From: Bacteriovoracaceae bacterium
GTDB lineage: Bacteria > Bdellovibrionota > Bacteriovoracia > Bacteriovoracales > Bacteriovoracaceae
Length of the DNA: 37,237 bases
Assembly (NCBI GenBank): GCA_016784965.1
Contig: JADHTQ010000045.1
Coordinates: 1 to 37,237 of the forward strand
Reading direction: 5' to 3'
The position numbers were made by a program, and so were the translations under genes. Of the stretch, positions 1 to 37,237 are shown one piece after another (position 1 is the stretch's first letter; every line of letters starts with the position of its first letter). The notes below the pieces were generated by a model, which worked only from the letters and a program-made list of their open reading frames with translations, was not told the origin of the DNA and did not search any database.

Positions 1-104
1 ATACTTTTCTTTGTATAATAGGCCAACATTTATTGTTTGCAGACTGCTTAAGGAAAAATATCGTAAAAATGACCATGTCAATGACCAGGACAGGTATTTG
101 AAGA

Positions 105-1532
105 TCAGATCAAGTTTAGGATGAAAAATTCAGGTAAATTAGCTCTGCCGCCTGTGTACCTAAGTGCAGACCTCATTGATGTAGTATCTTTCATATTTAC
201 AAGACCGCGAATTATCTCTCCGCCTTTTTGTGCCCTAGCTGCACTAAAATTTAAACGCGTTATCATTTTTGTTGTTGCTTCCCCCGCGTGTTTCGCTACT
301 GTCGGCGATAATTTATTTAAAGCATAAGTTCCCCCAACAGTTCCAAGCTTCACCACACCCTTCTGCAGGCTCTTCGTCATAAACTTATTCGGATCTGCCT
401 CAAAGCAATAAATCCCCGCCTCACTAAATGCCGTTACGACCTCCTCTGATACTTTTCCAGCTACCTCCTTAGCAGCAATAATACTTGCTAATTCGGTAAA
501 CCCAGCTACGGCCATTTTTTTAACTACCCTACCCATCTTCTCTTTCAAAGAATTCTTCTGTGCTTGTACACTACCACCACTTCCTGACGAAGCGTGAGCT
601 TGAGGAATTACAAGGTCAATAATTTGGTACTGATCTAAAATTCCCTTGAGAGAAAATAGATCTAAAAAGTTCTCCTTTACGGGAGATATAGATGGTCTAT
701 AAACGAAGTATTCCTCTGATGCTCTGTCCACTGATGATGATGGTGATTCTTTTGGCCTAACACCAAGAGCTACTGTTGCACATCCTTCTTTTGGCAAAAT
801 AGTACAAGTGCCCATTCCTTTCGCCGTTACCTGGTCCATGTTCGCGGCAATCTGATGTGATTCTACTTCAGAAACTTGTGGTTTACTCATATCAGCTGCT
901 GCGGCCTTAACAGCTTTCTTGGTATCTTGGTAGAGCGCTATAACCATTTTCCCTACAACTTTACAATAGGATTTTATAGATGCTACCATAGGAATATCGC
1001 TCTGTTCGTAGTCTTTGCTTCCTACATTCGCAAACCACGCATCGAGGGTGGCATAAATCCGAGGTATTGCTTTTTGTACTTCTTTTATTCCTTTATTTGC
1101 ATTTTCTTCTACTTCAAGCTGTTTTGCTTTCCACTGTGCTACCCACATTTTTCCACAGATTGAAGATACATGAGCACAACTGGACTCACTCATAAAAAGA
1201 GTCCCCTGCTGGCCAGATACATTTGCCAATGTGCTCTCTGTTTGTGTTTGAACCGTTAGTCCTGCTGCAGCGTTCCTATATACTCCTTTAGCTTTTGCAG
1301 CAGCCGTTTTTGCCATAAGATCTGCAGTAGTTTGAGTATGTGCTTGCATTTGAGCCGAAAAGCCCATAGCAGCACATACTTTTTTATATTGTGGACAATT
1401 GGTGCCATTATTTACATCTGCAACTATCGTTCCCAACGACTCCGCATTTTTCATAAGCTGTTGTTTATCATTCGCCTGAACGAAACTTAATTGATTAACT
1501 AACACAGATAATAAAATTACCCATTTCGTCAT
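105..1532 (-). CDS. Secreted protein of unknown function (475 aa)
   Basis: I do not recognise a family. The N-terminus (MTKWVILLSVLVNQLSFVQA) is a good Sec signal peptide with cleavage likely after residue 20, so the product is exported. The mature part is alanine/lysine-rich and mostly helical-looking, with several cysteines (near residues 46, 53, 119, 126, 190, 243, 251) that could form periplasmic disulfides. Near residue 309 there is a short hydrophobic run ending in IPQAHA, followed by a Ser/Gly stretch, which splits the protein into two halves; the second half holds a long Lys/Ala helix region. The gene starts 2 bases after the stop of the upstream secreted gene on the same strand, so the two are probably co-transcribed. 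The Shine-Dalgarno sequence is weak (AGGT), which suggests translational coupling. No terminator is visible in the 104 bases downstream. Confidence 0.75.
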   Translation of the reverse strand: MTKWVILLSVLVNQLSFVQANDKQQLMKNAESLGTIVADVNNGTNCPQYKKVCAAMGFSAQMQAHTQTTADLMAKTAAAKAKGVYRNAAAGLTVQTQTESTLANVSGQQGTLFMSESSCAHVSSICGKMWVAQWKAKQLEVEENANKGIKEVQKAIPRIYATLDAWFANVGSKDYEQSDIPMVASIKSYCKVVGKMVIALYQDTKKAVKAAAADMSKPQVSEVESHQIAANMDQVTAKGMGTCTILPKEGCATVALGVRPKESPSSSVDRASEEYFVYRPSISPVKENFLDLFSLKGILDQYQIIDLVIPQAHASSGSGGSVQAQKNSLKEKMGRVVKKMAVAGFTELASIIAAKEVAGKVSEEVVTAFSEAGIYCFEADPNKFMTKSLQKGVVKLGTVGGTYALNKLSPTVAKHAGEATTKMITRLNFSAARAQKGGEIIRGLVNMKDTTSMRSALRYTGGRANLPEFFILNLI

Positions 1533-1534
1533 AT

Positions 1535-2746
1535 CTATCGACCTGTTGCTGTACTTGGTCCAGAAGTCTCCGAAGAATCACTTACACCTTGATCGACAAT
1601 ATTTTTTGGCCTTCTACCAGTTCCAATAACTTTTTCCACAGCTTTCTCACCACTTAACTTTTTCATAAAGTCTTTCCCTGATCTTACCATAGTGTTGTGA
1701 CAATCATTGGCCCTTTCAACGTATTGACACAGTTTTTTAAGATGCTTCTTATTAAAACATTTTTCATCTTGCCTTACGGTTTTAAGACGAGGATCTTCAC
1801 TGAAGGCCTTACTAAATTCGTGACAACTAACTTCTGGGAGATTTTGAACATATCTTGGATCAAATTTTTTATCGAAAACATTCAAAATGGTCTTGAAATA
1901 ACTTTCATTCATCAGACCTTTTGAAATTAAATATTTTTTCCATTTGAGCAATTTCGCCTTCAATTTATCAATATCACAATCCTTAATAAGTTTTTTCATA
2001 AAATCCGCATAATAGCCTTTTGTGAAGCGAGAACAATGTCCATCCTCTCTACTTTCATCACTTAAAAAAATTGCCGCGCCAAGAGCAGCTACACTTACAA
2101 CCCCTAAGCCTACAGCAACAGCAGTTGCCCCGAACAAAAAAGCTGCTACACCAAGAGTAGCACCAATACCAGCAACGACTAAATTATTGGTGATTGCATG
2201 TGCATCAGCGACTAACAATGATAAGAAATTACTAGTTTGCTTATATGGATTTATAGTTACCGCCTTAAAAAAATGATTATACTGTTTTTCAAAGTCATTA
2301 TGTGTAAAGGGATGGGAAATATTCTTCTGACCATTAACCGAATATATGCCCAATGTAGGGTTATGAACCTGAATACGCATTTTCCCAGTAGATTTTAATT
2401 TGGGACTAATTTTAATTTCTCCGCTCGCTGGATTCATCGAAACTAGGTAAGTCAGTTTTCCTGTGAAGCTTAATCTCTTTTTCAATTTATCTATAAATTT
2501 TTTACTTTTACTACCACTATAGAAAATTTTCATACTATCTAACAAATTATGTACTTTACTTTGGTCCAAAGTAATTTCATATTTTGTGTCAATTTTATTT
2601 ATGACCATATCAATGCTGCTATTAAGATTCGCAAGTGAAGCTTCATTACTAGTATCAATTTCGGTCTCACCATAGGACAAACCAAAACAAGCAAAAGGAA
2701 CAACAATACAAGATACAAAAAGTATGTATAACCATTTATTCTTCAT
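1535..2746 (-). CDS. Secreted or membrane-associated protein of unknown function (403 aa)
   Basis: I do not recognise a family. It begins with a signal peptide (residues 1 to about 25, MKNKWLYILFVSCIVVPFAC); Cys20 could in principle be lipidated, but the preceding residues fit a lipobox poorly. A striking internal segment at about residues 187-228 is Ala/Gly/Val-rich and long enough for two membrane passes or an amphiphilic hairpin; it directly follows the motif LLVADAHA. The C-terminal part (230-403) is Lys-rich, has six or more cysteines and ends in a Ser/Thr/Gly-rich tail. The start has a good ribosome site (GAGGA, about 7 bases before ATG). It is the first gene of a two-gene unit with the 475-aa secreted protein downstream. 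Membrane insertion or pore formation is possible from the hydrophobic segment but is speculation. Confidence 0.75.
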   Translation of the reverse strand: MKNKWLYILFVSCIVVPFACFGLSYGETEIDTSNEASLANLNSSIDMVINKIDTKYEITLDQSKVHNLLDSMKIFYSGSKSKKFIDKLKKRLSFTGKLTYLVSMNPASGEIKISPKLKSTGKMRIQVHNPTLGIYSVNGQKNISHPFTHNDFEKQYNHFFKAVTINPYKQTSNFLSLLVADAHAITNNLVVAGIGATLGVAAFLFGATAVAVGLGVVSVAALGAAIFLSDESREDGHCSRFTKGYYADFMKKLIKDCDIDKLKAKLLKWKKYLISKGLMNESYFKTILNVFDKKFDPRYVQNLPEVSCHEFSKAFSEDPRLKTVRQDEKCFNKKHLKKLCQYVERANDCHNTMVRSGKDFMKKLSGEKAVEKVIGTGRRPKNIVDQGVSDSSETSGPSTATGR

Positions 2747-2934
2747 CTCATTTCCTCTGTTATGACAAATATTGTCAGATGCCAGATTTGTCGCAAACTA
2801 CTCTTAATAATTCTAACAAATATTTTTACAAAAATGTTTTTAATTTTATAAAGGAAAGTTTTACGCTTTATTATTTAATTTTTTAGTTTGACACGGGGGC
2901 TAACCAGACAGAACCAGACAGTTTTTATAAATTC

Positions 2935-2961
2935 AAAAAAAGCCCCTTAATTCAGGGGCTT
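2935..2961 (-). terminator. Intrinsic terminator of the tRNA operon
   Basis: A 7-bp perfect stem (AGCCCCT / AGGGGCT) with a 6-base loop is followed, on the minus strand, by a run of seven T. It lies about 10 bases past the 3' end of tRNA-Glu, where the tRNA-Lys/tRNA-Glu transcript should end. Confidence 0.85.
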
Positions 2962-2970
2962 AGCGGTATC

Positions 2971-3048
2971 TGGTACTCCCAAGGGGATTCGAACCCCTGT
3001 TACCGCCGTGAAAAGGCGATGTCCTAGACCAGGCTAGACGATGGGAGC
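2971..3048 (-). tRNA. tRNA-Glu (anticodon TTC)
   Basis: The minus strand folds into a full cloverleaf. The acceptor stem is GCTCCCA with TGGGAGT (one G-T pair), the discriminator is A and CCA is encoded. The anticodon loop TTTTCAC is closed by a 5-bp stem (one G-T pair), giving anticodon TTC. The T-arm contains GGTTCGAATCC. The sequence is close to classical bacterial tRNA-Glu, including GGTAACAGGGG after the anticodon arm. It is the second gene of a two-tRNA unit. Confidence 0.97.
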
Positions 3049-3088
3049 GAAGTGTTTCCTACCATTTTGCATTACATTTTGGGTTGAT

Positions 3089-3165
3089 TGGTGATCCCGC
3101 TGTGACTCGAACACAGGACCCTCTCCTTAAAAGGGAGATGCTCTAACCAACTGAGCTACGGGACC
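3089..3165 (-). tRNA. tRNA-Lys (anticodon TTT)
   Basis: The minus strand gives a 77-base cloverleaf with encoded CCA. The acceptor stem is GGTCCCG with CGGGATC, the D-arm is AGCTCAGTTGGTTAGAGC, the anticodon stem TCTCC/GGAGA closes loop CTTTTAA (anticodon TTT), and the T-arm has GTTCGAGTC. It is the promoter-proximal gene of the unit, 40 bases before tRNA-Glu. Confidence 0.97.
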
Positions 3166-3189
3166 AATTAACTCCAACGTGTGCAGCAG

Positions 3190-3218
3190 ATGATAGGTTT
3201 TTTTAGTATTATTGTCAA
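3190..3218 (-). promoter_or_regulatory. Sigma-70-type promoter of the tRNA-Lys/tRNA-Glu operon
   Basis: On the minus strand a perfect -35 TTGACA (3218-3213) is separated by 17 bases from -10 TATCAT (3195-3190, 5 of 6 matches). Transcription would begin near 3183, about 18 bases before the tRNA-Lys 5' end. Confidence 0.85.
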
Positions 3219-3343
3219 TCGTAAAAATCAAGTTGTAATAAAGATATGGCCAATAATTAGTATCTCTAAAATGATATTTGCCACACCAACTTTAACGTAG
3301 TAACGATACAGGTTAAAAAAAGAGAACTGTTTTTGAGGGAGCC

Positions 3344-4669
3344 GTGAATAACACTATCGACCAATGTCCACAAGCTAAAAAGGTAGCATTTTATACCTTG
3401 GGTTGTCGCTTGAATGCAGCTGAGACCAGTACAATGGTAAATGATTTTGTAAGTAGAGGTTATCAAGTCGTAGAGTTTGGAACGCCTGCGGATGTTATCT
3501 ACCTCAATACTTGCACAGTTACAGGTAGCGCAGACTCTGCTTGTCGCAACATTATTCGAAGGGCCAATAAATCCTCTCCAGACGGTATTGTGGTAGTTGC
3601 CGGGTGTTATGCACAAATGGACGCCGATGCAATATCCAAGATTGAAGGGGTTGACTTTGTACTTGGCAATTGGCAAAAGTTTGATGTCTTTTCGTACTTG
3701 GATCAATTCCACAAAGATAGTGAAAAAGCAGAGACTCCAATTGTCAACGTCGACAAAAGCGATAAATTTATTGGGGCATCATCGGTACTTACAGGGGATC
3801 GCACTCGCGCCTTTTTAAAAGTTCAAGATGGATGCAACTATATGTGCTCCTACTGCATTATTCCCTTCGCAAGAGGTGGATTGCGTTCTATGCAAAAGAT
3901 GGATGCCCTAACTGCGGGGGCCAAATTGCTTTCTGAAGGATTTAAAGAGATAGTGTTAACTGGAGTGAATATTGGCGAGTATGATGATGATGGCAACAGG
4001 CTATCTGATTTACTTTTTGATATGCTAAAACTACCAGGACTCTCGCGGCTGCGCCTATCATCCATTGAACCAAATACTGTCACAGATGAAATTTTAGGCC
4101 TATTTCAAAGCAATACAAATTTTATGGATCATTTCCACCTACCTTTGCAAAGTGGAGATAATGGCGTTTTAAAAGGCATGAGAAGAAGGTACACTACCTC
4201 TGACTTTATTAGTGTTGTTAGTAGAATTAAGTCTGCTTTGCCCAATGCAACTATTGGTACTGACGTCATTGTAGGAACTCCGGGTGAGTCAGATGAGCAG
4301 TTTGAAAACACCTATAAATTGATTGAGAGTTTACCAATCACCCATCTTCACGTTTTTCCCTACTCCCCAAGAAAGGAAACTGCTGCCGCTGCAATGCCAA
4401 ACCAGGTTCATGGCACAATTAAAAAGAAAAGAGCAAAAAAATTGATTGAGCTTGGGCAACAGAAGCTTGCGGATTTTTGCCAAGAGATGGTAGGAACTGA
4501 GACGACAGTATTGTTTGAAAAAGATGACAAAAATGGATTGCCTGAGGGGCACACGAGCAATTTTATAAAAGTTAAGCTTATGAGAGAGGTAGCCGGCCTG
4601 CAAAATCAAATTAGAAAGGTCAAAGTCTATAAATATATCGATAATACACTTTTTGCGACTCTGCTATAA
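3344..4669 (+). CDS. mtaB: tRNA t6A37 methylthiotransferase MtaB
   Basis: This radical-SAM enzyme adds a methylthio group to N6-threonylcarbamoyladenosine at position 37 of tRNAs reading ANN codons. The order of domains is typical: an N-terminal methylthiotransferase domain with three cluster cysteines (in TLGCRLN, LNTCTVTG and VAGCYAQ), a radical-SAM core with CNYMCSYC (CxxxCxxC) at about residue 164, and a C-terminal TRAM-like region. The length (441 aa) is normal. The motif TLGCRLN near the start and the short linker favour MtaB over MiaB or RimO. The start is GTG with GAGGGAG upstream. It is a single-gene unit, divergent from the tRNA-Lys/tRNA-Glu operon and convergent with hppA. Confidence 0.9.
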   Translation: MNNTIDQCPQAKKVAFYTLGCRLNAAETSTMVNDFVSRGYQVVEFGTPADVIYLNTCTVTGSADSACRNIIRRANKSSPDGIVVVAGCYAQMDADAISKIEGVDFVLGNWQKFDVFSYLDQFHKDSEKAETPIVNVDKSDKFIGASSVLTGDRTRAFLKVQDGCNYMCSYCIIPFARGGLRSMQKMDALTAGAKLLSEGFKEIVLTGVNIGEYDDDGNRLSDLLFDMLKLPGLSRLRLSSIEPNTVTDEILGLFQSNTNFMDHFHLPLQSGDNGVLKGMRRRYTTSDFISVVSRIKSALPNATIGTDVIVGTPGESDEQFENTYKLIESLPITHLHVFPYSPRKETAAAAMPNQVHGTIKKKRAKKLIELGQQKLADFCQEMVGTETTVLFEKDDKNGLPEGHTSNFIKVKLMREVAGLQNQIRKVKVYKYIDNTLFATLL

Positions 4670-4703
4670 AAAAAGAGGACCCAAGTTTTTGGATCCTCTT
4701 TTA
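4669..4703. terminator. Bidirectional intrinsic terminator between mtaB and hppA
   Basis: An A-rich tract runs into a stem (AAAAGAGGA-CC paired with GG-TCCTCTTTT, one mismatch) with a loop of about 8 bases and a T-rich tract. With A-tract and T-tract on either side it can stop transcripts from both strands, as expected for the convergent gene pair. Confidence 0.85.
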
Positions 4704-4729
4704 TATAATCAAAATATATTTAAAAATTC

Positions 4730-6736
4730 TTAAAGAAGTGGCGCAATAACTAATGCAACAATAGACATTAGTTTGACAAGAATGTTCATGGCAGGACCTG
4801 AAGTATCTTTAAAGGGATCGCCAACGGTGTCACCTATTACGGCTGCCTTATGAGCTTCGCCACCTTTTTTCTCACCTGGAACTTGACCCTGCTCGATGGC
4901 CTTTTTGGCATTATCCCAAGCACCACCGGCATTTGCCATAAACAGTGCAAGTAAAACACCTGTTACTGTAGCTCCTGCAAGCATTCCTCCAAGAGCTTCT
5001 TTACCTAAAAGAAAACCCATGACAATAGGGGCTAAGATCGCCACAAGGCCCGGTAGAACCATCTGCTTTAAAGAAGCAGCAGTTGCAATATCGATACACT
5101 TTTCAGTGTCAGGTTGCCCCGTGCCCTCCATGATCCCAGGAATTTCTCTAAATTGGCGTCTAACTTCTTCCACCATCATTCCAGCAGCTGCTCCAACGGC
5201 ACTAAGAGTATTGGCACCAACAAAAAATGGTAGGGTTCCCCCCACAAAAAGCCCGATAACTACTACGGGATTCATGATATTAATTGTCTGGAGTCCCACA
5301 GCGGTAGCATAAGCTGAAAACATTGCCAGAGCAGTAAGTGCGGCGGAGCCAATGGCGAAGCCCTTGCCGATAGCTGCGGTTGTATTACCAAGAGAGTCAA
5401 GACTATCTGTGATCTTTCTGACATCACTGCCAAGTTCACTCATCTCTGCAATTCCACCAGCGTTATCAGAAATTGGTCCATAAGCATCAACTGTCATAGT
5501 AACGCCAGTTGTAGCAAGCATACCAACTGCGGCAATGCCGATACCGTAAAGATCTGCAAAGTAATTAGCAAAGTATATTGAAATAGCGATAATCAAAATC
5601 GGAATTACTGTTGAATACATTCCAACTGCTAGCCCAGAAATAATATTTGTTGCAGGACCTGTTTTTCCAGCAAGGGCGATCTTTTTTACGGGAGAAAAGT
5701 CGTGTGAAGTATAGTACTCGGTTATTAATCCAATACTGAGCCCCGAAATTGAACCAAAGATCATGGCATAAAATGGACCCATCGCGAAGGGAAATACCGT
5801 GAAGTTCATGGCAGAAACAATAAAGTATGCTCCGATGAATAAAATGACTAGGGCAACAATAGGGGTAAACCTCAAGGCCATAGCGGGATCTGAATTTTTA
5901 AATACGTTCATTGCCAAGATTCCGAGCACTGAAGCTAATAGGCCAATGGTTACAATAAGCAGTGGCAGAGCAATTGCATTTGCATTATCAGAAGCTGCAT
6001 AAGTTGAACCGATAAACATGGTAGCTATAATGGAGCCAGCATATGATTCAAAAATATCAGCACCCATACCTGCAGTATCACCAACATTGTCGCCAACATT
6101 GTCAGCAATAGTGGCGGGGTTTCTTGGATCGTCTTCTGGAATACCAGCTTCAACTTTACCAACTAAGTCGGCACCAACGTCTGCAGCTTTGGTATAAATT
6201 CCTCCACCCACACGGGCAAAAAGAGCAATTGAAGAAGCACCCATGGCAAAGCCATTTAAGGCATCAATCGTTGTTTGGTTGGTGAAAAAGTAGAAGGCCA
6301 AATATACTCCAAAAAGACCAACTGAAGCAACTGTCATACCCATAACAGAACCACCAAAAAAGGCAACCGCAAGTGCTTTGCCTTGACCACTTTCAGCTGC
6401 AGCTTGCGCCGTTCTGACATTTGCTTTGGTGGCGGATTTCATTCCAATGAATCCACATAACATAGATAGTAGTGCGCCGGCGATATAACAGCTAGCAGTC
6501 AAAATTCCTAGAAATTTGCCAAGAAGAGCAGTGACAATAATGAGAAAAACCACCAAGATGGTATACTCTTTCTTTAAAAAGGTCATTGCTCCACGCTCAA
6601 TGAGTCCGGCAATATGAACCATTTTGGCATTTCCTGCGGGTAGCCTTGCTATCCAGAAGTATGTTGCCAGGGCGAAGATAAAGCCTGCAAGCCCTATAAA
6701 GGGGCTGTAAGATAAATAACTTTGTACGGATGTCAT
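4730..6736 (-). CDS. hppA: Membrane-bound ion-pumping pyrophosphatase, K+-dependent type
   Basis: This integral inner-membrane enzyme hydrolyses pyrophosphate and pumps H+ or Na+ outward. It has about 15-16 hydrophobic segments and the family length (668 aa). The hallmark DVGADLVGK is present at about residue 185, followed by the acidic loops ([20 protein letters not shown]) that bind Mg-pyrophosphate, and the C-terminal conserved [14 protein letters not shown]. The motif [10 protein letters not shown] has alanine at the position that is lysine in K+-independent enzymes, so a K+-dependent pump is expected. Whether it moves H+ or Na+ cannot be decided by eye. The start has AAGGAG ten bases upstream. 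It is a single-gene unit, divergent from murJ. Confidence 0.96.
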
Positions 6737-6874
6737 ATGTTCAAACTCCTTGCTTTCAATAACGAGGTTTTCATTCTAATATGTAACAAACATTTATATG
6801 AAATTTACGGATCTAGAAGTTAGCATATTGAGTATCAAGCGTAAAATATAAAGTTAGAAGAATGAGTTATAAAT

Positions 6875-8464
6875 TTGAAAAAACAAAGTGACAATTTGGG
6901 CAATGCTGAAAAGCCAAACTCCAAAGTAGAAATTTTTATTGCTGCTCTTAAAATGGCACTGGCCACTTTCGCCAGTAGAATCTTAGGGTTAATTCGCGAT
7001 CAAGTAATGGCCGCACTCTTTGGTGCTAGCGGAACAACAGATGCTTACCTCTTAGCATTTAGAATTCCCAATATGCTAAGAGACCTTTTTGCAGAAGGGG
7101 TCTTTTCTTCGGCCTTTGTTCCCATCTTTACAGAGATAAAGCAACGTGATGAGCAGGAGGCCAAGCGCCTTTTATGGTCTCTGGTACTTATTTTAACCGT
7201 GGTCACTGGAGCAATTTCTTTGCTAATTATGGTATTTGCCCCCCAGGTCGTTGGATTGATCGCACCCAATTTTACTGAGGATGCAGATAAGTTTCAATTG
7301 ACAGTTCTAATGCTAAGACTCATGGCTCCATTTCTCACTTTCGTCTCCTTGGCAGCCGTTTTTATGGGGGTTCTCAATACTTTAAAAATATTTTTTATTC
7401 CCTCCTTGGCCCCGGCTTTTTTCAACGTAGTCATGATTGTATGTTTACTGACACTGCCCAATCTTTTACAGCAGCGTGGAATACATGGAGCGGTAGCTAT
7501 GGCACTAGGAGTTATTGGCGGAGGATTGATACAGCTTCTCATCCAATTGCCACTGATCTTCAAAAGGCATTTTGGGCCCACAGGTCCCATAAATATATTT
7601 TCAACTCATATCAAAAGAGTGATCAACAGGATTGGAATTGGGACGATTGGTGTAGCTTCTACACAGATCAACGTCCTGGTAAATACTATTATTGCTTCCA
7701 GTTCGGGAGTGGGGGCGATCTCATGGCTAAACTACGCCTTTCGACTTTTTCAGTTTCCAGTAGGTGTCCTAAGTGTTTCCATCGCGGGCTCTAATTTAGT
7801 CCATTTTAGCGAAGCGTGGAAAAAGGGTGATCGCGACAGGGCCATTTCTTATTTACAATTTAGCTATTTACTCTCACTACTAGTGATGATCCCATCTTGC
7901 TTTTTGCTATACTCTCTAAGTGCTCAGACAATTCACTTAATTTTTGAAAGGGGACAATTTGTTCACGCTTACACATTGAAGTGCTCAGGAGCATTAGAGT
8001 ATTATCTTTTTGGATTACCATTTTATGGCTTTTACAAGATTTTTGGTCCCACTCTTTATGCAATGGATCGCCCCAAACAAGTTGTACTAATTTCTATTTG
8101 CTCCATAACCGTAAACATTGTTTTTTGCATTATTTGTACACCGCTCTACGGATTTGAAATGTTGGCCCTAGGAGTCAGTTTGTCGATGTTTATTAATTCA
8201 TCAGCACAGGGCTTCTATCTTAAAAAATTATTGGCACTTCCTTGGAGCTTTTTTATAAACCTTAGAGTTTTTAAAATTATTATTTCTGGTGTGGTGTGTT
8301 TTGTTTTAGTGCAGTATTTGGCCAGTAACTATTTTGATTACCAGTTAAGCTTTATGACCAAAATTGTCCGCTTTTGCATGATCGGGAGTGCGGGGGCGGG
8401 GATTTACTTGATTATGCTCTTAATCATGGGAGAATATAAATTAGTTCGAAGAAGTTGCTTGTAG
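6875..8464 (+). CDS. murJ: Lipid II flippase MurJ (MviN family)
   Basis: MurJ moves lipid II across the inner membrane for peptidoglycan synthesis. The protein (529 aa) has about 14 hydrophobic segments and the family's N-terminal signature: SRILGLIRDQVMAALFG followed by GTTDAYLLAFRIPNMLRDL, with the conserved Arg and Asp residues of the central cavity. The start is TTG at 6875; the ribosome site is poor and no in-frame ATG lies before the conserved region, so the exact start is uncertain. A DUF507-like gene follows after 61 bases and may share the transcript. The pathway links to PBP1A at 19392-22157. Confidence 0.95.
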   Translation: MKKQSDNLGNAEKPNSKVEIFIAALKMALATFASRILGLIRDQVMAALFGASGTTDAYLLAFRIPNMLRDLFAEGVFSSAFVPIFTEIKQRDEQEAKRLLWSLVLILTVVTGAISLLIMVFAPQVVGLIAPNFTEDADKFQLTVLMLRLMAPFLTFVSLAAVFMGVLNTLKIFFIPSLAPAFFNVVMIVCLLTLPNLLQQRGIHGAVAMALGVIGGGLIQLLIQLPLIFKRHFGPTGPINIFSTHIKRVINRIGIGTIGVASTQINVLVNTIIASSSGVGAISWLNYAFRLFQFPVGVLSVSIAGSNLVHFSEAWKKGDRDRAISYLQFSYLLSLLVMIPSCFLLYSLSAQTIHLIFERGQFVHAYTLKCSGALEYYLFGLPFYGFYKIFGPTLYAMDRPKQVVLISICSITVNIVFCIICTPLYGFEMLALGVSLSMFINSSAQGFYLKKLLALPWSFFINLRVFKIIISGVVCFVLVQYLASNYFDYQLSFMTKIVRFCMIGSAGAGIYLIMLLIMGEYKLVRRSCL

Positions 8465-8525
8465 GACCATTTAGAAATGTTGTAACATTAACGATGGATA
8501 AGATGGATTTTTTTAGGATGTATCG

Positions 8526-8972
8526 ATGAAAACAGATTTTGAAACTTTAAAAACTTTAGCTAATTACACGATTAATTTTCTAAAAGATGGTGGTCTAATC
8601 GATTTTAATATAACGAGAAGACTAGATTTAATTGAAGAGATGGCCACGGAATACGGAGTGAGCTTTTCGACTGATGAAGATATTCAACAACAGGCCCTAG
8701 AAGACATAGAAGACAAAATGGGAGAGAGTGCAATTCCCGAGGATATTACAGAGTCTGAAATATTCATCCACGCTAGAAAAGAAATAATCAAGTCGTTTAA
8801 TGGAGAGAATATAGCAGGCCTCTACTTGGTAGAATCACTTCACCAGATCGCTGTGAGGATCAAGGACTTTCTTCTAAATTCAGAGTTGGTTGACGATGTT
8901 TTTGGTACAGATGAGGAATTGATAAAATTTTTAGTCGACAAGATTAGAGGCTTCTCTATAAGGCGTGCCTAA
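8526..8972 (+). CDS. DUF507-like small acidic protein (148 aa)
   Basis: This is a soluble, acidic, mostly helical protein without signal peptide or membrane segment. The pattern of an N-terminal half (helix, LIDF, a predicted winged stretch) and a C-terminal half ending in LNSELVDDVFGTDEELIKFLVDKI resembles the DUF507 family, where a similar 'xxxDxELR' motif closes the protein. DUF507 has no known function. The start ATG has AGGA 8 bases upstream. It follows murJ with 61 bases between and may be co-transcribed. Family assignment is by eye and moderate. Confidence 0.7.
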   Translation: MKTDFETLKTLANYTINFLKDGGLIDFNITRRLDLIEEMATEYGVSFSTDEDIQQQALEDIEDKMGESAIPEDITESEIFIHARKEIIKSFNGENIAGLYLVESLHQIAVRIKDFLLNSELVDDVFGTDEELIKFLVDKIRGFSIRRA

Positions 8973-9032
8973 AGCTTAGTTTTCGTAATTACAGTTATTT
9001 GCAATTTTTCTTCTTTTATACTCCTTAATATA

Positions 9033-9060
9033 TCAAGTTTTCTTTAATTTTCTCCGATAG
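9033..9060 (+). promoter_or_regulatory. Candidate sigma-28 (FliA-type) promoter before the glycine-rich protein gene
   Basis: TCAAGTTT (7 of 8 against TAAAGTTT) is followed after 12 bases by TCCGATAG (6 of 8 against GCCGATAA, with the core CCGATA intact). The spacing is one base longer than the enteric consensus of 11. Transcription would begin near 9068, about 65 bases before the preferred ATG at 9133. Confidence 0.5.
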
Positions 9061-9132
9061 TAAGCAAGTAGAGTAATAGTAACAAAAATGTTAGGGTTTT
9101 TGTTGCTGCATGTAAATTGTCTGGAGAATACT

Positions 9133-10713
9133 ATGCAAACTGCTAATAATAACAAATTTTGTTTCTGGCCGGTTATGTTTTTTCTCATGCTGCTCATCGG
9201 CTCCTCAAATGTTTGGGCCTATGGTGGTCGAGACCAATGTTCGGGGATCGATAGCGAGTGGTATGTGTCGTCTGGCTTGTGCGGTGCAGATCAAACATAT
9301 GGAAATTATCGCAATACCGGAGAGTGCGAGAATTGCTATAAACCCAATTATTGGGCCGAGTTTGGTATGAAAGCTCTAGATATTGCACCCAGTATTTTTG
9401 GCATTTACAGGGCCACTCGTGCATATGAAAAAGTGGGCATGGCAAATGCAGAAGCTATGCAGGCACCTTGGAGATATGGAACCCAAGCATGTACTCAGCA
9501 GTTGGCATCGATGCAGGGTTATCACAACACCCGTCAAAGTTTATTTTCTCAGCAACAACAAACTGATTTTGCCAACGGGTGCAATCAGTTAGTGATGCGA
9601 TATGCCGGTTATGGTGGCCAACATGGACACTATGCGGGCGGCATTGGTAACCCATTAGGCGCTGCTGGATACTCGAACATGTATCTAAACGGCATGATGG
9701 GCCCCTATGGCATGGGAAACATGGGCGGCAATATGGGCGGCAATTTTAATATGGGTACTGGTGGAGCGCTAGCGCTTCTAGGTATGGGCCTTCTGGGAGG
9801 TGGCAACCTGGGTGGCAATGTAAATTTTAATATGGGTGGCAATATGGGCGGTCCCGGTGGCGGTATGTGGGGTCCAGGCGGAGGCCTTCAAGGCCAATTT
9901 GGTTGGAACGGCGGCGGCAATATGGGGCCTGGTTGGGGAGGACCCGGCGGAGGTCTTCAAGGCCAATTTGGTTGGAACGGCGGCGGTAATATGGAGCCTG
10001 GTTGGGGAGGACCCGGCGGAGGTCTTCAAGGCCAATTTGGTTGGAACGGCGGCGGCAATATGGGGCCTGGTTGGGGAGGACCCGGCGGAGGTCTTCAAGG
10101 CCAATTTGGTTGGAACGGCGGCGGCAATATGGGGCTTGGTTGGGGAGGACCCGGCGGAGGTCTTCAGGGCCAATTTGGCTTGAATGGTGGTAACCAATGG
10201 GGACCCGGTGGAAGTCAATGGGGTCCAGGTGGAGGCCATCAGGGATACGGACAGGTACCAAGACCTTGGATGTATGGAATGAATCCCGGTTATGCTGCAA
10301 ATGGTTTAACAAATGGGATGTATGGGCCATCATCTAGCTATCACAGCAACACCGGTGGTTGGGGCAATGGTGCCAACCAGTGGAACTCTCAATATGAGCA
10401 CTATCAACGCCAACAGCAACAAGAAATGGAGCGGCAAGCAATGATTAGGCGCCAATGGGAAGCAGATGCGCAAGTTAGTGGTGACTTGGCCAGAAGACAA
10501 CAGGGCAACGCCATGGATGCATATAGATCTGACCAGGCACTAGAGAGTAATCTCTGGGATGCCCAGCGAAACCTTGCAAATTCAGGTGGTGGATACTACG
10601 GTGGCAATGGTTACGGAAGTGGGCAGGGTGGATATTACGGAGGAGCACCATACGCAGCCGGAAACATGGGCGGTAACTTAGGTTTTCAGGCCGGATTCAA
10701 TTTGGGTTGGTAG
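9133..10713 (+). CDS. Secreted glycine-rich repeat protein
   Basis: I do not recognise a family. With ATG at 9133 (GGAG 8 bases upstream) the product is 526 aa and starts with a clear signal peptide ending at about VWA-YGG; an ATG at 9088 would add 15 residues with no ribosome site. The mature N-terminus has a cluster of cysteines (in GRDQC, GLCG, ECENC). The central part is built of Gly, Asn, Met and Trp, including five copies of a 23-residue unit (GGLQGQFGWNGGGNMGPGWG is its core). The C-terminal region has a Gln/Arg-rich coiled-coil-like helix, then another Gly/Tyr-rich tail. Such composition suggests an extracellular or outer-envelope structural or adhesive protein. The gene is monocistronic and is preceded by a sigma-28-like promoter. 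Confidence 0.85.
   Translation: MQTANNNKFCFWPVMFFLMLLIGSSNVWAYGGRDQCSGIDSEWYVSSGLCGADQTYGNYRNTGECENCYKPNYWAEFGMKALDIAPSIFGIYRATRAYEKVGMANAEAMQAPWRYGTQACTQQLASMQGYHNTRQSLFSQQQQTDFANGCNQLVMRYAGYGGQHGHYAGGIGNPLGAAGYSNMYLNGMMGPYGMGNMGGNMGGNFNMGTGGALALLGMGLLGGGNLGGNVNFNMGGNMGGPGGGMWGPGGGLQGQFGWNGGGNMGPGWGGPGGGLQGQFGWNGGGNMEPGWGGPGGGLQGQFGWNGGGNMGPGWGGPGGGLQGQFGWNGGGNMGLGWGGPGGGLQGQFGLNGGNQWGPGGSQWGPGGGHQGYGQVPRPWMYGMNPGYAANGLTNGMYGPSSSYHSNTGGWGNGANQWNSQYEHYQRQQQQEMERQAMIRRQWEADAQVSGDLARRQQGNAMDAYRSDQALESNLWDAQRNLANSGGGYYGGNGYGSGQGGYYGGAPYAAGNMGGNLGFQAGFNLGW
9883..10190 (+). repeat. 69-bp tandem repeat, five copies (last one diverging)
   Basis: Copies begin at 9883, 9952, 10021, 10090 and 10159, exactly 69 bases apart, so the reading frame is kept and each copy encodes 23 residues. 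Internal copies are nearly identical at DNA level, with only scattered single-base differences (for example GGGCCT/GAGCCT/GGGCTT in the Met-Gly-Pro-Gly part). The fifth copy decays after about 32 bases. Confidence 0.95.
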
Positions 10714-10728
10714 CTTTGTGCTAACTGT

Positions 10729-11142
10729 CTAGGCTTTATTATGAATTAACGTTTTTGTATCATGTCTAAAAATGACAATTATCTTGTTGTTATCCAGTAA
10801 TCCATCTATAACGCCTGGCCCAAATGAGGGGTGGTCAATTATATCGCCCTTACTGAATTTTGACTTCGTCGAGTAAAGCTGTGATTTGGTGGTTGCTTTA
10901 TTCATTGCTTCGAGCCATACATCTTTGACATCTGCACTTTTTTTAGTTGTAGATCCTTTCTTTCTCCCTCTGCGCGAGGTGGCCTTGGAAGGGTCCTTAT
11001 AAGCATGGATGGCGTTGCAGGTTTTGCACTTAACTTTTCCAATGGTCATGGTATCTTTCATCACTACTATAATATGGGCCAAGGGCAACTTACATTTATT
11101 GCAATGTGATAATACTTCTTTTCCAACACTAAATTCAGGCAT
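10729..11142 (-). CDS. Zinc-ribbon protein with C-terminal SH3/CarD-like segment (137 aa)
   Basis: No named family is recognised. The N-terminal third has two CxxC pairs (CNKC at about residue 14 and CKTC at about 38), a zinc-ribbon arrangement. A basic linker (RRGRKKGSTTKK) follows. The C-terminal third reads FSKGDIIDHPSFGPGVIDGL followed by IIVIF, the pattern of a small Tudor/SH3-like barrel found in CarD-like and helicase-tail domains. Together this suggests a nucleic-acid- or RNA-polymerase-associated factor. The ribosome site is weak. It is divergent from uvrC and convergent, 15 bases away, with the glycine-rich protein gene. Confidence 0.75.
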   Translation of the reverse strand: MPEFSVGKEVLSHCNKCKLPLAHIIVVMKDTMTIGKVKCKTCNAIHAYKDPSKATSRRGRKKGSTTKKSADVKDVWLEAMNKATTKSQLYSTKSKFSKGDIIDHPSFGPGVIDGLLDNNKIIVIFRHDTKTLIHNKA

Positions 11143-11240
11143 AAATGTACCAACCTTTTATTTTAATAACTGCGCATTGCTCTTTTGCAATACATTTTGA
11201 ACTAAGAGATCATAGGGAACCTATAACAACCTAGGCACTA

Positions 11241-11269
11241 TTGGACATAAGACACCGTACTAGGATAGT
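11241..11269 (+). promoter_or_regulatory. Candidate sigma-70-type promoter of uvrC
   Basis: TTGGAC (4 of 6) is followed after 17 bases by GATAGT (4 of 6). Transcription would start near 11276, about 25 bases before the TTG start at 11301. Confidence 0.45.
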
Positions 11270-11300
11270 CTAAAATATTAGTAAAGTAAAGGATTTGGTC

Positions 11301-13106
11301 TTGAAAAAGGATAATATCGACTTATTAAAGCAGGCACATACACTCCCCCAAAAGCCAGGTTGCTATTTGATGAAAGATGCAAGAGGGGCGGTTATTTACG
11401 TCGGAAAAGCTAAATCGTTAAAGGTCCGAGTCATTTGCTATTTTAATGATTCTAAAAAAGATTTAAAAACGACAATGTTAGTCAAAAACATCTGCGACTT
11501 TGAGTTTATTATGACTAGCACTGAAGTAGAGGCATTTGTTTTAGAGAATAATTTAATAAAAAAGCACTCACCTAAATATAATATTAGACTAAAAGACGAT
11601 AAAACCTATCCGTACGTTATCATTGACTTCACAGAATCATTCCCCCAACTGCGCTATGTCAGAAGGTTTAAAAGAGGACCAAAGAAAAAAATTTTTGGGC
11701 CATTTACCATGGGCAGCAATATTTCCAACATTATTAAAATTCTCACTAAAACCTTTCTGCTTAGAGATTGTTCCCTAAGAGACTTTAAAACGAGAAAAAG
11801 AGCATGTCTGCGTCACCAGATGAAGCAGTGCTGTGCTCCCTGTATACAGTTAATTTCTAAGCAGGATTATGAACAAAACTTGAGTCTAGCAATTAATTTT
11901 TTTACGGGCAAAGGTGCCAAATCTTTGCAAGTGCTGCAAGATCGCATGGCAGAGTACGCTCAAAATGAAGAGTTTGAAAAGGCCTTGATTTTGCGAGATC
12001 AAATTGGATTGCTGGAGGATTTTTTAAAAGTTGGCAAACAGGTGAATGCCGAACTTTTTGGCAATGACCTGGATATCGATATCATCTCTTATTATGACGG
12101 GGAAAGCGAAGTTGATATCTCTATATACATGATGAGAGCAGGAATATTGTTGGGCCATAAAAATTTTCATTTTAGGCATGCAGATTATTTTGAATCATTA
12201 GATAGGGAGATACTAAACCAGCTTTTTCAATACTACGAAAACCTAGAAGATCCCCTACCTAAATTGGTAATAACTCCTTTTTCTGATGACAACATTCAAT
12301 TGTTACAAAATGCCAAACTGCAGTTAAAGGTTGCAAGTCCTGGCAAAAAATACAAGGCCTTAATAACTTTAGTGGCGGAGCACGCCAAAGAGCAACAAAG
12401 AGTTAGGTTGACCAATCAAAATGAAACAAAATTGGGGCTTCACAAGCTGCAAGAACTCTTGGGATTAAAAAGAGCTCCTTTGCACCTAGAGTGTTTTGAC
12501 GTGGCGATTTGGCAGGGCAAATCACCAACGGCATCACAGGTAGTGTTTAGAGATGGACGTCCTGACAAAAAGTCTTATCGCTACTATCACCTTCAAGAAT
12601 GCCTCGAAGGAAATAATGACTTTGCAATGATGAAAGAACTCATATCCCGGCGAATTAAGCATGGGAGCTTACCCGATGTATTTATTGTCGATGGAGGAAA
12701 GGGCCAAGTAAGTTCATTTTTAACAATTTTAGAGCAATTTAATATCAGACTTCCAGTTGTTGGGATTATCAAAAGCAAAGCACAATCCCCAGAAAAGCTC
12801 GTAATACCCAAAAGGCTCAACCCCTATTTGCTCGCCAAAGATCGCTATCTATATAAAATTATGGCCCAAATGCGAGATGAGGCCCATCGCTTTGCTAGAA
12901 AGCTGCACCATTTGGATATGAAAAACAGTATCACTGATTCCTGGTTAGACAATATACATGGCATTGGACCTATCACTAAACAAAAGGTTCTAGAAAGATT
13001 AGATAAGGGCATTGAGGAGTTGAAAGTGATGGATGTAGATAGTTTGCAAGATTATCTAGGGGTTTCAAAATTAATTGCCGGGCGGATTAGAGATTATTTA
13101 GTTTAA
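11301..13106 (+). CDS. uvrC: Excinuclease ABC subunit C
   Basis: UvrC makes the two incisions of nucleotide excision repair. Domains in order: GIY-YIG nuclease (KPGCYLMKDARGAVIYVGKA, then E in EVEAFVLENNLIKK), a cysteine-containing linker, the UVR motif (EEFEKALILRDQIGLLE), the RNase-H-like C-terminal nuclease (ECFDVAIWQG, VDGGKGQ, MRDEAHRFAR) and a tandem helix-hairpin-helix end (IHGIGPITKQKVL and YLGVSKLIAGRI). The usual 'FDIS' after ECFD is VAI here, but the catalytic Asp is kept. I place the start at TTG 11301 because AAAGGA lies 7 bases upstream; an in-frame TTG at 11295 is possible. The 3' end overlaps the opposing zinc-ribbon gene by 9 bases. Confidence 0.96.
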   Translation: MKKDNIDLLKQAHTLPQKPGCYLMKDARGAVIYVGKAKSLKVRVICYFNDSKKDLKTTMLVKNICDFEFIMTSTEVEAFVLENNLIKKHSPKYNIRLKDDKTYPYVIIDFTESFPQLRYVRRFKRGPKKKIFGPFTMGSNISNIIKILTKTFLLRDCSLRDFKTRKRACLRHQMKQCCAPCIQLISKQDYEQNLSLAINFFTGKGAKSLQVLQDRMAEYAQNEEFEKALILRDQIGLLEDFLKVGKQVNAELFGNDLDIDIISYYDGESEVDISIYMMRAGILLGHKNFHFRHADYFESLDREILNQLFQYYENLEDPLPKLVITPFSDDNIQLLQNAKLQLKVASPGKKYKALITLVAEHAKEQQRVRLTNQNETKLGLHKLQELLGLKRAPLHLECFDVAIWQGKSPTASQVVFRDGRPDKKSYRYYHLQECLEGNNDFAMMKELISRRIKHGSLPDVFIVDGGKGQVSSFLTILEQFNIRLPVVGIIKSKAQSPEKLVIPKRLNPYLLAKDRYLYKIMAQMRDEAHRFARKLHHLDMKNSITDSWLDNIHGIGPITKQKVLERLDKGIEELKVMDVDSLQDYLGVSKLIAGRIRDYLV

Positions 13107-13310
13107 AATGTGGATTGTTGTGATATTTTTTTTACCACATTCTGTGCACCTAGACGTTTCTTTTATAATAAAATTGGTGTAATCAGACATATGAGATAGT
13201 ATCAATTTGGAGCCACACACTGTACAGTCGTTTAACATTTTTTTGATATCTTCGATTTCTCCATAGTATTTTTCAAATTGTTCTAATTTAAAATCACGAT
13301 CTATTGACAT
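13098..13310 (-). CDS. Small zinc-ribbon protein (70 aa)
   Basis: No named family is recognised. The start at ATG 13310 is chosen because GGAG lies 7 bases upstream; a TTG four codons earlier overlaps that site. The protein has an acidic N-terminal helix and then CTVCG and CTECGK, spaced 26 residues apart, a classic four-cysteine zinc ribbon. Its 3' end overlaps uvrC by 9 bases tail to tail. It could be a small transcription or repair accessory protein, but nothing shows which. Confidence 0.65.
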   Translation of the reverse strand: MSIDRDFKLEQFEKYYGEIEDIKKMLNDCTVCGSKLILSHMSDYTNFIIKETSRCTECGKKNITTIHILN

Positions 13311-13435
13311 TACAATCTCCAAAATGTCATCTTCTTGCTGCTAAATAACTTTTCGGATAACTATTTCTAGTATTTAATGCTAGTTTGAAACTTTCATAGA
13401 AGTGGAACTTTTGACCTGTTTAGGCAGGAGGCGTT

Positions 13436-14209
13436 ATGGACGATGTTTTTAAAAAATTGAGGAACAATAAAGCATTAAATTACAGTGATAGAGACAGCTA
13501 TGCCCTCGACTTATATGCGAGCAGTCCATGGTATTTACCAAATTTGGAGGTGGAACAGACTGTTGCTCAGACAACACCTAGGGATGAAATACATTCACTG
13601 GGTGGTGAGATGGAGACATATATAAACAAACTTGAAAGCTGCAATTTATGCAAAGATGACTATTTTAATGGAAGCAGGAGTATTGTGCACCAATTGTCTA
13701 AATTGGACTCCAAAAGCATAACGGTTATGTTTGTCGGAGATGGACCGCGCAAATCTAGCGAAGGTGATATTAAAAAAGATAAATGTTTTGTTGGCGCTGA
13801 AGCCACACTGCTTTATAAAATTATCAAGGCCATGAAATTGTCACCCAGTGAGCACGTGACATGCCTGCTCACTAAGTGCTTTATTGATAGTGATAGCTCA
13901 GAAGTGCAAAAAGAGCTTGCAGCAAATTGTCTAAACCATCTGTTACATGAGATTGCCTTGCTCTCCCCAAAATTTGTCATAACACTCGGAGCGTTTGCCA
14001 CAAACACCCTGTTGGGCACAAAGGAGCGATTATCCAATATTCATGGGAAATTCTACCCCAAAACTGTTCCAAAGATAGATGGTGGTGATGAACATAGCTT
14101 TACTGTCGTTCCACTTTTTCATCCCAGCTTTTTACTTATAAATCCAGATATGAAAAGAAACGCTTGGACGGATTTACAGAAGGTTATGAAGTCTTTGGGA
14201 AAAAACTAA
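13436..14209 (+). CDS. Divergent family-4-like uracil-DNA glycosylase homologue
   Basis: The 257-aa protein has the uracil-DNA-glycosylase-superfamily layout of the Fe-S family: four cysteines at 69, 72, 148 and 164 (CNLC, TKC, ANC) for a 4Fe-4S cluster, a FVG motif at 118, LGAFATNTLLG near 184, and HPSFLL near 229. Several key positions differ from canonical members: GEAPG is GDGPR, and the NVVKC-type motif is LLTKC, so the Asn that normally contacts the base is Leu. The first 60 residues are an extra N-terminal extension. It may be an active enzyme with altered specificity or a structural homologue. The start ATG has CAGGAGG 6 bases upstream. Confidence 0.8.
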   Translation: MDDVFKKLRNNKALNYSDRDSYALDLYASSPWYLPNLEVEQTVAQTTPRDEIHSLGGEMETYINKLESCNLCKDDYFNGSRSIVHQLSKLDSKSITVMFVGDGPRKSSEGDIKKDKCFVGAEATLLYKIIKAMKLSPSEHVTCLLTKCFIDSDSSEVQKELAANCLNHLLHEIALLSPKFVITLGAFATNTLLGTKERLSNIHGKFYPKTVPKIDGGDEHSFTVVPLFHPSFLLINPDMKRNAWTDLQKVMKSLGKN

Positions 14210-14304
14210 AGATTGACCTTGAGTGGCTCCCGGCGTTAATGTACTATGAAAAGAAGGGTATTTAACATGACTACCCTAACTGATCCATGGAAGGGAGACG
14301 TTGT

Positions 14305-15513
14305 TTGCACCACAGGACAAAGCTAAAAATACAGTCATATTTAATCTTTATTTGTGTGTTTGCCACTCAGAATACGTTGCAAGCAGCTTATAAACCTATT
14401 TTAAAGAGAATTTCCAAAAGTAAAAAGCAGATCAAAATCAAAGTAAGAGTAAAAAAATCTCTATCTGAGATAATGATTTCAGGAACTGATTTAAAGCGAT
14501 TGATTTACAAAAACAAAGACACCAAAGTATTTCAGGGCAGAAACAGAATCAAGATAAACTGTCGAAGAAATAAAGCGATGAGGTCCCCAAAAAACAAAAG
14601 AGCTTCACTACTTGCCTCGTTTAGTTCAAAAACGGGTTTGATTTCTTTAGTGGATGAAAAATACAGCGGAGTACTACACTTATTAACGTCACCAAATAGC
14701 AGTGAATGTGACTTAGTAAATGAGACGACTTTGGATGATTATATTAGTTCTCTTTTATCCAAGGAGATGAACAGCTCATGGAGCATCGAAGCACTGAAAG
14801 CACAAGCTGTGGCAGCTAGAAGTTATGCTCTTCATAAAATTCAATCAAAAGAGGTTTCAAAGCTAAAAGGATTTGAAGCATATTACGATTTGGAAAACTC
14901 AGAAAAACATCAGGTAAGTGGGCACTTTTTTGATGCCACCAAAAGTACAATCAAGGCATCTAAACAAACCAAAGGAGAAGTGCTCGTCACTAAATCGGGA
15001 GAGTTAACGCCAATTTTTTTTCATGCCAAATGTGGTGGCAAAACGCTGCTGCCAAGGCAGGTGTGGGATAATCCCGTTTCAAATTACAGCTCTGTTAAAT
15101 GCCCATTTTGTCGTGATCATGGTAAAAAAGGCTGGAAAAGCACAATTTCTTACAAGAGGATGATAAAATTCTTAGATTGGTCAATTGGTAAAAAAGCATA
15201 TGATAAAGCTAAGATTGTGCTTGCACCAGACCGCATTAATAATACCAAAATGAGGTTTTATCTCGGGGATAGGGTATATGTACTGGAAAAGTCACTCCTG
15301 AGAAGATATTTTGGGAGAAATGTAGTACTATCGAACCGTTTTACTCTGATGCTTAAAAAAAAGAAGTTAGCATTAGAAGTTAAAGGGAAAGGGCTAGGGC
15401 ATGGAGTAGGGATGTGTCAATTGGGTGCACTCGATATGTCAGACCGTGGAATGAGTTACAAACAGATCTTGGCCCATTATTTCCCAGGACACAAAGTTAA
15501 AAAAGTTTATTGA
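14305..15513 (+). CDS. SpoIID/LytB-domain peptidoglycan lyase, secreted
   Basis: SpoIID-family proteins cleave glycan strands after an amidase has removed the stem peptides. The start is placed at TTG 14305, where AGGGAG stands 7 bases upstream; an in-frame ATG at 14287 lacks a ribosome site. A signal peptide follows (hydrophobic SYLIFICVFATQ, then LQAAYK). The SpoIID core begins at DDYISSLLSKEMNSSW; the Glu of SKEM matches the catalytic Glu. The region QAVAARSYAL, a metal-site-like HAKCGG plus CPFCRDH, and the C-terminal GHGVGMCQLGA all fit the family. A basic, Lys-rich stretch precedes the domain. The amidase gene follows almost directly, so the two enzymes probably work in sequence on the same strands. 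Confidence 0.9.
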   Translation: MHHRTKLKIQSYLIFICVFATQNTLQAAYKPILKRISKSKKQIKIKVRVKKSLSEIMISGTDLKRLIYKNKDTKVFQGRNRIKINCRRNKAMRSPKNKRASLLASFSSKTGLISLVDEKYSGVLHLLTSPNSSECDLVNETTLDDYISSLLSKEMNSSWSIEALKAQAVAARSYALHKIQSKEVSKLKGFEAYYDLENSEKHQVSGHFFDATKSTIKASKQTKGEVLVTKSGELTPIFFHAKCGGKTLLPRQVWDNPVSNYSSVKCPFCRDHGKKGWKSTISYKRMIKFLDWSIGKKAYDKAKIVLAPDRINNTKMRFYLGDRVYVLEKSLLRRYFGRNVVLSNRFTLMLKKKKLALEVKGKGLGHGVGMCQLGALDMSDRGMSYKQILAHYFPGHKVKKVY

Positions 15514-15515
15514 AG

Positions 15516-16286
15516 ATGAAAGTAAGCTCACAATACCTATTAATAATATTTCTGTTTGCAATGATGCTCTCTAAAGGGGTTTATGCATATACGATACTAC
15601 TTGATCCAGGCCATGGAGGCAGTGATCAAGGAGCCAGTAATGAGATCGCACTAAAAAAGGGTAAGTATAAAGTTATTTATGAGAAGGATTTAGCGTTGCA
15701 GCTAACAAAGAAGATATACTCTCAGCTCAAAAAAAAAGGATATAACGTATTTTTAACTAGGAGCGTAGATCGCACTGTCCATTTAGAGGAGAGGGCAGCA
15801 ATGGCCGAAAAACTAAAGGCCGATTTATTTATATCGGTGCACTTTAACTCAAGTCTTAATAGGCACTCTAATGGATTTGAAACGTATTATTTAGATAACC
15901 ATAGCAATGTTGCAGTCAAAAAGGTGGAGGATGCGGAAAATAAAAACCTCAAAGGAGATGAGTTAGTAATTAGACAAATATTAATCGATCTCGTAATTCA
16001 AAGAACGACCAGTACGTCTAAAAAATTAGCGACTTACATTAATAAGAGGATTAATCAAAGAATCGCTAGAAGATATAAAGTTGTTAATCGAGGTGTTAAA
16101 GCAGGTCTTTTTTATGTTTTGGCACTATCAAAGCGACCGGGTGTGTTGCTAGAAGTTGGTTTTGTTTCAAATAAAAAAGAGCTGACAAAGATGATCAACC
16201 CCTATTTTCAAAACAAATATGCTGGTGGTGTCGTAGAGGGCATTGAGAAATATATCGCTGAGACCGGCAAGAAAGCCTTATTTTAA
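15516..16286 (+). CDS. N-acetylmuramoyl-L-alanine amidase (Amidase_3 type), secreted
   Basis: This zinc enzyme cuts stem peptides from peptidoglycan. ATG 15516 follows the SpoIID-gene stop (15513) by 2 bases, so translation is coupled; a TTG two codons earlier would overlap that stop. The signal peptide ends near GVYAYT. Zinc ligands are visible: His in LDPGHGG, Glu in VIYEKD and His in SVHFNSS; the catalytic Glu is in LLEVGFVSN. A stretch of about 60 residues between HFNSS and the final motif is longer than in minimal enzymes and may hold a regulatory helix. Its pairing with a SpoIID-type lyase mirrors the SpoIIP/SpoIID partnership of sporulating Firmicutes, though the organism here is Gram-negative. 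Confidence 0.93.
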   Translation: MKVSSQYLLIIFLFAMMLSKGVYAYTILLDPGHGGSDQGASNEIALKKGKYKVIYEKDLALQLTKKIYSQLKKKGYNVFLTRSVDRTVHLEERAAMAEKLKADLFISVHFNSSLNRHSNGFETYYLDNHSNVAVKKVEDAENKNLKGDELVIRQILIDLVIQRTTSTSKKLATYINKRINQRIARRYKVVNRGVKAGLFYVLALSKRPGVLLEVGFVSNKKELTKMINPYFQNKYAGGVVEGIEKYIAETGKKALF

Positions 16287-16356
16287 GCTTTAAGTCAATT
16301 TAGAATAGGTTGCTGAATCATTCATAATTGTGCTAAGTTAAAACTTGAAAAAATAA

Positions 16357-16382
16357 GCAGTTGGCCCCACAGTCCAACTGTG
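16357..16382 (+). promoter_or_regulatory. 5' UTR hairpin before the solute-binding lipoprotein gene
   Basis: CAGTTGG (16358-16364) pairs perfectly with CCAACTG (16374-16380) around a 9-base loop (CCCCACAGT), and the GGAGG ribosome site begins 4 bases later. There is no T-tract, so it is not a terminator. It may influence access to the ribosome site or mRNA stability. Confidence 0.45.
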
Positions 16383-16397
16383 CTGGAGGCATTCATT

Positions 16398-18131
16398 ATG
16401 CATAAGTTGCTCTTTTGGTCTATTATCCTTATCATTGCATCGATGCAAATGTCTTGTAGCAAGCAGGGAGGGCGAACTAGCAATATTATGAACGTTGTCT
16501 TAACAGATGATGTTCCCACTCTTGATCCAGTTTCATCGTATGATACAGTTTCAGCTAGAGTTGTATACCAGATCTATGAGACACTATATCAGTATCACTA
16601 TCTCAAAAGACCTTATAAAATTATTCCCGGGTTAGCCGATGGTTTTCCCAAAGTTACAAATGGTGGTACTCGTTATATTATAAAACTCAAAAAAGGGGTC
16701 AGATACCACGATGACCCAGTCTTTCAAGGCAAACCTAGATATGTTAAAGCTCAGGATTTTATAAACCAAATCAAACGCTTGTCGTTTCAGCCCAGTAAAA
16801 GTTCTGGGCAGTGGTTGTTTGATGGAAAGATTAAGGGGCTGAGCAAGTTTCGCGATACTGTTAAAAACAATTTGGCCGATTTTTTTAAAGTTAAAGTAGA
16901 AGGGCTAAGCGCACCTGATGATCATACACTAGTAATAGATTTGACTCATCCCGACTCAGAGCTACTTTACTCTTTCACAATGACGTTTACCTCACCGATG
17001 CCCATGGAGGCCATCAAGGCATACAATAACAACCTGTCAAACAGGGCCATCGGCACGGGTGCATTTCGACTTGATCATTGGGATGATACCAATGGAAGTA
17101 TAAAGCTTGTACGCTTTAAAGATTATCATTCGGAGTTTTACCCAATTGTTGGTGACAGAAGGGCCAACACTGAAGGATTATTAAAAGACGCCAGGAAGAA
17201 GCTACCATTTCTTGATGGAGTGAAATTTGTTGTCCATAAGGAGTCAAAAGATAGATGGGAAAATTTTCTGAGTAAGAAGATTGATTTTATCATTGTACCT
17301 AGAAAGCAGTTAGCAAATGTAGTCAACAGTGGCGGCAATATAAGCCAAAAAATTAAAGATCAGAATATCAAATTGCAAACGGTGCCAACGCTTACTTATT
17401 GGTGGGTTTCATTTAATATGAAAGACCCCTTAATTGGCAAAAACCGCAATTTACGATTAGCAATAGCTCATGCCATCGATATGGAGCAGCTGATCTCGAT
17501 TTTTGTTAAAAATACAGGTCAAAAGGCCAACTCCATCTTTCCTCCAGGTATTTTGGGCTACCGCCCATCAGACCAGCTGCCATATAGTTATAACGTTAAA
17601 AAGGCAAAGGAGTATTTGGCCCAGGCAGGATTCCCTGGTGGAAAAGGGCTTCCTACGTTGAAATTTGATACAAGAGGTAAAAGTGAAACTAATCAATTGC
17701 GGGCCCAATTCTACCAATCTCAACTAAAAAAAATTGGGGTTAACATCGAAATTGTCTATAATACATTCCCTAAATTTATTAATCGAGTGGGAAAAGAGCA
17801 GTTGCAAATATGGCAAGGGGGATGGGCCATGGACTATCCGACTCCTGAAAATATTTTACAATTATTGATTACAAAAAATCACCCCCCAGGACCTAATGCT
17901 TCATTTTTTTCAAATCCAGAATTTGATAAGCTGTATGATCAGTTAAAAATGACCACAACTAGTGATCAAAAGAAGGCACTACTGGGAAGAATGAAAAAAA
18001 TTGTAAACAATGATATACCCTGGATAATGGCATATTACGCACGAAATTATACAGTCTATCACGATTATTTAAAAAATTATAGAAACTCAGATATTATCTT
18101 TAACTATATGAAATACTTGAGAATAGACTAG
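16398..18131 (+). CDS. ABC-transporter peptide-binding lipoprotein (solute-binding family 5)
   Basis: This is an OppA/DppA-type substrate-binding protein. ATG 16398 is chosen because GGAGG lies 10 bases upstream; the signal peptide ends in MQMSC, so Cys would be lipidated. Family features include LTDDVPTLDPVSSYDTVS near the start, YQIYETLYQY, GTGAFRLDHW, the NLRLAIAHAIDMEQL region and the C-terminal IWQGGWAMDYPTPENILQLL. The length of about 577 aa is normal for the family. No permease or ATPase genes lie next to it, so it is either an orphan receptor or serves a transporter encoded elsewhere. Substrate is not predictable beyond peptides or similar compounds. Confidence 0.92.
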   Translation: MHKLLFWSIILIIASMQMSCSKQGGRTSNIMNVVLTDDVPTLDPVSSYDTVSARVVYQIYETLYQYHYLKRPYKIIPGLADGFPKVTNGGTRYIIKLKKGVRYHDDPVFQGKPRYVKAQDFINQIKRLSFQPSKSSGQWLFDGKIKGLSKFRDTVKNNLADFFKVKVEGLSAPDDHTLVIDLTHPDSELLYSFTMTFTSPMPMEAIKAYNNNLSNRAIGTGAFRLDHWDDTNGSIKLVRFKDYHSEFYPIVGDRRANTEGLLKDARKKLPFLDGVKFVVHKESKDRWENFLSKKIDFIIVPRKQLANVVNSGGNISQKIKDQNIKLQTVPTLTYWWVSFNMKDPLIGKNRNLRLAIAHAIDMEQLISIFVKNTGQKANSIFPPGILGYRPSDQLPYSYNVKKAKEYLAQAGFPGGKGLPTLKFDTRGKSETNQLRAQFYQSQLKKIGVNIEIVYNTFPKFINRVGKEQLQIWQGGWAMDYPTPENILQLLITKNHPPGPNASFFSNPEFDKLYDQLKMTTTSDQKKALLGRMKKIVNNDIPWIMAYYARNYTVYHDYLKNYRNSDIIFNYMKYLRID

Positions 18132-18168
18132 CTATAACTTCTTTTTTTAATTCTTAACAAAGCTCCAC

Positions 18169-18195
18169 TTTAGTTTTTTTTAAACTTTCCGATAA
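18169..18195 (+). promoter_or_regulatory. Candidate sigma-28 (FliA-type) promoter
   Basis: TTTAGTTT (6 of 8 against TAAAGTTT) is followed after exactly 11 bases by TCCGATAA (7 of 8 against GCCGATAA). Transcription would start near 18203, about 33 bases before ATG 18236. Confidence 0.6.
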
Positions 18196-18235
18196 TTTTA
18201 ATGAACGGTGTTTTTTAACAAGGATGTTGGACGTT

Positions 18236-18667
18236 ATGCAGGTGTTAAAATTACTTAGAGTTATACCTTTTGCCCTGGCCCTTTTGACTTTTATATGGGC
18301 CGCTCATGGGAAAGAATACATCATTTACAGTGTTGCCCAGGATCTGCCCATGGGAGAAGATAATGAGGTTGTTAGGAAGAATTTTTACCTCAATATCGGG
18401 GACAAACAAGGGGTAATGAGAAGCTCAGTTATGGATGTGTACAGAACCATATCTAGGCTTGATCCTTACCAAAATAAACAAAGATTTAGCTATAAAGTCA
18501 AAATTGCAGAACTTAAAGTCTTGCACTCAGAAACAAACGCCTCCATAGGTATACTTACTAAAAAAATGTCGACCATTGACGATCCACTATTTGAAATTAA
18601 TGCACCAATGGTTGGAGATGAGGTGCGAGTTCAGGTCGACAGATTGCGCGTTAAGATCAAAGACTGA
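18236..18667 (+). CDS. Secreted protein with FlgT-C-like module (143 aa)
   Basis: The family is not certain. A signal peptide (LLRVIPFALALLTFIWA) is cleaved near AHG-KEY. The mature part has the pattern FYLNIGDKQGVMRSSVMDVYR, then VKIAELKVLHSETNASIGIL, then a final MVGDEVRV. This order (start of a beta-rich domain with GxxxGV, a sequence-specific 'VG/IxxLxV...S' strand and a closing 'GD.V' turn) resembles the C-terminal domain of FlgT and similar outer-membrane-associated modules. The start may be ATG 18224 or 18236; AAGGA is 11 bases from the second. The sigma-28-like promoter upstream supports a link with motility. It is convergent, one base apart, with the next gene. Confidence 0.65.
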   Translation: MQVLKLLRVIPFALALLTFIWAAHGKEYIIYSVAQDLPMGEDNEVVRKNFYLNIGDKQGVMRSSVMDVYRTISRLDPYQNKQRFSYKVKIAELKVLHSETNASIGILTKKMSTIDDPLFEINAPMVGDEVRVQVDRLRVKIKD

Positions 18668-18668
18668 C

Positions 18669-18932
18669 TCAAAAATAAAATTCACTTAGCTTTTTACAGT
18701 TTATTAAATCCACGTTTAAAATACCGCCAGTAACTGTTTTTACTTTTAGATAAAGCATGTAATCTTCCCCTTTTTTGATGTCGAGGGGACCTTTAGAGAT
18801 TATATGTATAGATTTAATTTTAACCCCCATGTACATCCCTTTAAAATGGAAAGTGTAGGTGTTAGGCAGTTTAGTGGTGGTGACTTTTGTTTTGATGCAT
18901 CTACTAAGGGCCACTACTTTTTGGTTGTGCAT
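18669..18932 (-). CDS. Hypothetical protein (87 aa)
   Basis: No family is recognised. The sequence has no signal peptide or membrane segment, is basic, and looks rich in beta strands (TYTFHFKGMYMGVKIKSIHI, then YMLYLKVKTVTGGILNVDL), which could form a small barrel of PilZ-like or OB-like size, but no PilZ motif is seen. The ATG has GGAG 9 bases upstream, which supports it as a real gene. It lies tail to tail with the FlgT-C-like gene. The 246-base gap on its upstream side holds the rpoZ promoter and otherwise nothing I can identify. Confidence 0.6.
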   Translation of the reverse strand: MHNQKVVALSRCIKTKVTTTKLPNTYTFHFKGMYMGVKIKSIHIISKGPLDIKKGEDYMLYLKVKTVTGGILNVDLINCKKLSEFYF

Positions 18933-19098
18933 AATTTTGCTCCACTTTAATCCTTACAATATGGTTATTGTAGTAAGTGCCATCTACACAAAAATTATCT
19001 AAAGATAACTACCTGAATTTGTATGGTTTTTTGGATGTGGGATGCAATTTTTTCTAGGTGGGTGTACAAATTGTGATAAGTTGTCCATCAATTAGTAA

Positions 19099-19127
19099 TT
19101 GACATTACCTATGTGCTTTAATATACA
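19099..19127 (+). promoter_or_regulatory. Sigma-70-type promoter of rpoZ
   Basis: A perfect -35 TTGACA is followed after 17 bases by TATACA (4 of 6). Transcription would start near 19134, giving a leader of about 45 bases before the rpoZ ATG. Confidence 0.75.
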
Positions 19128-19178
19128 ATGATATCTTATCAAGTTTTATTCTATACAAACAGTTATTGGAGTATTCAG

Positions 19179-19391
19179 ATGGCAAGAATCACGATTGAAG
19201 ATTGCTTACAAAGAGTTGAAAGCCGCTATGAACTTGTTCACCTTACAGTAAAGAGGGTTAAGCAAATCAGAGAAGGTGCAGATGTTTTGGTTACAAGTAA
19301 AAACAGACAGGTTGTAACTGCACTGCGCGAAATTGCCGCCGGAAAAGTAAAGCATGCCCCAATTAGTGAATATGACTCTGATGAATTCTAG
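19179..19391 (+). CDS. rpoZ: RNA polymerase omega subunit
   Basis: The 70-aa protein starts MARITIEDCLQRVESRYELV, the standard omega N-terminus, and continues with the conserved KRVKQIREGAD and NRQVVTALREIAAGKV. Omega binds the beta' subunit and helps RNA polymerase assembly; it is also one of the ppGpp contact sites in proteobacteria. The start at 19179 is preceded by GGAG 8 bases away; upstream in-frame codons are not conserved. It stands alone after a strong promoter. Its stop codon abuts the stop of the opposing PBP1A gene with no base between. Confidence 0.96.
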   Translation: MARITIEDCLQRVESRYELVHLTVKRVKQIREGADVLVTSKNRQVVTALREIAAGKVKHAPISEYDSDEF

Positions 19392-22157
19392 TTACTGGTT
19401 CTCATAATAATCGTCTTCTTCTAAAAGCACTGTTACGTTTCCATCTTGCTCATATTTACTACTAATTTCTTCTGTGCTCATAGTGCCTGGTTCGGTATCT
19501 TCGATGAAAGATTCTGTGAATGCTCCATGTATTTCTTCTGTGGCAAGCTTTCCGGTGATCTTATCTATTAAGACATTAATGATACCTGCAGGAATTGAAA
19601 AATCATATTCCCCATATTTTTTTAATCCCTGTCTCATGAACTCCTTCCAAATTGGTAGTGCCGCTTTTGCACCAGTCTCACCCCACCCTAAAGTTTTGTT
19701 ATCATCCAAGCCGGTCCAAACTCCAGTAACTAAGTTACTTGAAAAGCCAATGAACCAGGCATCGACGTAATTATTAGTAGTTCCGGTTTTCCCTCCTAGA
19801 AAATGGCTAACATCTAGTGCTCTTCTACCAGTGCCGTGATGGACAACCCCCTTTAATAAATTTGTCATGAGGTATGCAAGCCTGGGGTCATAAACCTGAC
19901 TGCCTCCAAGGGCCACGTGATAGGGATTGATTTCTTTTTGTACAGCTTCCTCCTCCATCACGGAGTTTTGTTTTGGCTGCATTAATTCATTGATTGCAAG
20001 TTTTTGGGTGCCTTCGTCTAATTCTCCAAGACGACTTTCGGGGGAGTTTTGCTGCTTTATATTTTTGTCATTAATGTTATACATGTTTCCATCCCGATCG
20101 GTGATTGAGATGATAGATTTTTGATTCACCAACTTCCCTCCATTGGGGAAGATGGCATAAGTTGCAACAATATCCATTAATGTGACACCAAATGAGCCCA
20201 GGGATAGGCTTAAATCATGCTCTAGTTCCGCGTTAAGGCCAATTCTGTCAACAAAATCTAAAATGGTACCCACTCCAAGTTCAGCGGCCAATTTTATAGT
20301 GGGAACGTTGCGACTTTTCTCTAAGGAGTTTCTAAAGGTCATGGGACCTTTAAATTTACCGTCATAGTTTGCAGGCTTCCAATTGAGGCCATCTCCCACT
20401 CCACCTAGACTTTCAGGAGAGTCAATTAGAATTGATGCAGGTGTGTACCCATTCTCTAGACCTGCGGCATACAAAATGGGCTTAAAAGAAGAGCCTGGTT
20501 GCCTCTTTGATTGGATTGCTCGATTGAATTGAGTTTTAGAGAAATTAGTTCCGCCAACTAGAGATATGACTTCTCCGGTTTTTGGATGAATAGTAATTAA
20601 CGCTGCTTGAACATCTGGCTCTTGGTCTAGCATACATAATAAATATCTTTCTTCTTTGAGTTTTTTGTAAACATCCTTAGTCTTAAATTTCTCTCTAAAG
20701 TTTTTATTTAAATGACGGCCAATTGACGTTTTAAGTCTTTCAATACGAACAAGAACTACATCTCCTCGTTTTAAAATACTAGACGGCCTTTGCACATATG
20801 AATAATAATTTTTTTTGCTTGAAATATTCCTTTCATGTGCCCATCTGTAGAACTCATAAGGGATGATGCCTATAATGCCCCCAATTGAGACATAGGCGAC
20901 TCTTGCCCAATCATCTACCTTGATGACCACGGCTTTATAGTTTTTCTCTTTTTCAATGTGCTCAAAAAATGTATCTTTTTTATAAATGCCTGGACGAAAT
21001 CTTTTATTTTTAATTTCTGTCATCCATTCTTTTTTGTATTCTTGTAACTCATTAAATTTTTCTTCATTAAATTCTAATTCATACGACCTGGATAAATTTT
21101 CATCGATGGTAAAATAAAGTGATTTTTCCCTGTACATTGCTTTTCGAAATTCTATTTCAAAATTTGTTATTTCCTCGTCGTTATTTAGATGACTAAGTGG
21201 TCCTTTGTAGCCTTGGCGTTTATCAATTTCCTTTGCGCCATTGTAAACTAACTTCTCTGCATGCTTTTGCATTTCCCAATCTAATGTAGTTACAACCTTA
21301 AACCCTTCAGTTAAAAATCTATCTTTTCCAACCAGATCAATCACTTTTTGCCTGATCCAGTCAGTGAAGTACCCAGCTTGAAATACTGATTTTTTTCTAA
21401 TTCGATACTGTAATTTTGTGTCTAATGCCTCTTGGTATTGAGATCGTGTGATTTTGTTAGTTGCAAGCATTCTGTTTAAAACATATCGCTGTCTTTTTTT
21501 TGCATACTCTGGGTTAATGTATGGGGAGTATCTTCCCGGCGCGACTAGTAAGCCCGCTATCATCGAACTCTCTGCTATGGTTGCTTCGATTAACTCTTTA
21601 TTAAAGTAACCAGCAAATGCATTTTTAATACCGTAGTGACCACCTCCTAAGTAAACTTGATTTAAGTAGAGGTATAAAATTTCTTGTTTGGAAAATTTTT
21701 CTTCAATTCTTTGTGCCAATAAAAAGTCTTTAATTTTTCTAATAACAGATCGTTTATTAGTAAGAAGTAGTGATTTGGCTACCTGCTGGGTAATAGTACT
21801 TCCGCCTTGAACAATTTTGCCCGCTTTGATGTCGGCCAACAGAGCACGCATAATGCCGATGTAGTCAACACCTTTATGCTCATAAAAGCGATCATCTTCA
21901 GCTGCTAAAAATGCATCGATGATAACTTGGGGAATTTGATCAAATGCAACCACCTCCCTTTTTTCTAATGCAAAGTCGGCCAAAACAATGCCGTCTTTAG
22001 AGAGAATTTGGGATGTAATGGGTGGTTTATAATCAGCTAAGGTTGAAATTTTAGGTAGATCGAAGGAAAAATACACTAAGACCCCGACACCAGTAAGTAC
22101 AGACAGTACGCCTAGGCTTATAGTAACTAATAAGGATGTAAAAAGGATCTTTTTCAT
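19392..22157 (-). CDS. mrcA: Penicillin-binding protein 1A, bifunctional (921 aa)
   Basis: This class A PBP polymerises glycan strands and cross-links peptides. An N-terminal membrane anchor (residues 5-30) is followed by the GT51 transglycosylase domain: AAEDDRFYEH with catalytic Glu87, GGSTITQQVAKSLLL at 118, and the YLNQVYLGGGHYG motif. A Lys/Glu-rich insert of about 200 residues separates it from the transpeptidase domain, at the position of the OB-like domain of Gram-negative PBP1A. Transpeptidase motifs are SSFK (Ser556), SRN (615-617) and KTGTT (790). The C-terminal tail is acidic. The start overlaps the stop of the upstream patatin-like lipoprotein gene by 4 bases, so translation is coupled. 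The likely upstream cofactor gene and xseB form one operon with it. Confidence 0.95.
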   Translation of the reverse strand: MKKILFTSLLVTISLGVLSVLTGVGVLVYFSFDLPKISTLADYKPPITSQILSKDGIVLADFALEKREVVAFDQIPQVIIDAFLAAEDDRFYEHKGVDYIGIMRALLADIKAGKIVQGGSTITQQVAKSLLLTNKRSVIRKIKDFLLAQRIEEKFSKQEILYLYLNQVYLGGGHYGIKNAFAGYFNKELIEATIAESSMIAGLLVAPGRYSPYINPEYAKKRQRYVLNRMLATNKITRSQYQEALDTKLQYRIRKKSVFQAGYFTDWIRQKVIDLVGKDRFLTEGFKVVTTLDWEMQKHAEKLVYNGAKEIDKRQGYKGPLSHLNNDEEITNFEIEFRKAMYREKSLYFTIDENLSRSYELEFNEEKFNELQEYKKEWMTEIKNKRFRPGIYKKDTFFEHIEKEKNYKAVVIKVDDWARVAYVSIGGIIGIIPYEFYRWAHERNISSKKNYYSYVQRPSSILKRGDVVLVRIERLKTSIGRHLNKNFREKFKTKDVYKKLKEERYLLCMLDQEPDVQAALITIHPKTGEVISLVGGTNFSKTQFNRAIQSKRQPGSSFKPILYAAGLENGYTPASILIDSPESLGGVGDGLNWKPANYDGKFKGPMTFRNSLEKSRNVPTIKLAAELGVGTILDFVDRIGLNAELEHDLSLSLGSFGVTLMDIVATYAIFPNGGKLVNQKSIISITDRDGNMYNINDKNIKQQNSPESRLGELDEGTQKLAINELMQPKQNSVMEEEAVQKEINPYHVALGGSQVYDPRLAYLMTNLLKGVVHHGTGRRALDVSHFLGGKTGTTNNYVDAWFIGFSSNLVTGVWTGLDDNKTLGWGETGAKAALPIWKEFMRQGLKKYGEYDFSIPAGIINVLIDKITGKLATEEIHGAFTESFIEDTEPGTMSTEEISSKYEQDGNVTVLLEEDDYYENQ

Positions 22158-23200
22158 TGACCAGTTTTCCCTTGATTCTTAAGTTGATCTAATTTGGATA
22201 ATTTCCAGTTGTTAATCAGTTCTTTGATTTGACCAGTGATAATCTGAGCATTTTCCATACTTTGTTGTAGAAATGTTGGATAGTTTTTTAATGAGTCCAA
22301 TTTATTTGTTCCGGCCATGGTAAACAGTCTGTCAAGAGTGCCCTTTTGTGTTTGCACCCGAGTTGCTATTTTATTGAAAACATCGAATAATTTATAATTA
22401 CCAGTCTTAAAGTCGATGGATTCTCCCAGTACATCAATTCCAATTACAATATCAGCACCAAATTTATAAAAGGGTCCAGAATTGAAAATTTCCCATTGGA
22501 ACGGAGTAGAGAATCTATGTTTATCATCTGGCTTAGATAAAAGCAAGTTGGAGCTAAGGGCACTATCTAGAGCACCTCTTGTAAGATAGCGAACTTTTTT
22601 GGGCCCATTGTCGTACACTGGAATGATTAAACTTAAGTTGGTGCTTTGTATCGATTTTTTATAGAAGTACCTAGTGATTAGTTTTTGAACATCCTCAATC
22701 CAACTTTTAGAATAAGGTTTTTTTTCATCAATTTTTTTAAACAAGCGATAAAAATCCCACTCTATTTTGGAAGTAGTAATTCCCGAGGCGTACATTGCTG
22801 CCACTAACGATCCCATGCCAACACCAGATATCACTTGTATTTTGATATTATTTTTTTCCATCTCCTTTAACAACTGTGTATGAGCACCAATTCGATTGAT
22901 ACCCGGACCTAACAATAATGCCACAACGGGAACCAGACTGCTACGTTTGGGCCTGTTGTGAGTTTTGTACTCACTGGTTGTTGGACCATACTCATTAGTG
23001 TCGATTGTTTTAACTTGGATTTTGGGAACTTTGGAGTATTTTTGATTATGCTTTCTAGAAAAATTATTAAGTAAATCAACACCTGCGGGACCTGCTCCCT
23101 GTTTTCTTTGTTTGATCTGCTCTGATGTTAAAAAGGAACAAGATGCTATCAAAATACAAAATGTGCTGATAGAAATCAGTTTGCTAAAATTCAATTTCAT
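22154..23200 (-). CDS. Patatin-like lipoprotein, predicted catalytically inactive
   Basis: The 348-aa product has a lipoprotein signal peptide (lipobox IASC, Cys21). Residues 95-140 follow the patatin pattern: [20 protein letters not shown], then [17 protein letters not shown]. In active patatins the second motif is GxSxG; here the Ser position is Gly128 (codon GGC). The usual catalytic DGG/DGA motif near the end of the domain reads FNSG (about 239-242), so the Asp is lost too. Downstream, [10 protein letters not shown] matches the family. Both dyad members appear absent, so lipase activity is unlikely. The gene sits between xseB (17-base overlap) and PBP1A (4-base overlap). A role as a PBP1A-associated envelope lipoprotein is inference from context. 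Confidence 0.85.
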
Positions 23201-23399
23201 TTTCTTTTAAATCATCGGTTAAAGTTGTTATTTTTTTTTCTGCAACAGATAGTTGTTTTTTACAATCTCGGTATAGACTCACACCTGCTTCAAACTTCTT
23301 GATGCTCTCTTCTAGGCTTAGCCCACCAGTTTCAAGCCCACTTACAATACTTTCTAATTCCTTTAAAGATTGCTCAAATGATTTATTTTTTTTTGTCAT
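23184..23399 (-). CDS. xseB: Exodeoxyribonuclease VII small subunit
   Basis: The 71-aa helical protein matches Xse[21 protein letters not shown] followed by [20 protein letters not shown] and a Lys-rich end. With the large subunit XseA (not in this window) it degrades single-stranded DNA into oligonucleotides. It is the first gene of a unit with the patatin-like lipoprotein and PBP1A; its last 17 bases overlap the lipoprotein gene, unless that gene starts slightly later. The joint operon with envelope genes looks like a matter of convenience rather than shared function. Confidence 0.92.
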
Positions 23400-23521
23400 A
23401 AATTGCCTACAAGCTACTAATTATTGTCAGTTTATTGACGTAATATAAAAATCTTAATATCAACTAGGATACAATATCAATCACTTAGTTTCTATGGATA
23501 ATTTTGCCCGGTGTGGAAAGT

Positions 23522-23538
23522 TTGGCATTTTACTTGTT
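23522..23538 (+). promoter_or_regulatory. Candidate sigma-54 promoter of the flgF operon
   Basis: TTGGCAT with GG at 23524-23525 is followed, with the correct 10-base interval, by TTGT instead of TTGC at the -12 element. It shares TTGGCAT with the better sigma-54 site before pspA. Transcription would start near 23549, about 24 bases before flgF. Confidence 0.45.
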
Positions 23539-23572
23539 ATTATTAAGATGCGTACACCACCAGGAGGTGAGT

Positions 23573-24388
23573 ATGAAGAATATTTGGGTTCCTCTGTCTG
23601 GGGCAATTGCCCAGCAACGGAATGTTGAGACGTTGGCAAATAATGTAGCTAATGCCAATACGCCCGGTTTTAAAAAGGATAAGATGGTGTTTAAGGAATA
23701 CCTCACAGCGTTAGAAAAAGGCGTGCATGATGTAGACCTGCCGCGAGGTGAATGGAAACCTGAAGATTTCTATAGAAGCCACGGTGCCGAAGATTCTTTT
23801 GTCAAAATCGATGGCAGCTACACTATTCATGAGCAGGGACAGCTTATTCCAACCGGCAACCCCCTAGATTTGGCAGTCAACGGAGTCGGATTTTTTGAAA
23901 TTCTCTCTCCTGGTGGTGCTCGCTATAGTAGAAAAGGTCTGTTTGCAGTTTCAAATGATGGGACGCTGGTGACTGCCAGCGGTTATCCAGTGCTTTCAAA
24001 AATTGATTGGACTCAAGCTAATCCCGATGTGGATGGAGTGAATCGAAAAATCAAAGTTCCAGAGGGAGTGGTGAACGTAAATAGACAAGGAGAAGTAAGA
24101 GTCAATGATAGGCTCATTGCCTCACTGTCGGTTGTGGAGTTTGGTGACATTCATGCTCTAAAAAAAGAGGGAAATTCCTTATTTATTAATCCAGATTTGG
24201 ACAATATAAAAAAAGACCTACCTGAATCAACTGTTCACCAGGGTTTTATTGAAGAGTCCAACGTAAATGCAGTAGCTGAAATGTCATCTCTAATCAAGGC
24301 ACACAGACATTTTGAGAGCGTCCAAAGAGTTCTCAAGATGTACGACAATATAGCAGGCAAAGCGGTTAATGAAATAGCAAAATTTTAA
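23573..24388 (+). CDS. flgF: Flagellar proximal rod protein FlgF
   Basis: FlgF is one of the proximal rod subunits of the flagellar basal body. The ATG at 23573 is set by a strong ribosome site (AGGAGGTGAG, 5 bases upstream); an in-frame open stretch before it is not conserved. The N-terminus has the rod-type motif ETLANNVANANTPGFKKDK and the centre has GNPLDLAVNGVGFFEI. The C-terminus, NVNAVAEMSSLIKAHRHFES, is the usual coiled-coil rod end. The length (271 aa) fits. FlgG follows after 16 bases, and flgA, flgH and flgI continue the unit. The protein has no signal peptide and would be exported by the flagellar type III apparatus. Confidence 0.92.
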   Translation: MKNIWVPLSGAIAQQRNVETLANNVANANTPGFKKDKMVFKEYLTALEKGVHDVDLPRGEWKPEDFYRSHGAEDSFVKIDGSYTIHEQGQLIPTGNPLDLAVNGVGFFEILSPGGARYSRKGLFAVSNDGTLVTASGYPVLSKIDWTQANPDVDGVNRKIKVPEGVVNVNRQGEVRVNDRLIASLSVVEFGDIHALKKEGNSLFINPDLDNIKKDLPESTVHQGFIEESNVNAVAEMSSLIKAHRHFESVQRVLKMYDNIAGKAVNEIAKF

Positions 24389-24404
24389 GTAGTTGGAGAA
24401 ACTT

Positions 24405-25277
24405 GTGATCAATAATATGTTTAATAAAATTAATTACTTAAACCTAATAAGTGCTGCTTTTTTGTGGTTGTTTCCCTCAACGTACTCTCTGGCTATGCGG
24501 GCCTTAAATACATCTGCTGCCGGGATGGCCGTGCAGGAAGCCAAGGTCAATACCATTTCCAACAACATTGCCAATATCAACACAACCGGCTATAAAAAAA
24601 ATAGAGCAGAATCTGAAGACCTCATGTATGAAACTATCAACGAAGCTGGCGGGAGATCAAGTGGTACAAGCATCTATAATGTTGGGACACAAATTGGTGC
24701 TGGATCTAAAATATCGGCAATAAGAAAAGATTTCTCCGGAGGGAATCCTATTATTACCGACAACGCCTACGATTTAATGGTCAAGGGAGAAGGTTTTTTT
24801 GGCATTGTGCTACCAAATAATGAATTGAAATTTACAAGAGATGGTAGCTTTAATGTAGACAATACTGGTACAATCGTGACCAAAGCGGGATACAAACTTT
24901 TTCCTGGCTTAGTAATGCCTGCTAATACTGTAAGTGTAAATATCTCTGAAAATGGGTTGGTCGATTCTTATATTAGAGGGCAAGTTGGGCCTACAAATGT
25001 GGGAACTATACCGGTATTTACGTTTACAAACCCAGTAGGCCTAAAATCCAGCGGCGGTAATCTTTATCAGTTTACCCAAAGCAGTGGTTCTCCAATGCAA
25101 AATGTTGCCGGAGAAAATAATGCTGGTACAATATTACAAGGGGCAATCGAGTCATCGAATGTCAACATAATGAACGAGATGACTGATTTAATAAAGTCGC
25201 AAAGAGCATATGAGATGAATGCAAAAGTAATGACCGTAGCTGACCAAATGCTACAGACTATTAACAATATCAGGTAG
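24405..25277 (+). CDS. flgG: Flagellar distal rod protein FlgG, with N-terminal extension
   Basis: FlgG is the distal rod subunit. The conserved part starts at MRALNTSAAGMAVQE (ATG 24495), has SNNIANINTTGYKKNRAE, the centre NAYDLMVKGEGFFGI, and ends in NVNIMNEMTDLIKSQRAYE with the helical tail. The conserved start has no ribosome site. GTG 24405 has GGAG six bases upstream, and the frame is open, giving a 30-residue extension with a hydrophobic core (LISAAFLWLFPSTYSLA) that looks like a signal peptide ending near the normal FlgG start. FlgG normally has none, since the flagellar type III system exports it. Either the extension is real and processed, or the ATG is used without a ribosome site. 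Confidence 0.9.
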   Translation: MINNMFNKINYLNLISAAFLWLFPSTYSLAMRALNTSAAGMAVQEAKVNTISNNIANINTTGYKKNRAESEDLMYETINEAGGRSSGTSIYNVGTQIGAGSKISAIRKDFSGGNPIITDNAYDLMVKGEGFFGIVLPNNELKFTRDGSFNVDNTGTIVTKAGYKLFPGLVMPANTVSVNISENGLVDSYIRGQVGPTNVGTIPVFTFTNPVGLKSSGGNLYQFTQSSGSPMQNVAGENNAGTILQGAIESSNVNIMNEMTDLIKSQRAYEMNAKVMTVADQMLQTINNIR

Positions 25278-25282
25278 GTGCA

Positions 25283-26206
25283 ATGAATAAAGTTTGCCTT
25301 AGCTTAGTTTTAATAATTAATCTACTTTCTAGTCTGACCTACGCTGGGCAAGATACTCACCGGTGTAACATTAAGGCATTTGATAAAGTTTATGTAATTA
25401 AAAGTAAGGCCCACAGCGTCGCCGTGGATGAAGTCATCAAAGATTCTAATTGCCCTAGTTCTATTCAACAAAAATTTACTCAAGTTCTGATGAAATTCAA
25501 CGGAGCGGTTAGAGGGGTGTACCTAAATACCGCTTTTAAGACGACCTTCGCCCCATACAATATTAAAGTTATACCATCTTCGATAAAAATTATTTCACTA
25601 TCTGAATTTGTAAAGTCGAGACTAAATTTAGGCCCTTTAAAAGTTATTAAAAATTTAAAAATGATCAGCAAAAAAAGGACAATTGCCACCTCAAACGAAG
25701 TACAACTTTCAGTTGATTGTTCAAGTTGTAAAAACTTGGGCGAAAAAAATGCCAAAATAACCTTAGTAGATGTAATCTCAAATAGGACTTTATCACAGTG
25801 GATTAGTTTTGATTTGCTTGTAAAAACAAAGGCCTTGGTAAGTACAAGGTCAATAGGAGTAACAAACCAACCACTATCGAGAGATATTGTAAAAATTAAA
25901 CCGATAGAAACCTCTACGCCCGAAAAGCTATTTCTGGATGTCGATAAACTACAGTATTATAAATTAAATAAGCCACTTCAAACAGGGCAGCCGATAGAGG
26001 CTGCGTCTCTAGTTCCCATTAATTTGGTGACTTTTGGCAAGCTAGCTAAGGTTATGTATCAAAACGGATTGATGAAATTAAAAACCAAGGCGATGCCCGC
26101 AAAATCTGCAAAATATGGAGAAACAATTCAATTATCTATTCCTGCCAATAGAAACATTATCTTGGGTACAGTAATTGGACCAAATCAGGTACGGGTGGAG
26201 CAATGA
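25283..26206 (+). CDS. flgA: Flagellar P-ring assembly chaperone FlgA
   Basis: FlgA is a periplasmic chaperone that helps FlgI form the P-ring. A signal peptide (about residues 1-21, ending LTYAGQ) is followed by a region with a few Cys (SCSSC-like in VDCSSCKNLG), and the C-terminal SAF-like domain: PLSRDIVKIKP, PLQTGQPIEAASLVPI and a closing IILGTVIGPNQVRVEQ. The ribosome site is AGGT. It overlaps flgH by 4 bases. The length (307 aa) is longer than enteric FlgA (about 220 aa), as usual in Gram-negatives with the extra N-terminal domain. Confidence 0.88.
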   Translation: MNKVCLSLVLIINLLSSLTYAGQDTHRCNIKAFDKVYVIKSKAHSVAVDEVIKDSNCPSSIQQKFTQVLMKFNGAVRGVYLNTAFKTTFAPYNIKVIPSSIKIISLSEFVKSRLNLGPLKVIKNLKMISKKRTIATSNEVQLSVDCSSCKNLGEKNAKITLVDVISNRTLSQWISFDLLVKTKALVSTRSIGVTNQPLSRDIVKIKPIETSTPEKLFLDVDKLQYYKLNKPLQTGQPIEAASLVPINLVTFGKLAKVMYQNGLMKLKTKAMPAKSAKYGETIQLSIPANRNIILGTVIGPNQVRVEQ

Positions 26207-26949
26207 GGCTAGCAATACTCTTGCTATATTTAAGTGCTTGCTCAAGCTATGTCGATAGGATGCATCGACAAATAGATCGCGATCAAGCCAGACATGAGCA
26301 AAGACGATTAAGTCAGTTGAATTTCCAGCAATCCAAAATGAATCAAAAAAAGGATATGGTTAATAAGAATTCACCAATGCTTTCTAGCGAGGAGGCAAAG
26401 GTAGTGGTTCCTTCTATTAAAAGAAAATACATATCTAGCAGCAGGGCAAAAAGAAGATATAGCGACAATGATTTAAATGATAACTCAAACGGCGGTAGCC
26501 TTTGGATTGGCAGCGGGCGAGGACACTATTTATTTGCTTCTAATACCAAAAAAATTAGTGGTGATATCGTTCTCGTTAACATCCAAGGTAAAATGAAAAA
26601 CGAAATGACGCTAGAATTAAAAAGGGCATTTCCCAAGGATCCGTTCGAGGAAGAAGGTACCAAAAAGGCCAAAAGTGGTGATGCCGCTGCGGCACCTGCT
26701 AAGGCTGAAGGTTCTAACACCAAATCAGGAAGTGATGCTGAAGCGGTCCACGACCGCCTTTCATGTGTCGTTGTTGAAGAGATAAACCAAGAGCACCTAC
26801 TGTTGCGCGGAAGAAAAGGACTTTTATATGAAGAAAGAAAAAGGTTTGTCGAAGTTTCGGCCCTAGTCTCACGTAAAGATATACGTGATGACAACAGTGT
26901 AAACTCCAACTCTATTTTAGAGTTGAACATCAAAGTACTGAGATACTAA
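26203..26949 (+). CDS. flgH: Flagellar L-ring lipoprotein FlgH
   Basis: FlgH forms the outer-membrane L-ring. The lipoprotein signal is short (MRLAILLLYLSAC, lipobox LSAC). A Gln/Arg-rich helix is followed by the conserved SLWIGSGRGHYLFAS and GDIVLVNIQGKMKNEM. A low-complexity Ala/Lys/Ser insert (about residues 155-185) replaces part of the usual loop, and the end ISxLVxxxDI-NSILELNIKV pattern is kept. Its ATG overlaps the flgA stop by 4 bases and flgI follows after 2 bases, so it is in the middle of the rod/ring operon. Confidence 0.9.
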   Translation: MRLAILLLYLSACSSYVDRMHRQIDRDQARHEQRRLSQLNFQQSKMNQKKDMVNKNSPMLSSEEAKVVVPSIKRKYISSSRAKRRYSDNDLNDNSNGGSLWIGSGRGHYLFASNTKKISGDIVLVNIQGKMKNEMTLELKRAFPKDPFEEEGTKKAKSGDAAAAPAKAEGSNTKSGSDAEAVHDRLSCVVVEEINQEHLLLRGRKGLLYEERKRFVEVSALVSRKDIRDDNSVNSNSILELNIKVLRY

Positions 26950-26951
26950 CT

Positions 26952-27965
26952 ATGAAAAAACTTATTATTATTTTTTTATTACTCATGACTTGCAGTGTTT
27001 ACAGTAGCAGCCATCGCCTCAAGGACATAGTCACCATAAAGGGTGTACGAGAAAATCCGATTATTGGTTATGGCTTGGTTATTGGACTTAAAGGCTCAGG
27101 AGACGGTGGAGGTGAAATCACCAACACTGCACTTCGCAGAATGTTTGAAAAGCTAGGTCTAAATCCCAAAAGAGAAATTGAGTCCAAAAACGTTGCTTCA
27201 GTCATTGTTACGGCGAAGTTACCGGCATTTGCACGTATTGGACAAAAAATGGATGTGACCGTTTCATCGATAGCTGATGCCTCATCATTGGCAGGAGGGG
27301 TACTACTTGTAACACCTCTAAAAGGCGGAGATGGTCAGATTTATGGAGTGGCAAGTGGAAATGTCTCTCTTGGAGGATTAGTAAAAGGAGCCAGGTTTCC
27401 TACTGTTGGAATGGTGACAAATGGAGCCACGGTAGAGAGAGAAGTTATCATTGATTTCGACAAGAAAAAGTCGCTGCGAATAAGCTTAAACCGTCCAGAT
27501 TTTACAACCGCTGCACGTATAGAAAAAATTCTCAATGAGGAGCTAAGTGGGAAATACGCCAGGGCCAGAGACGGATCTACCATCGATTTAATTATTCCTG
27601 ATTTCTATAAAAGGAAAGTTGTAAAGTTAGTGGCAATAATTGAGAACTTTAGGGTCAACAGTGACTCTGTTGCCAAAATTATTATTAACGAAAGAACTGG
27701 TACTATTGTTGCTGGAGGTGATATTTACCTGCAAGATGTTGCTATCAGCCATGGTGACTTAACCATTCAAATAGGCGATAGTGGTGGTGAAGAGGGCGGC
27801 AATAATGACCGATCAAAATCGTTGTATTACATGCCAAAAAAGGCAACATTAAAAGAATTAGTTAAGGGTTTAAATGCTTTAGGTACCTCACCTGAAGATT
27901 TAATACCAATATTTCAGGCACTTAAACGAAGTGGGGCACTAATTGGAGAGATTGAGCTTATTTAG
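26952..27965 (+). CDS. flgI: Flagellar P-ring protein FlgI
   Basis: FlgI forms the periplasmic P-ring around the rod. It has a signal peptide (MKKLIIIFLLLMTCSVYSSS), then the signature RLKDIVTIKGVRENPIIGYG and GLVIGLKGSGDG, the central GGVLLVTPLKGGDGQIYGVA, and the C-terminal NERTGTIVAGGDI and LVKGLNALGTSPEDLIPIFQ. The length (337 aa) is standard. It ends the rod/ring unit, 145 bases before flgJ; those 145 bases hold a sigma-70-type promoter and a GGA-rich leader. Confidence 0.96.
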   Translation: MKKLIIIFLLLMTCSVYSSSHRLKDIVTIKGVRENPIIGYGLVIGLKGSGDGGGEITNTALRRMFEKLGLNPKREIESKNVASVIVTAKLPAFARIGQKMDVTVSSIADASSLAGGVLLVTPLKGGDGQIYGVASGNVSLGGLVKGARFPTVGMVTNGATVEREVIIDFDKKKSLRISLNRPDFTTAARIEKILNEELSGKYARARDGSTIDLIIPDFYKRKVVKLVAIIENFRVNSDSVAKIIINERTGTIVAGGDIYLQDVAISHGDLTIQIGDSGGEEGGNNDRSKSLYYMPKKATLKELVKGLNALGTSPEDLIPIFQALKRSGALIGEIELI

Positions 27966-28008
27966 AATTGTCATAAATTCATATAATTTATACCCTGGAG
28001 GTAGCTCT

Positions 28009-28037
28009 TTGAATGTATTTAGTGTTACAATTATAAG
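28009..28037 (+). promoter_or_regulatory. Sigma-70-type promoter of the flgJ-flgM-flgN-flgK-flgL run
   Basis: TTGAAT (4 of 6) is followed after 17 bases by TATAAG (5 of 6). Transcription would start near 28044, giving a leader of about 67 bases before the flgJ GTG at 28111. Confidence 0.55.
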
Positions 28038-28043
28038 TAGTGT

Positions 28044-28110
28044 CTGGATATAGCAGACCGATTGGACGATCAAGGAGTGGTCGACAAAATGCTTAGGAGG
28101 GCGTGCAAAA
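28044..28110 (+). promoter_or_regulatory. GGA-rich leader before flgJ, possible CsrA target
   Basis: GGA trinucleotides stand at 28046, 28064, 28074 and 28096, four in about 55 bases. CsrA recognises GGA, often inside ribosome sites, and the last two here are inside Shine-Dalgarno-like sequences (AAGGAG 28072-28077, AGGAGG 28095-28100). csrA and fliW are encoded further down the same run. Confidence 0.4.
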
Positions 28111-28515
28111 GTGAGTAAAGTTCACAAAATTTTAAATTCACAACCCCTCACCGTGAAAAAAAATAAGAATCAACCTACCAAGGGGGTAGGTAACAAAGAA
28201 TATATACCAGAGCCCTACAAAAAATTTGCTCGCAATATGGAAGCACAATTTGCTGAGTTTATGATTGAACAAATGAATAAAACTGTTCCAGGTCATGCAG
28301 GTAAAAGTTCTGCAATGAACATCTATAAGCAACTACAGAACTCGCAAAGAGCTAAAGTTATGTCAGAGACAGGTGGAGGGTTAGGGGTTCAAAAAGTAAT
28401 TCTCGATCAAGTTTACCCCAAGAGATTTAGAAATAAAATTATGTATGAAAACTATTTAAAGCAGACCAAGCGTCATGCTGCTAATAAAGCATATCAAAAA
28501 GGAGGCGTTCAATGA
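28111..28515 (+). CDS. flgJ: Rod-binding protein FlgJ, N-terminal domain only
   Basis: The 134-aa protein matches the rod-binding domain of FlgJ: FARNMEAQFAEFMIEQMNKT, then SSAMNIYKQLQNSQRAKVM. It lacks the C-terminal muramidase domain of enteric FlgJ, so cell-wall opening for the rod must be done by another enzyme. The start is GTG with AGGAGGGCG ten bases upstream. The stop overlaps the flgM ATG by 4 bases. The C-terminal tail is basic (QTKRHAANKAYQKG). Confidence 0.85.
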   Translation: MSKVHKILNSQPLTVKKNKNQPTKGVGNKEYIPEPYKKFARNMEAQFAEFMIEQMNKTVPGHAGKSSAMNIYKQLQNSQRAKVMSETGGGLGVQKVILDQVYPKRFRNKIMYENYLKQTKRHAANKAYQKGGVQ

Positions 28516-28853
28516 ATAATATTGAAAGCGCATCAATCAAATCCTCTTTCTTCCCCAAGCATCGAAAGCCTGGCTCCAAGATCAAAGGACGTGATACCCT
28601 TAAAATTGGTGAGAAGGCATTAGAGAGAAATGATCTTGAACGCATTAAAGAGCTAGAAGAGAGTACTGAAGACGATGTAAAAGTTAAGATTGCCTCAGGT
28701 GTAAAAGATTTTGCAAAAATTAAAAAAGTTGTCGACTCAGTGGCCGACAAAGATAACTCTGCAAAGATTGCAAACCTAAAAGCACAAATCAAAAATAGAA
28801 CGTATAAGGTTGATTACGAAGAACTTGCAGACAAAATTTTAGCAGAGCTGTAA
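28512..28853 (+). CDS. flgM: Anti-sigma-28 factor FlgM
   Basis: FlgM holds sigma-28 inactive until the hook-basal body is complete, then is exported. The 113-aa protein is charged and low in hydrophobic residues. The C-terminal part IANLKAQIKNRTYKVDYEEL followed by ADKILAEL matches the sigma-binding end of FlgM, which is usually 'VAELKxxIxxGxYxVDxxxIAxKL'. The N-terminus is disordered-looking and longer than in enteric FlgM. It is coupled to flgJ by a 4-base overlap and stands before flgN. Its presence implies a FliA encoded elsewhere, which fits the two sigma-28-like promoters in this window. Confidence 0.85.
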   Translation: MNNIESASIKSSFFPKHRKPGSKIKGRDTLKIGEKALERNDLERIKELEESTEDDVKVKIASGVKDFAKIKKVVDSVADKDNSAKIANLKAQIKNRTYKVDYEELADKILAEL

Positions 28854-28874
28854 ATTATAGGGTTGGAGGCATTT

Positions 28875-29396
28875 ATGGATGAATTGCAAGCTATTTATTT
28901 TCAAGTAACAGATCTGTGGAAGAGGCTTTGTGAAGAGCATAATGAACTTTATAATTTGACCTGCGACGAGTACACATTTTTGCTTGAAAGTGACATGGAG
29001 AATCTAGAAGGTGCAACAAGTCAAAAAGAGCAAATTATTGCTAGAATCAGTCAATTAGAACTTATAAGAAGAGATGTGATTACAAAGCTTAACAAGCTAC
29101 TCAAGAAGCAGGGGCAAGCTGTGAAAGTTGATAGTGTGCCGGCACTTCTTAAAGTAATGAATGAGTTTGAAAGCAAGCAAGATGGTAAGCACTTATTTCG
29201 CTTTAATGCACTCTTAATTGATTTAATAGAAAAGCTGCAGCAACAAAATAAGAAAAATCAAATTTTTATTAATAAAGCGCTAATATCTCTCAAGGAAATT
29301 AGAGAAGGCGCCATGGGATCAAAAACTTACCCAACATATACCGCAAAGGGTGGTACCCGTGTGAATACAAAAAGTGATAATAGGAGTAATGCTTGA
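28875..29396 (+). CDS. flgN: FlgN-type chaperone for hook-junction proteins
   Basis: FlgN binds FlgK and FlgL and delivers them to the export gate. ATG 28875 is chosen because GGAGG lies 5 bases upstream; a TTG at 28863 overlaps that site. The 173-aa protein is an all-helical coiled-coil (LCEEHNELYNLTCDEYTFLL, then SQKEQIIARISQLELIRRD) with the family's 'EYxxLLxxDxExL..xxxxKE' pattern. The C-terminal 25 residues are disordered. It overlaps the flgK start by 4 bases. Confidence 0.85.
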   Translation: MDELQAIYFQVTDLWKRLCEEHNELYNLTCDEYTFLLESDMENLEGATSQKEQIIARISQLELIRRDVITKLNKLLKKQGQAVKVDSVPALLKVMNEFESKQDGKHLFRFNALLIDLIEKLQQQNKKNQIFINKALISLKEIREGAMGSKTYPTYTAKGGTRVNTKSDNRSNA

Positions 29397-30859
29397 GTGG
29401 AGATCTTCTAAGTATAGCAAATACAGGACTCACAGTATCCAAAAAGGCCCTTGAAACCACAGGCCACAATATTGCCAACGCAAATACGGAAGGCTATTCA
29501 AGACAAAGAGCAACGCAGCAGGCAGATAGGCCAATTCTTAAGGGTGGTCTGATGCATGGAACTGGTTCCAGCATAAAACGCGTCTCTAGAGTTCATGATC
29601 AGTTTCTCCAACAAAGGCTCAACGGCGATATCTCTAAAAATGAGAATTTCAAGGAAAAAACCTTACAGTTGGGACAAGTTGAGGCAATTTTTAATGAGAT
29701 AGATTCTGATGGGCTAAACAAAATACTTAATCGCTTTTATAATGCCTTTCGAGATCTAGCCGCCCAACCGGAAAATGAAACTATTCGATCAGTTGTCAGA
29801 GACAATGCTGCGTTAGTGGCAAAAGATTTTCATAGAGTTCGTGAAACCTTGGATAATATATCGAGAAATATTGATGGTAAGTTAACCTCTCAAGTAAAGG
29901 ACATAAACAGCCTGACAAAGCAAATTGCTAAGCTCAATATGAAAATTGTCTCTTACGAAGCAGCAGCTGGCGAATCAGGCGATTTGCGGGATCAAAGAGA
30001 TGTAATGGTTCAAAATTTGGCGAAATATTTCACGCTCAATGTTTTTCACGATAAAAGAGGTCGGTATGTAGTAGCGGCCAAGGGGGTTGGAACTTTAATA
30101 ACAGGAGCTGGATACCAAGAGCTTTCTGCGGGCAATACTACCAAAGAGGATGCGAGCAATCAGATGGATGGTGCAGTTGAGCTATATTTCACAAAAAGAC
30201 CCGGGTTTACAATTTCCCCAAATTTTAAAAAAGGCAAGATTGCGGCACTTATGGAGATCAGAAATAACGTTATCGTCGGTTTACGCAATAGGATAGATGA
30301 GGTGGCGCATCAATTTTTAAACACTGTTAACGCTGTTCATCGTTATGGTTACGTGCAAAGAGAAATAGGTACGGATGCTTTTGGAGAAGCAGTGGAATAT
30401 GACTCAAAAGGACCTACCTCTGGCATTAACTTTTTCAAACCTTTAGATGACCAAGAAAATGCTGCAGGTCTAATTGAGCTTAGTGATGAAATCAAAGCTG
30501 ACCTTTCAAATATAACCACTGCCCTTGCACCCAATAGCCCTGGCGACAATCGCATTGCTTTGGGTATTGCCAAATTACAGCATGAAAGAGTTATGGCAGA
30601 TGGCCAGGCAACAATAGAGGAATATTTTTTACAAGCAGTTGGTGGTATTGGGCTGGAAGCGGGAAAAGCAAAATTTGATGTTGAGCAGTCTGAAGGGATT
30701 TTGGCCCAGACCAACTCCATCAAGGAGAGGATTTCTGGAGTATCTATTGATGAGGAAACTTCAAATTTGCTGCGTTTCCAACATGCTTATCAGGCGTCAG
30801 CAAAAGTAATGGCAACCGCAGAAAATCTGTTTCAGACTGTTATTGGTCTGAAACAATAG
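29393..30859 (+). CDS. flgK: Flagellar hook-associated protein FlgK (HAP1)
   Basis: FlgK is the first junction protein between hook and filament. The start is TTG with AGGAG 6 bases upstream, overlapping the flgN stop. The N-terminus LLSIANTGLTVSKKALETTG then HNIANANTEGYSRQ is the HAP signature; the C-terminus SIDEETSNLLRFQHAYQASA and KVMATAENLFQTVIGL is the usual helical end. The length (488 aa) is normal. It lies between flgN and flgL, as in many Gram-negatives and in Bacillus. Confidence 0.95.
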   Translation: MSGDLLSIANTGLTVSKKALETTGHNIANANTEGYSRQRATQQADRPILKGGLMHGTGSSIKRVSRVHDQFLQQRLNGDISKNENFKEKTLQLGQVEAIFNEIDSDGLNKILNRFYNAFRDLAAQPENETIRSVVRDNAALVAKDFHRVRETLDNISRNIDGKLTSQVKDINSLTKQIAKLNMKIVSYEAAAGESGDLRDQRDVMVQNLAKYFTLNVFHDKRGRYVVAAKGVGTLITGAGYQELSAGNTTKEDASNQMDGAVELYFTKRPGFTISPNFKKGKIAALMEIRNNVIVGLRNRIDEVAHQFLNTVNAVHRYGYVQREIGTDAFGEAVEYDSKGPTSGINFFKPLDDQENAAGLIELSDEIKADLSNITTALAPNSPGDNRIALGIAKLQHERVMADGQATIEEYFLQAVGGIGLEAGKAKFDVEQSEGILAQTNSIKERISGVSIDEETSNLLRFQHAYQASAKVMATAENLFQTVIGLKQ

Positions 30860-30883
30860 ATAATATAGTAATATGGGTGATTT

Positions 30884-31879
30884 ATGAGTAGGGTGTCAGA
30901 AAATAGTAGTACCAATTCAGTAGCTTTTGCCCTCAATAAGGCAAAATCTAAGTTGGAAGATCTACAGCTGAAGGGTTCCACTCTAAAAAGTATGAGTCGT
31001 CCGTCAGATAACCCTCTTGCCAATGTTAAAGCACTAGAAATAAGCTCCAGAATGGAGGACAACAAGCAATATCTTAAAAATGTTAATTTTGCAGTCTTGC
31101 AACTTGAAACGACGGAAAAAACGATTGAACAGATTACCAATCTGCTTGTGAAAGCAAAAGATGTGGCCATTGCTCAGTCATCAGATTTTTACAACGAGGA
31201 CGCTAGGACCAGTGTGTCACATGAAATAGATCAGGTTTATAATCAAATATTGGCCTTGGCCAATAAAAGAATTGGTCAGCGTCATATCTTTGCAGGTAAT
31301 GCCACTTTAAAGCGGCCCTTTGGACCAGGTGGTGAGTATTTTGGTGATGAGGGCAAGCAGCGTTTGGAGGTGGCAAAGGATTTTTTAATTCCCATAAACC
31401 TCAATGGCAAGGAGGTGTTTTTTACAAGTGATGATAAGTCACCTCAGGAGCTCCCAACTGATAAGCCTGCAAACGAGGAAGTAGCAACTGGAAGAGATTT
31501 GGCGTCAGTGGAGCGCAAAAAAGCTTCGGATAAAGAGTTTGCCAACCGCAATAATATTTTTACTTTGGTTTCCTCTCTAGCAATATCGCTTAAAAATAAT
31601 GATCCCTTGATGGTTCAAGGTACATTGGAAAAGTTTGACGAAGCTATCTCGAGGTTAATTACCTTAAGAACTAAAGTTGGATCTTTGCACATGTCAGCAT
31701 TGGAAGCAAAAGACCTAATTGACGCGGATAATGTGGCAAATGCGGGGCACAGAAGTACTCTTGTAGATGCTGATGTGGCAGAGCTGTTTTCAGATCTTGC
31801 AAAGCAAAAACACATTTTAGAGACTACTTATAAATCTAGTTCAACTCTACTCAACAGAACGTTATTAGACTTTCTATAA
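30884..31879 (+). CDS. flgL: Flagellar hook-associated protein FlgL (HAP3)
   Basis: FlgL is the second junction protein, related to flagellin. The N-terminal helix with SMSRPSDNPLANVKALEISS and the 'DNKQYLKNVNFAVLQLETTE' region match the flagellin/FlgL family; the C-terminus VDADVAELFSDLAKQKHILE followed by TTYKSSSTLLNRTLLDFL is the conserved D0/D1 end. The centre holds a variable domain with GQRHIFAGN. It follows flgK by 24 bases. The 128-base gap to csrA has only a weak hairpin with a T-run, so read-through into csrA is possible. Confidence 0.92.
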   Translation: MSRVSENSSTNSVAFALNKAKSKLEDLQLKGSTLKSMSRPSDNPLANVKALEISSRMEDNKQYLKNVNFAVLQLETTEKTIEQITNLLVKAKDVAIAQSSDFYNEDARTSVSHEIDQVYNQILALANKRIGQRHIFAGNATLKRPFGPGGEYFGDEGKQRLEVAKDFLIPINLNGKEVFFTSDDKSPQELPTDKPANEEVATGRDLASVERKKASDKEFANRNNIFTLVSSLAISLKNNDPLMVQGTLEKFDEAISRLITLRTKVGSLHMSALEAKDLIDADNVANAGHRSTLVDADVAELFSDLAKQKHILETTYKSSSTLLNRTLLDFL

Positions 31880-32007
31880 CAATTTCTAAAACATTTAATA
31901 TTTAAGTGTCATTTTCTTGAAAAAACGATCAGGAATCACTTTTTTACTTGCTTTTTATTTAGATTCATACTATATGAACAGATGAATTTGCCAGGAAGGG
32001 GTTAACA

Positions 32008-32238
32008 ATGCTAGTTTTAACACGGAAGCTAGGCGAGAGTATTGCCATTGATGATCACATTAAAATTATTGTCGTTCAAATTAAAGGGAAGCAGGTGCGT
32101 TTAGGTATTAAAGCACCTAAAGAGACCAAAATCCATCGAGAAGAGGTTTATGCTGCAATACAGGAACAAAATACTGAAGCAGCAAAAGCCGATATGTCCG
32201 AAATATCCAAATTAGAAGAAGAGCTAACTAAGAAATAA
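32008..32238 (+). CDS. csrA: Translational regulator CsrA
   Basis: CsrA is a dimeric RNA-binding protein that blocks translation at GGA-containing leaders. The sequence [20 protein letters not shown] is canonical, and the second RNA-binding element [19 protein letters not shown] is intact. The C-terminal tail, Glu/Lys-rich and about 16 residues long, is the extended form seen where FliW acts as antagonist. The start has AGGAAGGGG 9 bases upstream. fliW follows after 77 bases. A possible promoter (TTGCTT-17-TATATG) is too weak to annotate. Confidence 0.97.
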
Positions 32239-32315
32239 ATTCCTTCTTGCGCTTTTATGCCAATACCTGTTAAAATCAACTGACGTATATTGTACCCGTC
32301 TAATTTTGGAGGAAG

Positions 32316-32885
32316 ATGGTGAAAATTAATACAACAAGATTTGGACAACTGGAAGTCGATAAGAAGGACATTATTACATTTAAGGATGGGCTTCTTGGAT
32401 TTGAAGGTTTGAAGAAATTCTTTGTCGTTGATCCGGGTGACCAGACCTTGATTCTTTGGCTACAGTCAATTGACGACCAGTCAGTCGCTTTCCCCATCCT
32501 CGAGCCCAAAATTTTTAAACCTGATTATACTGTTGGCCTTTTACCCATAGAGCTTTCTAGCTTGGAGTTGGAAAACTTAGAGGACGCTAGTATCTACACT
32601 GTACTCACAATTACCAGTGTAGTGACAGACATGACGGCCAACCTGAAAGCCCCAATTGTTATTAATAATAAAACTAAAATGGCCAGACAAATTGTGCTTC
32701 AAAACAATAAGTTAGAAGTAAGATGCAAAATGTACCTAGACTTGAAAAAATATATTGTCAATTTTGCCTCTGATGACTCGGTCAGAACTACGGTAACCAA
32801 AGCTGATAAGACTGCTCTAGATGAGCAACAAGAGCGCAAAACGGTTATTCGCCCAGGCGCCAAGCTAGGTGCGGAACTGCATTGA
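32316..32885 (+). CDS. fliW: Flagellar assembly factor FliW, CsrA antagonist
   Basis: FliW binds CsrA and also flagellin, so free flagellin releases CsrA to shut off further synthesis. Family motifs include TRFGQLEVDKKDIITFKDGL, GFEGLKKFFVVDP and the closing hydrophobic beta-rich segment with NNKTKMARQIVL. The length (189 aa) is slightly longer than usual because of a charged tail. GGAGGA lies only 2 bases before ATG 32316; GTG 32319 (5 bases) may be the true start. Its 3' end overlaps pspF by 21 bases, tail to tail. The flgM-flgN-flgK-flgL-csrA-fliW neighbourhood is like that of Bacillus, which supports the partner-switch model here. Confidence 0.94.
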   Translation: MVKINTTRFGQLEVDKKDIITFKDGLLGFEGLKKFFVVDPGDQTLILWLQSIDDQSVAFPILEPKIFKPDYTVGLLPIELSSLELENLEDASIYTVLTITSVVTDMTANLKAPIVINNKTKMARQIVLQNNKLEVRCKMYLDLKKYIVNFASDDSVRTTVTKADKTALDEQQERKTVIRPGAKLGAELH

Positions 32886-33917
32886 CCCTTGTAGTTTGAA
32901 CTTCTTTATAATTCCTCTCAATTGATCATATGTAATGCCAAGAGCTATAGCTGTCTTTTTTTGATTATAATCATTGTTTTGTAAAGTCATAATGGTGATA
33001 TTTTTTTCTATTTCATTTATAACTTTTTTAAGATCAATTGGGGATGTTTGCATTAAATGGTGTGCATATTGCAGTAGGGAATTATCACTAAATGATTCCT
33101 CAGAAGCTTGTTGAATATCCATTTTTATGGCCGGCTTTGAGGGACGATAGGGGGAATCAAAGGGATCAAATTGAATATGTTCAACGATGCGCTTTGATTT
33201 TGCTGTTTTGTAGACAGCTCTTTCTACAACATTTTTTAGCTCTCTGATGTTTCCAGGCCACAAAAAGTTTACTAACAACTCCTGGGCATTTAAAGAAAAT
33301 TCTGGTGGATACTCTCGCATTAACTCCCGCGACATCTTTGCTGCAAAATGGGAGGCAAGAAGTAGGATATCTCCTTTTCTTTTTCTAAGGGGAGGGATGG
33401 TAATAACATCAAAGGCCAGGCGGTCTAGAAGATCCTCTCTAAATTTACCCTCCAGGCAAGCTGTTGGCAGATCTATGTTTGTTGCTGCAACTATGCGGGC
33501 ATTTGTTTTTAAAATATCACTGCCCCCAATTCGTTCAAACTCACCATATTCTATAACCCTGAGGATTTTTTCCTGCATTCCTAGTGTTGTATGAGCTACT
33601 TCATCTAAAAAAATGGTTCCATTTCTTGCCCGCTCAAAGCGTCCTATATGCCTTTTAATAGCTCCAGTAAAAGACCCTGCTTCATGTCCAAACAATTCAG
33701 ACGAAAGAAGCTCAGGGGTCAATGTGGCACAATTAAGCTTAATAAAAGGTCCATCCCATACTTTTGATAGGTAGTGTATCCTCTCTGCTATTAGCTCCTT
33801 ACCAGTACCTCGCTCACCAATAACCAGCACAGGCCTTGCTAACTTTGATAGGGCAGAAACATGATCCAGGAGTTTATGAAAAACATCTGATTCACCAATA
33901 AGTTCATTTTCCTTCAT
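32865..33917 (-). CDS. pspF: Phage shock protein operon activator PspF (sigma-54-dependent)
   Basis: PspF is an AAA+ activator of sigma-54 promoters and is held inactive by PspA. It lacks a receiver domain, as PspF does: the AAA+ domain begins at IGESDVFHKLL almost at the N-terminus. Walker A is GERGTGKE, Walker B is GTIFLDEV, and the sigma-54 contact loop is GSFTGA rather than GAFTGA. The region RLAFDVITIPPLRKRKGDI and WPGNIRELKNVVERAVY are typical, and the C-terminus carries a Fis-type helix-turn-helix (KKTAIALGITYDQLRGIIKK). ATG 33917 is preferred; a GTG at 33953 falls inside a palindrome. It is divergent from pspA. Confidence 0.93.
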   Translation of the reverse strand: MKENELIGESDVFHKLLDHVSALSKLARPVLVIGERGTGKELIAERIHYLSKVWDGPFIKLNCATLTPELLSSELFGHEAGSFTGAIKRHIGRFERARNGTIFLDEVAHTTLGMQEKILRVIEYGEFERIGGSDILKTNARIVAATNIDLPTACLEGKFREDLLDRLAFDVITIPPLRKRKGDILLLASHFAAKMSRELMREYPPEFSLNAQELLVNFLWPGNIRELKNVVERAVYKTAKSKRIVEHIQFDPFDSPYRPSKPAIKMDIQQASEESFSDNSLLQYAHHLMQTSPIDLKKVINEIEKNITIMTLQNNDYNQKKTAIALGITYDQLRGIIKKFKLQGSMQFRT

Positions 33918-33949
33918 GTGGTAAATTTTACCATTAATGGTTAAAATTG

Positions 33950-33962
33950 CCACATATTGTGG
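33950..33962. promoter_or_regulatory. Palindrome between pspF and pspA, possible PspF site
   Basis: CCACATATTGTGG is a 13-base palindrome (5-bp arms, 3-base centre) 33 bases upstream of the preferred pspF ATG and about 63 bases upstream of the -24 element of the pspA promoter. In E. coli PspF binds upstream sites in this same intergenic location and represses itself. Confidence 0.4.
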
Positions 33963-34024
33963 TTGATTTAGCCAAATAAAGTGGGTGGAAAAGGTGTTTT
34001 TATGTTATTTCAGGGTGTTATGTG

Positions 34025-34041
34025 TTGGCATAATCTTTGCT
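34025..34041 (+). promoter_or_regulatory. Sigma-54 promoter of pspA-pspB-pspC
   Basis: TTGGCAT-AATC-TTTGCT matches the -24/-12 consensus TGGCAC-N5-TTGCW. GG (34027-28) and GC (34039-40) are separated by exactly 10 bases. Transcription would start near 34052, about 45 bases before pspA. The divergent gene is the sigma-54 activator PspF. Confidence 0.85.
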
Positions 34042-34096
34042 TTATACAAAAGTAAACACATAACAACCATAAAGGTTGAAAACAAGGGAGTAAATT

Positions 34097-34750
34097 ATGG
34101 GAATTTTTTCAAGGCTAACTGATATCGTCAACTCTAACATAGTTCATATGTTGGATAAAGCAGAACACCCAGAGAAGATGGTCCGTCTAATGATTCAAGA
34201 AATGGAAGATACCTTAGTAGAAGTTAAATCTCAGACAGCTAAAGTTATTGCTGATAAAAAATTTCTTGAGAGGAAGCAATCTAATTTAAAAGAAGAAGAG
34301 CAAAATTGGCAGAGTAAAGCAGAATTAGCAGTGACTAAAGGTAGAGATGATCTTGCTAAGTTAGCACTTGAAGAAAGGGCCTCTAAAGCAGAGCTTTGCG
34401 TTGGATTGGAGTCAGAGTTACAAAATATTGATGACGTTTTAGCAAAATATCGAGAGGATATTAAGCAGTTGGAATTAAAGCTTGGTGAAGCCAGAAAGAA
34501 GCAAAAAAATATTATCATGAGGGCCCAAAGTGCTAATTCACAGATCAATGTAAAGCAAAAATTGCAAAGGGCCGACTCTAACAACGCCATTTTAAAATTT
34601 GAAGCAATGGAGAGAAGAGTTGATCAGTTAGAGGGAGAAGTAGAAGCTTTTGAAATGGGAAATAACCTCGATGATGAGTTTAAACGTTTAGAAAATGAGA
34701 ATAAAATTGCTGATGAGCTAAAAGCACTAAAAGAAAAACTTAACAAATAA
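34097..34750 (+). CDS. pspA: Phage shock protein A
   Basis: PspA is a coiled-coil ESCRT-III-like protein that binds and seals stressed inner membrane and restrains PspF. The N-terminal MGIFSRLTDIVNSNIVHMLD is the membrane-binding helix; the rest is a long charged coiled coil (KMVRLMIQEMEDTLVEVK then helices to about residue 217). The length (217 aa) is slightly short of E. coli PspA (222 aa). AAGGGAG lies 6 bases upstream. pspB follows after 11 bases. Confidence 0.96.
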   Translation: MGIFSRLTDIVNSNIVHMLDKAEHPEKMVRLMIQEMEDTLVEVKSQTAKVIADKKFLERKQSNLKEEEQNWQSKAELAVTKGRDDLAKLALEERASKAELCVGLESELQNIDDVLAKYREDIKQLELKLGEARKKQKNIIMRAQSANSQINVKQKLQRADSNNAILKFEAMERRVDQLEGEVEAFEMGNNLDDEFKRLENENKIADELKALKEKLNK

Positions 34751-34761
34751 AGGACAGCACC

Positions 34762-34977
34762 ATGAACTTGTTCGAATTTCTCCAAGTACCGTTAGTATTG
34801 TTCACTCTCTTTGTTGCCCCTTTGTGGATTCTGTTTAATTATTTAGGCAAATCCAAGGTGGCAGCAAGGTTAACTAGAGAAGATGAAAAAATCCTTGAAG
34901 ACTTGTGGAAAACAGCAAAAAAAATGGAAGATAGGGTTATCAATTTAGAAACAATTTATAAAAACGTTAAAAAGTAG
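34762..34977 (+). CDS. pspB: Phage shock protein B
   Basis: The 71-aa protein has one N-terminal membrane helix (FEFLQVPLVLFTLFVAPLWI) and a cytoplasmic helical part with LTREDEKILEDLWKTAKKME and RVINLETI, which is the PspB signature. With PspC it senses envelope stress and relieves PspA inhibition of PspF. It is coupled with pspA (11 bases) and pspC (9 bases). Confidence 0.93.
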   Translation: MNLFEFLQVPLVLFTLFVAPLWILFNYLGKSKVAARLTREDEKILEDLWKTAKKMEDRVINLETIYKNVKK

Positions 34978-34986
34978 GATAGATAT

Positions 34987-35373
34987 ATGAAATATGACAA
35001 TTCGATAAATCCTCATAGATTGTATCGCAATAGGCAAGAAGGCTGGATTGCAGGAGTTTGTTCCGGGCTGGCAGATTACTTAGATGTCTCCCCAGGCATA
35101 ATTAGATTTCTTGCGGTTATCTTTTTTATGTTTTCTGGAGGGATGGCACTATTTGTATATATCGTGGGAGTTTTTCTTTTAAAACCAAAGCCAACGAAAA
35201 TTTTTCAAAATCATGCAGAAGAGGTCTTTTGGCGAGGGGTAACGAGGTCTCCTAGAGATACATTATCGGCCCTAAAGTATAAATTTATGGTTTTAAATGA
35301 AAAGGTTTGCAAGATGGAGGACCATGTGACTTCAAGGGAGTATGAGTTAGAGCAAGAGTATAAGAATCTCTAG
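34987..35373 (+). CDS. pspC: Phage shock protein C
   Basis: The 128-aa protein matches PspC: RLYRNRQEGWIAGVCSGLAD and YLDVSPGIIRFLAVIFFMFS, then a hydrophobic stretch (MALFVYIVGVFLL), then a charged C-terminal tail with a coiled-coil-like end. PspC works with PspB at the inner membrane. It closes the pspABC unit; no pspD, pspE or pspG is seen. It lies 5 bases from the opposing beta-barrel gene, with no terminator between. Confidence 0.93.
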   Translation: MKYDNSINPHRLYRNRQEGWIAGVCSGLADYLDVSPGIIRFLAVIFFMFSGGMALFVYIVGVFLLKPKPTKIFQNHAEEVFWRGVTRSPRDTLSALKYKFMVLNEKVCKMEDHVTSREYELEQEYKNL

Positions 35374-35378
35374 GCTTT

Positions 35379-36143
35379 TTACAGTAGCTTTTTGTTTGGG
35401 GCCCATATATAGCTTAGGTTAATAAAAATGATTGCTCCTATTGGTTGGATATCTGATTGAAAGGACCCTCCACCAACGATGACTGAGTATTTTCTGATTG
35501 GCTTTTTAATAAATAAATAGTAGCTGCGATAAAGAGATTTATTTAGCCTCATTGTTGCAAACTCACCGATTAACCCTATTGTATAGTTAGAAAACACTTT
35601 GCCAGTTGTAATTTCGAGTTTCCCCAAGTAGTCTTTTGCATTATTTCCCTCTAAAGCATAAATGTAATCTGCAAATTTTTTATCAGTTTTACTAAAGGTT
35701 AACTTTTCAAAATTTGCTTTGGCCGTAAGGAAAAAACCATCAATTGCATAGCCCGTTTTTGCAGTAATATAGCCTCTTGTGAGTTGACCTTGGCAGTACA
35801 CACTATTTCCACAGTCAAAAAAAGAAAAGTCAGTATTTACATCACTCCACTTATAACCGACAGCAATGCCTAGTAGGGATATGGGGTATACTTCTAGTTT
35901 CGCTTCAAGACCATTTAGCAGTAGGCTTGACTTAAAGTTTATTGAAGGCCTTATCAGACCATACCAAATATCAGCGTTATCTCCCCAAAAAAGATAATTA
36001 TAACCAGCATCAAAGTTGATGTTGCCACCTAATGAGGGATAACTTCTCATTTCGAGATTGAGAGAGTAATCTAGAGATGCCGTTGTGTTAGTGCTATGAA
36101 ACAATATAAAAATTGATATTAGAGTAAATATAAATATTTTCAT
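35379..36143 (-). CDS. Probable outer-membrane beta-barrel protein
   Basis: I do not recognise the family by name. ATG 36143 (MKIFIFTLISIFILFHSTNT) begins a signal peptide ending near TTASLD; an ATG four codons earlier lacks a ribosome site, and neither start has one. The mature part is rich in alternating aromatic/hydrophobic strands (LEMRSYPSLGG, INFDAGYNYLF, YGLIRPSINF, AKLEVYPISLLGIAVGYKW, GYITAKTGYAIDGFFLTAKA), as in 8- to 12-strand barrels. A Cys pair (DCGNSVYC) sits in a loop. No substrate is suggested. Confidence 0.7.
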   Translation of the reverse strand: MKIFIFTLISIFILFHSTNTTASLDYSLNLEMRSYPSLGGNINFDAGYNYLFWGDNADIWYGLIRPSINFKSSLLLNGLEAKLEVYPISLLGIAVGYKWSDVNTDFSFFDCGNSVYCQGQLTRGYITAKTGYAIDGFFLTAKANFEKLTFSKTDKKFADYIYALEGNNAKDYLGKLEITTGKVFSNYTIGLIGEFATMRLNKSLYRSYYLFIKKPIRKYSVIVGGGSFQSDIQPIGAIIFINLSYIWAPNKKLL

Positions 36144-36184
36144 GTATGTAATCATCTACAAATTTTTACAGATTTACAAATTAA

Positions 36185-36295
36185 TTAATGGTTGTTTTGA
36201 GGGTTCACTTTTTCGAAGACGTACTCCTCTATAGACCATGTATTCATCCCTTGTCCCACTTGCATATCTACTCTATGGCCAGGGAAGTTAATCAT
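36185..36295 (-). other. Short open frame or gene remnant (36 codons)
   Basis: On the minus strand a frame from ATG 36295 encodes MINFPGHRVDMQVGQGMNTW followed by SIEEYVFEKV and a short polar end. Its composition is protein-like, but no ribosome site precedes it and no family is recognised. It lies in the 279-base gap between the beta-barrel gene and the tail-fibre-like gene; the rest of that gap is A+T-rich and shows nothing else. It may be the remnant of a longer gene or chance. Confidence 0.25.
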
Positions 36296-36434
36296 ACTCA
36301 AAACTACTTATTTACTTTCAAATGGTAGTTATAGTTTGTAGTAAAATAGTTATCATTTATTTATTGTGAAATTATTAGAGTATTAATAATGAAACATAAT
36401 GATGTTTTAGCGAGAATTTATAAATAAATAATGG

Positions 36435-37237
36435 TTATTTCGCTATCCAGCCCGAGTTGACACAGATATATAGGACACTGTTTACATTATCCACCTGCAT
36501 CCGCCCCCGCTCTGAGGCTTCATCACAGTCAGCAGCAGGAGGGGCTCCGGAAGTTAAATCTAGCTGGATGTAACCGCTTACTTGGAGATTGCTTTGGGGA
36601 ACTGTGGTGCCGATGCCTATGTTGCCACCATTTGCCACGACAAAAGAATTACTTGAATCTCCATTTATGGAGAGGCCTAAATATTTATTAGTATCATCAA
36701 AAGTAATTGTTGCACCTTCATCATTTGTACCTGTTCCAACAACAATCGAAGTTGTGCCACCGTCGTTGTCAAAATTTGCTCCACCTAATACTTGTAGCTT
36801 GTAGTCCGGAGCAGTCGTGCCGATCCCTACGTTGCCATCATTTCTTACTAGCAGCAGAGTATTGCCATCTGAGTCTGTTGCGCCAATAGCAGCACTGCTC
36901 GCATCACTGGAGGTACCTTCAACTTGCAGCTTACTATCTGGGGCGGTCGTTCCAACTCCCACATTGCCTGCAAAATAGTTACTCATACCAGTGCTGTCTT
37001 GATAAACTCCCCATTGATTGGTAACGGTGGCGCCTGTTAGGGGGCTGACAATTCTTACAGCATAACTGTTATTGATTGTCGTAGATCCTCTATGATATGG
37101 ACGGACATAGAGTCCTGTCGCATTGGTAATACTTCCGGCTGAGGCATCATTTGACCCATATGTGATCATTGTGCCATAAGTGTCAGTTAGAGCGCCTGTG
37201 CCAATTATACTAGTTGCCGAGTTAACGTCTAAAGCGG
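36435..37237 (-). CDS. Tail-fibre-like surface repeat protein, 5' part beyond the window
   Basis: The frame is open to the window edge (at 37237), so the N-terminus is missing; 267 codons remain. Three copies of a GN[VI]G[VI]GTT-xP motif followed by a LQV strand are visible (about 36921-36970, 36791-36836 and 36581-36626), in a Ser/Thr/Gly/Asp-rich background. Such repeats are typical of phage-tail-fibre-like proteins and the large cell-surface proteins often annotated as 'cell wall anchor' in deltaproteobacteria. No peptidase S74 auto-chaperone is seen at the C-terminus; the end is AADCDEASERGRMQVDNVNS then VLYICVNSGWIAK. Extracellular adhesion is the usual guess, not shown here. Confidence 0.75.
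   Translation of the reverse strand, partial: ALDVNSATSIIGTGALTDTYGTMITYGSNDASAGSITNATGLYVRPYHRGSTTINNSYAVRIVSPLTGATVTNQWGVYQDSTGMSNYFAGNVGVGTTAPDSKLQVEGTSSDASSAAIGATDSDGNTLLLVRNDGNVGIGTTAPDYKLQVLGGANFDNDGGTTSIVVGTGTNDEGATITFDDTNKYLGLSINGDSSNSFVVANGGNIGIGTTVPQSNLQVSGYIQLDLTSGAPPAADCDEASERGRMQVDNVNSVLYICVNSGWIAK

Follow-up and report, generated by a model that had tools for sequence, protein, structure and literature searches.

On its minus strand, the window (the whole stretch of 37,237 nucleotides that was analysed) carries a patatin-like gene between xseB and a gene for a PBP1A-family penicillin-binding protein. xseB shares 17 bases with the patatin-like gene, which in turn overlaps PBP1A in an ATGA, so that all three are strung together by overlaps. 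The genes and features are as follows.

23184..23399, minus strand: xseB, exonuclease VII small subunit (ORF; the counterpart at locus L091 matches PF02609)
22154..23200, minus strand: predicted patatin-fold pseudoenzyme lipoprotein of 348 aa (ORF with ATG start; Pfam Patatin; AlphaFold2 model; fold match to PlpD)
23138..23149, minus strand: lipobox IASC (I18-A19-S20-C21), with Cys21 predicted to be acylated and Ser at +2 (sequence; homologue alignment)
22946..23137, minus strand: predicted flexible tether, residues 22-85 (model confidence, mostly pLDDT <50; family tether lengths)
22892..22909, minus strand: former oxyanion segment G98-P99-G100-I-N-R103, where GPGxxR replaces GGGxxR/K (alignment)
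22811..22825, minus strand: GVGMG, residues 126-130, putatively dead nucleophile elbow with Gly128 at the catalytic Ser position (alignment to PlpD and about 135 relatives)
22757..22762, minus strand: family-specific E147-W148 after the elbow helix (Trp counts in homologues)
22475..22486, minus strand: FNSG, residues 239-242, at the position of DGG/DGA in active patatins (alignment)
22295..22297, minus strand: Asp302, kept in 72 of the 80 linked homologues of the order (conservation)
22154..22157, minus strand: ATGA, stop of the patatin-like gene overlapping the PBP1A start (sequence)
19392..22157, minus strand: PBP1A-family class A penicillin-binding protein, 921 aa (TIGR02074; Transgly and Transpeptidase domains)

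PBP1A matches TIGR02074 with 580.8 bits, above the cut-off. The lipobox, a 10-residue oxyanion-like segment (residues 98-107), GVGMG, FNSG and a well-kept 10-residue segment after it (residues 247-256) were all found where the initial annotation had placed them, as was its 4-base overlap with PBP1A. That annotation had also read the altered motifs as divergence and not as a misread frame, and we agree. Homologues were present in 88 of the 129 genomes searched in the host's order, and dN/dS was 0.04-0.18 in the four close pairs that allowed its calculation, of which some had saturated dS. Hence, the ORF is neither a chance ORF nor a misread frame, and the low ratios point to strong purifying selection in these pairs.

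Fold and catalytic residues

The patatin-like protein matched Pfam Patatin (PF01734) with an E-value of 2e-8 and 35.1 bits (cut-off 27.7), over just the first 70 of the 191 profile positions, i.e. the N-terminal part. The same profile matched 23 of 24 family members. No other Pfam family matched at E-values up to 1, and neither LpoA (PF04348) nor LpoB (PF13036) was among the matches. The AlphaFold2 model, calculated from 17 sequences (the window and named loci), had a mean pLDDT of 81 and a core above 90; residues 30-81 were below 50, indicating disorder, and the domain starts at about residue 90. Foldseek returned PlpD as the top match of the model (E 1e-11), VIA-align superimposed the two with a Z score of 23.4 over 230 residues at 17% identity, and a sequence-profile alignment placed Gly128 onto the catalytic Ser of PlpD's GTSMG. 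The fold proposed in the initial annotation is thus independently supported, and we are confident that the modelled domain is a patatin domain.

The family search covered the Bdellovibrionota. A single-sequence scan of the named contigs gave no matches; a profile recovered 16 loci of the Bacteriovorax/Bacteriovoracaceae type (also with Bdellovibrionales titles). Within the order, 80 extracted homologues lie directly upstream of PBP1A on the same strand, each in a different genome. A phylum-wide profile search with inspection of the flanks added 27 PBP1A-linked copies in other families (f20, f21, f23, f24, f26 and f27 among our own family labels f1-f29) and 20 unlinked copies. Co-occurrence with PBP1A is therefore widespread outside the host genome.

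The residue at position 128 was Gly in 65, Glu in 11, Asp in two and Ser in two of the 80 linked homologues of the order. In the 27 linked homologues of other families it was Glu (26) or Asp (1), and across all 47 homologues outside the order, linked and unlinked, Glu (44), Gly (2) or Asp (1). Thus, only two of the 107 linked homologues have Ser at the nucleophile position; both are short and divergent and have no DGG. An intact GxSxG together with DGG occurred in none of the 107, and DGG or DGA nowhere in the linked family. The alignments indicate that no linked member keeps the Ser/Asp dyad, so that the loss of the dyad noted in the initial annotation is shared by the linked relatives.

Trp148 is new and nearly invariant. 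It was present in 76 of the 80 linked homologues of the order, in 27/27 linked copies of other families and in 20/20 unlinked copies, and absent from all eight intact patatins compared. The eight homologues of the order without PBP1A nearby are ordinary patatins that keep GTSxG and DGG, and a paralogue in the window's own genome has GSSAG and DGE. In the tree, a fully supported branch sets the intact patatins apart, and the linked or unlinked state changes only about twice.

A protein with these replacements might still be an enzyme that uses other residues. Its fold is complete, the former pocket is conserved in part, and most of the phylum keeps Glu where the Ser was. However, the conservation check revealed no conserved Ser, Thr or Cys as a replacement nucleophile, conserved polar residues come down to little more than E147 and D302 (D302 within the order only), and the glycine-rich oxyanion loop has changed to GPG. 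As judged from conservation, no other Ser/Asp pair is placed for catalysis, and we consider continued catalysis very improbable.

The gene might instead be a relic on its way to loss, since about four lineages have lost it and in some genera the copies are highly divergent and short, at 235-260 aa (L079, L080, L082 and L088). Yet close pairs appear to be under strong purifying selection, Trp148 and the lipid anchor are nearly invariant phylum-wide, and the frames are open nearly throughout, which makes a relic even less probable. Two of the short copies, of 237-243 aa (L079:4905-5618 and L082:4665-5396), adjoin PBP1A and have GKSFG or GESFG at the nucleophile position and no Asp motif. Judged on the family-wide loss of the dyad, the near invariance of Trp148, the separate position of intact patatins in the tree and the low dN/dS, this is a long-lived pseudoenzyme family and not a decaying gene.

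Lipid anchor and predicted location

The lipobox Cys aligned in 79 of the 80 linked homologues of the order and in 47/47 others (126/127 in total). In E. coli, the Lol rule directs lipoproteins with a +2 residue other than Asp to the outer membrane. None of 126 members has Asp at +2, so that an outer-membrane location is predicted from this rule. The tether before the domain has a family median of 52-58 aa.

The dyad loss and the lipoprotein signal give good support to the initial annotation's pseudo-enzyme and envelope lipoprotein. It is very likely that the family is a conserved, phylum-wide dead patatin lipoprotein of the Bdellovibrionota with a predicted outer-membrane location. Literature searches, which took in few subscription papers, found no published description of it.

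Gene neighbourhood and candidate partners

Within the order, the gene belongs to a conserved block, flgG-flgF / xseB - patatin - PBP1A - TonB-like - gcvH, which is about equally kept throughout. Adjacency to PBP1A is therefore unspecific evidence for a partnership with PBP1A. In the host genome, PBP1A is followed by rpoZ on the opposite strand, and the TonB-like gene that usually follows PBP1A in relatives lies on a different contig (G000:C90:8719-9582).

The dead patatin could have an envelope job of its own, such as binding lipid or other lipoproteins, and neighbour PBP1A merely through an inherited block (xseA-xseB-ispA-tlyA-patatin-PBP1A-TonB). Conservation of the block as a whole is consistent with this. 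Furthermore, in Bdellovibrio-type genomes (f3, assigned by our reading of those genomes) the dead patatin lies behind tlyA and away from PBP1A, so that it is parted from PBP1A and not from tlyA/xseB; in G138, the sole genome of this type checked, the distance to PBP1A is about 33 kb. The patatin-like gene is gone from 25 sampled genomes, spread over about four lineages, in which a full-length PBP1A comes straight after xseB. We count about four independent losses, at least two of them required by branches with strong support, and losses that leave PBP1A intact also fit an independent job. In L212-L237 (e.g. L216 and L221), which come from several genera, the gap between xseB and PBP1A is often about 55-60 bases, i.e. 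a precise loss of the patatin-like gene.

Rate covariation gave PBP1A no preference as a partner, which is also compatible with an independent job: the patatin-like protein covaried weakly with it (partial r of +0.13 to +0.26), no more than with controls. Three observations argue against a purely inherited neighbourhood. Firstly, xseB, ispA and tlyA have cytoplasmic functions, which leaves PBP1A and the TonB-like protein as the sole envelope neighbours. Secondly, seven families keep the dead patatin and PBP1A side by side, and the stop of the one often overlaps the start of the other; a spacing of exactly -4 occurs in 17 of the 80 linked loci of the order and in 18/27 outside it. Thirdly, the window has the xseB/patatin/PBP1A neighbourhood without the TonB-like gene, which has moved away, yet retains the pair. 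On balance, an independent envelope job is a credible explanation, to which we give appreciably less than an even chance.

Another candidate partner is the TonB-like inner-membrane protein encoded after PBP1A, with which the dead patatin would bridge the inner and outer membranes. This protein was the top partner in the first rate-covariation test (partial r 0.39-0.54), and in L165 (L165:3889-5759) a TonB-like gene directly follows that of the dead-patatin lipoprotein, without an intervening PBP1A. However, the signal dropped to 0.34-0.42 once the fast flagellar controls flgA and flgH were added, and flgA scored the same, so that the covariation is unspecific. Co-loss of the TonB-like gene with the patatin-like gene was rejected as well, because TonB-like proteins persist in the lineages that lost the latter. 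We regard this pairing as improbable.

The genomes also encode relatives of known activators. The LpoB family (PF13036) is present in 118 of the 129 genomes of the order, including the window's own, where one such lipoprotein (G000:C40:14536-14955; L243:2881-3513) lies among envelope-type genes. PBP1B with a UB2H domain gave weak matches in 25/129 genomes and none in the host genome. Canonical LpoA, considered as an incumbent PBP1A activator, was rejected, with weak PF04348 matches in 24/129 genomes of the order and none in the host. LpoA-like lipoproteins with TPR and a periplasmic-binding fold do occur in some genomes of the order. Two lipoproteins of about 670 aa (L207:1144-3162 and L208:1078-3072) may represent a divergent LpoA in genomes of the Bacteriovoracaceae type. 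In L207, a TPR-like N-terminus precedes a fold match to Peripla_BP_6 and a marginal match to LppC (LpoA). With the LpoB family nearly universal in the order and LpoA-like lipoproteins in part of the genomes, the pseudoenzyme is not the only candidate for an activator role.

Proposed role and comparison with known systems

The protein has lost its catalytic residues and yet has been kept for very long, so it probably has a non-enzymatic job in the envelope. Our preferred reading is that of a tethered outer-membrane lipoprotein that would act in the periplasm by binding, not by catalysis. Anchored in the outer membrane, it would span the peptidoglycan and contact partners in the inner membrane, of which PBP1A is the most likely, by analogy with the action of LpoB and LpoP, of unrelated folds, on PBP1B. 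We give this explanation as a whole a probability of about 50%. Its specific element, that the dead patatin is a regulator or adaptor of PBP1A, has slightly less than even odds. The initial annotation had suggested a pseudo-enzyme recruited as a PBP1A partner; the pseudo-enzyme stands, and the partnership is plausible but unproven.

A more far-reaching and rather doubtful idea is that the family represents a new fold class of outer-membrane PBP1A regulator in the Bdellovibrionota. A phospholipase would have lost catalysis before the phylum split, and its dead lipid pocket, with Glu or Gly for Ser and a new Trp, could detect or bind a lipid of the outer membrane and act as a gate for PBP1A.

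On present evidence, naming these proteins patatin-like phospholipases from profile matches is wrong. If the link to PBP1A is true, class A PBPs would have one more kind of outer-membrane partner, again with an unrelated fold, and this in a predatory phylum that remodels the walls of its prey as well as its own. The genera that lost the patatin-like gene beside an intact PBP1A offer a natural comparison.

The closest solved structure is the patatin domain of PlpD from Pseudomonas aeruginosa (PDB 5FQU/5FYA), which shares the fold. PlpD has GTSMG, whereas the lipoprotein has GVGMG, no DGG, and in addition a lipid anchor and a tether. Its N-terminal part can be aligned with RssA-type patatins (NCBIfam NF007623) at 22.9 bits, far below the 272-bit cut-off. 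The intact patatin paralogues of these genomes differ in keeping Ser and Asp and in having no lipobox. In its predicted layout, the dead patatin matches LpoP and LpoB, with an outer-membrane-type signal, a long disordered tether and then a globular domain (PMC7267771). The domains of LpoP (tandem TPR) and LpoB are unrelated to patatin, however, and their partner is PBP1B, contacted via UB2H, and not PBP1A; activation has been demonstrated for them, whereas the dead patatin is a candidate activator. LpoA is a lipoprotein that activates PBP1A, and thus acts on the same synthase family as proposed here, but it combines TPR with a periplasmic-binding-protein fold and has no similarity to the dead patatin.
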